NCBI GenBank assembly: GCA_016201695.1
Contig: JACQCK010000015.1
Location: 1-60,601, forward strand
Length of the DNA: 60,601 bases
DNA from: Candidatus Roizmanbacteria bacterium
Lineage (GTDB): Bacteria; Patescibacteriota; Microgenomatia; UBA1406; GWC2-37-13
Direction of reading: 5' to 3'
Part shown: piece after piece, positions 1-60,601 of the stretch
Position numbering within the stretch: the first letter of the stretch is position 1
Layout of the letters: every line of letters begins with the position of its first letter
Position numbers and translations under genes: made by a program
Notes under the pieces: generated by a model
Told to the model about the DNA's origin: nothing
Seen by the model: only the letters and a program-made list of their open reading frames with translations
Database searches by the model: none

Positions 1-1
1 C

Positions 2-529
2 GGGCTCCTTCACGGAAAAATGAAAAGCACGGAAAAGGAAGAGATGATGCGGCAGTTCACCGCCAAAACAATTGACATTTTAGTGTCAACATCGGTTGTT
101 GAAGTGGGCATTGATATTCCTAACGCGACGATGATGATTATTGAGGGGGCCGAGCGTTTTGGTTTGGCCCAACTGCATCAACTGCGCGGCCGCGTCGGCC
201 GGTCCGGTCAGCAATCGTACACCTTTCTTTTTACCAGTAACGCGGAAAGCAAAAGCCGCGATCGCCTGTCGTTTTTTACCAGGACAACGAGTGGACTCCG
301 GCTCGCCGAATACGATCTGAAAATCCGCGGCGCCGGTGAGGTGTACGGCACCCGCCAACACGGCTACCTGGATCTGAAAATCGCCGACCTGACCGATTAT
401 AAAATGATAAGGGAAGCCGGTGCGGCGGTCCGGGAATTTCTCGGGCGGTATAAGGAGGCGGAATTTACGTCAATGGTTCGGTCGCGGCTGTCTTTTTCGA
501 AAGAAGCGAGCAAGGTTGGACGCGACTGA
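2..529 (+). CDS. recG: RecG ATP-dependent DNA helicase, C-terminal part (truncated by window edge)
   Basis: This is the last 175 or so residues of RecG, the helicase that remodels stalled forks and branched DNA. The reading frame is open from base 2, so the start lies outside the window. The frame opens with GLLHGKM, then STSVVEVGIDIPNAT and the arginine-finger motif QLRGRVGR, which are helicase motifs V and VI of RecG/Mfd-type enzymes. The C-terminal RecG signature (GEVYGTRQHG, then DLTDYKMI) follows. It ends in TGA. The next gene starts 23 bases downstream behind its own promoter-like boxes, which overlap the recG 3' end. Confidence 0.93.
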   Translation, partial: GLLHGKMKSTEKEEMMRQFTAKTIDILVSTSVVEVGIDIPNATMMIIEGAERFGLAQLHQLRGRVGRSGQQSYTFLFTSNAESKSRDRLSFFTRTTSGLRLAEYDLKIRGAGEVYGTRQHGYLDLKIADLTDYKMIREAGAAVREFLGRYKEAEFTSMVRSRLSFSKEASKVGRD

Positions 530-546
530 AAAGACTCTGCTAGAAT
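516..546 (+). promoter_or_regulatory. Promoter of the PfkB kinase gene (leaderless type)
   Basis: TTGGAC (516-521) and TAGAAT (541-546) are separated by 19 bases. The -10 box ends six bases before the ATG at 553, which puts the predicted transcript start at or next to the start codon. No Shine-Dalgarno sequence is present. The wide spacer lowers confidence. Confidence 0.5.
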
Positions 547-552
547 GAAAGA

Positions 553-1476
553 ATGTACCATCTCATTTCGATCGGCAACATCACGATCGACTTATTTTTT
601 AAGGGAGATAGCCTTACCTACCATGATGGTCGTTTTCAGTTGTGTGCGGGCGGTAAGTACGTGGCCGATTTTTTTCAGGAGGGGGTCGGCGGCGGCGGCG
701 CCAATGTCGCAATCGGCGCGGCCAAACACGGTTTGATGACTGGGTTAATGGGGATAATCGGCGACACGCCTTTTAAACCGCTCATTTTGGAAAAACTCCG
801 CGGTGTCAAAGTGAAGCCGCTCCTTTGCCGATACGACGAAAAATTTATGTCAATTTCCACGATACTCCTAAACCATCGAGGCGAACGCAGCGTCGTCCAT
901 TACGATACCCACCGCCAACACCTGTTTCGAGCTGATTTGCCGGTCGCGGAGTTGCAGCGGGCGGTTATGGTTTATCTCGGCAATCTGCCCGAAACGCCGA
1001 TTTCGGAAAAAAAACAGCTGCTGGCGGTTGCCAAAAAACATAACGCCCACATCTTTCTCAATTTTGGGGTAAAAGACTGTCGCCGGCCGATAGAGGAACT
1101 GTTGCCGCTTCTTGAAATGGCCGACGTCATAATTCTCAACGGACATGAGCTGGCCGACCTTATTAAGGCGCCATATGGAGATATTCATTTTAAGGAGCGG
1201 GTTATCAACTGGTACGCCCCTTTTCTTCGGGAGAAGCTGGTGGTTGTGACCGACGGTAAAAACGGAAGTTTTGTCTATGAAAAGGACGAAGTTTTATTTC
1301 AAAAAGCCATCGCTCCGGAAAAAATTATCGACACGACCGGCGCCGGCGACGCTTATGCGGCCGGTTTCATTTCCGCTTTTTTTAAGTCAAAGGGAAAGGT
1401 AAGAAGTGCCATGCAAAGTGGCGCCATGTACGCGTGCCGCATTCTTTCCCGACTGGGCGCTAATGAAGCTACCTAG
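553..1476 (+). CDS. PfkB-family carbohydrate or nucleoside kinase
   Basis: A 307-residue sugar/nucleoside kinase of the ribokinase-PfkB fold, which phosphorylates a hydroxymethyl group with ATP. The N-terminal glycine-rich segment VGGGGANVAIGAAKHG (about residues 47-62) fits PfkB signature 1. The C-terminal DTTGAGDAYAAGF (about residues 259-271) is signature 2, with the anion-hole GAGD and the catalytic Asp. Substrate cannot be told from sequence; ribose, fructose-phosphate and adenosine are all possible. The start at 553 is chosen over an overlapping frame at 545 because the protein aligns with the family from MYHLISIGNITID. The 3' end overlaps the convergent gpmI by eight bases. Confidence 0.88.
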   Translation: MYHLISIGNITIDLFFKGDSLTYHDGRFQLCAGGKYVADFFQEGVGGGGANVAIGAAKHGLMTGLMGIIGDTPFKPLILEKLRGVKVKPLLCRYDEKFMSISTILLNHRGERSVVHYDTHRQHLFRADLPVAELQRAVMVYLGNLPETPISEKKQLLAVAKKHNAHIFLNFGVKDCRRPIEELLPLLEMADVIILNGHELADLIKAPYGDIHFKERVINWYAPFLREKLVVVTDGKNGSFVYEKDEVLFQKAIAPEKIIDTTGAGDAYAAGFISAFFKSKGKVRSAMQSGAMYACRILSRLGANEAT

Positions 1477-3094
1477 GCACGCCTTCCAGTAAGTTTCGGC
1501 CGCTCATCGTTTCCGGCTTAGGAATATTTAAAAGGGAAAGAATAGTTGGGGCAACGTCGGCGAGGACTCCGTTTTGGAGGTGGACAAATTTTCCCTGTAA
1601 GGCTTGGCTGACGGCGATAAAAGGTACCGCGTTAGCAGTGTGTTCGGTGGAGATCTCACCGGTTTGGGGATTTATTTTTTGCTCGGCGTTACCGTGGTCG
1701 CCGGTTATGAGGCAGGTGTATCCAAGCGGAATTATTGCCGCAACAATTTGGCCGATGCAGGTATCGACCGCTTTGATTGCCGAAATGGTTGCCTGGATGT
1801 TGCCGGTATGACCGACCATATCCGGGTTGGCAATATTGGCAAGAATAAAACCGTATTTTTGCTCCTTCGCCGCCCTTAACAAATTTGACGTGAGTTCGTA
1901 GACCGACATCTCCGGTTTCATGTCGTAGGTTGGAACTTTAGGAGACGGAATGATAAGGCGCTCCTCTTGTGGAAACTGTTCTTCTCGGAGCCCGTTAAAG
2001 TAAAAAGTGACAAAGCGTTCTTTTTCCGACTCGGCAATCCGAAGCTGTTGCACTTCGTGCTCGGCGAGTACTTTGCCTAACGGGTATGGGACCAATATTG
2101 GCGGAAAGGCGACTTCGGCCTCCAGTTTAGTGTAATAAGTCATCGTCACAAAGAATAAATTAGAAATTTTCGCTCCGCGCGGAAAAGGAGCGGTTACGAC
2201 TTCTTCGCGAAGCAGGTGAGTTTTATAGTACTTAACTTCATACGGATCAAAACCGAGACGAAGATTGGCTTCTTTTTCAAAGTCATTGAGTACGAACGCC
2301 TTTGTCAGCTCCCGGGGCCGATCGATGCGATAATTGAAAAAAATAACGGCGTCGCCTTCGGCGATACGGGATGGTTCGGCCGTACTGATAACCGAGGGAT
2401 CAATAAATTCGTCACTTTTCCCGTGCTCGTAGGCGTAGGTAATGGCATCGAGCGCCGTCGCGAATTCGGGCTGATCGTTTTTTGTCAGACATTCATACGC
2501 CCGCTGCACGCGCTCCCAACGGCGGTCGCGATCGAGCGCGTAGTACCTCCCGATAACGCTGGCAATCTGACCGGTTCCGATTTCCTTTAATTTTTCCTCA
2601 AGGCGACGGATGATCTCGGCCGACGACTTGGGCGGAGAGTCACGTCCATCGGTAATGGCGTGTATTAAAATTTTTTTTACCGCCTGTTCCTTCGCTAGGT
2701 ACAGAAGCGCAAATAAGTGTTCAATACTTGAGTGGACGGTGGCGTGACTCACCAGCCCCAAAAAGTGGAGTTTTCCGCCGGTCTTCTTCAGGTGGTCAAC
2801 CGCGGAAAGAAAGGCCGTGTTTTTGAAAAATGACCCGTCGGCGATCGACATATTGATCCGCGGCAGATCCTGAAAAATGACCCGTCCGGCGCCAAGATTA
2901 ATGTGACCGACTTCAGTATTGCCGACTTCACCGGCAGGTAGCCCCACCGCCTCGCCGGAGGCGCTAAGAGTGGTACTGGGATATGAAGACATGATTGAAT
3001 TAATGTTTTGCGGGTTGGCCAGGTAGATGGCATTGCCGGGGCCGGCCGGAGCAATACCGTAGCCATCAAGCACCAACAGGACGACACCGTTCAT
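1469..3094 (-). CDS. gpmI: 2,3-bisphosphoglycerate-independent phosphoglycerate mutase
   Basis: This 541-residue cytosolic enzyme interconverts 3- and 2-phosphoglycerate in lower glycolysis through a covalent phospho-enzyme. It belongs to the alkaline-phosphatase superfamily. The metal motif LVLDGYG is at the N-terminus, and the nucleophile motif reads GNTEVGHINLGAGR (about residues 58-71). Most family members have Ser in place of Thr60. TDGRDSPP and, near the C-terminus, TGDHGNAE and STEHTANAVPF are the other metal-binding blocks. The gene lies 16 bases after ruvC on the same strand and may be co-transcribed with it. eno and ppsA, the next steps, sit beyond the 23S gene on the other strand. 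Confidence 0.95.
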   Translation of the reverse strand: MNGVVLLVLDGYGIAPAGPGNAIYLANPQNINSIMSSYPSTTLSASGEAVGLPAGEVGNTEVGHINLGAGRVIFQDLPRINMSIADGSFFKNTAFLSAVDHLKKTGGKLHFLGLVSHATVHSSIEHLFALLYLAKEQAVKKILIHAITDGRDSPPKSSAEIIRRLEEKLKEIGTGQIASVIGRYYALDRDRRWERVQRAYECLTKNDQPEFATALDAITYAYEHGKSDEFIDPSVISTAEPSRIAEGDAVIFFNYRIDRPRELTKAFVLNDFEKEANLRLGFDPYEVKYYKTHLLREEVVTAPFPRGAKISNLFFVTMTYYTKLEAEVAFPPILVPYPLGKVLAEHEVQQLRIAESEKERFVTFYFNGLREEQFPQEERLIIPSPKVPTYDMKPEMSVYELTSNLLRAAKEQKYGFILANIANPDMVGHTGNIQATISAIKAVDTCIGQIVAAIIPLGYTCLITGDHGNAEQKINPQTGEISTEHTANAVPFIAVSQALQGKFVHLQNGVLADVAPTILSLLNIPKPETMSGRNLLEGVPR

Positions 3095-3110
3095 AGGCTG
3101 CTAAATTTAT

Positions 3111-3611
3111 TTATTCCGATTTATAACTAAGCTTTTGGTTAAGATAGCAATACGCCGCTCCGCAGGCGATCGCGTCGGCCACATCGTCCTGCTTAAGTTC
3201 ACCGTTATGCGGCAGCGTCAACTTGAGCATTTTCTGAACCGATTTTTTGTCGGCCCGGCCGTAACCGGTGATGATTTGTTTTATCTGAAGAGGCGTCAAA
3301 AATTCAAGGGGGATAGTGTGTTGAGAAGCAAGAAGAAGGACGACTCCCTGGGCTTGGGCGACGCTGATAACGGTTTTAGCATTTTTGAAAAAAAACAGCT
3401 GCTCCATGACAATTCGGCGTGGTTTATCGGTTTTGACAATCTGGGAAAGGCTCTGATAAATTTTTAGGAGTCGATTTTCTTTGGTGAGCGATTTGTCGGT
3501 ATGAATCAGCCCGGAGTGAAGATAGTTAAAGCCGTTTTTTAATTGTTTCCCTTTATCAAAAAGGGCGTAACCGGTCCGTTCGAGGCCGGAGTCGATCGCC
3601 AGTATTCGCAT
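3111..3611 (-). CDS. ruvC: Crossover junction endodeoxyribonuclease RuvC
   Basis: The Holliday-junction resolvase, 166 residues and close to the usual length. It cuts four-way junctions held by RuvAB. The acidic catalytic set is visible: Asp7 in LAIDSG, Glu70 in VMEQLFF, and Asp142/143 and Asp146 in QDDVADAIACG. The family's aromatic stacking residues are plausible in QLFFFKN. ruvB and ruvA lie about 38 kb away, so the three genes are not one operon here. A weak -10 (TAAGAT) lies six bases before the ATG, which matches the leaderless pattern seen elsewhere in this window. Confidence 0.95.
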   Translation of the reverse strand: MRILAIDSGLERTGYALFDKGKQLKNGFNYLHSGLIHTDKSLTKENRLLKIYQSLSQIVKTDKPRRIVMEQLFFFKNAKTVISVAQAQGVVLLLASQHTIPLEFLTPLQIKQIITGYGRADKKSVQKMLKLTLPHNGELKQDDVADAIACGAAYCYLNQKLSYKSE

Positions 3612-3689
3612 ACTTTTATCTTAACAGGAAGTTTTGGCAAAAGTGGGTAAGGAGAAAATGAGGTACTGTAGTTTTTAACTAGCAAAATA

Positions 3690-6642
<2,953 letters not shown>

Positions 6643-6706
6643 TCTCTATTAGTTAAAATAAATTGATGCAAATCAGCCTACAATACCTCAAATTGTTAAA
6701 GTGCAG

Positions 6707-6780
6707 TGGACCCGACCGGAATTGAACCGGTGACCTTCTCATTGCAAATGAGATGTTCTAGCCAGCTGAACTACGGGCAC
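6707..6780 (-). tRNA. tRNA-Ala (anticodon TGC)
   Basis: A 74-base cloverleaf with anticodon stem TCTCA/TGAGA and loop TTTGCAA, giving anticodon TGC. The T arm is ACCGG/CCGGT with loop TTCAATT. The acceptor stem has G3-U70, the alanine identity pair, but position 2-71 is a U-C mismatch. CCA is not encoded. It sits about 65 bases upstream of 23S in the same transcript, where a 16S-23S spacer tRNA would be, but no 16S gene is upstream. Confidence 0.95.
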
Positions 6781-6903
6781 AACCTACGTTGGACCGCTCC
6801 AGCCGCAGGTCCTTGACAAACTATAAAAGGTGCCAAAACACATGATAATCTCTTGATACTTTTAGATTTCTAAAACAGCCTCTTTGTAGTTTTCCCTGAT
6901 GGC

Positions 6904-6916
6904 TGTTAGGAGAGCA
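6904..6916 (-). promoter_or_regulatory. boxA-like antitermination site in the rRNA leader
   Basis: The minus strand reads TGCTCTCCTAACA, close to the E. coli rRNA boxA TGCTCTTTAACA. It lies about 50 bases after the predicted transcript start and about 125 bases before tRNA-Ala. It would be expected to recruit NusB/NusE for antitermination of the untranslated transcript. The call rests on sequence similarity and position only. Confidence 0.5.
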
Positions 6917-6972
6917 GAATTTTTGTCTCCAATGCTGCCGTTAGGAAAGATTAATTTTCATCAGCAAGAGCT

Positions 6973-7001
6973 ATTATAGCCAAGCGTCAAGCAAGTGTCA
7001 A
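6973..7001 (-). promoter_or_regulatory. rRNA promoter (TTGACA-N17-TATAAT)
   Basis: Both hexamers match the sigma-70 consensus exactly with the optimal 17-base spacer (-35 at 6996-7001, -10 at 6973-6978, minus strand). It is the only good promoter upstream of tRNA-Ala and 23S, and no 16S gene lies between. The leader of about 185 bases holds the boxA-like site and a GGACC/GGTCC hairpin just before the tRNA, which may be a processing stem. Confidence 0.85.
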
Positions 7002-7015
7002 GCGGGAATTTGATG

Positions 7016-7045
7016 TTGATTTGGGGCAGGAGTTTTGAGTATAGT
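7016..7045 (+). promoter_or_regulatory. Promoter of ppsA
   Basis: TTGATT (7016-7021) and TATAGT (7040-7045) are 18 bases apart on the plus strand, and the -10 box ends 11 bases before the ATG at 7057. The expected leader is only about five bases. It is divergent from the rRNA promoter at 6973-7001. Confidence 0.5.
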
Positions 7046-7056
7046 TAGAGATAAAT

Positions 7057-9414
7057 ATGAAAGGGAGAAAGGATATCGTCTGGTTTGAGGAGGTAGACAA
7101 AAATGATGTCGGACTCGTCGGCGGAAAGGGCGCCAACTTAGGCGAGATGACGAACGCCAGACTCCCGATCCCCTATGGTTTTATCGTCACCGCCCGCGCC
7201 TACTTTGACTTTATCAAAAGCGCCAAACTGCAGGGCAAAATTGATAGTCTGCTGGCAATCGTCAACTACAATAACCCGCCGGAAATCCAGCAGGCTTCCG
7301 GTCACATCCAGAAGCTTATCCTCCGGGCCGAATTTCCAGGCGATCTCGCCAAAGAAATAGTTGAGTATTATGAACAGCTGCCGTTAAAGGAGGAAAAGTA
7401 CTTTAAAGAAAGACACTCCGCGTTTGCTTTAGGTCAGCACAGCCTAAAAAAAGTTTACGATCCGCCTCTTGTCGCCGTACGCTCGTCGGCGACGGCGGAG
7501 GATCTGCCGAATGCTTCGTTTGCCGGCCAGCAGGAAACATATTTAAATGTCAAAGGAGACGCCGTCCTTATTCAAAAAGTTAAAGAGTGCTGGGCGTCGC
7601 TTTTTACGGAGCGCGCGATCTACTACCGGCACGAACAAGGGTTTGACCACTTCAAAGTCGGACTGGCCGCCGTCGTCCAGCGTATGGTGCAGTCGGAAAA
7701 ATCAGGGATTGCCTTTAGTATCGATCCCGTCAGCAACGACCGCCATAAGATAGTGATCGAGGCGATCTTTGGTCTTGGCGAGTATATTGTCCAGGGAAAA
7801 GTCACTCCCGACCATTATGAAGTCTCCAAGGGATCGTTTAGTCTGCTTCAGAAAAAAGTCAGTTATCAGAATGTGAAGTATGTCAAGCGAGGGACAGAGA
7901 ACAAGGAAGTGGCGCTATCTCGCCTTGAGGGGTCGAGGCCCAAACTGTCAAACGAAGAAATCGTGCGGATCGCGCTTCAGGTCGCCGACATTGAAAAACA
8001 CTATTACTTTCCTCAAGATATCGAGTGGGCAATAGAAAAAGGACGGATCTACATTGTTCAGTCGCGGCCGATAACAACGATGAATACTTCTTCAAAAATA
8101 AATGAGAGCGAGAGTTTGGAGGACCAACCAGACTTACGTCGTTTTAAACTGTTGGTAACCGGCGCGCCGGCCTCGCCGGGGATCGGCGCCGGCCCCGTCA
8201 CTATTATTTTCTCACCGGCGGAAATTGACCGAATTAAAAAAGGCGATGTTCTGGTTGCCCCGCAGACCAATCCCGACTACGTACCGGCGATGAAAAAAGC
8301 GAGCGCCATCATCACCGAAAAGGGCGGCCGCACTTCACACGCGGCCATTGTTTCGCGCGAGCTTGGCGTTCCGGCGGTCGTCGGCGCGGAAAAAGCCACC
8401 ACCATTTTAAAACACGAAACGATCGTTTCAGTAAACGGTAAAACCGGTGAAGTCTTCCAAGGAAATATCCCTTCCTCGATAAAGGCGGCCCGCGTCCAAC
8501 CGCTTACCGTAAAAAAAATGCACACGTTGACTAAAGTTTATGTCAACCTGGCCGAACCGTCGCAAGCTGAGAAAATAGCCAAACTTGACGTTGACGGCGT
8601 CGGTTTGTTGCGGGCGGAGTTTATGATTGCCCAGATAGGCGTGCACCCAAAAGAATTTATCCGTAAGAACAAGGAGGCGCTTTTTGTCAGTATCCTGACT
8701 CGGGATCTTTTGAAATTTGCAAAACCATTTTCTCCCCGTCCGGTAGTCTACCGCGCGACCGATTTTAAAACCAACGAATACCGTCATCTCAAGGGCGGCG
8801 CCGACTACGAACCGCACGAAGAGAATCCGATGCTCGGTTTTCGCGGAGCCTATCGTTACATTGCCAATCCCGACGTTTTTTCGCTGGAACTTCGCGCCCT
8901 AAAAAATATCTGGGCAATGGGTTACCGCAACCTTCACCTAATGATTCCTTTTATCAGGGTTCCCTGGGAGCTTATCCGGATAAAAGAGGTGGTGCGGTCG
9001 TTCGGCTTTTTTGACTACCCCGATTTTAAGTTGTGGATCATGGTCGAGGTGCCAAGCGCGGCCCTTAATCTGGTAGAATTTATTAAGATCGGCATTGATG
9101 GCGTGTCTATCGGTTCAAATGATCTGACCATGACCCTTCTTGGTGTCGACCGCGACAACGAGGAGGTGGCGCCGCTTTACGATGAGCGTAACCCGGTCGT
9201 CGTTTCGGTGCTCGAGCAAATTGTGAAGACCTGTTCGGCGAGGCAAATCACCTGTTCCATCTGCGGCCAGGCGCCGTCAGACTATCCGGAACTGATCGAA
9301 AAATTGGTTAGAGCCGGAATAACCAGCGTTTCCGTCAATCCTGACGCCATAACCAGAAGTCGGGAAGTAATATACGGCTGCGAAAAAAAATTAGCGGCAA
9401 AATTGGTTAAATAA
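7057..9414 (+). CDS. ppsA: Phosphoenolpyruvate synthase (pyruvate, water dikinase)
   Basis: 785 residues, the usual length. It converts pyruvate and ATP to phosphoenolpyruvate, AMP and phosphate, or runs in reverse to make ATP in fermentative CPR metabolism (the second direction is inference). The N-terminal ATP-grasp domain starts LVGGKGANLGEM and contains RSSATAEDLPNASFAGQQET. The swivelling phosphohistidine domain has GGRTSHAAIVSRELGVPAVVG near residues 423-443, with the catalytic His in TSHAA. The C-terminal PEP/pyruvate TIM barrel has SIGSNDLTM and the Cys motif CSICGQAPSDYPE. Enolase follows nine bases after the stop, so the two are probably co-transcribed. Pyruvate phosphate dikinase is excluded by length. 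Confidence 0.93.
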   Translation: MKGRKDIVWFEEVDKNDVGLVGGKGANLGEMTNARLPIPYGFIVTARAYFDFIKSAKLQGKIDSLLAIVNYNNPPEIQQASGHIQKLILRAEFPGDLAKEIVEYYEQLPLKEEKYFKERHSAFALGQHSLKKVYDPPLVAVRSSATAEDLPNASFAGQQETYLNVKGDAVLIQKVKECWASLFTERAIYYRHEQGFDHFKVGLAAVVQRMVQSEKSGIAFSIDPVSNDRHKIVIEAIFGLGEYIVQGKVTPDHYEVSKGSFSLLQKKVSYQNVKYVKRGTENKEVALSRLEGSRPKLSNEEIVRIALQVADIEKHYYFPQDIEWAIEKGRIYIVQSRPITTMNTSSKINESESLEDQPDLRRFKLLVTGAPASPGIGAGPVTIIFSPAEIDRIKKGDVLVAPQTNPDYVPAMKKASAIITEKGGRTSHAAIVSRELGVPAVVGAEKATTILKHETIVSVNGKTGEVFQGNIPSSIKAARVQPLTVKKMHTLTKVYVNLAEPSQAEKIAKLDVDGVGLLRAEFMIAQIGVHPKEFIRKNKEALFVSILTRDLLKFAKPFSPRPVVYRATDFKTNEYRHLKGGADYEPHEENPMLGFRGAYRYIANPDVFSLELRALKNIWAMGYRNLHLMIPFIRVPWELIRIKEVVRSFGFFDYPDFKLWIMVEVPSAALNLVEFIKIGIDGVSIGSNDLTMTLLGVDRDNEEVAPLYDERNPVVVSVLEQIVKTCSARQITCSICGQAPSDYPELIEKLVRAGITSVSVNPDAITRSREVIYGCEKKLAAKLVK

Positions 9415-9423
9415 ATCTAGTCT

Positions 9424-10698
9424 ATGGGAAAAATTAAAAAACTCTACGCCTACGAAATCATTGATTCACGCGGTTTTCCAACGCTTGAGGGTAAAGCCAT
9501 TTTGGACAACGGCGTTGAGGTGACGAGTGCTATCCCGGCCGGTACATCGATTGGAAAATATGAGGCCCTTGAGATTCGTGACGGTGAACCGGCCCGCTTT
9601 GACGGCATGGGGGTGACCAAAGCCGCTTCTTATATCAACGACTTAATCGCCCCAAAACTGATCGGCGCATCGCCGACCAAACAGTACGAAATAGACTACT
9701 GGCTGATAAAGGCAGACGGTACAGCAAACAAAGCCAAGTTGGGCGGAAACACAGTCCTGCTGATTTCGCAGCTTATGGTAAAAGCAGCAGCGGCCGAGCA
9801 GAAGATGCCGCTTTTCCGCTATATCAACGGGCTCTATCAGACGCTTTTTAAGACGAAGCTTGATGTCGAACGCATCCCGTCGCCGATTTTTAATATCATA
9901 AACGGCGGTAAACACGCCAACAACTCGCTTGATTTTCAGGAATTTCAGATCATCCCGTCTTCCTCGTTGTCATTTGCTAAGTCGTTTGAAATTGCCGTTG
10001 AGGTTTTTCACGAACTCAAACGCGTTCTTCTGTATCGTGGAGCTAATGTTTCGGGAGGAGAAGAAGGCGGATATGCGCCGAACTTCCCGACCAATCAAGA
10101 CGCCCTCGAAGTAATTACCGAAACGGTCAATCAGAAAAACCTGAAGTTTGGCGTTGATATTTTTTTGGGAATTGATTTTGCCTCATCTCATTTTTATAAG
10201 GATGAAAGATATATCGTTAAAGACAAACCACACCCGCTGAAAGTCGAGGAGTATCTGCAGTTCATAATCGAGCTTAGCAAAAACTACACCATTTTGGTGA
10301 TGGAAGACCCTTTGCAGGAGGACGATTGGGAGAACTGGAAAAAACTCAATCAGCTTATTTCAAAACAGATCTACCTGGTGGGCGACGACCTGTTGGCAAC
10401 CAATAAAACCCGTCTGGAGCGGGCCGTTAAGGACCGCGCCTGTTCGACCGTGCTGGTCAAGCCGAATCAGATTGGCACGATCAGTGAAACGCTGGAAGTC
10501 ATTGATCTCGCCCGAAAAAATAACTTTAACTATATTGTTTCCCATCGTTCCGGTGAGACAAACGACAGCTTTATTGCCGATTTTGCCGTTGGCGTCCAGT
10601 CTGACTTTGTCAAATTCGGTGCGACCGCTCGAGGGGAACGGGTCGCCAAATATAACCGTTTGTGGCAAATCGAGCGTGAAGAGCTTGCAAATAAGTAG
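9424..10698 (+). CDS. eno: Enolase (phosphopyruvate hydratase)
   Basis: 424 residues. It dehydrates 2-phosphoglycerate to phosphoenolpyruvate. Most catalytic residues are in place: GGKHA (His), FQEF (Glu), GGEEGGYAPN (Glu), LGIDFAS (Asp), VMEDPLQEDDW (Glu), VGDDLLATN (Asp), VKPNQIGT (catalytic Lys) and SHRSGET. The sequence is divergent. The mobile loop usually read as PSGASTG is PAGTSIG, SRGNPT is SRGFPT, and the C-terminal IKTGAPCRSER block is VKFGATARGER. It follows ppsA directly and shares its pathway segment with gpmI. The divergence fits a deep-branching lineage, and the retained metal and acid/base residues suggest an active enzyme. Confidence 0.94.
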   Translation: MGKIKKLYAYEIIDSRGFPTLEGKAILDNGVEVTSAIPAGTSIGKYEALEIRDGEPARFDGMGVTKAASYINDLIAPKLIGASPTKQYEIDYWLIKADGTANKAKLGGNTVLLISQLMVKAAAAEQKMPLFRYINGLYQTLFKTKLDVERIPSPIFNIINGGKHANNSLDFQEFQIIPSSSLSFAKSFEIAVEVFHELKRVLLYRGANVSGGEEGGYAPNFPTNQDALEVITETVNQKNLKFGVDIFLGIDFASSHFYKDERYIVKDKPHPLKVEEYLQFIIELSKNYTILVMEDPLQEDDWENWKKLNQLISKQIYLVGDDLLATNKTRLERAVKDRACSTVLVKPNQIGTISETLEVIDLARKNNFNYIVSHRSGETNDSFIADFAVGVQSDFVKFGATARGERVAKYNRLWQIEREELANK

Positions 10699-10713
10699 CG
10701 TTTTCTTTATAAT
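10685..10713 (+). promoter_or_regulatory. Leaderless promoter of rplS (TTGCAA-N17-TATAAT)
   Basis: The -35 TTGCAA is at 10685-10690 and the -10 TATAAT at 10708-10713, with a 17-base spacer. Both overlap the end of eno. The ATG of rplS is at 10721, seven bases after the -10 box, so transcription should begin at the start codon. There is no Shine-Dalgarno sequence. Confidence 0.75.
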
Positions 10714-10720
10714 ACAAGGG

Positions 10721-11110
10721 ATGTCAAACTCGATTTTATACAAGGATCAACTCCTCGCTGTTGGTGATATGATCGATATTACCTATCTTTTCAAAGAGGA
10801 CGAAAAAGAGCGGGAACAGGTTTTTGAAGGAATTCTTATCAAGGTTAATGGTGACACTCCGGAAAACAGGATGATCACCGTCCGCAAAATATCGCGTTCG
10901 GGGGTAGGAATAGAGCGAATCATTCCCCTCGCCTCGCCTTATATCAAAAGTCTCAAACTCGTAAAAAAGTCAAATAACGCCAAGGCAAAAATCTATTTTA
11001 TCCGCGGTCTTTCTGACCAACAGCTTCGTACCAAACTCTACCAGGCAAAAAAACCGGTCGTTAAAGCGGCGCCGAAAAAGCGCCGGAAAGTGAATGTTTC
11101 TTCAAAATAA
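10721..11110 (+). CDS. rplS: Large-subunit ribosomal protein bL19
   Basis: 129 residues. bL19 sits at the 30S-50S interface. The family core is clear: VGDMIDITYLFKE, REQVFEGILIKV, MITVRKISRSGVGIERIIPL, SPYIKSLKLVKK and AKIYFIRG. The basic C-terminal tail (KAAPKKRRKVN) is typical of bL19 variants. A longer open frame begins at 10472 inside eno, but the family starts near MSNSILYKDQL, and the promoter at 10685-10713 would start transcription at this ATG. The 3' end overlaps yraN by 17 bases, a frequent rplS-yraN neighbourhood in bacteria. Confidence 0.93.
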   Translation: MSNSILYKDQLLAVGDMIDITYLFKEDEKEREQVFEGILIKVNGDTPENRMITVRKISRSGVGIERIIPLASPYIKSLKLVKKSNNAKAKIYFIRGLSDQQLRTKLYQAKKPVVKAAPKKRRKVNVSSK

Positions 11111-11462
11111 GTCAACCGGGGCCGTGGGCGAAACAATCGCCGCTTCTTTCCTTCGTAAAAAAGGCTACCGTATCGTTGTCCGCAATTTTCGCTCGCGTTT
11201 CGGCGAAATTGATATCGTCGCATCACTAAGGGATAAACTTAGTTTTTTTGAAGTTAAGGCGCGCGTTGGTGTCCAAAAGGGTAAGCCGTACGAAGCGGTC
11301 GGCTACTACAAACTCCAACACCTGCGCCGGACGGTTGCTTATTTCCTCTTGAAAAATAAGCCCGCTCATACTAAGCTTTCCATAGATGTTATTTCAATCA
11401 TACTCGACACTTCTTACCGGCCGTCAGCTATCGACCATTATGAAAATGTTTGCGCTGTTTAA
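11094..11462 (+). CDS. YraN-family (UPF0102) predicted endonuclease
   Basis: 122 residues, the normal size for YraN proteins, which carry a RecB-type PD-(D/E)xK nuclease fold of poorly known role. The visible motifs are GAVGETIAASFLRKKGYRIVVRNFR, then GEIDIV with the acidic residue and FFEVKAR with the ExK pair. The gene overlaps the end of rplS by 17 bases in another frame, and the next gene starts 17 bases after its stop, so the three are likely one transcript. Confidence 0.88.
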   Translation: MFLQNKSTGAVGETIAASFLRKKGYRIVVRNFRSRFGEIDIVASLRDKLSFFEVKARVGVQKGKPYEAVGYYKLQHLRRTVAYFLLKNKPAHTKLSIDVISIILDTSYRPSAIDHYENVCAV

Positions 11463-11479
11463 GAGGGGAGGTGACAAAA

Positions 11480-12130
11480 ATGGTTGATTTAGTGAACGGA
11501 ATTTTGCTGAATTTTTTTCGGAAACTGTCGATTTACCTGCCGAATTTCTTTGGCGGACTACTCATTCTTTTAATCGGCCTGGTTCTGGCCAGTATTTTAA
11601 AGCGCATCCTTATTTCCATTTTTTCTTTTTTTAAGCTGGAATTGCTTTTGCAGAAAACCAAACTGATGAATAATGTTGAAGTCGCCCTGTGGGAAGAAGT
11701 CTTCGCCGAGATACTCAAATGGACGGTAGTGATCCTCTTTTTAATCCCGACTTTGGAGGTATGGCAGCTTTCGCGCGCGACTCTGGTCCTAAACCAGTTT
11801 CTGTTTTACCTGCCGAACGTCATTGTCGCCGTCATCATTGGTTTTGTCGGACTCTTGACTGCCAATTTGGTGTCCGACCTCGTCCGTCATAGTATCCATA
11901 GTTTGGGTTCGACTTTTGCTCAGACGCTTTCGGTTTTTGCCAAAGCCACGATCGTTTTTTTTACGATTCTTATCGTTATGAATCAGCTCGGAGTCGCCCA
12001 GGATCTGGTCCGTATTTTGTTTACCGGGATTGTGGCGATGATTTCTTTAGCCGGCGGCTTGGCGTTTGGACTCGGCGGTAAGGAGATGGCGACTGAATTG
12101 TTGAAGGAACTTAGACGGAAATTAAAATAA
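11480..12130 (+). CDS. MscS-like small membrane protein
   Basis: 216 residues with several hydrophobic segments, the first about residues 20-42. The C-terminal part (GLAFGLGGKEMATELL) matches the conserved TM-helix module of mechanosensitive-channel-like proteins, but the cytoplasmic vestibule of true MscS is missing. It may be a channel subunit or an uncharacterised membrane protein. The start at 11480 is chosen because a very strong Shine-Dalgarno sequence (GGGGAGGTGA) lies five bases upstream. An in-frame ATG at 11450 would sit before that site and overlap yraN. Confidence 0.75.
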   Translation: MVDLVNGILLNFFRKLSIYLPNFFGGLLILLIGLVLASILKRILISIFSFFKLELLLQKTKLMNNVEVALWEEVFAEILKWTVVILFLIPTLEVWQLSRATLVLNQFLFYLPNVIVAVIIGFVGLLTANLVSDLVRHSIHSLGSTFAQTLSVFAKATIVFFTILIVMNQLGVAQDLVRILFTGIVAMISLAGGLAFGLGGKEMATELLKELRRKLK

Positions 12131-12242
12131 CTGTTGCAGTTCCTTTAGGCGATGCCCTTTTATTAAGGGGTATCTTAAATTGACATTCGCTAATTTTCTC
12201 CGGCCGAAGATACGGATGCTAGATTTCAACACCCCCTTCTGT

Positions 12243-12248
12243 TACAAT
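12243..12248 (+). promoter_or_regulatory. -10 box of the tRNA-Glu gene
   Basis: TACAAT on the plus strand lies 11 bases before the tRNA. The -35 region is weak (TAGATT at 17 bases upstream). A TTGACA further upstream (12180-12185) is too far to pair with it. Confidence 0.4.
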
Positions 12249-12259
12249 ACTTTGCAACC

Positions 12260-12333
12260 GGCCCCTTCGTCTAGCGGCCTAGGACATCTGGTTTTCAGCC
12301 AGAGAATCTGGGGTTCGAATCCCCAAGGGGTCA
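12260..12333 (+). tRNA. tRNA-Glu (anticodon TTC)
   Basis: A 74-base cloverleaf with acceptor GGCCCCT/AGGGGTC and anticodon stem TCTGG/CCAGA around loop TTTTCAG, giving anticodon TTC. The T arm is TGGGG/CCCCA with loop TTCGAAT. The discriminator A is followed by CCA (12334-12336), the only tRNA here with CCA in the DNA. It sits at the left edge of the accessory island, a typical position for integration, but I found no second copy of its 3' end on the far side. Confidence 0.95.
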
Positions 12334-12499
12334 CCAAAAAAGAAATCGAGTCGGAAGTGGGGCAGCGCTGGCGGCGCCTTTACACTGAGCTTGACGAATG
12401 TGCTCACCCGCCGCGCCTCCGAAACTGTCGGCTCGAACATTCCGCTAAAAGCGGAAAAAGAAAAACGCAAAAATTTTAAAGAACTGTTTTCCTATCTAA

Positions 12500-12736
12500 C
12501 TAAGTTAACCAACCTTCTTTTTGGCATTCTTTGAGAATACTTTGATAACGTGTTAATCCAGAATATCTTCTCAATCCATCAAATATCTCTTTTAACATGC
12601 CTTCATAGTGGAGTACTCCAGACTTTCCGATAGTTCCTTTTATCCAATTCAGGTTTCTTTTTCCATCCAGAAAAGCTTCAAGAGACCCTCTTACATAGCG
12701 CATAACGGTTATCTCTATTGATTTGACTTTTACCAT
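12500..12736 (-). CDS. Hypothetical protein, 78 residues
   Basis: No family recognised. It is a small basic protein with probable mixed alpha/beta content (MVKVKSIEITVMRYVRG at the start, then a helical C-terminal half ending ECQKEGWLT). It is the first island gene after tRNA-Glu. A TATAAT lies 11 bases before the ATG on the minus strand, just after an imperfect palindrome around ATCCCCATAGGGG that could be an operator. Base composition is more AT-rich than the core genes. Probably a real gene because of the promoter, but unsupported by homology. Confidence 0.55.
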   Translation of the reverse strand: MVKVKSIEITVMRYVRGSLEAFLDGKRNLNWIKGTIGKSGVLHYEGMLKEIFDGLRRYSGLTRYQSILKECQKEGWLT

Positions 12737-12922
12737 ATTAAATTTTAATTATACCCCTATGGGGATAACCCCATATAACCATATAACCAATCTTTCAAAG
12801 TTTTGTCAATAAGGGGAAATCCGTTGAAAAAAACGAGCAGTTTTTAAATAATCCCAGTGTAGACTTGTGGTGAGTTAAATCGAACCACGACGACAAATCA
12901 CAATGTTTCATTTCTTAGTAAA

Positions 12923-13813
12923 TCATCTGCCAAAACTATTCTTAATGCTTTTAATATTTAGTTTTTTACATTCAGCCCCTTGTCCCGGATAAGCTCTAAA
13001 TCCGATCATTCCATACCGGTTTCTAAAATCAATTTTCGGGATAATGCCCTTGCTGGTTGTTTCCTCTGAAGTTCCCTGCACCCCTGCTTCTATGTGGTTT
13101 ATATCTAAGTGTGTCGGTAAATACCACTCAAACACTTTATTCCCAGAAATATAAAAATATACCCTTATATTATCCACTCGTAATCTAACTTTTTGAAATT
13201 GCAGTAGATCAAAGTTACCTACAAACGTTTCCTGTATAAACTCCCAAGCTCCTTGACTTCGAACATGAGGTTTAATATAAATTTGATTTTCATTACCTCT
13301 CAAGAAGATCTCTAACATAAAATAATTTTCTAAATCTTTAGCTCTAAAAATTATACCCATGTTTCTTTGAGGAGAGTTTTCTAGAAACTTCATCTCAAAA
13401 TTCATGATAAAATCTTTCCAAACATATTTTTCAAGTAAGCAGCCCGCTCTCGAAGAATAAATTACTATCCTACTAGGATCAGAAAGAGCATAAGATTGTC
13501 CATTAAATATCCATTCTTTTTGCCAATTATTGCTATCAAAAATATAACTTTTTCTTATACGTCTAAATTCTGCAATCTTGCTAACCCCTTTTTTCATTAA
13601 GTGAAAGATTACAAGCCACACCAAAAATTTAATAATGCCTATAGATAAAGGAAAATACTGTGTAAATATCGAATAAAATTGTTTTAACTGCGAGATAAAA
13701 TTTAATAACCAAAATGCAAAAATTGTAAAAATAAACGAGAATGATAACAACCCTAATTCCAAAGATTGTAATAATCTATGTCTTAATATAAGTAGGAACT
13801 CACGAGCATTCAT
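12923..13813 (-). CDS. Membrane-anchored protein with a concanavalin-like beta-sandwich domain
   Basis: 296 residues. Two hydrophobic segments lie near residues 18-40 and 52-74. From about residue 110 the sequence looks like a laminin-G/3-keto-disaccharide-hydrolase (DUF1080) type beta sandwich: MNFEMKFLE, MGIIFRAKD, YFMLEIF, KVRLRVDN and the closing strand YGMIGFRAYPG. Such domains usually bind sugars, and there is no clear catalytic set. The ATG overlaps the stop of the upstream gene by four bases (ATGA type), so the pair is translationally coupled. The gene is AT-rich, like the rest of this island half. The fold assignment is inference. Confidence 0.6.
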   Translation of the reverse strand: MNAREFLLILRHRLLQSLELGLLSFSFIFTIFAFWLLNFISQLKQFYSIFTQYFPLSIGIIKFLVWLVIFHLMKKGVSKIAEFRRIRKSYIFDSNNWQKEWIFNGQSYALSDPSRIVIYSSRAGCLLEKYVWKDFIMNFEMKFLENSPQRNMGIIFRAKDLENYFMLEIFLRGNENQIYIKPHVRSQGAWEFIQETFVGNFDLLQFQKVRLRVDNIRVYFYISGNKVFEWYLPTHLDINHIEAGVQGTSEETTSKGIIPKIDFRNRYGMIGFRAYPGQGAECKKLNIKSIKNSFGR

Positions 13814-14055
13814 TTTACTTCTTTAATATTGTCAATTACCTTCCATACTTCAATTCCAGGAGTTTTCAATAAAGCTGCTAATTCACCATCTACTTGATCT
13901 ACCTTTTCTATTTTTATCTTCGTCAAATATCGTTTACATTCATAATCTTCAAAATCTATATAAAAATGAGCCGTCTTTCGATCATTTTGAAAATCAAGCT
14001 CGTATTCATCATTAGTAACAAATCTTTGACCATGTATTCGTAATATTTCACCCAA
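13810..14055 (-). CDS. Hypothetical protein, 81 residues
   Basis: No family recognised. It is a small acidic protein predicted mostly beta (GEILRIHGQRFVTNDEYELDF) with a helical end. Its stop overlaps the start of the membrane-anchored beta-sandwich gene by four bases, and it begins nine bases after the preceding gene, so it belongs to the same AT-rich operon. A partner or cytoplasmic adaptor for the membrane protein is possible but unproven. Confidence 0.6.
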   Translation of the reverse strand: MGEILRIHGQRFVTNDEYELDFQNDRKTAHFYIDFEDYECKRYLTKIKIEKVDQVDGELAALLKTPGIEVWKVIDNIKEVK

Positions 14056-14064
14056 CTCTCTTGT

Positions 14065-14517
14065 TCATTGATTAGGGGGAAGTACGTAGGATGGATTTAT
14101 AGCTTCTAAAAAATAACCTCTAACATCCTCTCTTACCGAAGGTATTACATTTATTGCCATACCTTTGCCAATATTTATTAACTGCAAAGTATGAACGGAA
14201 CCCTTTTCTATAGCCTCATCTCGTAACTTATTTGTCTTTTCTTTAGTCGAAATTATAAATGTTCCCATCGCTTGAACAACTGGTGTTTTATCAAAGAAGC
14301 CAGTCCTATAAGTTAAAAATAAAGCAATAAAAGCAATAAAAGCCGTAACGATTGTACCTATAGCAGTTAGGCTGTCAGCGCTGACAAATGAAAAACTACT
14401 GAAAATTTGAAGTCGAGTGACGAAAAGAAAATCTATAATCCTTAGTCCCAGTATCAATGAAACGCTAGGCCATACTAAAATCCTTACAATATTTAAAACA
14501 AAGTTTTTAATATTCAT
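14065..14517 (-). CDS. Hypothetical membrane protein, 150 residues
   Basis: No family recognised. Two hydrophobic stretches (about residues 8-30 and 48-68) are followed by a soluble region of about 80 residues. The ATG lies one base after the TAA that closes a leftover methyltransferase-like tail in another frame (14519-14587). This placement suggests the gene was once immediately downstream of a methyltransferase gene. AT-rich, in the same operon as the two genes that follow. Confidence 0.6.
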   Translation of the reverse strand: MNIKNFVLNIVRILVWPSVSLILGLRIIDFLFVTRLQIFSSFSFVSADSLTAIGTIVTAFIAFIALFLTYRTGFFDKTPVVQAMGTFIISTKEKTNKLRDEAIEKGSVHTLQLINIGKGMAINVIPSVREDVRGYFLEAINPSYVLPPNQ

Positions 14518-14518
14518 A

Positions 14519-14587
14519 TTAGTTTTTTTCTACTGTTTCTATTTCCTCCGGTGTAAGACCATAAAGTTTATAAGGTAGTTGGTTGAT
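14519..14587 (-). pseudogene. Remnant of a DNA methyltransferase C-terminus
   Basis: A 22-codon stretch ending in TAA reads INQLPYKLYGLTPEEIETVE plus two residues. The block (K/E)LYGLTPEEI.xVE is a common C-terminal tail of type II/IIG adenine methyltransferases. TAA and TGA stops lie directly upstream in this frame, and the rest of the enzyme is absent. This is read directly from the sequence; the link to methyltransferases is by recall of the motif. Confidence 0.5.
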
Positions 14588-14617
14588 TCATTACCCATAA
14601 ATTCTGCATGTCCATTT

Positions 14618-15244
14618 CTATAGTATGTTGTTTTGGCATAGTTCTGTTAGTAGTATTTTAGAACCTACGTTGCTAAGAAATTTAATAAGTTTGTAAGAAT
14701 TACCGTCTGTTTTTAATTGTTGACTGATCTTTTTTGTCTTTAGGCCAATATCTTTTAATTCTTTTATTTCTACTGGTTGAAGATTTTCGTCAGCTTCAGG
14801 AATCACTATTAGTCCAGCTTCACCAGGTTGAGTTTTCTGAAGTAATTTATTTACGTAATTTACTAACTCTTGTTCAAAATTTTGTTTTATGTTTTTCCCA
14901 AACCGTTTTAGTTGAAATCCCCAGCCCGTCTTAGGGTTTGAGGATACATTGCCTTTGACAAGAATAAAATCGAGAGGTGTATCCTGCTTTCTTCTGTTTT
15001 CAATAATATCTTTAACGTGATCTATGTTCATTGGATCAAGCTTAGGGTTTGTTTTATTCAATTCTTCTTTGAGCTCAAAGGCAACGCAATATGGACTTTT
15101 ACTTTTGGAGTTTTTTTCGTAGAGTCCTTTAATCCATATGCTGATTGCCAATTCATAATCTTTTGAATTATGACCATGGCCATAAAGTTTCAGATATTCA
15201 ATAATTGGGGTTTCTTCAAAATAAATTACTGGGAATTTAGTCAT
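14618..15244 (-). CDS. Hypothetical protein, possible PD-(D/E)xK-like nuclease
   Basis: 208 residues from the ATG at 15244. The track start seven residues earlier overlaps the upstream relic, and MTKFPVIYFEE with GGAGGG 14 bases upstream is preferred. The central part has PLDFILVKGN followed about 13 residues later by WGFQLKRFG. This resembles the Asp ... Gln/Glu-x-Lys core of restriction-like nucleases, but it is a weak motif match. It lies between two methyltransferase-tail relics and downstream of the GHKL ATPase, which makes a restriction role plausible. AT-rich. Confidence 0.5.
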   Translation of the reverse strand: MTKFPVIYFEETPIIEYLKLYGHGHNSKDYELAISIWIKGLYEKNSKSKSPYCVAFELKEELNKTNPKLDPMNIDHVKDIIENRRKQDTPLDFILVKGNVSSNPKTGWGFQLKRFGKNIKQNFEQELVNYVNKLLQKTQPGEAGLIVIPEADENLQPVEIKELKDIGLKTKKISQQLKTDGNSYKLIKFLSNVGSKILLTELCQNNIL

Positions 15245-15248
15245 TATT

Positions 15249-15317
15249 TTATATTCCCTCCACAATTGCTATTTCTTCCGGCGTCAAACTGTAGAGTTTT
15301 ATCCTATGCTTCCACAG
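15249..15317 (-). pseudogene. Second remnant of a DNA methyltransferase C-terminus
   Basis: A short frame reads LWKHRIKLYSLTPEEIAIVE and two more residues, then TAA. The KLY.LTPEEIxxVE block matches the relic at 14519-14587. It overlaps the stop of the 15304 gene in another frame and ends just before the start of the 14618-15244 gene. No methyltransferase catalytic motif (NPPY or similar) is found nearby. Confidence 0.5.
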
Positions 15318-15828
15318 ATACTAATCCTTTAAGCCACTTTTTTTGTAGAGTAAATAATATAAAAGGCAAACATTTTCCTAATTGCGTGAGTGCCATATTG
15401 ACTGATTCTCTTTTGTATGAATGGTCACCGCAGAAGTTTTTATCTACTACGAGCGCAGATATATAAATTGCCTGCAAAAACTGATCCTTCATTTCTTTAG
15501 TCTTCCGTTCTGACATTACTCCCTGTAACTGTAAATATTCCTTAAAATTAGAGAAATCTTCATTCATGTTAACCTCCTTCAGGATGTAATGGCTGTTTTG
15601 TTGGTCCCTCTCTACTGAAAGCTCACACACGTCTTCTTCGCTATAGCCTAGTTCACTCCATTTTTCTTTTGTGTATATATTAGGCTTAGGTAGCGCTAAC
15701 TGATTTGTTTTAGGTGGGGGAGGTGGAGGTGATATGACAGTTCTTTTCGTAATGGGGAGTGCATACTGTACCTGAAATTCTTGGATAAGGGGTTTGTCAT
15801 AGGGTCGGGTTAAAGTCATTTTCAGCAT
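15304..15828 (-). CDS. C-terminal continuation of the GHKL ATPase (separated by a stop)
   Basis: 174 residues in exactly the same frame as the GHKL ATPase upstream. Only one TAA (15889-15891) and 20 further sense codons (NGRLTLKILPPQ...) separate them. The peptide across the gap is coding-like, and a proline run (SPPPPPPK) follows near residue 35. No catalytic motif is visible, and the last 80 residues look helical. It may be translated from the ATG at 15828 or be dead sequence. I recognise no family. Confidence 0.55.
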   Translation of the reverse strand: MLKMTLTRPYDKPLIQEFQVQYALPITKRTVISPPPPPPKTNQLALPKPNIYTKEKWSELGYSEEDVCELSVERDQQNSHYILKEVNMNEDFSNFKEYLQLQGVMSERKTKEMKDQFLQAIYISALVVDKNFCGDHSYKRESVNMALTQLGKCLPFILFTLQKKWLKGLVSVEA

Positions 15829-15888
15829 ATCAGAATCTTTGGGTTGTTTATTTTGAGGAGGTAAAATTTTAAGGGTTAATCTGCCATT

Positions 15889-17628
15889 TTATAATTTATA
15901 AGACCCAACCTCGCCATTAAAGTCAAAAAGTAATTCGCCCCTATCTTTTTCTCTGTAAAGGTAGTCATTTTGGGCGTCTGTTTCTAAAACAACTCGCACA
16001 TAAGAATTTATAGGAATACTTTTATAACCGTTACTTTTTATTTCATGATCATTAATCTTGAGAAAAGTGGGAAAAATTTTACCTTCATACTCTTTTTCTA
16101 CAGGACCACCTCTGGAAGATAAATCAGATATCCTAAGAGGTCCGGTCAGCAATTTTTTTAACATTGGATCCAATTGATAAAGGTCGTTTATAAAAGTTTC
16201 AAAATCTTTGGTCTTTTCTATACTCTCAGCTATAACTTCGCTTCTTCTTGTGAGATTAATGTCCTTCAATGCTTCAAAATCCTTTAATTCCTTACGCAGT
16301 GTTTCCTCTACTGCAATTCTATGTCTGTTTTCTCTTAAAGCGTCTCTTGTGGGAGGGAAAACATCATCAAAATCTACAGAAGGTGTGTTAGTGCAGTCAA
16401 TATAGATTGCAATATCCTTTGCAATATATTCAAGACCTAAATCGTCTCTAATAAACTGTCTGGAAAGTTCACCATGCGACTGTCCGTTTCTTATAAAAGA
16501 AACTGCCTCTTCATTGGTTGCTAGCCGTTCACTTTCAATATAACTTTTCTTACCATCTCTTCTCCTAGCAATATAAATGTCGATATCTACATAACCTAGT
16601 TTTGGAAGAAGTACTTTCTGGATCTGTAATGTCCCCTTTCCTTCGAGCTCATCCTTATTCTTTTTTAAACGGTTTAAATTCCCTTCAACTTCCTTACCTG
16701 GTCCGACATTACCTTTAACTTGTGCGTCTAAAATACGAAAAGGTAATGCAGGACTGGATAAATATCTATTAAAGATTCTAAACAAATCTCGGTCTACATC
16801 TGAAGAGTTTGCAAGATCGTAGTTATAGAGTTTAACTATAGTTCCATGGATAAAGCTTCGGATATCAACCCCCTCATATTTTATACTTTCCCTTAATAAA
16901 ACTTCTAAATCTTTTTCCGAGAAGAAGTAAATCTCGCCGTTGTTAGTTATATATTCATACCATGCATGTTTAGTCTGTATATCCTTGGATCTATTCTTTC
17001 TTACTAAAGTCCATCCCCATAATCCATCAGAGCCATCTTGAAAGGCTCTAGAGATAATTAGTTGATATTTATTATCGCCTGAGTTAGGTAAAACACCAAA
17101 ACTCCCGGTACCAAAACGACCATGTACAAAATAGGTTTTTGCTTTATTTCCTCCAAATTTCAAAAAAGTATTTTTAAAATTTTCAGGGCTCTGTCCCTCT
17201 CCTTTGTCAAAAATATAAAAATTTGCATGCTTTTCTTCCAAATTTTCAGCAACAACATATATCAAAGAGGCCAATCGATCACGTTTATCTTCTGAAAGAC
17301 TACTTAAGTCGCCATCCTCAATATTAAAAAATAGCTCTAAAGCTTCTTTTATCGTCCTTGGGGCTTGTTTAGACTCAGGGTCTTTCTGTCTTTCTTTACA
17401 CTCCTTGATTAATACTGCATCAATTGCATTAGTTATCTTTTCGATTAAAGCTCTTTCTGGATTTCTGCCTTGTGCTTCAACCAATCCGAAGTTATCTTGC
17501 CTACCATCAATAGGTAACCAATTCCCTTGTTCAAAAACAGAAGGGTTTGTTCTAATAATTTTTGTTACTTCATCCTCATCTTGTGCTTGAAGCAACTGAA
17601 TACAAAGAGGTTTACTTGGACTATCCAT
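15889..17628 (-). CDS. GHKL (HSP90/MORC-like) ATPase, defence-associated type, interrupted at its C-terminus
   Basis: 579 residues to the in-frame TAA, about 774 if the stop is ignored. The Bergerat ATP-binding fold is clear: LIEKITNAIDAV (Glu63, Asn67, Asp70), DKGEG (141-145) and the lid GRFGTGSFGVL (170-180). The later region is rich in beta strands and ends LFDFNGEVGSYKL. Stand-alone ATPases of this kind occur with restriction-modification and phage-defence nucleases, where they may act as molecular clamps. Its ATG overlaps the stop of the small upstream gene (TAATG). It is not MutL, GyrB or HtpG, because the domain downstream of the ATP site does not match them. Confidence 0.75.
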   Translation of the reverse strand: MDSPSKPLCIQLLQAQDEDEVTKIIRTNPSVFEQGNWLPIDGRQDNFGLVEAQGRNPERALIEKITNAIDAVLIKECKERQKDPESKQAPRTIKEALELFFNIEDGDLSSLSEDKRDRLASLIYVVAENLEEKHANFYIFDKGEGQSPENFKNTFLKFGGNKAKTYFVHGRFGTGSFGVLPNSGDNKYQLIISRAFQDGSDGLWGWTLVRKNRSKDIQTKHAWYEYITNNGEIYFFSEKDLEVLLRESIKYEGVDIRSFIHGTIVKLYNYDLANSSDVDRDLFRIFNRYLSSPALPFRILDAQVKGNVGPGKEVEGNLNRLKKNKDELEGKGTLQIQKVLLPKLGYVDIDIYIARRRDGKKSYIESERLATNEEAVSFIRNGQSHGELSRQFIRDDLGLEYIAKDIAIYIDCTNTPSVDFDDVFPPTRDALRENRHRIAVEETLRKELKDFEALKDINLTRRSEVIAESIEKTKDFETFINDLYQLDPMLKKLLTGPLRISDLSSRGGPVEKEYEGKIFPTFLKINDHEIKSNGYKSIPINSYVRVVLETDAQNDYLYREKDRGELLFDFNGEVGSYKL

Positions 17629-17843
17629 TAAAGTTTAAACTCTTTCTTCCGTTTCCCGGTAAAACGAGCTTTTATGATCCGGAGTTGTGAATCAATTGCG
17701 TAGAAGATTTTATTTATATCTTCTTCGGAGTATTCATAATTAGCTTTATTGGAAAGGTTACCGAGGATGCGAAGTTTCTCTAACACGACATTAGTCCGAT
17801 AAGTTGCAAGTCTTACAAATTTTTCTTTACGTGTTTCTGACAT
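17628..17843 (-). CDS. Small helical protein, first gene of the GHKL operon
   Basis: 71 residues, basic and predicted helical, from MSETRKEKFVRLATYRTN. A longer frame to 17900 would include the promoter itself, so the internal ATG is chosen. Its stop TAA shares one base with the ATG of the ATPase gene, so the two are tightly coupled. Similar small proteins often accompany restriction-type ATPases, but I cannot name the family. The operon promoter lies 29 bases upstream. Confidence 0.65.
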   Translation of the reverse strand: MSETRKEKFVRLATYRTNVVLEKLRILGNLSNKANYEYSEEDINKIFYAIDSQLRIIKARFTGKRKKEFKL

Positions 17844-17871
17844 TTTTTTAATTCTTTCTAAAAACGAGCCT

Positions 17872-17900
17872 ATTAAAACATAAACTCTCAAGCTTGTCAA
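17872..17900 (-). promoter_or_regulatory. Promoter of the GHKL/defence operon (TTGACA-N17-TTTAAT)
   Basis: On the minus strand TTGACA (17895-17900) and TTTAAT (17872-17877) are spaced by 17 bases. The predicted start is about 20 bases before the ATG at 17843. It drives a co-directional series of genes from 17843 down to at least 12923, since gaps are small and several genes overlap. Confidence 0.7.
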
Positions 17901-18564
17901 TAGCTAATATTAGGATATGCTTATTTAATATGAAAATTTTGCTTTTTTGGATCCTGCAGAAAAGCGGATTACCCCCGCAACGGCAGGCGATACATATACA
18001 GATAAAGATTACCAGAGACTGTACCAACTCCATCGAAGACAAAGATATTAGCGAGGCTCCCCCTAGGGAGCCCTCTCGCCCAAAAGCGGGGGTGCCGCTT
18101 CCTTTCAATCGGGAGGGTGGGTTGATAGGAATTAGTACAACCTCTGTCCTAAAAGTATCTTGTGTTTTACTTATCCGCGAAAGCGGACTATAATTTGAGC
18201 GTAGCGAAAATTTCAAGCTTTGCTTATAATAATAAAAATCGCGCGCACTTGTCTTTCTGTCTTAGCAAAAAATACATAGAGCGAGGCCAAAGGCCGAGCG
18301 TACAAATAGTGCGGCGGCTGGGTGCGGTCAGCCGCCGCTACCTTTGAAATGCGTTCGAATTTTGTTAAAAACGTTCACCCAGCTGAGCTGGGTGATTAGC
18401 CCGCTCATCGGGCTCACTCACTTCATCTTAGTATACGTATACTTACTTTCGCCAAACGTTCACCCAGCTGAAATGTTAATTTACTGTTAACTTAAATCCG
18501 TATTAGTTTTTGTAGCATATAGTCCGTTGATTTTAGTAATTGTAAGCTGTAGATTTTTAGGATA
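17901..18564. other. Structured intergenic region with several hairpins and a direct repeat
   Basis: About 660 bases without a convincing gene, between divergent transcription units. It holds five perfect or near-perfect stem-loops: GGCTCCC/GGGAGCC at 18055-18072, a 10-bp stem at 18311-18338, CACCCAGC/GCTGGGTG at 18376-18394, AGCCCG/CGGGCT at 18398-18414 and a 14-base palindrome AGTATACGTATACT at 18430-18443. AACGTTCACCCAGCTGA occurs twice (18370-18386 and 18455-18471). The track frames here look non-coding. It may hold a small RNA, operators or remnants of mobile DNA. Confidence 0.6.
18370..18471. repeat. 17-base direct repeat flanking hairpins
   Basis: AACGTTCACCCAGCTGA is present at 18370-18386 and again at 18455-18471. 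The first copy is extended into a hairpin by its own reverse complement; the second is not. A 14-base palindrome lies between them. Confidence 0.65.
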
Positions 18565-18843
18565 ATGTATTTTGTTTATATCCTCTTTTCAACTAAAGAT
18601 AAGTTGCTTTATACCGGATTTACCACCGACTTAAGATCTAGACTTAAGTCACATGCAGACGGTTTTGTAAAATCGACCCAACACCGAAGGCCGTTAAAAC
18701 TAATTTACTATGAGGCATATGCTGATGAGCTAGACGCGAGACGAAGAGAAATGTATTTAAAAGGAGGAAATGGCAAGTCTCAGCTTAGAATTCAATTAGT
18801 CGAAATATTTAAACAATTACAATATCGATGCTACGCTTTATAA
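18565..18843 (+). CDS. GIY-YIG domain endonuclease, small (YhbQ-like)
   Basis: 92 residues. A single GIY-YIG nuclease domain: FVYILFSTKDKLLYTGFTTDLRSRLKSH, with the two-part YIL/YTG core and catalytic Arg, then the conserved LIYYEAYADELDARRREMYLKG block with the metal-binding Glu. Such mini-proteins are very common in CPR genomes and of unknown use; repair or a mobile origin has been suggested. It is a single gene downstream of the structured intergenic region, without an obvious operon. The ATG is close to a weak -10 (TAGGAT). Confidence 0.88.
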   Translation: MYFVYILFSTKDKLLYTGFTTDLRSRLKSHADGFVKSTQHRRPLKLIYYEAYADELDARRREMYLKGGNGKSQLRIQLVEIFKQLQYRCYAL

Positions 18844-19004
18844 GCCCGCCGAACCATTCTTAAAATGACAACAAAGATTAGAATAATCCGACGGCTGATT
18901 TTTCCCGGGGTCGTGAGATCTTGTTCTGTGACCGATTACATCATTCTCCTAATAGCCCGGCTAACTGGTAAGTCCCTGTTGAGTAATTAACGGAAAATAA
19001 GATT

Positions 19005-19721
19005 TTAAACCTCCGGATTTTTTAGTATTCCAGCTTGCTCTCTCTCTTCTTCAGTTAATCCCAGATAATGGCGCCAAACGCTGGGGGCATTTTTTTTAAG
19101 AGTAGCGATCACTTCTCTGTACATTGTTCGGTTGTTTTCTTCAACTAAAACTCCTGGCTCAAGAACATGGCTAAGAACTGCAGACGGGTTAGCATCGCCG
19201 CAAACAACCAATTCCGCTAGATTGGCAAGTAGTTCGATGGGAGTAGACGACATAGTAATTGCCTTACCTAAGAGATCAATCGCATGAAAATATCTTTCTG
19301 CAGTTCGCTCCTCATCCCTTCCAGCGTGTTCAATAAAAACGCGGGGCAGTGCGTATCCCCAAAGAGTAGACAGGGGCGACATCTCAATAATATGTGATTC
19401 GGGGACAGCTCCAGGTTCATATACTCCAACGGGCTCATCGGGTAGACGGGGGGTAGGAGAAGTGAGTAATTTATAGAGCTCTGGTTTTGCTTCAGCTTGT
19501 GCGCAGATCACTGATTTAAAGACAAAATTACAGTCATCATATCTTTGCCGTGTCCACTCCGATCCAAGTCCTTTTGACACCTCGTCCGGTCTTACGCAAG
19601 CATGTCTCCAGGCAGAAACGAGTAGCCTTTCCATCGGGGGCAAAAGATAAATTTCTGGGTTATTGCCGAGTAAAGTACCCGTACCAAATGAATCCGGAGT
19701 TCGAAAGATAGTAATTTCCAT
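19005..19721 (-). CDS. Hypothetical protein, 238 residues
   Basis: No family recognised. It is soluble and acidic, mostly helical in its second half (ERYFHAIDLLGKAITMS, IELLANLAELVV), and has no signal peptide. The start is set at the ATG at 19721, because the in-frame TTG nine bases upstream lies only three bases after a TATAAT (minus strand). The -10 box ends 12 bases before this ATG, giving a leader of about five bases. It is the last gene of a minus-strand series from 20845, but its own promoter suggests a separate unit. Confidence 0.6.
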   Translation of the reverse strand: MEITIFRTPDSFGTGTLLGNNPEIYLLPPMERLLVSAWRHACVRPDEVSKGLGSEWTRQRYDDCNFVFKSVICAQAEAKPELYKLLTSPTPRLPDEPVGVYEPGAVPESHIIEMSPLSTLWGYALPRVFIEHAGRDEERTAERYFHAIDLLGKAITMSSTPIELLANLAELVVCGDANPSAVLSHVLEPGVLVEENNRTMYREVIATLKKNAPSVWRHYLGLTEEEREQAGILKNPEV

Positions 19722-19891
19722 AAGACACAAGATATTATATCATTTTAGTTGATTTGAATGCCTAAACAGCGACTGACTGAACGAAGTTACGTTCTGCTGC
19801 AAAAGTGGAGGCCAGTCGTTTGCTTCAAAATTATGTCTATTTATTTGAATTCCGAAAGTCTGAAAAAAATTCCCTCGAAGTTTTGTTAGCA

Positions 19892-20176
19892 TTAGTTAAA
19901 TAGTTTTCTTTGACTGAGAGAAGGCAAGAGTGAAGGATGCTCGATGGCGATAAGCCGAAAAACATCTTCATATGAATGAGTACCATTTGGAAATAAATCA
20001 TCTAATAATGAAAGATAGGTAGTTACATGTAAACCACGTTTATAGAGACTGTTATAAACTCCAAACCTACCTTTTGGAACTAGTCGATCTCCAAATTCAT
20101 CAGGGCGACCACCCCAAAGTTCTTCAACTATACCGCAAGGAATAATTTTTAGTTTCCGACCAAATACATTTACCAT
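19892..20176 (-). CDS. Hypothetical protein, 94 residues
   Basis: No family recognised. It has a basic N-terminus (MVNVFGRKLKIIPCG) and a helical C-terminal half. The start codon overlaps the end of the preceding gene in the arrangement ATGGTAA, so translation of the two is coupled. The 170 bases after its stop hold no gene. Confidence 0.6.
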   Translation of the reverse strand: MVNVFGRKLKIIPCGIVEELWGGRPDEFGDRLVPKGRFGVYNSLYKRGLHVTTYLSLLDDLFPNGTHSYEDVFRLIAIEHPSLLPSLSQRKLFN

Positions 20177-20541
20177 CTTGATAAATGCTCAACTGTTGTT
20201 TCACGCGGAACGATAAAGCAGTTAGCAGGCGCGCTTACTTTATGTCTGCCATTAAAAACATAGTAATACGCTCGATAATATATTGAGGCATCGGCACGAA
20301 GAACATCAGGAACATTTGAAAAACCGTCATCACCATAAGGAGGCGGAATAAACATGGGATTACCCTTGTCTCTCCAAAGTTGAACGGTTTCTGAAAAGTT
20401 AAGGAAAGCAGATTCTTCCTCTTTCATGAACCGCACAGGAAGCGGGTTAATTTGTGGCTTTTCGGGCAACCAAGGTAGGATTATTTGAGCCGAAACTTTC
20501 CCCTCAAAATCGTTTTCGCCATATTTTATCTCTAAATTCAC
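20170..20541 (-). CDS. Hypothetical protein, about 123 residues
   Basis: No family recognised. A GTG at 20541 is preferred as start because it lies four bases after the stop of the preceding gene. A TTG start at 20589 would overlap that gene by 44 bases. The sequence is rich in prolines and aromatics (PWLPEKPQINPLPVRF, YYRAYYYVFNGRHK), suggesting a compact beta protein. Second gene of a three-gene unit (20845 to 19892). Confidence 0.55.
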   Translation of the reverse strand: MNLEIKYGENDFEGKVSAQIILPWLPEKPQINPLPVRFMKEEESAFLNFSETVQLWRDKGNPMFIPPPYGDDGFSNVPDVLRADASIYYRAYYYVFNGRHKVSAPANCFIVPRETTVEHLSRW

Positions 20542-20545
20542 GGTA

Positions 20546-20845
20546 TTAAACTCGGAATATTTTTGGAGTTTTTTTTGGCTTCGCCTCAAGAGACCTGAAC
20601 GTCACATTCTGTGACCCGCTGTGATTATATTCCCCTGGAATTGGTATGGCGCCGGTATTTTGAGTATGACCTATCAAACCAAGAAGACCTTGTACTGCGG
20701 CTAACAATGGATGTCTAGTTTTCAAAACAGTCTCTCCACGCGTTACGACCTGGAATGCCTCTATTCCTAGAGGGGTATTCTTATGCACATGAAGAATTTT
20801 TAAACCTTGAAATTGAACGGAAATTACTTTGCCGTTTTCTGGCAT
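20546..20845 (-). CDS. Hypothetical protein, 99 residues
   Basis: No family recognised. It reads as a beta-rich protein (GKVISVQFQGLKILHVHK, GIEAFQVVTRGETVLK) followed by a glycine-rich hydrophobic loop. First gene of a three-gene coupled unit with a strong leaderless promoter. Its stop lies four bases before the preferred GTG start of the next gene. Confidence 0.6.
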   Translation of the reverse strand: MPENGKVISVQFQGLKILHVHKNTPLGIEAFQVVTRGETVLKTRHPLLAAVQGLLGLIGHTQNTGAIPIPGEYNHSGSQNVTFRSLEAKPKKTPKIFRV

Positions 20846-20852
20846 TAATGAA

Positions 20853-20881
20853 ATTCTATTCCCAGTTTGCTAAAAAGTCAA
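20853..20881 (-). promoter_or_regulatory. Leaderless promoter (TTGACT-N17-TAGAAT)
   Basis: The -35 is at 20876-20881 and the -10 at 20853-20858 on the minus strand. The -10 ends seven bases before the ATG at 20845, so the mRNA should begin at the start codon. Confidence 0.7.
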
Positions 20882-20926
20882 GAGAAAAAACTTATATTAT
20901 TTCTTCCGGCAGTAATATAATTTAAA

Positions 20927-21040
20927 CTACTTTCTACGCGCGAAGTTGGCCTGTCCTAATTCTTCTTCGAAGCGTAATGCTTCGTTCTTAGCAATGTCTG
21001 CCGCCCTTTTCAGAGCCTCCCTCCTAGTCAAAAGTGTCGC
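20927..21040 (-). pseudogene. Frameshifted 3' part of the 21149 gene
   Basis: The frame downstream of the 21024 stop continues with coding-like helical sequence (LTRREALKRAADIAKNEALR) and ends ARRK-TAG. One base separates it from the frame of the gene above. Together they would give a protein of about 75 residues. AGGAGGGAGG lies at the junction and could instead act as a Shine-Dalgarno site, but no ordinary start codon follows at the right distance. Confidence 0.45.
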
Positions 21041-21149
21041 TGCCGAAAAACAAACTCGAAGATAAGTTGCCAACGGTGTAAAAGCCTTCAGCTGCATTTT
21101 CGGCTGCATCCCGATACCTTTCTTGGGCAGCAGAATTGTCATTTGGCAT
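21024..21149 (-). CDS. Hypothetical peptide, 41 residues, probably 5' part of a frameshifted gene
   Basis: It starts MPNDNSAAQERYRDAAEN at the ATG at 21149, six bases after a TACAAT. It stops with TAG at 21024-21026. The continuation in the neighbouring frame looks coding, so this is either a short peptide or a broken gene. The start is chosen on the promoter; the longer frame to 21227 would extend past the -35 box. Confidence 0.5.
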   Translation of the reverse strand: MPNDNSAAQERYRDAAENAAEGFYTVGNLSSSLFFGSDTFD

Positions 21150-21155
21150 TTTGGT

Positions 21156-21184
21156 ATTGTACAGTAATGATATATTTATCTCAA
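21156..21184 (-). promoter_or_regulatory. Leaderless promoter (TTGAGA-N17-TACAAT)
   Basis: The -35 is at 21179-21184 and the -10 at 21156-21161 on the minus strand; six bases separate the -10 from the ATG at 21149. It faces away from the plus-strand promoter at 21211-21239, with only 26 bases between the two -35 boxes. Confidence 0.7.
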
Positions 21185-21210
21185 TCAGTTTTAATGCACG
21201 CAGGTAACTG

Positions 21211-21239
21211 TTGCAATCGGCTATCATTCGTGATATACT
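21211..21239 (+). promoter_or_regulatory. Leaderless promoter (TTGCAA-N17-TATACT)
   Basis: The -35 is at 21211-21216 and the -10 at 21234-21239. Six bases follow to the ATG at 21246. The geometry is identical to the rplS promoter. Confidence 0.72.
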
Positions 21240-21245
21240 AGTATT

Positions 21246-21749
21246 ATGACTGTGTTACCTCCATTCGCGGAAAAAATGTCGTATGCCTTTACTCCTGGCG
21301 ATATCGCAAGAAGAGCGTATCCGCCTATGACCGTTTTTAGAAACGAAGTGGTAGGGGAAGATCCACTTTTTGAGGGAAGAATTACGACTCGGGCCGATCG
21401 AATTTTAGAAAAATTAAACGATCCGATTAAAATGTTTTTTCAGGCGGACTCCTCACAAGTTTTACAACGTATTATCGAATACTCTATGACTCCGTTGGAA
21501 GGGCTTTTTCTTCTTTCTTCAAATCATCCCTTAACTAAAAGATTATCCGATCAAGCCTTAAGGGAAATCCTGACTAAGCATTTAAGCACTTTTACAGGTA
21601 CACTAGCCGACGTTATCCAAAGAGCACCGACGTTTGATGTCGAGCAAGGGTTTACCGCTCGGCTAGAAGAAATCTTTACCCAAATCAGCGGTTGTTCCGC
21701 TGAAGTATATCAACGGGTTACCGTCCCTCAAGGTAATTCCGATAGATAA
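21246..21749 (+). CDS. Hypothetical protein, 167 residues
   Basis: No family recognised. It is predicted all-helical and soluble (RADRILEKLNDPIKMFFQ, LSDQALREILTKHLSTF, LEEIFTQIS). The start follows directly from the leaderless promoter. Convergent with the 22454 gene, with 15 bases between the stops. Single-gene unit. Confidence 0.62.
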   Translation: MTVLPPFAEKMSYAFTPGDIARRAYPPMTVFRNEVVGEDPLFEGRITTRADRILEKLNDPIKMFFQADSSQVLQRIIEYSMTPLEGLFLLSSNHPLTKRLSDQALREILTKHLSTFTGTLADVIQRAPTFDVEQGFTARLEEIFTQISGCSAEVYQRVTVPQGNSDR

Positions 21750-21764
21750 AGTTAAAGACGAGTC

Positions 21765-22454
21765 TTACCCTAGGCCCATTCTATGCTGATTGGATCCAAG
21801 CGGGGGCACTTCTGCGACACGAAAGAGCTGCTTTACAAGAATAAGATATGCTCGGTTAAGGTACTTATCGAGAATCTGTACTTCAGTCAATCGTTGCCCA
21901 TCAAAGATTTCTAAGCGATTGTGACCTGGATACGATGTTCTTTCTATAAATTTTCCGTTTACATCAATGGTATCTGTCCGTAACGGTATAATCGATTTGA
22001 ACGAACCATACTCAATTTCTTCAGCCATTGTCGAAGTTTGTCTCGCGATGCTTGTATAAATACTAATGCCTTTCTCCGGAGTTTCCACCGGCTGGTTTGT
22101 ATCGATATCAATCCCCGCTCTCTGCTTTTTGCTCATAATAATTGAAAGAAACTCTTCCTCTCCCTCGCGATTTTTTGTAGGCAGTTTCTGTCTTATCGCC
22201 AGACGTACTTCCCTCGTTCTGATCCATTGACCGGTTACAGCATCGCGTTTTTCAAAAAACTCTTGCGACACTTCGATCACATTTCCTTGGTTGTCTGAAA
22301 AGTATTCTGCGGCACCGATTATAAATAGAATATCAAAAACCTTAAATAAGTTTTTCATCGAGGGAGTGGAAAGGCGCCGATAAAGTTTTTGTTTAGTTTC
22401 GCTCTGTAGTCTTTGAAAAAAGTTAATTCGTGCTGCCTCGACGGTTTTCAACAT
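21765..22454 (-). CDS. Hypothetical protein, 229 residues
   Basis: No family recognised. An N-terminal helical part (VEAARINFFQRLQSETKQKLY) is followed by a short hydrophobic stretch (VFDILFIIGAAEYF, residues 39-52), a beta-rich middle and a helical C-terminus (LDKYLNRAYLILVKQLF). The transcript should have a leader of about six bases. The promoter is overlapped by a perfect inverted repeat, so this is one of the few genes here with visible repressor-type control. It could be its own regulator, but no helix-turn-helix is evident. Confidence 0.62.
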   Translation of the reverse strand: MLKTVEAARINFFQRLQSETKQKLYRRLSTPSMKNLFKVFDILFIIGAAEYFSDNQGNVIEVSQEFFEKRDAVTGQWIRTREVRLAIRQKLPTKNREGEEEFLSIIMSKKQRAGIDIDTNQPVETPEKGISIYTSIARQTSTMAEEIEYGSFKSIIPLRTDTIDVNGKFIERTSYPGHNRLEIFDGQRLTEVQILDKYLNRAYLILVKQLFRVAEVPPLGSNQHRMGLG

Positions 22455-22467
22455 GATAGGGAGTTAA

Positions 22468-22495
22468 ATTATAGCTAATCACTTATAGTTGTCAA
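22468..22495 (-). promoter_or_regulatory. Promoter of the 22454 gene (TTGACA-N16-TATAAT)
   Basis: The -35 consensus TTGACA is at 22490-22495 and TATAAT at 22468-22473 on the minus strand. Thirteen bases lie between the -10 and the ATG. Confidence 0.75.
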
Positions 22496-22503
22496 CTATA
22501 AGT
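22481..22503. promoter_or_regulatory. Perfect inverted repeat (operator candidate)
   Basis: ACTTATAGTT-GTC-AACTATAAGT has 10-base arms with no mismatch. The three-base centre is part of the TTGACA -35 hexamer of the minus-strand promoter, so a bound dimer would block RNA polymerase. No second copy was noticed in the window. Confidence 0.6.
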
Positions 22504-22612
22504 CAAACAGGTGACGGAGTTATTGCGACTAAGTTTCATTGACATTGTATCGCATTCGTTTTGGCGATAAACGCGCCAGTCAAAGGATTGCCCTTCATAA
22601 TACAGATACAAC

Positions 22613-22641
22613 TTACCAAACGACTATTTCTATGCTATAAT
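22613..22641 (+). promoter_or_regulatory. Promoter of the 22655 gene (TTACCA-N17-TATAAT)
   Basis: The -35 is at 22613-22618 and the -10 at 22636-22641. The -10 box contains the ATG of the longest frame (22640), so that ATG cannot be the start. The next in-frame ATG at 22655 leaves a leader of about six bases. Confidence 0.6.
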
Positions 22642-22654
22642 GCAACAAAATTAT

Positions 22655-22888
22655 ATGTCAAAATTGGAGAGACAAATTGAAGCCGCCGTAGACCGCCAGA
22701 TGGCAGATGTAACTTCGCTGGTAAATCATTGGATTCTTCAATTTGCGATAAACAAAGGAATAAGTGTCGCCGATTGGATGAGAATGAGATTAGAGGCACA
22801 GAGTAATGCACAGGGAAGCGGTAATCTGCCGGCTTCAAGAGAAATGGCAAGAGTGGCTAGTCAAAGGAGATTAAGTAAGACCGGTTGA
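22655..22888 (+). CDS. Hypothetical protein, 77 residues
   Basis: No family recognised. It begins MSKLERQIEAAVDRQMADV and is helical through most of its length, with a disordered polar tail (SNAQGSGNLPASRE). A longer frame begins at 22640 but its ATG lies in the -10 box. The size and amphipathic helices would suit a small regulator or coat-like protein, but this is a guess. Confidence 0.55.
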   Translation: MSKLERQIEAAVDRQMADVTSLVNHWILQFAINKGISVADWMRMRLEAQSNAQGSGNLPASREMARVASQRRLSKTG

Positions 22889-22931
22889 AAATTGTTGCCG
22901 TTGAGGACAGACTGTTTTCCTGGTTTTTCCT

Positions 22932-23303
22932 ATGAATCCTGAAATCATTGATTTTGTCCTGAAGGGAGTAGAAACTTCTCAAGCCGCGGCGCCGTTTGTT
23001 ATTCCGCTTGGCCTTGCTATTCTTGCGCTCACGCACTCGCGCGTAAATGAACCTATACCAAAGGGAAAAGATGAGTGGGGTGGAAGCGGGGCTTCAAAAA
23101 GGGAGCAGGTTCTCCATCAAGTCGCAGTATTAAAAGGCAGGATTGAAGGTGCTAAATTTGACCGGGCACACGGGCTATCTTCCGATAGGGCAATTTCCGC
23201 ATACTTAAAACTGGCGGTTTTAAATATTTTATATCACGGCTCTCTTATTCTCTCTCAACACAAGGCGATGATGAGACAGTATGAAATGGACAAAAAGCGC
23301 TAA
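22932..23303 (+). CDS. Hypothetical protein with one membrane segment, 123 residues
   Basis: No family recognised. One hydrophobic segment (AAPFVIPLGLAILALTH, residues 18-34) is followed by a basic helical domain (REQVLHQVAVLKGRIEGAKF, then YLKLAVLNILYHGSLIL). It lies 43 bases after the previous gene on the same strand, so co-transcription is possible. No clear promoter or Shine-Dalgarno sequence. Confidence 0.6.
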   Translation: MNPEIIDFVLKGVETSQAAAPFVIPLGLAILALTHSRVNEPIPKGKDEWGGSGASKREQVLHQVAVLKGRIEGAKFDRAHGLSSDRAISAYLKLAVLNILYHGSLILSQHKAMMRQYEMDKKR

Positions 23304-23382
23304 AGAATAGCGGTCAATAAATTTATTTGGTAGAACTTTATCCTGTCTTCAGCCTGTTCAAGCTTGGGAATCAGCAGGAATC

Positions 23383-23661
23383 GTGTATGGAGACTTTCAA
23401 ATTGGCGGTCAATTATTTGCCTTTGACCGGTCGGTAACTGACGCTTATCAGCAGCCTGAAAGAGGTCAATTAATGCTGCGGGCTACGCTTCCGGCTTCGG
23501 AAAATCTGCTGGTCGCTGATGTTGCCGGTTATTTATTTGGCTTCCCTTTTGAGGATATGTTAGTTGCGGCCGGCAGTTTAACGTTTGTGGAAGCACAGGT
23601 GTCAGCACATTACGCAACAAGATACCCGGGAATATTAGCAAAAGCATTAAAGCCGCGATAA
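23383..23661 (+). CDS. Hypothetical protein, 92 residues
   Basis: No family recognised. The proposed GTG start lacks a ribosome-binding site. The frame remains open back to a TAG at 23308, with no ATG, GTG or TTG in between, so the true start is uncertain. The content is alpha/beta with a hydrophobic centre (ENLLVADVAGYLFGFPF). Confidence 0.45.
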   Translation: MYGDFQIGGQLFAFDRSVTDAYQQPERGQLMLRATLPASENLLVADVAGYLFGFPFEDMLVAAGSLTFVEAQVSAHYATRYPGILAKALKPR

Positions 23662-23687
23662 GGATGGTAATTTACTATAGGGTCTAG

Positions 23688-23693
23688 TATAAT
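23688..23693 (+). promoter_or_regulatory. -10 box of the ATP-grasp gene
   Basis: TATAAT lies nine bases before the ATG at 23703. No -35 is convincing at 17 bases. The short distance would leave a leader of two or three bases at most. Confidence 0.5.
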
Positions 23694-23702
23694 ACTACTT
23701 TT

Positions 23703-24917
23703 ATGATTGACACTAGAAGTTACCCTCTACGAAGGCGCCCAGTTGGCGACCGTGTAATCCGCATACCGGCGAATGAGATCAGGGAAAGCGGTATAGATGT
23801 TATTGGCCCTGTAACTTGGCAAGTCTATACCCAATCACTCTCCGGGCTTGATCAAGTTTTCCATATGAATGGCTACGAAGTTGTCCGCGGAGATTTTGAC
23901 GAGAGAAATCCGCTGGAAATAGGTTTGGGCACCGACTTACCCAATATAGGAAGTGAGCGGGAACGGAATGAGAAAATAGCCGAGCGAGCTGGACTCCCGA
24001 TGCCAGAAAGGTACGCCCTTGAGAAAATAACCGGACTTGGAGGGCCGGTAATGGCTAAATTTGACCGCTCTCACGGCGGCGACCATAAATATCTTTTGGA
24101 AACGACCGAGCAAAAAATACGGTTCATCGCCGCTTTTGTACATTATCCTGCCATCCTGTCGCACATGACTCTGACGGAAAGAGGAGACTTGCTTGAAACG
24201 GGAAAGGCACTTACTTTCCTATTACAAACCGCTGGCATGCTGATTCAGGACGGCAGTATCTTTACCCGGCAAAGCGAAGGGCTCGATATTTTAAAAAACG
24301 AAGTAGTCTTTCAGGAATTTATAAGAACTCCCAGCCAACGCTACACCACTTATCGGGTGTTGGCTGATGCTTTCGGCAACGTGCATTACTCGGCGCTAGT
24401 TTGTTCGCAAGGCCGTAAAGCCGAAGCCCGCCTAGTGCAGCCGGTCAGAACCTCGCCGCTTAGTTTAGACGAACAGAGTGAGATTCTTAGGGACCAGGCG
24501 AGTCTACTGGACCATTTATTCACCCACCCGAAAAACCCATTCTTTCTCAACTCCAGATCGGCAAAAAGCTACAATGGCGACAGCGATGACATTATTCTTA
24601 GCGGCCAAAAAATTGAAAGCGAAGAGTATAGAGCCATACTTGAAGCTCATGGAATAAACCCCGATCAGGCCTTACCTTCCGCGGAGCTTCTTTCGGCCGG
24701 GAGCCGGCTCGGCCGGTCTTTCCGCTTCCGCCAGCCATACGGCGGATTTGATATTATACAAAGTGAGGACGGTAAACTATTCTTTTTGGAAGCCAATGAT
24801 GACCCGGCTCTTATCGCGGAAGGACTTGGCATGGCGGAAGATAGTACGAGAGATGAAATGCGGTACGCTATCGTTTCACGGATGCTTCAATCAGTCAAAA
24901 CAGAGCCGCAGAGTTAA
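23703..24917 (+). CDS. ATP-grasp family ligase-like protein
   Basis: 404 residues. ATP-grasp enzymes join a carboxylate, activated as an acyl phosphate, to an amine or thiol. The expected elements are in order: a preATP region (RERNEKIAERAGLPMP, about 86-101), the phosphate-binding Lys and glycine loop (MAKFDRSHGGDHKY, about 117-130), the adenine hinge (VVFQEFI, about 200), and the magnesium-binding pair (FFLEANDDPAL, Glu363 and Asn365). The glycine-rich RQPYGGFDIIQ precedes it. Substrate is unknown. It is not a member I can identify as PurK, CarB, RimK or D-Ala ligase. A small gene with an early stop codon follows 38 bases downstream. Confidence 0.75.
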   Translation: MIDTRSYPLRRRPVGDRVIRIPANEIRESGIDVIGPVTWQVYTQSLSGLDQVFHMNGYEVVRGDFDERNPLEIGLGTDLPNIGSERERNEKIAERAGLPMPERYALEKITGLGGPVMAKFDRSHGGDHKYLLETTEQKIRFIAAFVHYPAILSHMTLTERGDLLETGKALTFLLQTAGMLIQDGSIFTRQSEGLDILKNEVVFQEFIRTPSQRYTTYRVLADAFGNVHYSALVCSQGRKAEARLVQPVRTSPLSLDEQSEILRDQASLLDHLFTHPKNPFFLNSRSAKSYNGDSDDIILSGQKIESEEYRAILEAHGINPDQALPSAELLSAGSRLGRSFRFRQPYGGFDIIQSEDGKLFFLEANDDPALIAEGLGMAEDSTRDEMRYAIVSRMLQSVKTEPQS

Positions 24918-24920
24918 TTG

Positions 24921-24948
24921 TTGATTTTGGTAGATGACTGTGTATAAT
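24921..24948 (+). promoter_or_regulatory. Leaderless promoter (TTGATT-N16-TATAAT, extended -10)
   Basis: The -35 is at 24921-24926 and the -10 at 24943-24948, preceded by TGTG. Seven bases separate it from the ATG at 24956. The promoter is intact although the gene it serves is broken at codon four. Confidence 0.65.
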
Positions 24949-24955
24949 TGTCGCT

Positions 24956-25180
24956 ATGGTAGAGTAATGGTACGGTTTAGGTACTGGAGACGCAAATAAA
25001 AGGCATGCAGGTGTACAGAAATTTGAGAAAGACGCTGCTCGTTTTAGGAAAGCCCATCCGCACAAACCTACAAGTATGCCAATTTTCGCCGCCTTTCTTC
25101 TTGGCGGACAACCGATTTCACCTGACGAAATTGGCAATCTAGTAAGTACATCGACTAAAAATCATAAGACGAAGTCCTAA
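24956..25180 (+). pseudogene. Small gene with a stop at codon 4
   Basis: ATG-GTA-GAG is followed by TAA (24965-24967), then 70 sense codons (WYGLGTGDANKRHAG..., later MPIFAAFLLGG) to a TAA at 25178. The promoter and the long open frame show it was once a gene of about 74 residues. CAA to TAA is the simplest explanation. It is convergent with the Ldh2 gene, whose stop is seven bases away. No family recognised. Confidence 0.5.
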
Positions 25181-25186
25181 TCCCGG

Positions 25187-26179
25187 CTAGGCGGCCGCTT
25201 CACGAAGCTTAGCAAGTAATACTTCATGAATTTCGCTGCTGCCGTTTTTAAGAGCCGCCGCCCTCTTTTGCTGAGCCGCCTCCCCGACGATTCTTATTTT
25301 ATTGCCGTCTTTGGTTCTTGAGTTCCTGACTCTTTCAACTAGTTGGGTCACTTTGGCCTTAAATTCATTCACATCCGACAAAAGAGCGGGAGAAAAAACG
25401 ATGAGAGTATTCCCCCAACCGTCGCTTTTGTTAATACCGCCGAAGCCGGCGCCCGGCCAGATGCCGGCCAAGATTTCGACCATCATCGCCTGACCGGAAC
25501 TTTTATAGGAATTACCAAATGACAGCGTTGCCCCGTCGTAGGCCTTAACCGGATTCGTCGTCGGGTTGCCTTCCCGGTCGATGGCGCTGTTTTCGGGAAG
25601 CGGTTCGCCGAGTTCCTTAGCTCTGACTATGTCGCCTAAGGTTATCGCCGAAGTTGCCATGTCAAAAATCAAGGGCGGCCCGGCAGCCGGGATCCCAAAC
25701 GACAACGGATTGGTGCCGAAAATCGGCTCGATTCCGCCAAATGGTGCGACAAAAAGCGGCGACTCGGCCATAACGATGCCGATAAAATTACGAAGAGCAA
25801 TCTGCTCTAAATAATAAGCGAGGCAACCTGATGTTGAGAATGCTCCCTTTGTACCAACGACGCCGACGCCATGGGCGCCTGCCAACTGAAGGGCGATCTT
25901 TAAGGCCACTTGGGCGGCCAGTATCCCGGGATTGCCTCGGCTGTCGATCACTTTGGAGACGGTCGTCCGCTCAATCACCTGGGGTTTGGCTTTGGGTTGG
26001 TAGGAAAGAACGCCGGTATCGCCGGCAAAAAGCCTGACTACTCCGTGCGAAGTAATGCCAGAAAGTTCGGCAAAGATGAGGACTTCGGTTATCAGCTGCG
26101 AATCTTCCGCGTCGTATTTTTTCTGGAGCGCCTTGAAAATGAGATTTTGGAGTTCCTCAATTTTAATTTTAATAAGCAT
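25187..26179 (-). CDS. Ldh2-family malate/lactate-type dehydrogenase
   Basis: 330 residues, the normal size for this NAD(P)-dependent family, which is unrelated to classical lactate dehydrogenase and reduces 2-oxo acids. The typical blocks are visible: SGITSHGVVRL near residues 39-49, with the catalytic His, VVGTKGAFSTSGCLAYY, FGTNPLSFGIP and PLIFDMATSAITLGDI. The start is the ATG at 26179; the longer frame would run into obg on the other strand. TATAAT ends seven bases upstream. In CPR such a protein could regenerate NAD from pyruvate or oxaloacetate; substrate cannot be read from sequence. Confidence 0.9.
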   Translation of the reverse strand: MLIKIKIEELQNLIFKALQKKYDAEDSQLITEVLIFAELSGITSHGVVRLFAGDTGVLSYQPKAKPQVIERTTVSKVIDSRGNPGILAAQVALKIALQLAGAHGVGVVGTKGAFSTSGCLAYYLEQIALRNFIGIVMAESPLFVAPFGGIEPIFGTNPLSFGIPAAGPPLIFDMATSAITLGDIVRAKELGEPLPENSAIDREGNPTTNPVKAYDGATLSFGNSYKSSGQAMMVEILAGIWPGAGFGGINKSDGWGNTLIVFSPALLSDVNEFKAKVTQLVERVRNSRTKDGNKIRIVGEAAQQKRAAALKNGSSEIHEVLLAKLREAAA

Positions 26180-26186
26180 TAAAATT

Positions 26187-26192
26187 ATTATA
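26187..26192 (-). promoter_or_regulatory. -10 box of the Ldh2-type gene (leaderless type)
   Basis: TATAAT on the minus strand, seven bases before the ATG at 26179. The -35 is not recognisable. It lies in the 46-base gap shared with obg. Confidence 0.55.
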
Positions 26193-26225
26193 ACAGTTGT
26201 GATGCTGTATACTTTCAGTAAATTT

Positions 26226-27173
26226 ATGCTTATTGACGAGGCGGAAATAACCGTAAAAGGCGGCAACGGCGGCGCGGGAAAGGTAGCTTTTTTTCCGATG
26301 AAAAAGGGGCCTTCGGGCGGCAACGGCGGCAACGGCGGCGATGTCTACCTGGTTGCCGATAATAATACCGGCGATCTCAAAAAGTATGTCGAGCGTATCA
26401 CGTTCCAGGCCGGAAGCGGCGCCCCAGGCGGCCGGAACAACCGTTTGGGAGCCGACGGAGAGGATCTTGTTTTACCCGTTCCAATCGGGACTACTCTTAT
26501 CGACCCGGCCACTAATGAAGAGGTCGAAATTGGCGACATATCAACGCGGGTGCTTGTCTGCCAGGGCGGAACAGGCGGACTGGGAAACGATGCCTTTAAA
26601 ACACCGACTAACCGTGTCCCGCGCCACGCTACACCGGGTCAGGAAGGCCAAGTCCGTCAACTGAAACTTATTCTTAAGCTCATCGCCGACTACGGTCTCA
26701 TTGGCTTGCCCAACGCCGGGAAAAGCAGTTTGCTAAACGCGCTGACGGCCGCGAATGTCAGGACGGCGGCCTACCCGTTTACGACGCTTGAGCCGAATTT
26801 GGGTGTCTATAAAGGTAGGATTATCGCCGACATTCCCGGACTCATTGAAGGCGCTTCTCAAGGAAAGGGACTCGGTATCCGTTTCCTAAAACATATCGAA
26901 AAAGTTGCGCTTCTTCTTCACTGTGTTTCGGTCGAAGGTAAAGATTTGGTGAAAGACTATCAGACCGTGCTTACCGAATTGGCCAATTACAACAAATCGC
27001 TACTTAAGAAAGAGGCGGTTATTTTACTGACAAAAACGGATCTAATTAGTGAAACAGAACTTCAAAACAAAACGGCTCAACTTAAAACGACCGGAAAAAA
27101 GATTTTGCCGGTTTCTCTTCTTGTTGACGACTCTTTGGTTAAATTAAAAAAAGTTTTGCAATCCGACCGGTAA
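26226..27173 (+). CDS. obg: GTPase Obg/CgtA, without the C-terminal domain
   Basis: 315 residues. A ribosome-assembly GTPase that binds the 50S subunit. The Obg domain is glycine-rich (VKGGNGGAGKVAFF, then NGGNGGDVYLVAD). The G domain has GLPNAGKSSLLNAL (P loop, near residue 160), PFTTLEP (switch I), DIPGLIEGASQGKGLG (switch II) and TKTD. The protein ends with the G domain, so the extra C-terminal domain of Bacillus and E. coli Obg is absent. The start MLIDEAEI at 26226 fits the family; earlier ATGs would enter the divergent promoter. Confidence 0.93.
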   Translation: MLIDEAEITVKGGNGGAGKVAFFPMKKGPSGGNGGNGGDVYLVADNNTGDLKKYVERITFQAGSGAPGGRNNRLGADGEDLVLPVPIGTTLIDPATNEEVEIGDISTRVLVCQGGTGGLGNDAFKTPTNRVPRHATPGQEGQVRQLKLILKLIADYGLIGLPNAGKSSLLNALTAANVRTAAYPFTTLEPNLGVYKGRIIADIPGLIEGASQGKGLGIRFLKHIEKVALLLHCVSVEGKDLVKDYQTVLTELANYNKSLLKKEAVILLTKTDLISETELQNKTAQLKTTGKKILPVSLLVDDSLVKLKKVLQSDR

Positions 27174-27184
27174 AGAGATAATAT
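27156..27184 (+). promoter_or_regulatory. Leaderless promoter of the zinc-ribbon gene (TTGCAA-N17-TAATAT)
   Basis: The -35 is at 27156-27161 and the -10 at 27179-27184, inside the end of obg. Seven bases separate the -10 from the ATG at 27192, which supports that ATG over the one at 27183. Confidence 0.5.
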
Positions 27185-27191
27185 GAGAGAT

Positions 27192-27722
27192 ATGGACCAA
27201 AAAAACGAAAATGTCTGCCCGCTGTGCAGCTCGCCTTTAAAGGAAGTCGAAGAAACGCCCTCGGGAAAAAAACTTCAGCGCTGTTCGACAGGCTCCTGGA
27301 ACCGCCAAACCCGCCAGACGGAAGGTTGCCCATACGTGCGCTGGCTCGACTCCGAACCGCAAGTTTTGGACGAGAAATGCCCGAAGTGCGCCTCACCGTT
27401 GGTCATGACGACTACCCGAAGCGGCAAAAAGCTGAAAAAGTGCAGTAAAGGAGGCTGGGACAGAGTGGCGAGAAAGGCAACGGGCTGCGACTACATTGAG
27501 TGGTTTAACGGCAGCAAAGTTGAACTCGACGAAGACTGTCCGACCTGTGGAGCAAAACTGCTTTTGGTGACGACGGCGACCGGCAAGAAAATGAAAAAGT
27601 GCAGTACGGCGGGTTGGGATCGGGCCGCCAAACAGGCAACCGGCTGTTCTTTTATCCAGTGGCTTAATTCCAATCAGCCTTCTGCAAACGGCGATGAGGA
27701 CTTTCCGGCATTTGAAAGCTGA
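27192..27722 (+). CDS. Triple zinc-ribbon protein, topoisomerase-tail-like
   Basis: 176 residues made of three repeats of about 50. Each has a CPxC knuckle (CPLC, CPKC, CPTC), a GKKxxxCS segment, a WNR/WDR turn and a final Cys before Y/F-I-x-W. This matches the C4 zinc fingers found in tandem at the C-terminus of topoisomerase I, but no catalytic domain is attached. It may bind single-stranded DNA or RNA polymerase on its own. TopA in this window (43090-45111) carries only two such fingers. The start is set by the promoter at 27156-27184; an ATG nine bases earlier overlaps the -10 box. Confidence 0.75.
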   Translation: MDQKNENVCPLCSSPLKEVEETPSGKKLQRCSTGSWNRQTRQTEGCPYVRWLDSEPQVLDEKCPKCASPLVMTTTRSGKKLKKCSKGGWDRVARKATGCDYIEWFNGSKVELDEDCPTCGAKLLLVTTATGKKMKKCSTAGWDRAAKQATGCSFIQWLNSNQPSANGDEDFPAFES

Positions 27723-27724
27723 CG

Positions 27725-28180
27725 TCAGTGTACCGAAATGATGCGAAATTCTTTAACGCCGCCCGGCGTTAAAACCGAAATTTTATCTCCCGGTTTTTTT
27801 CCAAAAAGGTTGCGTCCCAACGGTGAACGATCGGTAATCTCGTTTTTTAGGGGATCGGCTTCGTAAGTTCCGACAAGAAAATAGGTATATGTTTTTCCTT
27901 CAGACTCAACGCCAACCGTCGAGCCGATTCCGGCGATCTCGTTACTGGGCCGCTTCGCCACTTCGGAGGTGGCGATTTGGTGTTTGAGCCGTCTCAATTG
28001 ACTATCGATAGAAGATAATTTCCACCTTGCTGAACGATAGGCGGCATTTTCACTCAAATCACCCATCGCCCGATACTCGGCAAGCAGGCCAACGGCGACC
28101 CCCCTTGTTTTTAGAAGTTCTTTTTCAGAAGAAAGCAACCGGTTAAAACCCTCTTGGGTGATCGCATTTTTGGGTTTCAC
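27725..28180 (-). CDS. greA: Transcription elongation factor GreA
   Basis: 151 residues, normal GreA size. It rescues backtracked RNA polymerase by stimulating transcript cleavage. The N-terminal coiled coil has the acidic tip in GDLSENAAYRSA, and the C-terminal FKBP-like domain has SPLGRNLFGKKPGDKISVLTPGG. The coding region contains one copy of the CGCCACCTCCGAAGTGGCG hairpin (27956-27974), which encodes ATSEVA. Its start lies two bases after the rsmI stop, so the order on the minus strand is rsmI then greA. Confidence 0.93.
   Translation of the reverse strand: MKPKNAITQEGFNRLLSSEKELLKTRGVAVGLLAEYRAMGDLSENAAYRSARWKLSSIDSQLRRLKHQIATSEVAKRPSNEIAGIGSTVGVESEGKTYTYFLVGTYEADPLKNEITDRSPLGRNLFGKKPGDKISVLTPGGVKEFRIISVH
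27956..27974 (-). repeat. Short hairpin repeat, copy 1 (inside greA)
   Basis: CGCCACTTCGGAGGTGGCG on the plus strand is the exact reverse complement of copy 2 at 29497-29515. Stem CGCCAC/GTGGCG. Confidence 0.6.
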
Positions 28181-28182
28181 GG

Positions 28183-28866
28183 TTATTGAAAAACAAGAGT
28201 AATTTCGCCTTTATAGTCGCGGGTTTTTAGCTCGATCGCTTTTCCCCGAATCACCTCTTCAAACTTCTTGGTCATTTCCCGACAAAGACAGACTTCCGCC
28301 TGGGGGATAAGCTCCCCGATGATCGTCAAGGTCATTTTACAGCGAAAAGGAGATTCGTAGGCGACGAAAATTGTCGCCGGAGCAATTTGTTTAATTTTCA
28401 ACACTTTATCCAGTAATTTTCGAAGCTCACCCGCCCTTTTTGGCAAAAATCCCAAAAAAAACACCTGCTTACCCGGGAAACCCGAACAAACAACCGCCGT
28501 CATGACGGCAGTCGGGCCGGGGACGACAGTAAAGGGAAGCTTGCGTTTGATTACCGTTTGAATCAGGAGATTTCCGGGGTCGCAGATAGTCGGCATTCCG
28601 GACTCTGAAATGAGGACCACTTCCTTTTCTTCGGCCAGCCAATTCAGGATTTCTGGTAGTTTTTCAAATTCCCTTTCCTTATAATAGGAGATGACGCGCC
28701 GGGAGGCGGGCCGGGAAACGGGGTAAGTTTGCGTTATTTTCTCGAGTAAAATTCCGGCCGAACGGGTGTCTTCGGCAAGGATTATTTCGGCGGCGGCGAT
28801 GGTTCTTGCTTGGCGGTAAGTTAGGTCGTTTAGGTTTCCAATCGGCGTACCAACAATGTAAAGCAT
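28183..28866 (-). CDS. rsmI: 16S rRNA 2'-O-ribose C1402 methyltransferase RsmI
   Basis: 227 residues. A SAM-dependent tetrapyrrole-methylase-fold enzyme that methylates the decoding site of 16S rRNA. Family blocks: LYIVGTPIGNLNDLTYRQ, AEDTRSAGILL, VVLISESGMPTICDPGNLL, VPGPTAVMTAVVCSGFP, and FVAYESPFR. The start at 28866 is preferred since RsmI proteins begin near MLYIVGTPIGNL. It is divergent from the DedA gene with no gap between the two start codons. Shorter than E. coli RsmI (286) at the C-terminus. Confidence 0.94.
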   Translation of the reverse strand: MLYIVGTPIGNLNDLTYRQARTIAAAEIILAEDTRSAGILLEKITQTYPVSRPASRRVISYYKEREFEKLPEILNWLAEEKEVVLISESGMPTICDPGNLLIQTVIKRKLPFTVVPGPTAVMTAVVCSGFPGKQVFFLGFLPKRAGELRKLLDKVLKIKQIAPATIFVAYESPFRCKMTLTIIGELIPQAEVCLCREMTKKFEEVIRGKAIELKTRDYKGEITLVFQ

Positions 28867-29496
28867 ATGAATGAGATAATTACTTTCTTTACCCATTTTA
28901 TCATAGGCATTATCGAGAAATCCGGCTACCTTGGCGTTTTCACTCTTATGGCCGCCGAATCGGCCCTGATTACAATTCCTTCTGAAGTGACGATGCCGTT
29001 TGCCGGTTTTCTGGCGTCTGCCGGGAAAATGAATTTATATCTGGTAATCTTGACCGGAGCGTTGGCAAATCTTTTCGGCTCACTTCTCGCCTATGCTTTA
29101 GGTTGGTGGGGCGAAGAACATTTGATAAGGTCCCTTATTAAAAAGTACGGAAAGTATGTTCTTGTTTCGGAGCATGAGTATGACCGGTCGGAAAGATGGT
29201 TCCGCCGGTACGGAGAAAAAATTGTCTTTTTTTCCCGCGTCCTGCCGATTGTCCGAACTTTTATTTCCTTACCGGCCGGCATTGCTAAAATGAACCTGCT
29301 TCGCTTTTCTATTTTTACCTTCCTTGGTTCTTTGATTTGGTCGGCGTTTCTGACTTACATCGGCTTCATGCTTGGTAAAAACTGGCACTCAATCGAAGGC
29401 GTTTATCGTCAATTCGAGTACCTCATTGTTATTTGTGTGTTCCTGCTGGGCCTTTACTACGTAGCCCACAAGCTTAAAAAAGTTAACAGGAAGTAG
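28867..29496 (+). CDS. DedA-family membrane protein
   Basis: 209 residues with the SNARE-associated (VTT) domain. DedA proteins act in the membrane; some move undecaprenyl phosphate or phospholipid across it. The visible features are SALITIPSEVTMPFAGFLASAG in the first third, the conserved GWWGEEHLI region, and RVLPIVRTFISLPAGIAKMNLLRF, with the functional arginines. Four or five hydrophobic segments. It is a single gene; a hairpin of the short repeat family starts at its stop codon. The start codon abuts the divergent rsmI. Confidence 0.88.
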   Translation: MNEIITFFTHFIIGIIEKSGYLGVFTLMAAESALITIPSEVTMPFAGFLASAGKMNLYLVILTGALANLFGSLLAYALGWWGEEHLIRSLIKKYGKYVLVSEHEYDRSERWFRRYGEKIVFFSRVLPIVRTFISLPAGIAKMNLLRFSIFTFLGSLIWSAFLTYIGFMLGKNWHSIEGVYRQFEYLIVICVFLLGLYYVAHKLKKVNRK

Positions 29497-29515
29497 CGCC
29501 ACCTCCGAAGTGGCG
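29497..29515 (+). repeat. Short hairpin repeat, copy 2 (after the DedA gene)
   Basis: CGCCACCTCCGAAGTGGCG forms a stem with a seven-base loop and is followed by TTTA. It directly follows the DedA stop and might double as a weak terminator. Confidence 0.55.
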
Positions 29516-29611
29516 TTTAGACTACGAATACAGTCTAATCTTAATTCCGCGTTCAGCCTAAAAGATAATTGCTATTTCATCAGACTGCCTAAACGGGCCA
29601 AAGAGAAATCA

Positions 29612-29626
29612 CCACTTCCGAAGTGG
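29612..29626 (+). repeat. Short hairpin repeat, copy 3 (before uvrB)
   Basis: CCACTTCCGAAGTGG, the core of the same hairpin, 53 bases before the uvrB start. Confidence 0.5.
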
Positions 29627-29661
29627 CAATGAAAAGGAATGACTTCGGGCCGAAAAGGTGA

Positions 29662-29667
29662 TAAAAT
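29662..29667 (+). promoter_or_regulatory. -10 box of uvrB
   Basis: TAAAAT ends 11 bases before the ATG at 29679. A leader of about four bases is expected. No good -35. Confidence 0.4.
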
Positions 29668-29678
29668 AGTAGATTACC

Positions 29679-31724
29679 ATGTTCGATCTTACTTCCTCTT
29701 TTTCGCCAACCGGAGACCAGCCAAAGGCAATCGAAGATCTGTGTCTTGGCATAAAAGCCGGTTTAAAAAACCAGGTACTCGTTGGCGTCACCGGATCGGG
29801 TAAGACCTTTACCGCGGCCAATATCATTAAGCGACTCCAACTGCCGGCCCTGGTGGTTTCTCATAACAAGACGTTGGCCGGTCAACTCTATCAGGAGTTA
29901 CGTGATTTTTTTCCACACAATGCCGTCTCTTATTTTGTCTCTTATTATGATTACTACCAGCCTGAAGCCTACATCCCCCAGTCTGATACCTACATCGAAA
30001 AAGAGGCGGAAATAAATGAGCTTATCGACAAACTTAGGTTGCTGGCAACTACCAATATTCTTACCCGGCCTGACACCATTGTTGTCGCTTCGGTCTCCTG
30101 CATTTACAATATCGGTTCTCCGACCGAGTACGGCAACCATATTCTTAAACTAAAGCCCGCCGACCCGGCCGACTTTGCGGCAACGGCCCGACGTCTTGTC
30201 GAACTTCAGTATCAACGGTCCGAGTTCGAGTTTCGTCGCGGCACTTTTCGTATCCGCGGGGAGTACTTTGATATTTACCCCGCTTATGAAGACTTTGGCT
30301 ACCGTATTTATCAGCAAGACGGAAAGATCACAAAAATTGTTAAGTTTGAGTCGGTGTCAGGCAAAGAAGTCGCCGAACTCAAAAAGGGGGTGGTCATTTA
30401 TCCTGCCAAGCACTATCTAACCGAGCCCTCAATCTTCCGGTCCGTCGAGAAGCAAATCAGAAGTGACCTGGCCAAAGAGCATGCCGACCTTAAATCGCAG
30501 GGAAAGATCATCGAGGCCGAACGGTTACTTCGCAAGGTGAACTACGACCTGGAGATGATTAAAGAGGTTGGTTATGTCAACGGCATTGAAAACTATTCTC
30601 GTTATTTTGACGGCCGATCGCCCGGTGACCCGCCTTATAGCCTGCTCGACTATTTCAAAAAGGCTTACGGTGGGAATTTTCTCGTGTTTATCGATGAAAG
30701 TCACATGACCGTGCCACAGCTTCGCGGTATGTACAATGGCGATCACGCCAGAAAGCAGACGCTCATTGATTTTGGTTTTCGTTTAAAAGCGGCTTTTGAC
30801 AATCGCCCGTTGAAGTTCGCCGAATTTTACCAACTGCCTCCCCATATCGTTTATATTTCCGCAACTCCCGATGAGTGGGAACTTGAGCAGTCAAAAAATG
30901 AAGTCGCGTTAAAGCGATTAAAGAACCATACCGGCGTAGTCGAACAACTCATTCGTCCAACCGGCATTATTGACCCGCAAATCAGCGTTCGCCCGTCGAC
31001 CGATGAAATTGCGGACCTGATCGAGGAAATTGCTGCGCGGGTTTGGAGAAATCAAAAGATATTGGTGACCACACTGACCAAAAAGACCGCCGAAGACCTG
31101 ACCGAATACTTAAAGGAGCGCAAAATCAGGGCCTCGTATCTGCACTCTGACATCGAAACTCTCGAGCGCTCGAATATTTTAGACAACCTTCGTAAAAATG
31201 AGTTTGACGTATTAATCGGCGTCAACCTGTTAAGGGAGGGTCTTGATCTTCCTGAAGTGGCGCTGGTTGCCATACTTGACGCTGATAAGGAGGGTTTCCT
31301 GCGCTCCCGGACCTCACTCATCCAAACCATGGGCCGGGCGGCCCGCAACGTCGCTGGTGAGGTTATTATGTACGCCGATACCCGTACCCGCTCAATTGAA
31401 GCGGCGATCGAAGAGATTAACCGGAGGCGCGACTATCAGATTAAGTACAACAAAAAACACCGCATTAGCCCAAAAACTATTTTCAAGCCGGTCCGCGAAA
31501 AAATAATCAACGAAGAGGAAGAGTACCTGATTTATGACAAAAAAAAGATCGAGTATAATGAGAGCGTTTTGTCGGCGATCAATCCCCAGTCGCTTACCCC
31601 GTATGACCGCAAAAAATTGATTAAGAAACTGGAGCGGGAAATGAAAGCTCAAGCCGAAAGCCTGAATTTCGAGCTGGCGATAAAAATGAGGGACAAAGTA
31701 AGGGAGTTAAAAGAACAAACTTAA
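29679..31724 (+). CDS. uvrB: Excinuclease ABC subunit UvrB
   Basis: 681 residues, full length. The DNA-damage verification helicase of nucleotide excision repair. The Walker A motif is GVTGSGKTF near residue 36. The beta-hairpin that inserts between strands holds YYDYYQPEAYIP. Later are FIDESHMTVPQ (motif II), GVNLLREGLDLPEV and the motif VI QTMGRAARN. The C-terminal UVR domain (LEREMKAQAESLNFELAIKMRD) that contacts UvrC is kept. uvrA follows after 11 bases, and uvrC lies one gene further, so this is a repair cluster. Confidence 0.97.
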   Translation: MFDLTSSFSPTGDQPKAIEDLCLGIKAGLKNQVLVGVTGSGKTFTAANIIKRLQLPALVVSHNKTLAGQLYQELRDFFPHNAVSYFVSYYDYYQPEAYIPQSDTYIEKEAEINELIDKLRLLATTNILTRPDTIVVASVSCIYNIGSPTEYGNHILKLKPADPADFAATARRLVELQYQRSEFEFRRGTFRIRGEYFDIYPAYEDFGYRIYQQDGKITKIVKFESVSGKEVAELKKGVVIYPAKHYLTEPSIFRSVEKQIRSDLAKEHADLKSQGKIIEAERLLRKVNYDLEMIKEVGYVNGIENYSRYFDGRSPGDPPYSLLDYFKKAYGGNFLVFIDESHMTVPQLRGMYNGDHARKQTLIDFGFRLKAAFDNRPLKFAEFYQLPPHIVYISATPDEWELEQSKNEVALKRLKNHTGVVEQLIRPTGIIDPQISVRPSTDEIADLIEEIAARVWRNQKILVTTLTKKTAEDLTEYLKERKIRASYLHSDIETLERSNILDNLRKNEFDVLIGVNLLREGLDLPEVALVAILDADKEGFLRSRTSLIQTMGRAARNVAGEVIMYADTRTRSIEAAIEEINRRRDYQIKYNKKHRISPKTIFKPVREKIINEEEEYLIYDKKKIEYNESVLSAINPQSLTPYDRKKLIKKLEREMKAQAESLNFELAIKMRDKVRELKEQT

Positions 31725-31735
31725 GTAAAACCAAT

Positions 31736-34615
31736 ATGATCGACCGCATAGCGGTTAGAGGAGCAAAACAGCATAATTTGCAAAATATTTCCGTAGACAT
31801 TCCCAAAAATCAACTGGTAGTCATAACCGGCGTTTCGGGTTCGGGCAAGTCGTCGCTGGCCTTCGACACTATTTACGCCGAAGGCCAAAGACGGTATGTC
31901 GAATCACTTTCGGCCTACGCTCGTCAGTTTTTGGGCGTTATGGATAAGCCGGAGGTCGAGTCAATCGAAGGGCTGTCGCCGGCGATTTCGATTGATCAAA
32001 AAACCGCCTCCCATAATCCGCGATCGACGACGGGAACCATTACCGAAATTTATGACTACCTCCGTCTTCTTTTTGCCCGCGTCGGCCACCCGCACTGTTC
32101 GCGTTGTGGCCTGGAAATCTCCAAACTTTCAAACGACGAGATTGTTGAAAAAAATCTTGCTTATATCGGCGATTCCCTCCGCAGTGATAAAATTGCGCCC
32201 CACCGGTTTTCCATCCTTTCTCCGGTCGTCAGGCAGCGAAAGGGAGAGTTCAGAGAGCTTATTGCCAATATCCGAAGCAAGGGATTTTCCAAACTGCGGA
32301 TTGACGGGAAAGAAGTCGCAGTCAGCGATGAAATAAATCTTTTTAAGAATAACAAACACACAGTTGAGGTTGTAATCGACAGCGTTGTGGTCAGCTACAA
32401 GGACTTTAAAAATGATATCTACCGGAGCAATTTGCGGACACGCCTAAGTCGCGACGTTGAACAAGCTTTAAGCCTCTCGGACGGGCTGATTATTCTGAAA
32501 GCAGAAAAGAAAGACTACCTTCTCTCGGAACGTTTTTCCTGTCCCAACTGCAGTTTGTCGCTGCCCGAGATCGAACCGCGTATGTTTTCTTTCAACTCAC
32601 CTTTAGGCGCATGTGAAAAGTGCAAAGGCATCGGTACCGTTTATAAAGTCGACCCGGAGCTGGTCCTCAATAAAAACCTTAGCGTTAACGAGGGCGGACT
32701 CATCCCGTTTGCAAAATTTTTTTTCCATGAAACCTGGTACACCCGACTCATTAAAGAAATGTCGGCTGAAGAAGGCATTGATCTCAATAAACCGTTGGCT
32801 AATCTGTCGGGAAAACAGTTGGAAAGTCTTTTATCGGGAACCGACAAAACCTACCGTGTGCCCGGAGTCAATCGGCACGGACACCATACCGTCATTTACG
32901 AAAAATTTGACGGCATCGTTAAGGAGCTCGAGCGGCGCTACTTTGATAATACCTCGGAGTATGCCGGGTATGAGTTTCAGAAATACATGCGCGAGGAGGT
33001 CTGTGATCAGTGCGACGGGACCAAACTGAAACCGGAGGTTTTGTCAATTACGATTGACGGCCTGCATATCGCGCAGGTTGCCGACAAGTCGATCGCGGAG
33101 TTAATTTTATATTATGATGACAACCTTTCCAAAAAACTGACCGGCTACGAGATCCAAATTGCTAAACCAATTCTCAAAGAAATACAGACACGCCTCACTT
33201 TTTTAAAGAATGTCGGTTTGAGTTACCTGACCATTTCCCGCCTGGCGAAAACACTGTCGGGCGGTGAACTTCAGCGTATTCGCCTCGCCTCGCAGATAGG
33301 AACCGGGCTAACCGGCGTCCTCTACGTTCTCGATGAGCCGTCAATCGGGCTTCATCCACGCGACGTCTCGGCGCTTATTAATACGCTTCATAATTTAAAA
33401 GAGCTCGGTAACACTCTTATCGTTGTCGAACACGACAAAACAACGATCGAGTCGGCTGACTACATAATCGAGCTTGGACCAAAAGCCGGCAAGCAGGGCG
33501 GCAAAGTCGTCTTTACCGGTACGGTTACGGAAATGAAGACGGCAAAAAACTCCTTAACCGGCGACTTCATGTCCGGCCGGCGCAAAATAAAAGCAAGTGA
33601 AAAAAGACTTTCACAGGCAAAAGGAACGGTTACCCTAAAAAGCGCTTCGCAGTTCAATCTAAAAAATATCTCGGTTGACTTCCCGCTTGGCAATCTGATT
33701 GCAGTCACCGGTGTTTCTGGCTCGGGTAAGTCAACCCTCGTTACCGAAACTTTGTATCCGGCGCTGAAATACTATCTTGACGGCTACTACAACGAACAGA
33801 TCGGCGACTTTAAACGGTTGGAGGGGTATCAATACCTTGATCGGGTTTATCTCGTTGACCAGTCACCAATCGGTCGGACACCTCGGTCCAACCCGGCGAC
33901 CTATACCGGCTTTTTCGACGAAATCAGAGATATATTTGCCGCCACGGTTGAAGCCAAGGCGCACGGCTTCAGCAAAGGAAGATTTTCCTTTAATTTAAAA
34001 GGCGGCCGGTGTGAAAAGTGCCAGGGAGCCGGTCTTATTAAAATTGAAATGCAGTTCTTGCCCGACGTTTACGTCACCTGCGACGTCTGTGAGGGAAAAC
34101 GCTACAACAAAGATACGGTTGAAATAACTTACAAGGGTAAAAATATCTACGAGATACTCCGGATGACCGTTGAGGAAGCGGCCGGTTTTTTTGCCAACCA
34201 CTTTCGCATTTATGAAAAACTGCTTTTCCTGCAAAGCGTTGGTTTAGGTTATATCGAGCTTGGTCAGCCGGCGCCGACTTTTTCCGGCGGCGAGGCGCAA
34301 AGAATCAAACTGGTAAACGAGCTTTCCCGGAAAAATAACGGCAGCACTCTCTATATTCTTGACGAGCCCACGACCGGCCTTCATTTCTATGATATCGAAA
34401 AACTACTGCACGCTTTGTACCAGTTGGTCGATCAGGGCAACACGGTCGTCATTATTGAACACAATCTTGAGGTTATTAAAAACTGCCAGTATATCATTGA
34501 CCTTGGCCCGGAAGGCGGCGACAAGGGTGGCAATATTGTCTACCAGGGTGAGTTAAAAGGTATTTTGGCCGAAAAAAGATCGTATACCGGTCAGTACCTG
34601 AAAAAATCCTTATAA
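31736..34615 (+). CDS. uvrA: Excinuclease ABC subunit UvrA
   Basis: 959 residues, full length. The damage-recognition ATPase, two ABC modules. The first Walker A is GVSGSGKSSLAF near residue 32, with signature LSGGELQRIRLAS and Walker B LYVLDEPSIGLHP. The second has GVSGSGKSTLVT, FSGGEAQRIKL and LYILDEPTTGLHF. Zinc-binding CxxC pairs are visible (CSRCGLE, CPNCSLS with CEKCKGIG, CEKCQGAG with CDVCEGK). Its 3' end contains the TATAAT that serves the next gene. Confidence 0.97.
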   Translation: MIDRIAVRGAKQHNLQNISVDIPKNQLVVITGVSGSGKSSLAFDTIYAEGQRRYVESLSAYARQFLGVMDKPEVESIEGLSPAISIDQKTASHNPRSTTGTITEIYDYLRLLFARVGHPHCSRCGLEISKLSNDEIVEKNLAYIGDSLRSDKIAPHRFSILSPVVRQRKGEFRELIANIRSKGFSKLRIDGKEVAVSDEINLFKNNKHTVEVVIDSVVVSYKDFKNDIYRSNLRTRLSRDVEQALSLSDGLIILKAEKKDYLLSERFSCPNCSLSLPEIEPRMFSFNSPLGACEKCKGIGTVYKVDPELVLNKNLSVNEGGLIPFAKFFFHETWYTRLIKEMSAEEGIDLNKPLANLSGKQLESLLSGTDKTYRVPGVNRHGHHTVIYEKFDGIVKELERRYFDNTSEYAGYEFQKYMREEVCDQCDGTKLKPEVLSITIDGLHIAQVADKSIAELILYYDDNLSKKLTGYEIQIAKPILKEIQTRLTFLKNVGLSYLTISRLAKTLSGGELQRIRLASQIGTGLTGVLYVLDEPSIGLHPRDVSALINTLHNLKELGNTLIVVEHDKTTIESADYIIELGPKAGKQGGKVVFTGTVTEMKTAKNSLTGDFMSGRRKIKASEKRLSQAKGTVTLKSASQFNLKNISVDFPLGNLIAVTGVSGSGKSTLVTETLYPALKYYLDGYYNEQIGDFKRLEGYQYLDRVYLVDQSPIGRTPRSNPATYTGFFDEIRDIFAATVEAKAHGFSKGRFSFNLKGGRCEKCQGAGLIKIEMQFLPDVYVTCDVCEGKRYNKDTVEITYKGKNIYEILRMTVEEAAGFFANHFRIYEKLLFLQSVGLGYIELGQPAPTFSGGEAQRIKLVNELSRKNNGSTLYILDEPTTGLHFYDIEKLLHALYQLVDQGNTVVIIEHNLEVIKNCQYIIDLGPEGGDKGGNIVYQGELKGILAEKRSYTGQYLKKSL

Positions 34616-34616
34616 T
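34611..34616 (+). promoter_or_regulatory. -10 box of the transglutaminase-like gene (leaderless type)
   Basis: TATAAT overlapping the uvrA stop, six bases before the ATG at 34623. No convincing -35. Confidence 0.55.
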
Positions 34617-34622
34617 GAAGTT

Positions 34623-36449
34623 ATGGGTAGGCGTTGGCTCATTGCTTTTTTAGCGGGTATCTTGTTTATATCTTGGCCTTCAATCGCGCTGGCCGACAAC
34701 GAATTCCAGTCCGACTACCAGGTACAGTATGTCCCGGCGGTCACTCCCCGCGGCTTGGAGACGCACGTCAACTTTCTTCTGACGCTTACCAATCTTCGCT
34801 CCGATGTCTTCGTCAAAAAATTCTCGCTGACTTTCCCCGAAGAGTTCGGCATCAGAAATCTGAAAGCGGCAGACGATAGTGGTCAAACGACAGCCGATCT
34901 AAAAAATGATAGCGGTAAAACAAGAATTAATCTGGAGTTCCAAAGTCCGCAGACCGGAAAAGGTTCGAAAAACAATTTTTTTATCGAGTTTGACCAGGAC
35001 AGACTTTTCCAGGAAAATGGCTCGGTCTGGGAAGTAATTCTACCAACCATTGATGATCCTAATAAAGTCACCTACAAAATTATCGTCAATTTGCCGCCCG
35101 GTTCAAACAAAAAAATAGCGATCGCCAAACCGCCGCCAACCTATGTCGCCGGCAAGCAGATTGTCTGGGATACGCCAGCCACCCGTACTGTCTACGCTGT
35201 TTTTGGAACGCAGGTTTCTTATGACACCGAGCTCACCTACCACTTAAAAAACACCCGACTGGTACCGGTCTATACCGACGTCGCCTTTCCGCCCGACACC
35301 GAATATCAGAAAGTGTACGTCACATCGCTTTATCCTAAGCCGTCGCTTGTTTTTCAGGACGAAGACGGTAATTATTTGGGAAGATATATTCTCTCGCCAC
35401 AAGAGACAAAAACAATTCTTTTCAAGGGCGTTATCGAACTGAGCAGCCGACCGCGTGAAGAAGTTGGTCCGGTGATTCAGTCGCGCTTTGCCGACCAAAG
35501 AAAATACTTGCTCTCTGAAAATAAATACTGGCATCTGTCCGACATCGAGCCTTACAAAAGCCTGAAGGCGCCAAGAGATATTTATTCCTATCTCGTTACC
35601 CGCTTCCAGTATAACTATGCCAAGGTCGGGTCAAGGAACTCTCGCCTTGGGGCCACCGAGGCTTTACTTCGTCCTGATCAGGCAGTGTGTGTTGAGTTTT
35701 CCGATAGTTTTGTCGCTTTGGCTCGGGAAAAAGGCATTTATGCCCGGGAAATCGAGGGATACGGATTTTCACGCGACTCAGCCCTGCGGCCGCTGTCGCT
35801 CGCTGCCGACATCCTGCACTCGTGGCCCGAATACTATAGTCTTGAAGAAAACCGGTGGATCGCGATCGATCCAACCTGGGAGAACACTTCGGGGATTGAT
35901 TATTTTTCCTCGCTCGATCTCAATCATATTGCTTTAGCTATCCATGGAAAACAGGCCGACTATCCGGCCCCGGCTGGGACCTATAAAATTGACGCCAGTA
36001 AGGACGTCTTGATTCAACCGACCGTTTCTTCGCCGGTCGATTTAAAAAAGCTTGATTTTGCCGTCTCGGCCCTCCCTAAAAGTATAAATGACTCCTTTAG
36101 CTATAAAGTCGGTGTTTCTGTCGTCAATAACGGCAATACATTTGCCTGGAACGTACCCGTTGAAATCTCGGCTACCGATCTCCAGACGACCAAGCAAAAT
36201 ACGACTATTGCCAGCCTTGCGCCGTTTGAAAAAAAGGACTTTACGTTTGAATTTAGGGCGTTGAGAAAAAATAAAAAAACAAGCGCCCGCCTTAAGGTTA
36301 CCGGTAATAATCGCGAAATTGTCAACGCGGCGATAGCCGTTGTCCCTTTTTATTACGAACTTGGCTTAAAAATAGCCGTCGGCCTATTCGTCGGGACGAC
36401 AATACTCTTTAGCTTTTTTCTGCTTCGTCGCCTAAGAAGGGCTGTATAA
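34623..36449 (+). CDS. Secreted, membrane-anchored transglutaminase-like protein
   Basis: 608 residues. A signal peptide (residues 1-24, ending ALADN) and a C-terminal membrane helix (about 576-602) followed by RRLRR place the body outside the cell. The middle holds a transglutaminase/cysteine-protease core with Cys356 (QAVCVEFSD), His399 (ILHSWPEYY) and Asp416 (WIAIDPTW), the full catalytic triad. N-terminal and C-terminal flanks look like beta-sandwich domains (VSVVNNGNTFAWNVPVEIS is CARDB-like). It could crosslink or cut surface proteins or modify peptidoglycan. It separates uvrA from uvrC, an unexpected position, with no functional link known. Confidence 0.85.
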   Translation: MGRRWLIAFLAGILFISWPSIALADNEFQSDYQVQYVPAVTPRGLETHVNFLLTLTNLRSDVFVKKFSLTFPEEFGIRNLKAADDSGQTTADLKNDSGKTRINLEFQSPQTGKGSKNNFFIEFDQDRLFQENGSVWEVILPTIDDPNKVTYKIIVNLPPGSNKKIAIAKPPPTYVAGKQIVWDTPATRTVYAVFGTQVSYDTELTYHLKNTRLVPVYTDVAFPPDTEYQKVYVTSLYPKPSLVFQDEDGNYLGRYILSPQETKTILFKGVIELSSRPREEVGPVIQSRFADQRKYLLSENKYWHLSDIEPYKSLKAPRDIYSYLVTRFQYNYAKVGSRNSRLGATEALLRPDQAVCVEFSDSFVALAREKGIYAREIEGYGFSRDSALRPLSLAADILHSWPEYYSLEENRWIAIDPTWENTSGIDYFSSLDLNHIALAIHGKQADYPAPAGTYKIDASKDVLIQPTVSSPVDLKKLDFAVSALPKSINDSFSYKVGVSVVNNGNTFAWNVPVEISATDLQTTKQNTTIASLAPFEKKDFTFEFRALRKNKKTSARLKVTGNNREIVNAAIAVVPFYYELGLKIAVGLFVGTTILFSFFLLRRLRRAV

Positions 36450-36450
36450 T
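36445..36450 (+). promoter_or_regulatory. -10 box of uvrC (leaderless type)
   Basis: TATAAT, six bases before the ATG at 36457, overlapping the end of the transglutaminase-like gene. Confidence 0.6.
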
Positions 36451-36456
36451 AAGTGG

Positions 36457-37788
36457 ATGAAAAAAATAAAAATCAGCCCGGGTATAATTCTGTCGGCTCG
36501 GCGACAAAATCTGGAAGGGACCCCAAGTACAGCTGGCGTGTATATTTTTTCTCGACAGGGACAGATACTTTATATCGGCAAGTCCGTTAATATTAAAGCC
36601 CGTCTAAAGTCGCACTTCGAGGGGGCAAAAAACGATCAGAAGGAAGCGCAGATCGTCAACAACGCGGACACAATTCAAATTATTGTTACCGACTCGGAGT
36701 TCAAGGCGCTTCTTCTTGAGTCGCGTCTTATTCAAGCACACCAACCGCAGTACAACCGCCGCTGGAAGGACGACAAAAGCTATCTCTATATTAAAATTAC
36801 CGTCAAGGACAAGTTTCCCAAAATTTATCCCGTGCGAAGGGAAAACGACGGCCGATCTTTTTACTTCGGTCCGTTTTCTTCACAGTACAGCGTTGAAATA
36901 ATTCTGAAAGAAATCCGGCGTATTTTTCAGTTTTGCAGCCAAAAAAAACTGGCGCGGCAACCCTGTTTCTACGCTAAAATCGGCTTATGCCGGCCCTGCC
37001 CAAACAGAATCAGCCAACTGAAGAATGGGGCAGAGTCCGCCTCTTTAAAAAGAGATTATCGCCGTAATATTCGTCAAGCCATAAAGGTATTAAGCGGTAG
37101 TGCCGACCTCATTTTAGAACAGCTATACCGCCGGGTGCAAACTTTGGCAAAAAATGAGGAGTATGAGGAGGCGATTATTGTCAGAAATAAGATTTATCGC
37201 TTTGAGCAGCTTTTGTACCAGCGCTCGTTCGAGCGCCTGTCGGAGACACAGTTTAACCGCTCGGAAAAAAGTCTAGAAAGTTTATTAGTGATTCTTAAAC
37301 CTTATTATCCCGCGTTGCTTAAGCTCGCCAGAATCGAGTGCTACGATGTTAGTAATTTAGGCAATCAACATGCGGCCGCCTCGCTTGTTGTTTTTGCGCA
37401 TGGCTTGGCCGACCGGGCACAGTACCGGCGTTTTAAAATCAGAAATCCGCTTCTTCGCTCTGATTTTGAGATGATGAAGGAAGTTCTGGAGCGACGGTTT
37501 AGGCGCAGACGCGAAACAGGCTGGCCGATCCCCGACCTGGTCGTCGTTGACGGCGGAAAGCCACAGCTTCGCTTTGTGCAAGAGGCTTTCAAAAATAATA
37601 AAATAACCGCCCCCTTTATTGGAATTGCCAAGCACCCGGACCGCCTGATAATCGGCGCAACGCTTGAGACCATCCGGCCTAAGCACAACAATCTCGGTTT
37701 CAACCTCATTCGTTCCGTTCGGGATGAGTCACACCGATTTGCCAAAAAATACCATCTCTTCCTCCGACAGGGAAAATTGCTGCTATAA
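36457..37788 (+). CDS. uvrC: Excinuclease ABC subunit UvrC, lacking the helix-hairpin-helix tail
   Basis: 443 residues, against about 600 in most bacteria. The dual-incision nuclease of excision repair. The GIY-YIG domain that makes the 3' cut is at 25-105 (GVYIFSRQGQILYIGK, catalytic Arg in KARLKSHF, Glu in SEFKALLLE). A UVR segment that binds UvrB (LAKNEEYEEAIIVRNKI) is near 230. The RNase H-like domain for the 5' cut has ECYDVSN, LVVVDGGKPQL and DESHRFA. The protein stops soon after, so the tandem HhH DNA-binding domain is missing. Lead gene with its own -10 box. Confidence 0.93.
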   Translation: MKKIKISPGIILSARRQNLEGTPSTAGVYIFSRQGQILYIGKSVNIKARLKSHFEGAKNDQKEAQIVNNADTIQIIVTDSEFKALLLESRLIQAHQPQYNRRWKDDKSYLYIKITVKDKFPKIYPVRRENDGRSFYFGPFSSQYSVEIILKEIRRIFQFCSQKKLARQPCFYAKIGLCRPCPNRISQLKNGAESASLKRDYRRNIRQAIKVLSGSADLILEQLYRRVQTLAKNEEYEEAIIVRNKIYRFEQLLYQRSFERLSETQFNRSEKSLESLLVILKPYYPALLKLARIECYDVSNLGNQHAAASLVVFAHGLADRAQYRRFKIRNPLLRSDFEMMKEVLERRFRRRRETGWPIPDLVVVDGGKPQLRFVQEAFKNNKITAPFIGIAKHPDRLIIGATLETIRPKHNNLGFNLIRSVRDESHRFAKKYHLFLRQGKLLL

Positions 37789-37789
37789 T
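37784..37789 (+). promoter_or_regulatory. -10 box of secG (leaderless type)
   Basis: TATAAT at the end of uvrC, six bases before the GTG at 37796. Confidence 0.6.
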
Positions 37790-37795
37790 AAAAAC

Positions 37796-38014
37796 GTGAA
37801 GTCGCTTCTTCTGATCATCAACATCGCGCTAAGCATTGTTATTGTTGCGCTTATTCTCATTCAGGGGAGAGGCGGCGGTTTGGGGAGCGCCTGGGGAGGC
37901 GGTGGGGAAATGTTTCAAACGCGGCGAGGAATTGAAAAGTTTACTCTCCGTTTGACGGTTGCCCTGATCGTCGTCTTCCTTGTTCTCTCGCTCGTTAATC
38001 TGTTTATTAAATAA
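37796..38014 (+). CDS. secG: Protein translocase subunit SecG
   Basis: 72 residues with two membrane helices, starting at GTG. SecG is an accessory subunit of the SecYEG channel. The typical features are an N-terminal helix (LLLIINIALSIVIVALILIQ), the glycine-rich cytoplasmic loop GRGGGLGSAWGGGGEMFQTRRG, and a second helix (LRLTVALIVVFLVLSLV). The longer open frame from 37664 lies in uvrC and is not used. The GTG is placed by the -10 box six bases upstream. The next gene begins nine bases after the stop. Confidence 0.9.
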   Translation: MKSLLLIINIALSIVIVALILIQGRGGGLGSAWGGGGEMFQTRRGIEKFTLRLTVALIVVFLVLSLVNLFIK

Positions 38015-38022
38015 GCTAAGGT

Positions 38023-39387
38023 ATGCTTTTTGAAAAGAAGACATACCGCTACTACTACTGGCTTGTTCTTGAGTTCGTTAAAAAGCATATCAAACTTATT
38101 CTGATCAGTTTCCTTTTAAGCTTCTTCTTTCTTATCGCTGCGATTTCACTCTCACCTTACCTTGATAATTTTATTTCGACTAAGAACGAGGTAATCGGAA
38201 TGATCGGCAACTACGACTATAACAATTTATCGGATGACGTTCTCAATAAAATTTCAAACGGCTTGATCGTAATTAATGAGAAGGGCCAAATTGTCCCGGC
38301 GCTGGCTTCATCGTGGGAACTTCGCGATCAGGGTCGACGCTACCGGTTTCATCTTAAGGATAATCTTTTTTGGGATGACGGAAAAAAATTTACCGCTTAC
38401 GATATTAAATACCAGTTTGTTGACGTCGAAGTCAAGACGATTGACGATAAAACCATTGACTTTTCCCTAAAAAAAATTCTGCCGATTTTTCCGACCTACT
38501 TAAAAAAGCAGGTCATTCGTTATCCGCTTATCGGGGTAGCCGGGCTCTACAAGGTTGATCGCACCAAGACTCACTTTGGCAATATTGCCGAAATAAATCT
38601 GGCCCCAAATAAGAAGGACCAACCAACCATTACCTATAAATTCTACGATAATGAAACTCAACTCTTAACTGCCTATAAGCGGGGCGAAATTAGCGAATTC
38701 ACGACAGCCAAAAAAAGTATCGCCGACGGCTTTTCCGCCTGGAAAAATACAACTATTTCCAAAACGACCGACTACTCCACCCTTCTTACACTTTTTTTTA
38801 ACTTCAATAATCCGGCTTTAAAGGAAAAGGAAATTCGCCAGGCTATCAACATGAGTATGAACCCCGATCAACTAAAGGAGTTTGGAGAAATAGCGCTCGG
38901 CCCTATCCCGCCGGTTTCCTTCGCTTACAATCCCGATTTAAAGCCGGCGACTTACGATCCGGCCGCTGCCGAAAAAATTATTAAAAAATCGACTGGCTCT
39001 TCCGAATCGGCGAAACTGAACTTCACTACTTACTATGATTATCTGGCGTCGGCCGACTTGGTCGTTGGCCTACTGAAACGAATCGGCCTTAATGTGGACG
39101 TAAAGGTGGTTTCTTTTGATCGCGGGAACGACTATGATTTTCTTTTGGCGTTCTGGAAAGTGCCCTTTGATCCGGATCAGTACTATTTCTGGCACTCGAC
39201 GCAAAATCAGCGCAACATTTCAAACTACAAAAATGTAAAAATTGATAAACTTCTTGAAGACGGCCGCAGCTCGCTTGACCCTCAAGACCGGAAGAAAATT
39301 TATTTTGAGTACCAAAGGGTCATGCAGGACGACCCGCCGGCGAGCTTCCTTTACTTCCCGTTTGTTTACAACATCAAGCGTAAGTAA
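38023..39387 (+). CDS. Extracellular solute-binding protein, family 5 (peptide type), membrane-anchored
   Basis: 454 residues. An N-terminal membrane helix (about 20-46) anchors a periplasm-type binding domain. The SBP_bac_5 pattern is visible: LIVINEKGQIVPALASSWELRDQGRRYRFHLKDNLFWDDGKKFTAYDIKYQF, later EIRQAINMSMNPDQL and DPAAAEKIIKK. The family binds oligopeptides or similar ligands for an ABC importer. No permease or ATPase gene is next to it, so it may work with a system encoded elsewhere. Follows secG by nine bases. Shorter than the usual 500-550 residues. Confidence 0.82.
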   Translation: MLFEKKTYRYYYWLVLEFVKKHIKLILISFLLSFFFLIAAISLSPYLDNFISTKNEVIGMIGNYDYNNLSDDVLNKISNGLIVINEKGQIVPALASSWELRDQGRRYRFHLKDNLFWDDGKKFTAYDIKYQFVDVEVKTIDDKTIDFSLKKILPIFPTYLKKQVIRYPLIGVAGLYKVDRTKTHFGNIAEINLAPNKKDQPTITYKFYDNETQLLTAYKRGEISEFTTAKKSIADGFSAWKNTTISKTTDYSTLLTLFFNFNNPALKEKEIRQAINMSMNPDQLKEFGEIALGPIPPVSFAYNPDLKPATYDPAAAEKIIKKSTGSSESAKLNFTTYYDYLASADLVVGLLKRIGLNVDVKVVSFDRGNDYDFLLAFWKVPFDPDQYYFWHSTQNQRNISNYKNVKIDKLLEDGRSSLDPQDRKKIYFEYQRVMQDDPPASFLYFPFVYNIKRK

Positions 39388-39395
39388 GAGAGTGG

Positions 39396-39401
39396 TATAA
39401 T
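39396..39401 (+). promoter_or_regulatory. -10 box of tRNA-Leu(GAG)
   Basis: TATAAT, 24 bases before the tRNA, inside a small hairpin GGTAT/ATACC. The -35 is weak. Confidence 0.4.
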
Positions 39402-39425
39402 TGATACCGCCACCTTTTGCCTAAA

Positions 39426-39507
39426 GCCGGGATGGCGGAACTGGTAGACGCGCAGTCTTGAGGAGGCTGTATCGTAAGATGTGGGAGTTCAAGTCTCCCT
39501 CCCGGCA
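39426..39507 (+). tRNA. tRNA-Leu (anticodon GAG)
   Basis: An 82-base class II tRNA. Acceptor GCCGGGA/TCCCGGC. Anticodon stem CAGTC/GGCTG with loop TTGAGGA gives GAG. A long variable arm (around ATCGTAAGAT) is present. T loop TTCAAGT. No encoded CCA. It converges on tRNA-Arg with 27 bases between. Confidence 0.94.
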
Positions 39508-39534
39508 CTTCGGCACTACGATCAGCTTCAGTTG

Positions 39535-39606
39535 TGCCCCCAGGAAGAATTGAACTTCCATCTTGTTCTTAGAAGGAACTTGCTCTATCCGTTGAGCTAT
39601 GAGGGC
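39535..39606 (-). tRNA. tRNA-Arg (anticodon TCT)
   Basis: 72 bases. Acceptor GCCCTCA/TGGGGGC with one G-U pair. The anticodon loop CTTCTAA gives TCT, for AGA and AGG codons. T arm GGAAG/CTTCC with TTCAATT. The first pair of the anticodon stem is A-A. No CCA. Confidence 0.93.
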
Positions 39607-39646
39607 TGGTGCTAATTATAGCAAACATTAAAAGCCGAGTTGTTCT

Positions 39647-39663
39647 GCCACTTCGGAAGTGGC
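39647..39663. repeat. Short hairpin repeat, copy 4
   Basis: GCCACTTCGGAAGTGGC, a perfect hairpin with seven-base arms and a CGG loop, between tRNA-Arg and the small membrane peptide gene. Same family as the copies at 27956, 29497 and 29612. Confidence 0.6.
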
Positions 39664-39701
39664 GGCTTATAGTAAATCGCGTTAAACTATGGCGAGTATT
39701 T

Positions 39702-39869
39702 TCAGGAGGATATCAGTTTATAGGCAACCAGTATGCCGATAAGCCCGCCGACGGCGCCGGCAAAAACAGACGTATAAGAAAAAGCGGAAACACCCCACAG
39801 AGTCGGGACAAAGCTGCCAACCAGTGAGCCGACCGTTAAGCCAAACATAACTACTTTTTTATCCGGCAT
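39702..39869 (-). CDS. Small membrane protein, 55 residues
   Basis: Too short for most gene callers. It reads MPDKKVVMFGLTVGSLVGSF, then a short loop, then a second glycine-rich hydrophobic segment (VFAGAVGGLIGILVAY), ending KLISS. Two membrane helices with GxxxG-type spacing (glycine zipper) and an orientation set by the N-terminal lysines. Similar tiny glycine-zipper proteins occur widely in CPR genomes, function unknown. It lies between tRNA-Arg and tRNA-Thr on the same strand. No clear Shine-Dalgarno sequence. Confidence 0.6.
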   Translation of the reverse strand: MPDKKVVMFGLTVGSLVGSFVPTLWGVSAFSYTSVFAGAVGGLIGILVAYKLISS

Positions 39870-39900
39870 ATTTTTAGTTTTCCTTCCGTCTTGCTGCTTG

Positions 39901-39971
39901 AGCCTTTCCGGAGAATTGAACTCCGATCAACGGTTTACAAAACCGCCGCTCTTCCGTTGAGCTAGAAAGGC
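39901..39971 (-). tRNA. tRNA-Thr (anticodon TGT)
   Basis: 71 bases. Acceptor GCCTTTC/GAAAGGC. Anticodon loop TTTGTAA gives TGT. T arm CGGAG/CTCCG with TTCAATT. Discriminator U. No CCA. Confidence 0.94.
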
Positions 39972-40096
39972 AAATAGCTTCGCACTTTATTCCCTAGTAT
40001 TGTAGCTGAAAAGTCGGCAAAAGTGAAATTGAGTTGGAAAAGAATTTGATTTAAGGTTTAAATAAACTCGTACGTAAAAAGGTACAGCTTGTACAA

Positions 40097-41326
40097 TTAT
40101 TTAGTTGATTTAATCGGGCTCCACGTCTGACTGTTTGGATCGCATTTATACATTACTTCACCCGCCAACTTCGCTGTTTCCCATACCATAAATCTGGCTA
40201 AGTAAAATAGGAAGTTCTTTGGCTCTTCGCCCATACTTGACACGAGATCGGATAGCCGGTTTTTGGCCTTCCTCATGTATGGCTCATCTTGCTCTAGTAT
40301 GGCGATAACATCTGGTTGATCTTCATAGGCGTGTTTGATTTGAATTTTATCTCTTACTATTCGAGCATAAGCTCTCATTTTATCGGCAATATTATTTGGA
40401 TGATATCCCCATACTGCAGCTTCGTTGACGAAGAGTACTTTCTTTCCGGCTTTTCTTGACTCCAAACTCAACGTATAATCGTCGCAGGCAACCTTGGGAA
40501 TACCCCCGATTTTTTGTAGCCAGGAAGTATCCCAGGCAATAAGCCATCCATGAAGAGCATTGTTTGTTTCCTGACCGATTCTTCCCGCGCTTTTCTGAGC
40601 TCGCTCAAAAAAATTTGCGAGAGAGGCCTGTTTATAAGAAATCATACTTTTCCCACCGAGTACTAATGCTTCATTAGAACTAATGGCCCTGTACGCTGAA
40701 GCAATTAGATAGCGCAGTGCGTCCGGTTCAAGCCAATTGTTGGCATCGACGTTAACGGTTACTTTATCGCCTCTTTCATGAGCCAGGACATTAGCGGTAT
40801 TTAGGGCGTTTGTTTTACTGGCGGTTCCTGATTCTACAAGCAGAAACTCGACATTGTTGCGCCGGGCTATCTTTCCTGTTTTGGCGATTTTTGGATCGCC
40901 AGAAAATTCACCTAAAGAGTATTCTTCCACCGGTCCAATATCTCGCAAAAAATCTTCGACTATTAATCTGCTTTTTCCCTGATCACGACACCCATTCAAA
41001 AAAAACAAAAAGCGAACATTTGCACTATCAGGAAGATCTGACATGGCCAATGTTCCCAAAGCGGATGACAAACATTTCGCCTCATCATGTATCGGCATAA
41101 CAACAGTTACGTGAGTATCTTGGGGAGCTATTCCAACATCATCGGTCCACCTCTTTTCCTGCTTAGCACGATATTTCTCCGTGTCAAAAACTCCGGGCTT
41201 CTGCCCTTTACCTGACCTCAATAATTCCTGAAATTTTGGGAGCCTGTGAAGCAACCATCCCGGAGGTTGCTCAAACATCGGATGAATTTTCTGCGGTTGA
41301 TAAATAATCGACTCTTTACATTTCAT
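40097..41326 (-). CDS. Family 2 glycosyltransferase-like protein
   Basis: 409 residues. A GT-A type core begins near residue 70 (HVTVVMPIHDEAKCLSSALGTLA). The DxD-like metal site may be in VNVDANNWLEPDALRYLI, and VACDDYTLSLESRKAG near residue 278 resembles the acceptor-side ED motif of GT2 enzymes. No membrane helix is evident, so it would act in the cytoplasm on cell-surface sugars. It stands alone between tRNA-Thr and tRNA-Leu, and its base composition is more AT-rich than the core genes, so it could be acquired. Donor and acceptor are unknown. Confidence 0.78.
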   Translation of the reverse strand: MKCKESIIYQPQKIHPMFEQPPGWLLHRLPKFQELLRSGKGQKPGVFDTEKYRAKQEKRWTDDVGIAPQDTHVTVVMPIHDEAKCLSSALGTLAMSDLPDSANVRFLFFLNGCRDQGKSRLIVEDFLRDIGPVEEYSLGEFSGDPKIAKTGKIARRNNVEFLLVESGTASKTNALNTANVLAHERGDKVTVNVDANNWLEPDALRYLIASAYRAISSNEALVLGGKSMISYKQASLANFFERAQKSAGRIGQETNNALHGWLIAWDTSWLQKIGGIPKVACDDYTLSLESRKAGKKVLFVNEAAVWGYHPNNIADKMRAYARIVRDKIQIKHAYEDQPDVIAILEQDEPYMRKAKNRLSDLVSSMGEEPKNFLFYLARFMVWETAKLAGEVMYKCDPNSQTWSPIKSTK

Positions 41327-41400
41327 ATTAATAAGACTTAATTATTAGTTCCTGGCTTATCCACGACGCCTTATTTTTGCTTAAATCTGTTTTCTTTCTG

Positions 41401-41484
41401 TGCCGCGGGAGAGAGTCGAACTCTCATGATCTATTCAATCACAGGATTTTAAGTCCTGCGTGTCTACCATTCCACCACCGCGGC
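41401..41484 (-). tRNA. tRNA-Leu (anticodon TAA)
   Basis: 84 bases, class II. Acceptor GCCGCGG/CCGCGGC. Anticodon stem CAGGA/TCCTG with loop CTTAAAA gives TAA. The long variable arm (TGATTGAATAGATCA) forms a short stem. T loop TTCGACT. No CCA. Confidence 0.95.
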
Positions 41485-41496
41485 GATTGAGGCTAA

Positions 41497-42489
41497 TTAT
41501 ACCAGTTTGGGTTGTTCGATATCGGTTACTTTGATATGAAGGTGCTCAAGGGCGCGTGCAGTGACCACTCGTCCTTTGGCGGTTTTTTTAATAAAAGCAA
41601 GCTGCAGTAGATACGGCTCAATAAACTCCTCGATCGTCCGCTTATCCTCCGACAATGAAGAGGCAATTGTCTCCACCCCAAGCGGGCTGTTCCGGAATCT
41701 GATCGCGATCAGGCGAAGATATTTACGGTCCATATTGGTGAGTCCGACTTCATCGATCTCAAGAAGCGAAAAAAGCTTCGCCAAAAGCGCGGCGGATATT
41801 TCGGAGTGCTTCTCAACTTCGACCATATCGCGCACCCGCTTAAGAATCCGATTAGCGATACGGGGAGTTCTTCGTGCCCGAAGGGCAATTTCGCGGGCGG
41901 CAAAATCATCAATTTTTAAGCCCAAAATAAGGCTCGACCGCTTGACAATCTGGATCATCTCCTCTTTGGTATAAAAATCAAGTCGCAAGAGAAGTCCAAA
42001 ACGATCGCGCATCGGCGCCGACAGCAATGCGAGTTTGGTCGTTGCGCCAATAATCGTTATTTTCGGTATCGGCAAACGCACCGTACGCGCCGACGGACCC
42101 TTGCCGATAATGATATCGAGAATGTACTCTTCCATAACCGGATAGAGAGTCTCTTCAACTCCCTTGGGAATTCGGTGAATCTCGTCAATAAATAAAATAT
42201 CATTGTCTTTTAAATTGGTTAAAATCGCCGCCAAATCGCCGCTTTTCTCGACTGCCGCCCCGGACGTCACCTTTATGTCTCCTTTGAGTTCATGAGCGAT
42301 GACATGAGCGAGGGTAGTCTTACCGATACCGGGCGGACCGTAAAATAAAATATGCTCGGACGGGACGCCCCGGCCATTGACCGCGCGGGTAAAGACGCTA
42401 AGCGTTTTTATAACATTGTTTTGGCCGATGTAGTCTTTTAAGTTTTGCGGACGAAGATTTTTTTCCTCGCTGACAGTTTTTTTTGCCAT
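41497..42489 (-). CDS. ruvB: Holliday junction branch migration ATPase RuvB
   Basis: 330 residues, normal length. The AAA+ motor that drives branch migration with RuvA. The motifs are LRPQNLKDYIGQNNV at the N-terminus, Walker A GPPGIGKTTLAH near residue 50, Walker B ILFIDEIHR, the sensor region GATTKLALLSAPMRDRFG and the C-terminal winged helix (GVETIASSLSEDKRTIEEFIEPYLL). It lies directly downstream of ruvA (six bases), yet has its own TATAAT five bases before the ATG. Confidence 0.96.
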   Translation of the reverse strand: MAKKTVSEEKNLRPQNLKDYIGQNNVIKTLSVFTRAVNGRGVPSEHILFYGPPGIGKTTLAHVIAHELKGDIKVTSGAAVEKSGDLAAILTNLKDNDILFIDEIHRIPKGVEETLYPVMEEYILDIIIGKGPSARTVRLPIPKITIIGATTKLALLSAPMRDRFGLLLRLDFYTKEEMIQIVKRSSLILGLKIDDFAAREIALRARRTPRIANRILKRVRDMVEVEKHSEISAALLAKLFSLLEIDEVGLTNMDRKYLRLIAIRFRNSPLGVETIASSLSEDKRTIEEFIEPYLLQLAFIKKTAKGRVVTARALEHLHIKVTDIEQPKLV

Positions 42490-42494
42490 ACGTC

Positions 42495-42500
42495 ATTATA
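42495..42500 (-). promoter_or_regulatory. -10 box of ruvB (leaderless type)
   Basis: TATAAT on the minus strand overlapping the ruvA stop region, five bases before the ruvB ATG. The -35 is not clear. Confidence 0.5.
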
Positions 42501-43083
42501 CCTTTTTCTGCGGATTCGTCGCTACTTGGAGGGCCGACTTTATTTTCCCTTCGACCGACAAACCAACCGGGATCCTCTGAAGAGCGTTACGCGCCTCGAC
42601 CGTTTTAAAGCCCAGAGCGACCAACGCGTCAACAACCAGTTTATCATCGTCCGATAAATACATTTTGCTCATATCAAGTTCGCCGGCCAACTTCGGTGAC
42701 AGTTCGAGAATTATTTTTAGTGAGGTTTTCTTGCCGAGTCCGGGAATGCGCAGGAAATAAGACGAGTCGTTTGAGCGAACAGCAGCGATCAGTTCATCGA
42801 CAGCTGAATAGGAAATGACATTGAAAGCGGTCTTTGGCCCAACGCCCGGAACAGTAAGAAGCAGTCTAAACATTCCCGTTTCTTTTTTAGACTCAAAGCC
42901 GAAAAGAACCAGCGCATCTTCCTTTACCTGCAAATAAGTATAGAACTCAACCATCCCGCCCAAAGGCGTTTTGTTAATAAACTGGGGAGTAAAAAATACC
43001 TGGTAAAATACGCCGCCCGACGTCTCAACAAGACCGGTATTGAGTTCGACTTCACGCAGTTTTCCCTTTATTTTTCCAATCAT
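42496..43083 (-). CDS. ruvA: Holliday junction DNA helicase subunit RuvA
   Basis: 195 residues. The tetrameric junction-binding partner of RuvB. The OB-fold N-terminus is MIGKIKGKLREVELNTGLVE. The tandem helix-hairpin-helix motifs are LLTVPGVGPKTAFNVIS and FLRIPGLGKKTSLKIIL. A linker leads to domain III (DKLVVDALVALGFKTVEARNAL), which contacts RuvB. It lies six bases after topA and six before ruvB. TATAGT ends five bases before its ATG. Confidence 0.95.
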   Translation of the reverse strand: MIGKIKGKLREVELNTGLVETSGGVFYQVFFTPQFINKTPLGGMVEFYTYLQVKEDALVLFGFESKKETGMFRLLLTVPGVGPKTAFNVISYSAVDELIAAVRSNDSSYFLRIPGLGKKTSLKIILELSPKLAGELDMSKMYLSDDDKLVVDALVALGFKTVEARNALQRIPVGLSVEGKIKSALQVATNPQKKV

Positions 43084-43088
43084 ATTCG

Positions 43089-43094
43089 ACTATA
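43089..43094 (-). promoter_or_regulatory. -10 box of ruvA (leaderless type)
   Basis: TATAGT on the minus strand, five bases before the ATG at 43083, at the very end of topA. No clear -35. Confidence 0.4.
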
Positions 43095-45111
43095 TTGGCA
43101 ACTTCCAGGCTGAGTACTTACAGGTTGGGTAGTTTTCACAGCCGTAGAATTTTTTGCGGCTTCGGGTGTAACGCGTTACAATTTTACCGTTGTCTTCCGG
43201 ACAAAACTTATTCGGGACTATCTGTAAAAATGCCTTCGTAAATTTACAGGTCGGAAAATTGGTGCAACCCATAAACTTACCGAACTTTGAAAAGCGGATG
43301 GCGAGCGGTGAGTTGCACTGCGGACATTTTTCGTCAACCCTCTGCTCAACGTCAATCACTTCTTTGTCGTCTTTTTTTACCTTCAATTCTTCCTGGAACG
43401 GGGTATTAAATTCCGTTAACAGCGGCACCAACTCCTTACTGCCTTCGGCAATTTCGTCAAGCGCCTGTTCCATTTTAGCGGTAAAATCCAGCGCAAATAG
43501 GGTCGGAAATGCGTTCGACAGGTAGTCGGAGATGACCGTGCCCAAAAGTGTTGGCAAAAAGGCGCGGTTTTCTTTCTCGACATAATTTTTATCCTGAATT
43601 AAGGAAATTATCGGAGCATACGTCGACGGCCGGCCGATGCCTTTCTCTTCGAGTGTTTTAATGAGTGAGGCCTCGTTAAACCGCGGCGGCGGCTTAGTCT
43701 CACTCTCCTTAACATCCAGACTCAACAACTTTACCACTTCCCCTTGCCGCAAACAGTGAGTAGTTTTATTGGCGGCGGCAAAGTCTGGATCTAAAACGCG
43801 AAGAAATCCGGCAAAAAGCACCTGCTGCATTGCTGCTTCAAATTCATACCCCTTTCCTCCTTTAACCGTGATTTTTATGTTTTTAACCGACGCCTCTTTC
43901 ATCTGGGTGGCGACAGCCCGATCAAAAATTAATTTATAGAGTTTTTGGTGGGCAGTGATTATCTTGCCGTTGATTTCAATATCGGCGGCCTCTTTAGCTA
44001 ATTTGGTCGGTCGGATAGCTTCGTGCGCTTCTTGAGCCATTTTTGATTTTGTCTTGTATCCGCGCGGCGTTTGCAGGGCGTATTCCGTCCCAAAACTTTT
44101 GACGATAAAGTCCTTTGCCTTAATAACAAATTGGTCGGCTAAATTAAAAGAGTCGGTCCGGTGATAGGTAATCAGCCCGTGTTCGTACAGATTCTGCGCG
44201 AGCCTCATGGTCATCTTTGGGGAGTAGCCGAACCGGTGAAATGACTCCTGTTGGAGAAGTGAGGTGGTAAACGGCGGCGGCGGATTGCGGCTTACCACCG
44301 ACTCTTTTATCTCTATGACCGAATATTGATCGGCCAAGAGATCTGATTTAATCGCGTCAACATGCGGCTTGTCGATCGTAGTTTTACTGTAAGTATAGTC
44401 ACCGGTAAACAGCTGCTTGGTAAACTTTTGTTCATAAGCGATCCCGTCTTTTGCAACGAGTTTGGCTTCGATCCGCTGACCGTCTTGAAAAGTACCGATA
44501 AACTGATAATAATCTTCCAGGGTGAAAGTTTTAATTTCTTTTTCGCGCTCAACGATAAGCCGTAAAGCGACGGTCTGGACGCGGCCGGCCGACAACCAAT
44601 TCTTGCCAATTTTTTTCCATAGTAACGGCGACAGCTCGTAACCGACAATGCGATCCAGTATTCTTCTTGCCTGCTGGGCATAGACCAGGTTGAAACGAAG
44701 TCCCTCCGGTTTTTCAAGCGCCGACTTCAGTGCCGAAGGGGTAATTTCATGAAAAACGATCCGTTTAACGGCTAAGCCTTTTTTAAAGCTGCTCTGCGGC
44801 CATTTCTCATTAATTAGTCCCAGTAAAAAGGCGACGTGGTAGGAGATTGACTCACCTTCGCGGTCCGGGTCGGTCGCCAAGATGATTTCCTTGTTTTTTT
44901 TGGCAAGTTCCATCAGCTCGTCAACGATTTTCTGTTTTGTTTTGATAACCTTATAATTTGGCGCAAAGTTATGCTCGTAGTCGATGGAGAGACGGCTGCT
45001 TGGCAGATCGCGAACATGTCCCATGGTCGCGAAGACATAAAAGTCCTGGCCATTTAAGATTTTGTTGAAGGTCCGCGCTTTTGTTGGTGATTCGACAATA
45101 ATTAATGTCAT
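43090..45111 (-). CDS. topA: DNA topoisomerase I
   Basis: 673 residues. Type IA enzyme that relaxes negative supercoils. The Toprim domain has LIIVESPTKARTFNKIL and ATDPDREGESISYHVA. The active-site Tyr is in GLITYHRTDSFNLAD. The conserved GRVQTVALRLIVERE and the EKGIGRPSTYAPIISLIQ block follow. Two C-terminal C4 zinc fingers (CPQCNSPL...CTNFPTC; CPEDNGK...CENYPTC) complete it; the second has a CPED in place of CPxC. Upstream the ATP synthase operon ends 15 bases away on the same strand. Confidence 0.96.
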   Translation of the reverse strand: MTLIIVESPTKARTFNKILNGQDFYVFATMGHVRDLPSSRLSIDYEHNFAPNYKVIKTKQKIVDELMELAKKNKEIILATDPDREGESISYHVAFLLGLINEKWPQSSFKKGLAVKRIVFHEITPSALKSALEKPEGLRFNLVYAQQARRILDRIVGYELSPLLWKKIGKNWLSAGRVQTVALRLIVEREKEIKTFTLEDYYQFIGTFQDGQRIEAKLVAKDGIAYEQKFTKQLFTGDYTYSKTTIDKPHVDAIKSDLLADQYSVIEIKESVVSRNPPPPFTTSLLQQESFHRFGYSPKMTMRLAQNLYEHGLITYHRTDSFNLADQFVIKAKDFIVKSFGTEYALQTPRGYKTKSKMAQEAHEAIRPTKLAKEAADIEINGKIITAHQKLYKLIFDRAVATQMKEASVKNIKITVKGGKGYEFEAAMQQVLFAGFLRVLDPDFAAANKTTHCLRQGEVVKLLSLDVKESETKPPPRFNEASLIKTLEEKGIGRPSTYAPIISLIQDKNYVEKENRAFLPTLLGTVISDYLSNAFPTLFALDFTAKMEQALDEIAEGSKELVPLLTEFNTPFQEELKVKKDDKEVIDVEQRVDEKCPQCNSPLAIRFSKFGKFMGCTNFPTCKFTKAFLQIVPNKFCPEDNGKIVTRYTRSRKKFYGCENYPTCKYSAWKLPI

Positions 45112-45126
45112 TTATTTTTCTACAAC

Positions 45127-45543
45127 TTAACCGCGATACTTATGTCTTTTAATCAGCTTTAAGTCAATGGTCGAACGGCGAAGAAGAGTCAGGGCATCGG
45201 CTCTGGTTTTTTCATCCTTACTCTCGAGGAGGATTTTTTTGGCGTTTTTTATCGCCTCTTCCGTCTGGCGTTCGTCAATCTCACTTTGGTGGTAGGCGCG
45301 GGAGACCAAGACATTAAGCACTTTCCCGTCTGTCTCGAGATAGCCGCCGCCGATTGCCAAAAAGTCTTCCCGACCGACATACTTGATCTTGACAATGCCC
45401 TCTTTTAAAAGAGCAAACAGGCTCGTGTGACGGGGCAGAACAGTAATCTCTCCCGCCGCCGCCGGAGCGGTTACTGCTGTCACTTCGTCCTCGAGTACAA
45501 CTTTTCGGGGAGTAATGATTTTAAGATGCAGATTGTTAGGCAT
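45127..45543 (-). CDS. atpC: ATP synthase epsilon subunit
   Basis: 138 residues from the ATG at 45543; the longer frame runs into atpD. The rotor subunit that couples F1 to the c ring and inhibits ATP hydrolysis. N-terminal beta sandwich (LHLKIITPRKVVLEDEVTAVTAPAAAGEITVLPRHTSLFALL) followed by a C-terminal helical hairpin. The ATG comes one base after the atpD stop. Last gene of the operon. Confidence 0.93.
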   Translation of the reverse strand: MPNNLHLKIITPRKVVLEDEVTAVTAPAAAGEITVLPRHTSLFALLKEGIVKIKYVGREDFLAIGGGYLETDGKVLNVLVSRAYHQSEIDERQTEEAIKNAKKILLESKDEKTRADALTLLRRSTIDLKLIKRHKYRG

Positions 45544-45544
45544 A

Positions 45545-46936
<1,392 letters not shown>

Positions 46937-46939
46937 TTA

Positions 46940-47806
46940 TTAATTGCCCTCAACCGACTCTTTAGCCGTCACCATATCCAAAAGTTCATTGGTAATTTTT
47001 TCTTGGCGAAGCTTGTTACCGAGCAGCGAAAAATTATAGATAACATCCTCGGCATTGTCGGTGGCGTTTTTCATGGCGATCATCCGCGACGAATGTTCGC
47101 CGGCCTCGCTGCTTATGATTGCCCCCCTGATGCGGTCTTCAACAAAGCTTTTCAAAACCGCTTCGATGATTTCTTCCGCCGACGGTTCAACCAGATAATC
47201 GGCGCCGGTTAGCCGGTTACTTTTTTCCTTTTGTTCGGGTTGAAAGTCAAGTGAAATTGGCAGAAGGACTTCGGTTCGCGGGGCTGATTTTAAGGTCGAA
47301 ATAAACTGGTTGTATAAAATGATCACTCTCGAGAATTCTCGTGCGACAAACTTGGTCAGCGCCATCTGGAAAATCGCCGAAACCTCATCAAGCGGCGCGG
47401 TCGCTGAAAAATCAGCAACAATCGGCCGGCCCAATTTACCGACCATAACGGCCCCTTTCCGGCCGACGGTTATAAAATCGGCTTTTTCATAAGCAATATT
47501 TTTAACCAGATAACGGAAAAGGTTGATGTTAAAAGCGCCGCACAAACCTTTGTTGGCGCTGACGTAAATACACAGCTCCTTAGCCGACGAGCTCTCGGGC
47601 GCCTGAAGGAGAACTGACATTTTCTCGTCTATTCCCGGCGAAATTTTGCTGATGATATGCTTAAGACTCTCGCGATAAGGGCGGCCTTCCAGCTCTATCA
47701 GTTGGGCTTTTTTCATTTTTATACCGGAAACCAGCTCCATCGCCTTGGTAATTTTCCTGACGTTTGAGATGGATTTGGTTTTTTTGCGGACCTGGCGTAA
47801 ATTCAT
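46940..47806 (-). CDS. atpG: ATP synthase gamma subunit
   Basis: 288 residues. The central rotor stalk. The terminal helices are conserved: LRQVRKKTKSISNVRKITKAMELVS at the N-terminus and MIAMKNATDNAEDVIYNFSLLGNKLRQEKITNELLDMVTAKES at the C-terminus. The middle has ELCIYVSANKGLCGAFN. It overlaps atpA by four bases and precedes atpD by 27. Confidence 0.95.
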   Translation of the reverse strand: MNLRQVRKKTKSISNVRKITKAMELVSGIKMKKAQLIELEGRPYRESLKHIISKISPGIDEKMSVLLQAPESSSAKELCIYVSANKGLCGAFNINLFRYLVKNIAYEKADFITVGRKGAVMVGKLGRPIVADFSATAPLDEVSAIFQMALTKFVAREFSRVIILYNQFISTLKSAPRTEVLLPISLDFQPEQKEKSNRLTGADYLVEPSAEEIIEAVLKSFVEDRIRGAIISSEAGEHSSRMIAMKNATDNAEDVIYNFSLLGNKLRQEKITNELLDMVTAKESVEGN

Positions 47807-49299
47807 AAGAAAAGATTGTCGCTGACAAACTTTTTTAACTCTTTTTCATCGCTTTCGTCCAGTAATTTATTCTTGTTTATTTTCAACAGCAGTTTTTTTC
47901 CCCGCGACCGTAAATCCTGTAGGTAACGGTTCTCAAACTCCTCAATCTTGTCAAGCGGTACCTCATCAAGATAACCCCCACTGGCGGCCCAAATGATCGC
48001 TACTTCTTGAGAAAGATCGTAGGGGACGTTCTTTTTTTGGCGCAGTATCTGCGTCAGGCGCGCGCCGCGGCTTAACAGCTTTTTTGTCTCCGGATCCAGA
48101 TCGGATTCAAATTGGGAAAAAGCGGCCATGTCGCGGTACTGCGCCAGATCAAGTTTTAAGCGGCCGGCTACTTTTTTCATCGCCTTGGTCTGCGCGTTAC
48201 CGCCGACGCGGGAGACCGAGAGTCCGACATTGATGGCGGGGCGATTACCCGAGTTAAAAAGATCGGCATCAAGCGCCAATTGTCCGTCAGTGATGGAAAT
48301 AACGTTTGTTGGAATATAGGCCGATAAATCCCCTTCCAAAGTTTCGATAATGGGAAGCGCGGTGATCGAACCGCCACCCAACTTATCGTTTAAGCGGCAG
48401 GCACGCTCTAACAGGCGCGAGTGCAGGTAGAAAACGTCACCCGGATAAGCCTCTCGGCCGGCCGGCCGGCGGAGGATGAGCGAAATTTCACGGTAGGCCC
48501 AGGCGTGTTTAGATAAGTCATCATAGACTATCACCACGTCTTTTCCCTGATCCATAAAATACTCGGCGATAGCGCAGGCGCCGTAGGGGGCCAGATACTG
48601 GACGCTGGCCGGATCGGAGGAAGTAGCGGCCACGACCACCGTGTAGTCAAACGCATTATTTTTTTGCAAGAGAGCCATTGTCGCCGCAATCTTTGAGCTC
48701 TTTTGGCCAATAGCACAATATACGGCGATAACTCCTTCGTTTTTCTGGGCAAGAACTGTGTCCAGGGCAATCGTTGTTTTTCCCGTCCCACGGTCGCCCA
48801 TTATCAATTCGCGCTGGCCGCGGCCGATCGGAATCAGCGCGTCAACCGCCTTAATACCAGTGTGAAGAGAAGTGGTGACCGGTTGGCGCGATACGACGCC
48901 GGGCGCAATTTTTTCCAAAGGGTATGATTTTTTTGCCTTCATTTTTCCCTTTCCGTCAAGCGGCCGACCCAACGGGTCGACCACCCGGCCGATGATTTCG
49001 TCGGCAACGCCAACTGATAGAGTCTCGCCGGAGCCGCGGGCCGTATCGCCATGTTTTAGCTTCAAGTAGTCGCCAAGAACGATCGCCCCGACCTCATCTT
49101 CCAGCAAATCGATCACATAGGCACGAAGGCCGTTGGTAAAATAAATAATCTCGCCGTAGCCAACATTATCGAGTCCGGAAAGGATCGCCACGCCGTCCTT
49201 TACCTGCGTAACCGCTCCTGTTTCCTGAACGGCAGTTTTCTTTTTTGGTTTAGAAAGCTCTGTCTCTAATTCCTTAAGATATTGATCAAGTAACTTCAT
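47803..49299 (-). CDS. atpA: ATP synthase alpha subunit
   Basis: 498 residues. The non-catalytic nucleotide-binding F1 subunit. Walker A GDRGTGKTTIALD near residue 168, VYCAIGQKSSKIA, the Walker B region VVIVYDDLSKHAWAYREISLILRRPAGREAYPGDVFYLHSRLLERA, and SVSRVGGNAQTKAMKKVAG. The N-terminal segment is a little shorter than in E. coli (513), which fits the shortened delta subunit it would bind. It overlaps atpH by 14 bases. Confidence 0.97.
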   Translation of the reverse strand: MKLLDQYLKELETELSKPKKKTAVQETGAVTQVKDGVAILSGLDNVGYGEIIYFTNGLRAYVIDLLEDEVGAIVLGDYLKLKHGDTARGSGETLSVGVADEIIGRVVDPLGRPLDGKGKMKAKKSYPLEKIAPGVVSRQPVTTSLHTGIKAVDALIPIGRGQRELIMGDRGTGKTTIALDTVLAQKNEGVIAVYCAIGQKSSKIAATMALLQKNNAFDYTVVVAATSSDPASVQYLAPYGACAIAEYFMDQGKDVVIVYDDLSKHAWAYREISLILRRPAGREAYPGDVFYLHSRLLERACRLNDKLGGGSITALPIIETLEGDLSAYIPTNVISITDGQLALDADLFNSGNRPAINVGLSVSRVGGNAQTKAMKKVAGRLKLDLAQYRDMAAFSQFESDLDPETKKLLSRGARLTQILRQKKNVPYDLSQEVAIIWAASGGYLDEVPLDKIEEFENRYLQDLRSRGKKLLLKINKNKLLDESDEKELKKFVSDNLFL

Positions 49300-49573
49300 A
49301 CATGGTTTCTTGTAAATTGTTTAATCTTCCTTTTAAGGAAAAATCCATCACCTTTGATCCTATTTTTACTACAATTCCCGCCAAAAGCGACTTATCAACA
49401 ACATATTCTACTTCTCTGGGTTTTTTTTCCGGTCCGACTTTTTTGAAAAGCAGCGAGATCTCTTCATCGGTAAGCTTATGCGAAGAGACAACGGTTACCC
49501 GCTCTTTGATGCGGTCCAGCCTTTCCTGAAAAAGCATTTTTAGTTCGAGGCGTGTCTGCGGATCTAGCTTCAT
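49286..49573 (-). CDS. atpH: ATP synthase delta subunit, C-terminal domain only
   Basis: 95 residues, about half of the usual 175-185. The recognisable part is the C-terminal beta-hairpin that contacts subunit b (YVVDKSLLAGIVVKIGSKVMDFSLKGRLNNL). The N-terminal six-helix bundle that caps F1 through the alpha N-termini is mostly missing: only about 50 residues of helix remain. The gene sits in the standard place between atpF and atpA, overlapping atpA by 14 bases, so this is a genuinely reduced protein and not a gene-calling artefact; no other frame continues upstream. Confidence 0.85.
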   Translation of the reverse strand: MKLDPQTRLELKMLFQERLDRIKERVTVVSSHKLTDEEISLLFKKVGPEKKPREVEYVVDKSLLAGIVVKIGSKVMDFSLKGRLNNLQETMYEVT

Positions 49574-49577
49574 AAAA

Positions 49578-50081
49578 TCATGAGGACGAAACCGAGCGCT
49601 CTAAATTTTTAAGAATGTATTTCGTCAATGCCTGTTGAGCGTCCTTATCCAAGTAGTCCTTGAGTGATTCGCTGACTAAAAACAAACCGAGCTCGGAAAC
49701 TTTGTTTTTCATCTCCCGCTGCATCGCCACTCTCTCTTCGACGATCTGCTTTTTACCCTTTTCAACTAAAACCGACGCTTCTTTTTTCGCGTCCTCAATC
49801 AGATCGGCGCGGACTTTTTCGGCCGAGTCCTTCGCTTTTTTTATTGCCTCGTCAAGCTGTTTTCTCATCTGGAGTTTCATTTCATTTTTCTGTACTTCAA
49901 AGGCCAACTCGGATTCTTTAATCTCGTCCATAATTTTTTGCTTTTCCTTTTCCTTAACCGCCTCTCCCTTTAAAAAGGCGGCAAACGGCTTGGCGATAAA
50001 TCGCTTGAAAATGTAGAAAAACAGGACAAAATTTACCAGCTGCGCCAGTAATAATTTTCCGTCGATGCCTAAATTTTCCAT
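49578..50081 (-). CDS. atpF: ATP synthase subunit b
   Basis: 167 residues. The peripheral stalk. One N-terminal membrane helix (LLLAQLVNFVLFFYIFKRFI) and a long charged coiled coil (VKEKEKQKIMDEIKESELAFEVQKNEMK...). The C-terminus would bind delta. Fifteen bases after atpE and four before atpH. Confidence 0.93.
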   Translation of the reverse strand: MENLGIDGKLLLAQLVNFVLFFYIFKRFIAKPFAAFLKGEAVKEKEKQKIMDEIKESELAFEVQKNEMKLQMRKQLDEAIKKAKDSAEKVRADLIEDAKKEASVLVEKGKKQIVEERVAMQREMKNKVSELGLFLVSESLKDYLDKDAQQALTKYILKNLERSVSSS

Positions 50082-50096
50082 AATAAATAAGGTGCC

Positions 50097-51079
<983 letters not shown>

Positions 51080-51087
<8 letters not shown>

Positions 51088-51322
51088 CTTTTAAAATCCG
51101 TATTAAATTGTAAAAACAGGCGATCGTCCCCAGTCCGATTCCCGCCAAAGTCAAAACCGGCTTTGTCCGCAGCCATTTGTCCGCCAAAAGACCCAAAAAA
51201 ACTCCCGCCAAAATGGGAGTTAATAGGTAAAAGCCAATGTCGGCAACATAACTTGGTTTTTTTTTAGGTGCTTCTTTTTTCGGAATATCCGGCACTTGCT
51301 CTATCTCACCGCTACTTGTCAT
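51080..51322 (-). CDS. atpI: AtpI/AtpZ-like assembly protein of the ATP synthase operon
   Basis: 80 residues with two membrane helices (YVADIGFYLLTPILAGVFLGLLADKWL and VLTLAGIGLGTIACFYNLIRIL), the pattern of AtpI/AtpZ proteins, which help assemble the c ring or carry magnesium. The start at 51322 is chosen because the promoter's -10 box covers the in-frame ATG at 51349. Overlaps atpB by eight bases. Confidence 0.8.
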
Positions 51323-51347
51323 GACGAACTTATTTTTTGTTGAGATC

Positions 51348-51376
51348 ATTGTATCATCTGTCTTTTTATTAGTCAA
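51348..51376 (-). promoter_or_regulatory. Promoter of the ATP synthase operon (TTGACT-N17-TACAAT)
   Basis: The -35 is at 51371-51376 and the -10 at 51348-51353 on the minus strand. The predicted start leaves a leader of about 18 bases before the ATG at 51322. The nine-gene operon ends at 45127. Confidence 0.75.
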
Positions 51377-51449
51377 CGTGAAACCGGGTCGGTCTTCGTC
51401 AAGGCGGGGTAAAACTAAGTATGGACTGGGCTTTCGGTTTATTTTCATA

Positions 51450-54400
51450 TTAACGGCGGTCAAGGGCGACGGCGTTATCAATAATGACGCTTAATCGGCC
51501 GTCGCGATCGTTAATCTTACCCTTGAGTATAATAACGCGGTTGATCGCCAGTATATCTTTAAGTTGCGCGTAGATTCTGGGAAAAGCAATAAGCTCAATC
51601 GCTCCGGTCTCGTCAAATAAATTCAGAAACGACATCTCGGCGTTATTTTTCTTGGTCTTGATTATCTTTTTGCCGCTCACAATCCCGGCCAGCACCAGAG
51701 TGGCGTTGACGTCCTCGGGATGAATGTCACCGATTTTCTTAGTGATTTTTTTGTCAATGACCGCTTTATACTTGAGAAGCGGATTTTTGGTAATCAAAAA
51801 GCCGATAACCTCCTTTTCCATGTTATACAGCTCATCTTCTCCAAACTCTGCGACTTGGGTAAAACTGTCCTCTAAATTCAGTTTGTCCCCCGTACCGAAA
51901 AGGCCAAACTGGCCCTTTTCCCGTTCATCTTTTAAGCCCGCGACCTCGCGGACAAGAATCGGGTAGTAAGAAAGAAGCGAAGCGCGATTGGCAAAGAGGC
52001 TAAAAACTCCGGCTTTGATCAGGCTTTCAACGGTTTTTTTGTTTACTCTTCGAAGGTCGACCCGATAAAGAAAATCCTTAAAACTGGTGAACGGCCCTTT
52101 TTGGCGGCCCTCAAGAATTGATTCAATGGCCGCCCGACCGATATTTTTGATGGCCGACAGCCCGAAACGGACAGAGTTACTTTCGATAGCAAAATCCTCC
52201 TGCGACTTATTTATTTCCGGCGGGAGGACATTAATTTCCATCCGTCGGCACTCCTCGAGTGCCTGGGCCATTTTTATTTCGCGTTGCGGGCCGGCGACCC
52301 CTTGCAGCTCCGCGCTTAAAAGAGCGGTCATATACTCAACTGGGTAGTTGGCCTTCATGTAAGCCGTCCAATAGGCAATCAAGGCATATGAGGCCGAATG
52401 GGCCTTATTAAACCCGTAGGCGGCAAATTTTTCAATGAAGTTGAAAATACTCTCGGCCAGATTTTTCGTGTACTTATTTTTGGCGGCGCCCTCAAGAAAC
52501 TTCTTTTTTTCTTTCTCCATCAATGATTTTTTCTTTTTGCCCATCGCCAGTCTAAGCTGGTCGGCTTCGCTCATGGTGTAGCCGGCCAACTGGTTGGCGA
52601 TCTGCATCACTTGTTCCTGATAAACAAGGACGCCGTAGGTTTCCTCAAGAATTATTTTTAAGTCCGGGTGAAGGTAGCGGATTTTTTTGGGGTTTTTCTT
52701 GCCCTCAAGAAAAGCGGGTATCAGGTCCATCGGCCCCGGTCGGTACAGCGCCACCATCGCGTAGATATCGCTCATTTTATTGGGCTTAAGATCTTTGGCT
52801 AAACGCCTCATTCCCCCGGACTCAAGCTGAAAAACGCCGATGGTTTCGCCGCGGGAAATAAGATCGAACGTTTTTTTGTCATCTAGCGGCACTTCGTGAA
52901 TATCAATCTTTTTACCGGTCTGTTGTTTTACATATTCCAGCGACTCTTCCAAAATAGTCAGATTGCGAAGGCCCAAAAAATCAATTTTCAAAAGGCCGAG
53001 GGCTTTATTTGCCGAAACGGAATTCAGATCCAGACAGTACATGTCAAACTGGGTAATAATTTTTCCCTCCTTGGCCTCGCGCTGAAGGGGGACATATTCG
53101 ATCAGCGGCTTATCGGTAATGATGACGCCGGCGGCGTGAACCGAAGCATGGCGGGGCAGACCTTCGACTTTCTGGGCGATATCAATCGCCTTTTTGCTGT
53201 CGTTTTCCGTCTGGTAGGCGAATTTTAGCGGCGGCGACTCTTCGAGCGCCTGGGCAATAGTCATGGCGAACCCCTGCTTGCCCTGCGGAATCATTTTTGC
53301 CAACCGATCACCCTGCGCATAAGACATTCCAAGCGCCCTGACGACATCACGGATCGCAAGACGCGCCTCCATTTTGCCAAAAGTAATGATGTGGGCGACC
53401 CGATCGACGCCGTATTTTTCAATAACATAACGCAGTACTTCCTCACGCCGGATATCGGCAAAGTCGATATCGGCGTCAGGCGGAGTCGGCCGCTCGTAAG
53501 TAAGGAAACGCTCAAACGGCAGATTATACTCAAGCGGATTGATATCGGTGATCCGCAGCAGGTACGCGACCAATGAGCCGGCCACCGAACCGCGGCCGGG
53601 CCCGACCGCGATCGCTTTGTTTTTGGCCCAGTTCACAAAGTCCTGAACAATGAGAAAATAGGCCGCGTAACCTTTTTTTATCATGACGTCGAGTTCATAG
53701 TCGACCCTTTTTTTTACGGCGTCAAGCGGATAGCGGCCGACCCGATCGATATTATTGTAAACAAGCTCGCGTAAATACTCGTCTGCCGACTTACCGTCCG
53801 GAGTCGGAAAATGAGGAAGAATGAGCTTGCCGTAAGGAATATCCACATCACACTGCGCGGCAATCTTTAGGGTATTTTCAACCGCCTCGGGAATATCAAT
53901 GAACTGCCCCTTCATCTCCTCGGCCGTTTTAAAATAAAAATCAGGATTATCGATCATGGAAAGGGGCCGGTTCTTCTCAAAGATTGCCCGTTGAGTCTGA
54001 ATGCAGAGAAGAATCTCCTGCGCATACGCGTCTTCACGGTCGAGATAATGAACGTCGTTGGTGGCGACAAGCGGTACGCCGTACTTTCGCGACAGTTTGA
54101 TCAGGTCGTCGTTGACGCGGTCAAGCACTTCCATATTCGGATGGCGCTGAAGTTCCAGATAAAAATCGCCTTTAAAAATAGCCAGGTATTTTTCCAAAAT
54201 TCGCTCGGCCTCGGTGACTTGCCGATCGGCGAGTAACGCCGGAATTTCGCCCGCCAGACAGCCGGAAGTCGCGATCAGCCCCTCGTGAAATTTTTCCGGA
54301 ATCTCAAAATCGACTCTAGGCTTGTAATAAAAACCGTTCAGGTGCGCCTCGGTGACCAGTTTTAAGAGATTCCGATAGCCGGTATTATTCTTGGCAAGCA

Positions 54401-54668
54401 ACAACAAATGAAACTGGTCCTTATCAACATTCGCCTGCTTGTCGTGACGAGATTTTTTTGCCTTATACGCCTCGACCCCGATAATCGGCTTGATCCCGAT
54501 CTCTTTGGCCTTCAGATAAAATTCGAAGGCGCCGTAAAGCGCGCCGTGATCGGTCAGGGCGACAGCCGGCATGCCAAGCGCCTTCGCGCGGCCTAACAGG
54601 TCGTCAATCCGGCACATACCGTCAAGAAGCGAGTACTGCGTATGATTATGAAGGTGAACAAAAGACAT
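51450..54668 (-). CDS. dnaE: DNA polymerase III alpha subunit
   Basis: 1072 residues. The main replicative polymerase. The N-terminal PHP domain keeps its metal ligands (HLHNHTQYSLLDG, ALTDHGALYG, ATNDVHYL), so it may still act as a proofreading exonuclease. The catalytic aspartates are in PPDADIDFAD and the preceding GPGRGSVAGSLVAYLL. FGKMEARLAIRDVVRALG, the HhH region and a C-terminal OB fold (TLVLAGIVSGKKIIKTKKN) follow. The intein-prone sites are uninterrupted. It lies downstream of gatB with a gap of 20 bases. Confidence 0.97.
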   Translation of the reverse strand: MSFVHLHNHTQYSLLDGMCRIDDLLGRAKALGMPAVALTDHGALYGAFEFYLKAKEIGIKPIIGVEAYKAKKSRHDKQANVDKDQFHLLLLAKNNTGYRNLLKLVTEAHLNGFYYKPRVDFEIPEKFHEGLIATSGCLAGEIPALLADRQVTEAERILEKYLAIFKGDFYLELQRHPNMEVLDRVNDDLIKLSRKYGVPLVATNDVHYLDREDAYAQEILLCIQTQRAIFEKNRPLSMIDNPDFYFKTAEEMKGQFIDIPEAVENTLKIAAQCDVDIPYGKLILPHFPTPDGKSADEYLRELVYNNIDRVGRYPLDAVKKRVDYELDVMIKKGYAAYFLIVQDFVNWAKNKAIAVGPGRGSVAGSLVAYLLRITDINPLEYNLPFERFLTYERPTPPDADIDFADIRREEVLRYVIEKYGVDRVAHIITFGKMEARLAIRDVVRALGMSYAQGDRLAKMIPQGKQGFAMTIAQALEESPPLKFAYQTENDSKKAIDIAQKVEGLPRHASVHAAGVIITDKPLIEYVPLQREAKEGKIITQFDMYCLDLNSVSANKALGLLKIDFLGLRNLTILEESLEYVKQQTGKKIDIHEVPLDDKKTFDLISRGETIGVFQLESGGMRRLAKDLKPNKMSDIYAMVALYRPGPMDLIPAFLEGKKNPKKIRYLHPDLKIILEETYGVLVYQEQVMQIANQLAGYTMSEADQLRLAMGKKKKSLMEKEKKKFLEGAAKNKYTKNLAESIFNFIEKFAAYGFNKAHSASYALIAYWTAYMKANYPVEYMTALLSAELQGVAGPQREIKMAQALEECRRMEINVLPPEINKSQEDFAIESNSVRFGLSAIKNIGRAAIESILEGRQKGPFTSFKDFLYRVDLRRVNKKTVESLIKAGVFSLFANRASLLSYYPILVREVAGLKDEREKGQFGLFGTGDKLNLEDSFTQVAEFGEDELYNMEKEVIGFLITKNPLLKYKAVIDKKITKKIGDIHPEDVNATLVLAGIVSGKKIIKTKKNNAEMSFLNLFDETGAIELIAFPRIYAQLKDILAINRVIILKGKINDRDGRLSVIIDNAVALDRR

Positions 54669-54688
54669 ATTGTTTACAGGATTAATCC

Positions 54689-56053
54689 TTAACGTTTTAA
54701 TTTACCGGCTAGTTCTTTTTTAACTTTTAGCGGGTCGGCCTGGCCTTTCATTTCGCGCATTACCTGGCCGACCAGGAACATGATCACTCGCTCTTTACCC
54801 TTTTTATACTCCTCGACGGCCGACTGATTCTTGGCAAGAACGCTTTTAACAGCGGCGTCTAATTTTTCCATATCAGTGGCCTTAGGTTTATACAGCTCAA
54901 CGACCGACTGTACAAATTTGTCCGGACCCAGGTTTAGCGTCACTCTTTTATTTAGAATCGCGTTGGCAAGTTTTTGCGGAAGGTCCTCGACGATACGGCT
55001 GCCTTTGACCAACGTAAGGCATTTTTCAAAATATCCGGCGACTTCCTTATCTCTCGTCAGTAGGAACGCGTCCGCCTCTTTTAAACCAAATTTTTTAATG
55101 AACCGGTTGGTCTTTGCCGCCGGCAGTTCGGGCAGCGAACCGACAGTCGCCGATAAGTAGTCGGCGCTAAAACTCAGCGGCGGAATGTCCGGGTCGGGAA
55201 AATAACGGTAGTCATGCGTTTCTTCTTTGGAGCGCTGGCTTTTGGTCGAGGAGTCGGCTTCAACAAAGCCGCGTGTTTCCTGAATCGGCGTCTCACCTTT
55301 TTCCAATATCTCAAGGTGGCGCTTCACTTCGTAATCGATGGCTTTTTTTACGAAATTAAAAGAATTAATATTTTTTACCTCGACCTTGTAAGGTGGTAAA
55401 GGAAGCTTGTCATTCTCGTGAACGAGAGAATCTTTTTGAGAGCCCGGATCAAGTCCGGGATGACAGACACGGACCGATATATTTGGCTCCAACCTCATCG
55501 AGCCTTTTTCCATATCGGCATCCGACACATCGAGATATTTAATAATTGTATGTAGTTCTTGCAAAAATTCCTTGACGTCGTTGGAGTTGTCAAAATCGGG
55601 TTCGGTGACGATTTCCACCAATGGAACGCCGGAACGGTTAAAATCAACTAACGTATCCTTTCCCGAATGTATTAATTTACCGGTGTCTTCTTCAAGATGT
55701 ACCCGTTGAACGCGAAATTTTTTTCCCTTCAATTTAAGGTAACCGTTAACCGCAATCGGTTCAACGTATTGACTGATCTGATAGCCCTTCGGCAAATCGG
55801 GATAAAAATAGTGTTTGCGGTCGAATTTACTTAGCGAGGCCAGTTGACAGTTGAGTGCTTTACCGATCTTCATCGTCCAGTTGACGGCGGTCTCGTTGGG
55901 GACAGGCAGCGCGCCCGGCATCCCCAGACACACCGGACAGGTATTTGAATTAGGCGGCTTGGCAAAATAATCGGCCGAACACTGACAGAACATCTTGGAC
56001 GCCGTCTTCAGCTCGACGTGGATTTCCAGCCCGATTACCGGAATGTATTTCAT
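54689..56053 (-). CDS. gatB: Glutamyl/aspartyl-tRNA amidotransferase subunit B, with a repeat-encoded insert
   Basis: 454 residues from MKYIPVIGLEIHVE. The tRNA-binding and kinase subunit that makes Gln-tRNA or Asn-tRNA from misacylated precursors. FCQCSADYF with NTCPVCLGMPGALP is the zinc site; HYFYPDLPKGYQISQ and ETRGF are signatures. A segment of about 20 residues (CHPGLDPGSQKDSLVHEND) interrupts the strand between ISVR and PPYKVEVKNINSF. It is encoded by a palindromic repeat (55409-55464). The longer open frame to 56188 translates a second repeat and is not part of the protein. Confidence 0.93.
   Translation of the reverse strand: MKYIPVIGLEIHVELKTASKMFCQCSADYFAKPPNSNTCPVCLGMPGALPVPNETAVNWTMKIGKALNCQLASLSKFDRKHYFYPDLPKGYQISQYVEPIAVNGYLKLKGKKFRVQRVHLEEDTGKLIHSGKDTLVDFNRSGVPLVEIVTEPDFDNSNDVKEFLQELHTIIKYLDVSDADMEKGSMRLEPNISVRVCHPGLDPGSQKDSLVHENDKLPLPPYKVEVKNINSFNFVKKAIDYEVKRHLEILEKGETPIQETRGFVEADSSTKSQRSKEETHDYRYFPDPDIPPLSFSADYLSATVGSLPELPAAKTNRFIKKFGLKEADAFLLTRDKEVAGYFEKCLTLVKGSRIVEDLPQKLANAILNKRVTLNLGPDKFVQSVVELYKPKATDMEKLDAAVKSVLAKNQSAVEEYKKGKERVIMFLVGQVMREMKGQADPLKVKKELAGKLKR
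55409..55464 (-). repeat. Double-hairpin palindromic repeat, copy A (in frame inside gatB)
   Basis: 56 bases bounded by GTCAT and ATGAC. Hairpin 1 is TCTCGT-GA-ACGAGA; hairpin 2 is CCCGGA-TCAAG-TCCGGG. It encodes the HPGLDPGS-type peptide often translated from such repeats in alphaproteobacteria and other bacteria. No stop codons in the gatB frame. Confidence 0.85.
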
Positions 56054-56060
56054 AAAATTT

Positions 56061-56124
56061 GTCGTTCCCGCGGAAGCGGGAATCTGGAAACTTACAAGAT
56101 CCTCACTTCCGTGAGGATGACGAC
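56061..56124 (-). repeat. Double-hairpin palindromic repeat, copy B (between gatA and gatB)
   Basis: 64 bases bounded by GTCGT and ATGACGAC. Hairpins TTCCCGC-GGAA-GCGGGAA and ATCCTCAC-TTCC-GTGAGGAT are both perfect. It fills the gap between the gatA stop codon, which overlaps its last base, and the gatB start. Confidence 0.85.
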
Positions 56125-57491
56125 TAATCGTCTTTATAATTTTCAATTCCTTTTTTAATAACACCGAAAAACTCGGTCTCCTTTTCAAATTGATAAGCCA
56201 GCGATAAAAGAGTTTCCTCCTTAAAATAGTTACCCATTATCTGAAGACCAATCGGCAGACCGTTCGTATCGGTCCCGCAGGGAATATTAACGGCCGGAAT
56301 TCCGGCGACCGCCGCCGGTTCGTTCAGGATGTCCATTACTTCGCCGAAAAATGGATACTTTTCAAATTCGCCAAGCTTGAGGGCGGTAATCGGAGCGGTC
56401 GGACTGATGATAACGTCAACGTCGTTAAATATTTCCTTAAAATTCTTAATTATAAGTGTGCGGACCTTCTGTGCTTTCTTATAAAAGGCGTCGTAATAAC
56501 CGTAGGATAAAGTATAGGCGCCAAGCATAATCCTCTTCTTGGCTTCGGCGGCGAAAAAGGCCCGGCTGCCGCCATAGCGAATGCCGTCATAGCGAGCGAG
56601 GTTTGACGAAACTTCGGCTCTTTGCAGGACGGTATAGACGGAAATCGAGTATTTGGGTGACAGCAGGCGCACTTTTTTTACCCGGTGGCCTAATTTTTGG
56701 AAAATCTCGACCGCTTTTTCCACCGCTGCTTTTACTTCAACGTTCACGCTGTCAAAATATTCTTCGGCAACGCCAACGGTCAGCTTCCTTCTTTCCGCCA
56801 AAGACGAGAGGTAATCGGGAACGGGTCGCGGACTTGAGGTAGCGTCATAGCGGTCGCGCCCGGCAATCAGACCGAGGATAAAGGCGGCGTCTTCGACAGT
56901 CGCGGTGATTGGCCCCGGACAGTCAAACGACGACCCCATGGCGACGACTCCGTATCGCGACACACGGCCGAAGGTCGGTTTCAGGCCAACGACGCCGCAC
57001 CACGATGCCGGCTGGCGGATTGATCCTGCCGTCTCGGAGCCGATGGCCGCCGGTGCCAGATAAGCGGAAACGGCGGCGGCCGAACCGCCGGAAGAGCCGC
57101 CTGGCGCGCGCGTCGTGTCCCACGGATTTTTCGTTGGGCCGTAATCGGAAGTTTCGGTCGATGAACCGTGTGCCCAGGCGTCCATGTTGGTCTTGCCGAT
57201 TACCGTCAACTGGTTCTTTTTCAGCCGGTCGGTCACCGTCGATTCGTACGGTGGGATAAAATCGTCGAGTACCTTCGCCGAAGCGGTTGTTCGGACGCCG
57301 CGGGTGCAGAAATTATCCTTAACGCCAATCGGCAGTCCGCCGTCTTCCGCAACGACCGAAAGAAAGGCGTTTAAAACACCGTTATATTTTGCAATTCGCT
57401 TCCTAAAGTAAGACGACACTTCCGGCGCGCTCACTTCTTTTTGCGTAACCAGCTTCTTGAGTTCCAGCAGTGACTTACCAAATAGCTTCAT
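56124..57491 (-). CDS. gatA: Glutamyl/aspartyl-tRNA amidotransferase subunit A
   Basis: 455 residues. The amidase that releases ammonia from glutamine or asparagine for GatB. The Ser-cisSer-Lys triad is visible: Lys in PIGVKDNFCTRG, the glycine/serine motif APGGSSGGSAAAVSA, and GSETAGSIRQPASWCGVVGLKPTFGRVSRYG. It overlaps gatC by four bases (ATGA). The TAG stop touches palindromic repeat B. Confidence 0.96.
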   Translation of the reverse strand: MKLFGKSLLELKKLVTQKEVSAPEVSSYFRKRIAKYNGVLNAFLSVVAEDGGLPIGVKDNFCTRGVRTTASAKVLDDFIPPYESTVTDRLKKNQLTVIGKTNMDAWAHGSSTETSDYGPTKNPWDTTRAPGGSSGGSAAAVSAYLAPAAIGSETAGSIRQPASWCGVVGLKPTFGRVSRYGVVAMGSSFDCPGPITATVEDAAFILGLIAGRDRYDATSSPRPVPDYLSSLAERRKLTVGVAEEYFDSVNVEVKAAVEKAVEIFQKLGHRVKKVRLLSPKYSISVYTVLQRAEVSSNLARYDGIRYGGSRAFFAAEAKKRIMLGAYTLSYGYYDAFYKKAQKVRTLIIKNFKEIFNDVDVIISPTAPITALKLGEFEKYPFFGEVMDILNEPAAVAGIPAVNIPCGTDTNGLPIGLQIMGNYFKEETLLSLAYQFEKETEFFGVIKKGIENYKDD

Positions 57492-57790
57492 AAGATTCTG
57501 TTAACGGCAAAGTAATTGTTCTTTTTATTTTTGGCGTTGGCGGTCGCCTTTTCCTGGGAAAACAGGCGGTCGTTTTTGGCGCCGTCCTGAAAAAAGACGT
57601 CTTTATCGTTGGTTGTCTGGCTGGTCGGCTCAACCGCGCTCGTGTCAAGCTCGTCCAGATTGGCAATGTAGTCGAGTGTTTGGGAAAGCTCCTGCTGATA
57701 TTTTTTTATCTCCTCTTCGGTCAGGTTGAGATCGGCGAGTTTCGCCAGGTGGATAATTTCATCTCTGGTGAGGGTAATTCTTTTTGCCAT
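57488..57790 (-). CDS. gatC: Glutamyl/aspartyl-tRNA amidotransferase subunit C
   Basis: 100 residues from MAKRITLTRDEIIHLAKLADLNLTEEEI, the usual start and size. GatC wraps around GatA and stabilises the complex. The frame to 57814 is rejected, because the -10 box ends six bases before this ATG. First gene of gatCAB. Confidence 0.94.
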   Translation of the reverse strand: MAKRITLTRDEIIHLAKLADLNLTEEEIKKYQQELSQTLDYIANLDELDTSAVEPTSQTTNDKDVFFQDGAKNDRLFSQEKATANAKNKKNNYFAVNRIL

Positions 57791-57796
57791 GACACC

Positions 57797-57802
57797 ATTA
57801 TA
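57797..57802 (-). promoter_or_regulatory. -10 box of gatCAB (leaderless type)
   Basis: TATAAT on the minus strand, six bases before the gatC ATG at 57790. The -35 is not clear. Confidence 0.6.
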
Positions 57803-57824
57803 CTTAATATTCAATGACTTATAT

Positions 57825-58049
57825 TTAATTGGAAAGTCCGCCGTTGACTTCGATTAACTTATGTCTTGGATTATGAATTCTTACTGCCAACCGTAGCCCG
57901 GCTTGAGTGACCGGGCTTACTTCTTTTGCGGCATAAATTACTTGCGGACAGGTGGCACAAGCCAACAACACAACTGCGCCGCTAGTTAACGCCGCCGCAA
58001 TTTCTTGACTTAACGCTTCTTCGTTCGGCGTCAATTTTTCTTCCGCCAT
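57825..58049 (-). CDS. Hypothetical protein, 74 residues
   Basis: No family recognised. An acidic N-terminal helix (EEKLTPNEEALSQEIAAALT) leads to a hydrophobic stretch with two cysteines (GAVVLLACATCPQVIYAAKEV) and a basic alpha/beta end. TATACT lies 12 bases before the ATG. The CATC pair could bind a metal or form a disulfide. Sits between the CofE-like pseudogene and gatC. Confidence 0.6.
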   Translation of the reverse strand: MAEEKLTPNEEALSQEIAAALTSGAVVLLACATCPQVIYAAKEVSPVTQAGLRLAVRIHNPRHKLIEVNGGLSN

Positions 58050-58055
58050 ATTTAT

Positions 58056-58400
58056 TCAGGCAGTATAGCAGATCGCAATCGGAGTTTGCTCGGCTCCCTG
58101 GCCCATAGGGTTATCAGCGAAAACCGCTTCGATAATCTTGTCCGGCAGGGGAGTCGTATTCCCAAGCACATTCCGGCCAAGATCGTTGGCATCAATGATA
58201 ACCGCGCCCAGAAAGCCCGGCCGGGAAGGTACCGCCTGACGGATGGCAGCGTCAATTTTCTCGGCGGCCGCCGCCGGATCTTTCGGTCCGAGCTTGGCCG
58301 AGACGTTTGCCGGGTAAAGCGAGTACTCTGTCGGCCCGTCAATCGAGCGAACGGTCGGGCCGGCAAATAAAATATGATCTTCCTTGCGAAATCGCGACAA
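58056..58400 (-). pseudogene. CofE-like (F420-0:glutamate ligase family) gene remnant
   Basis: The frame encodes the C-terminal half of a CofE-family protein: SIDGPTEYSLYPANVSAKLGP, GAVIIDANDLGRNVLGN and EAVFADNPMGQGAEQTPIAI. The N-terminal half (NEGKKIAIQVESKTYQRYPIK, later FVAVSEKVVAISQGR) lies upstream in the frame of asnB, split by a palindromic repeat and then a frameshift near 58380. A block of the family (the PSRLA to GLGSPE region, by recall) seems absent. Many CPR genomes carry a CofE-like protein without an F420 pathway. Confidence 0.6.
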
Positions 58401-60600
58401 CTTTCTCCGACACGGCGACAAACCATCGTTTCCTTACACTGTCATCCTCACGTAACTTAGGATCCAGATGCCCTTTTTCGAGAGAACGACAAAATATTCT
58501 GATATGCTCGGCTATTTTTTTAGCAAAGTCGTCCCCTTTTTGGAAAAGGTCGGTTTTAATCGGGTATCGTTGGTAGGTCTTGCTCTCAACTTGGATCGCT
58601 ATTTTTTTTCCTTCATTGGCTTGATAGGGAAACTCGTTAATCAGTGAATCAGTTAACTTCTTCTCCGGCTTGACGTCGATAAACTCGCGTAACCACAGCT
58701 CAAGATTTAACATTCGCCAGAAGGGTAAGGTATCGTCGTTTTTCCCGGCGATAAAATCCGCAAAGGCCCGCAGCACTTCTTTCTGATTAAAATATGGGCG
58801 CCCAACAAACGATTCGCTTAAAAAAATCTGGTAAATCCGGTTTTTCAGGCGCACGAGCCAGTCGTACTCGGGTGTCGTGAAGCCAATCTTATTGCGGCGT
58901 TTGACGATCTTCGGCGGCAAGAAATCGGCGACCGCCGCCCTAAGAATATTTTTATTCCAGCCGGCCTTAATAATCGCCTCGCTGTCCAAAGAAAAAAGAT
59001 AGCGCAGCAGGTTAAAGTCCAAAAACGGCACCCGGCCCTCGATGGAAAAGCGCATTGAGTTTTTGTCTTCGTAGCGAAGAAGCGCCGGCAAACTATTACT
59101 AAAGATATCCTCAATAAGCCGTTTTTTTAGGTTGTCCCGGGTCGGCGAAAAACGCTCATCCTGATATTTTTTGGCAAACTCCCGGCCCAACATTTTTTCC
59201 ACGTTCACGTCCCGCTTAAGTCCGGTGACACGCTTGACTTTGATTAAAAAATACTTCGCGATTATGTCGAGGGCACCGGCTACTTCCCGACCCCATTTGA
59301 AAAAGCGGCCGGTTTTCCAAAGCTCCCGAAGATAGACAAAATAATAAGGCAAGTAACCGGCCATCATCTCGTCCGCTCCCTGACCGTCCAATACCACCGT
59401 CACATACTTGTGGGCCTCCTCCATTACTTTATACTGGGCGTACGGGCCGGTGCTGATCGTCGGCTCTTCCTGTGTCCTGACAAAGTCGGCCATTTCGGTA
59501 AAAAACCGCTCCGACGTCGGCCTGACTTTGTAATTTTTAAGGTCGCCAACCTTGTGCACCAGTGTGTCAATGTAATCCTCCTCATCGTTGACGGCGCCGG
59601 GAAAAACCGCCGAAAAAGTTTTTTGGATTTTACCGACCGACTCCGCTTCCCGGACCTTTTCCTTAAGAAGAAGATTGGTCAGCGCCACGACCGTTGAGGA
59701 ATCAAGCCCGCCCGATAAACAGGTCCCGACCGGCACCTCCGAAATAAGGCGTGAACGTACAGCCGCCGTGAGTTGCGCGGTAAACCGTGAAACGGCCGCG
59801 CGCGAAAAACCTTCGCTCTGACGGCTGTTTTCGAGATCGCCTTTTAGGGTCGTAAACGGCTTTATCTCCCATTTTCCGTTTTTAACAACCATCACTTCGC
59901 CCGGCATAAGCTTGTAAACTCCCTTAAAAAAAGTTTCCCTGGAATCGTCGTGAATCCGGTATCTCAAATAGCGATAAATAATTTTGCCATTGGGTATTTT
60001 TTTTACTAAACCGCTATTGATAATTGGCTTAATTTCCGAAGAAAATATTAAGCTATTCTGCATAGAACCCGTAGATACCCGTTTCGAACGACTTGGGACG
60101 TGCGCAGCGGAGCGAGCAGGCCCACGGAGTTGAGAAATGTTGGTATCGAGGGTTCTGTTAAGAATAGAATAGTACAGCGGTTTAATGCCGAAATGGTCGC
60201 GGGCGAGAAGCAGCTTTTTCCTTTTTTTATCGTAGAGGGCAACGGCAAACATGGCGTTAAACCGGTCAAAACATCTCTCTCCCCACTCTTCATATCCGTG
60301 CGCGATCACTTCGGTATCGGACTTGGTTGCGAAACGGTGGCCTTTTCTTTCCAGTTCTTTTCTAAGTTCGCGGTAGTTGTACATCTCGCCGTTATAAACG
60401 ACGGCGACGGAACGGTCTTCGTTATAAATCGGCTGATCGCCGCCGGCGACATCGATGATGGCCAGGCGACGGCTCAAAAGACTGACCTCGTCGTCGATAA
60501 AAAAACCCTGGCCGTCGGGACCCCGATGGGCCAGTTCACCCGAGAATTTTTGAATCAACTGATCGTTACGAAATCCGTAAAAGCCGGCAATGCCGCACAT
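58339..60600 (-). CDS. asnB: Asparagine synthase (glutamine-hydrolysing) with a repeat insert and a fused CofE-like remnant
   Basis: 753 residues. It makes asparagine from aspartate, glutamine and ATP. The glutaminase domain starts MCGIAGF with the catalytic Cys2; RLAIIDVAGGDQP, VVYNGEMYNYRELR and LARDHFGIKPLYY follow. The synthetase domain has the PP-loop GTCLSGGLDSSTVV and SIEGRVPFLDFNLLRY. Residues 146-182 are an insert encoded by an inverted-repeat element (60053-60167). The AsnB body ends near residue 645 (LWLREFID); the rest is the N-terminal half of a CofE-like protein with repeat C inside it. It starts at the last bases of the window, and its promoter is outside. Confidence 0.9.
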   Translation of the reverse strand: MCGIAGFYGFRNDQLIQKFSGELAHRGPDGQGFFIDDEVSLLSRRLAIIDVAGGDQPIYNEDRSVAVVYNGEMYNYRELRKELERKGHRFATKSDTEVIAHGYEEWGERCFDRFNAMFAVALYDKKRKKLLLARDHFGIKPLYYSILNRTLDTNISQLRGPARSAAHVPSRSKRVSTGSMQNSLIFSSEIKPIINSGLVKKIPNGKIIYRYLRYRIHDDSRETFFKGVYKLMPGEVMVVKNGKWEIKPFTTLKGDLENSRQSEGFSRAAVSRFTAQLTAAVRSRLISEVPVGTCLSGGLDSSTVVALTNLLLKEKVREAESVGKIQKTFSAVFPGAVNDEEDYIDTLVHKVGDLKNYKVRPTSERFFTEMADFVRTQEEPTISTGPYAQYKVMEEAHKYVTVVLDGQGADEMMAGYLPYYFVYLRELWKTGRFFKWGREVAGALDIIAKYFLIKVKRVTGLKRDVNVEKMLGREFAKKYQDERFSPTRDNLKKRLIEDIFSNSLPALLRYEDKNSMRFSIEGRVPFLDFNLLRYLFSLDSEAIIKAGWNKNILRAAVADFLPPKIVKRRNKIGFTTPEYDWLVRLKNRIYQIFLSESFVGRPYFNQKEVLRAFADFIAGKNDDTLPFWRMLNLELWLREFIDVKPEKKLTDSLINEFPYQANEGKKIAIQVESKTYQRYPIKTDLFQKGDDFAKKIAEHIRIFCRSLEKGHLDPKLREDDSVRKRWFVAVSEKVVAISQGRSYFICRPDRSLD
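58441..58490 (-). repeat. Double-hairpin palindromic repeat, copy C (degenerate, in asnB-CofE frame)
   Basis: 50 bases starting GTCATCCTCACG and ending GAACGAC. ATCCT/AGGAT stem is kept but the rest of the pairing has decayed. It encodes SLEKGHLDPKLREDDS in the asnB frame, the same peptide family as copies A and B. Confidence 0.65.
60053..60167 (-). repeat. 115-base inverted-repeat element in frame inside asnB
   Basis: The left end reads CTATTCTGCATAGAACCC and the right end GGGTTCTGTTAAGAATAG; inside these, GTAGATACC pairs with GGTATCGA imperfectly. The element encodes about 37 residues (LNRTLDTNISQLRG, HVPSRSKRVSTGS) without a stop in the asnB frame. It differs from the double-hairpin family of copies A-C. 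Confidence 0.75.
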
Positions 60601-60601
60601 A

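Follow-up and report, generated by a model that had tools for sequence, protein, structure and literature searches.

Rickettsia has been known for more than 20 years to carry palindromic repeats that are inserted into genes and translated with them. In the published classification of repetitive extragenic palindromes (REPs), the R. conorii elements RPE-4 and RPE-6, together with the neisserial dRS3 repeats and to the exclusion of RPE-1, belong to the superfamily of CGTC-tagged REPs (PMC3733652). Many copies of this superfamily lie inside genes, heterodimers were found without an obvious explanation, the repeats were stated to have no dedicated transposase, and no RAYT flanked by CGTC units was found in that 2013 survey, in which GTAG-tagged REPs were associated with RAYTs (Di Nocera et al. 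2013, PMC3733652). For CPR/Patescibacteria, we found no report of palindromic elements or CGTC REPs in the open-access literature.

We analysed a stretch of 60,601 nt from a Candidatus Roizmanbacteria genome (here called the window); named GatB relatives place the genome in Microgenomates, nearest to Candidatus Roizmanbacteria. In the window, the initial annotation had described a palindromic 56-base double hairpin with GTCAT...ATGAC ends, placed in frame inside gatB. Sequence and folding confirmed this description: the 56-bp insert, GTCATTCTCGTGAACGAGAGAATCTTTTTGAGAGCCCGGATCAAGTCCGGGATGAC, is made of two hairpins closed by GTCAT/ATGAC, with fold z-scores of -2.0 and -2.7, one per strand (Table 1). 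A TGTC tag stands at each outer end, both tags pointing outward, and the stems, which start with AT, have 8 bp in both units, with loops of 4 and 5 nt, and one or two of the pairs are decayed. Having one unit with a 5-nt loop and the other with a 4-nt loop, the insert is a heterodimer. The tails are CTT/CTC in the gatB copy and CTG/CTT in a neighbouring dimer of the gatB-gatA spacer, and in most relatives they are CCA or CTA. The gatB repeat family shares with CGTC REPs the unpaired GTC tag, the stem of 8-9 bp starting from AT, the loop of 4-5 nt, the CCA/CTA-like tail, the head-to-head hetero- or homodimers and the intragenic copies, and the gatB repeat belongs to the CGTC-tagged superfamily under the published scheme (PMC3733652). 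A covariance model that was built with these units among others scored them at 28.6 and 30.5 bits. The proposal that a CPR genome tolerates, as additional peptide, a repeat resembling the Rickettsia palindromic elements is supported in this more specific form. The link to RPE-4 and RPE-6 goes through the published classification, in-frame insertion in unrelated genes and a tolerated peptide are common to both, and the differences are the host phylum and the small number of copies in the Roizmanbacteria genome.

Table 1. Features of the window that carry or host REP units.
Feature	Position	Strand	Basis or remark
REP head-to-head dimer in gatB	55409..55464	.	sequence, folds, covariance model, absence from closest relatives
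REP unit, 4-nt loop: GTC + ATTCTCGT-GAAC-GAGAGAAT	55409..55431	+	stem imperfect, part-decayed
REP unit, 5-nt loop: GTC + ATCCCGGA-CTTGA-TCCGGGCT	55441..55464	-	one pair decayed
gatB, Asp/Glu-tRNA amidotransferase subunit B, host of the insert	54689..56053	-	Pfam GatB_N 4e-107, GatB_Yqey 3e-17
Second REP head-to-head dimer, gatB-gatA spacer	56061..56121	.	perfect 8-bp stems, 4-nt loops; better preserved than the gatB copy
Third REP dimer, decayed, 3' end of asnB-type frame	58441..58490	.	23.7 and 12.7 bits

Apart from the insert, the host gene encodes a normal GatB, and a related GatB is present in 52 of 57 genomes. The insert is read in frame on the minus strand as the peptide CHPGLDPGSQKDSLVHEND (C197-D215), that is, 19 residues, which corrects a first estimate of about 20; as its length of 56 is not divisible by 3, the net gain in residues depends on the alignment of the loop ends. 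In an AlphaFold model of GatB (mean pLDDT 88), for which 36 Microgenomates sequences were used, the insert is flanked by strands 186-197 and 224-227, in agreement with the position between two beta strands that had been proposed. Residues 207-215 are the only stretch with a pLDDT below 50, suggesting that the insert would form a disordered loop. When GatB was aligned with its relatives, the insert was missing from the close ones, as had been anticipated: the closest relative (65% identity) has ISVRLTGQKELPKYKVEVK at this position, and among the best relatives (61-65% identity, too distant for a base-level empty site) the loop is mostly shorter and the insert sequence is found in none. The gatB insert is now decaying.

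Scanning the window for exact structures (GTC tag, stem of 8-9 bp, loop of 3-6 nt) revealed three units, all in the gatB insert or in the adjacent spacer dimer about 0.6 kb away. Ten versions of the window generated by a first-order Markov model contained 0-3 units each (mean 0.7) and no dimer in the same scan. The decayed third dimer yields FCRSLEKGHLDPKLREDDS in the frame of an asnB-type open frame (58339-60600, minus strand). The covariance model (R1) was built from 15 single units, some of them from the window, so that matches in the window arise by construction; in the whole 985-kb genome (G000) it detected ten units at E<0.05. The initial annotation had suggested searching the genome for the repeat family, and besides intergenic units this search recovered a dimer in frame in pheS, read as SSPSSRGSQKGSHLGENDN (L143, G000:C29:9900-9954), and an in-frame single unit within a gene for a SpoU-type RNA methylase (L142, G000:C40:31943-31969). 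One unit lies between mutM and an IS1595-type transposase frame, and one match is on contig C5. In-frame insertion was thus observed in unrelated genes, namely gatB, pheS, the SpoU-type methylase gene and the end of the asnB frame. The pheS dimer adjoins a Cys-rich loop, FLSSPSSRGSQKGSHLGENDNKIKCKLC.

The family is dispersed and multi-copy, with ten units in G000 and from 0 to at least 134 in its relatives. It is visible only by the structure model, as a 23-base half of the insert, allowing up to 3 mismatches, found no further copy in the genome; a degenerate sequence pattern recovered the window copies only, and no Rfam family reached its gathering score. A sub-threshold likeness to the Rfam family FtrB (Francisella sRNA B; 28.5 bits, cut-off 66) covers the gatB-gatA spacer dimer at 56039-56144, and FtrB may itself be a REP-type element. 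Another palindrome family, GCCACTTCGGAGGTGGCGATTT, occurs at 27957-27978 and 29606-29627 of the window, and a similar sequence may be present upstream of a Y1_Tnp-like frame on contig C47.

Beyond the window, the strongest unit of G000 directly adjoins a truncated GIY-YIG frame, and for this reason we sampled the surroundings of GIY-YIG genes in relatives. Sixty stretches from 20 REP-bearing genomes, taken largely in the order of their profile scores, were scanned with R1, and a gene was considered enclosed when REPs lay at most 150 bp away on both sides with their tags outward. Head-to-head enclosure by REPs was found for 13 of 64 GIY-YIG genes and, among the 509 other genes that these stretches contain, for 2 (Fisher p 1.2e-11); that only 13 of 64 scored reflects the large size of the GIY-YIG family, the association concerning one subgroup. 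The full REP-GIY-REP unit measures 337-400 bp in most cases. In one genome (G040), two 341-bp copies on different contigs show high identity between their outermost GTCAT and ATGAC motifs, beyond which they diverge at once into unrelated flanks. A target-site duplication was seen in none of 42 dimers and full units, and the outer base is T before GTC in 33 of 42 elements and A after GAC in 33 of 42 (an edge of the form T/GTC...GAC/A). In another genome (G007), the dimers show the left and right end types of the full unit of that genome, which would also explain the heterodimers reported previously (PMC3733652). The window has a GIY-YIG gene of its own (18565-18777), which belongs to another subgroup (it fits A4 better than A3) and has no REP units.

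When 67 GIY proteins were placed in a tree, one half, of 33 rows, contained every one of the 18 structurally enclosed members and the remaining 34 rows none; the alignment had few columns, and the support for the basal split was weak (69). Enclosure changed label 7 times along the tree, compared with 16 by chance. Nine unscored CPR members of the REP half had their flanks read by eye, and GTCAT..ATGAC-type palindromes were present in all nine, two of them of R1 type (enclosed in the model scan) and seven of sister types, which include the GTCATTGCGAG type also found in GatB inserts. The REP-associated nucleases have Y18, R28, H32, E65 and N84 as invariant catalytic positions. Across the 57 related genomes, the nuclease gene was present in 19 of the 23 with at least ten REP units and in 3 of the 34 others (p 1.5e-8), and REP copy number rose with the number of nuclease genes (Spearman rho 0.75, and 0.73 within the family alone, shared ancestry being uncorrected). 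G000 has only a truncated gene of the REP-associated group, with a REP on one side, which fits its few, partly decayed units. Together with G000, the genomes G021, G028 and G047, all draft assemblies, bear REPs and have no intact nuclease gene, and G025 has the nuclease gene and no REP match.

The initial annotation had also raised the idea that related sequence in other phyla could hint at transfer; related units were seen in several phyla. With one nuclease of the REP clade as query, tblastn against plasmid records returned 32 records, mostly from rhizobia and sphingomonads, and matched REPs stood on both sides in 8 of 14 regions (Aeromonas, Azospirillum, Rhizobium, Neorhizobium, two Shinella, Novosphingobium and Sphingobium). 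In Azospirillum lipoferum, a block made of the GIY gene and two REP dimers, one on either side of it, separates sufB from sufC. The block is missing between these genes in three close relatives (A. ramasamyi, A. oryzae and Azospirillum sp. B510), the edges of the empty site being unreadable because the spacers have diverged. Searches for empty sites gave nothing usable for the Rhizobium unit and only scattered repeat pieces for the Sinorhizobium copy. The neisserial dRS3 repeats are similar in having CGTC-1 type units (PMC3733652), and a GIY-YIG relative lies in a REP cluster of a Neisseria record; they differ in forming clustered arrays, and the Neisseria gene was not cleanly enclosed in the structural scan.

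In our view, the gatB insert probably represents a REP-ended mobile element in non-autonomous form; REP-GIY-REP would be the full form of this element and the dimers trans-mobilised deletion derivatives. The ends of the element would be CGTC-tagged REP hairpins, one with a 5-nt and one with a 4-nt loop, tags outward, and its autonomous form a unit of 340-400 bp in which two REPs enclose the gene of the GIY-YIG nuclease. The REP dimers of 50-75 bp, that of gatB included, would have lost their interior and be mobilised in trans, much as REPINs depend on RAYT transposases. We infer that the nuclease mobilises the REPs and that the loss of its gene turns full units into dimers, and we propose it as a candidate mobility enzyme of CGTC REPs. 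It would probably cut the DNA at or near the REP hairpins, copying or repair without target-site duplication then following; cleavage of REPs with repair copying and single-strand steps are both possible routes. In gatB, the element would have landed in a surface loop in which its frame was by chance open, and would be tolerated as a disordered extra peptide.

This arrangement has inverted REP pairs as putative non-autonomous units and one associated gene family in common with the REPIN/RAYT system (PMC3116915), and differs from it in its tag, GTC instead of GTAG, in a GIY-YIG nuclease instead of a Y1 transposase, and in the enclosure of the nuclease gene by REPs. The 2013 description gave CGTC REPs no associated transposase, whereas the relatives studied here enclose a GIY-YIG nuclease gene. 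No title or abstract in the open-access literature linked GIY-YIG to REPs, terminal inverted repeats, dRS3/MITE or RAYT/REPIN, and no open-access full-text paper contained "GIY-YIG" together with "repetitive extragenic palindromic". The chances seem to us about even for the wider proposal, that widespread tiny elements without a transposase, each a GIY-YIG gene between GTC-tagged hairpins, move themselves and, in trans, CGTC REPs, RPE-4/6 and dRS3 from CPR to Proteobacteria, yielding in-frame peptide inserts in essential genes. If true, they could be the missing "engine" of a repeat family of many bacteria. The nuclease gene enclosed in CGTC REPs is short and expressible, which makes the question of mobility directly testable.

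GIY-YIG enzymes are classical homing endonucleases, and the main competing explanation is that the gene homes into REP dimers, between their hairpins, the dimers being spread by something else. The nuclease domain family and the conserved catalytic positions are shared with these enzymes, and homing would likewise produce the REP-gene-REP layout and a co-occurrence of the gene with REP copy number. However, the ends of the full units match the left/right polarity of the local dimers, the two full copies of one genome show high identity from tip to tip in unrelated flanks, which fits movement of the whole unit, and homing leaves the mobility of the REPs without an engine. We regard homing as the less likely reading. 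Unlike those of the homing enzymes, the gene is short and free-standing within terminal hairpins, with no intron or intein.

We give still less weight to a movement of the REPs by a RAYT/Y1 transposase or another IS200-like enzyme, with the GIY-YIG gene as a passenger. The association of GTAG-tagged REPs with RAYTs and one weak Y1_Tnp-like frame in G000 speak in its favour, but RAYTs flanked by CGTC units were absent from the 2013 survey (PMC3733652), and if the gene were only a passenger, its recurrence in both Microgenomates and Proteobacteria would be surprising. The lone Y1_Tnp-like frame of G000 scored below the family cut-off, and its contig, C47, carries no REP unit by R1; as the mobiliser in this genome it was rejected.

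That the insert is an ancestral, functional extension of GatB would suit its frame and its tolerance in an essential gene, but is very improbable, since the alignment contradicts it with its absence from the closest GatBs, matching units occur elsewhere in the genome, and the insert is palindromic, predicted to be disordered and losing its stem pairs. An artefact of assembly or binning, conceivable in a draft genome of 57 contigs, is just as improbable given units on several contigs, an open frame and the equivalent inserts that other groups carry in independent genomes.

These equivalent inserts came from an alignment in which the GatB of the window was joined by 162 others from Microgenomates and CPR groups close to them, 163 in all. 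GTCAT..ATGAC palindromes in frame were found in 10 of the 163 (nine besides the window's), and all ten proteins carry them in one of two loops, A and B, or, in two proteins, in both. Loop A is a tight beta turn near residue 109, and loop B, near 204, is where the insert of the window lies. The insert peptides vary (VIASEAKQS..., VISNEVRNPGS..., SHPEFISGS..., VIPAKAGIQ...RLDPLLRGDD), suggesting that the family types differ and were apparently inserted separately, in more than one reading frame. No excess of folding was seen in loops that lack an insert (mean z near 0). An old domain would be conserved across distant CPR GatBs, and what the other Microgenomates GatBs have at the same two loops is unrelated palindromic inserts, or none. 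Repeated and apparently independent palindromes in two loops of one essential protein amount to a natural experiment, and such in-frame inserts supply reduced genomes with new peptide. Low-complexity, non-palindromic tandem inserts were counted apart; in the GatB loops of L017, L095, L188 and L206, at the same two sites, the inserts resemble degenerate tandem repeats.

Genes are under-represented among the sites of the units, yet common: the 58 unit matches in the fetched stretches, some of which served to build R1, comprise 34 intergenic ones, 22 within frames, some of these at doubtful N-termini, and 2 partial ones. Units in frame were also noticed in apparent gatD- or murT-type genes of other genomes (L150, L184 and L132; names from sequence motifs), those of L150 and L184 at the same position of the protein.
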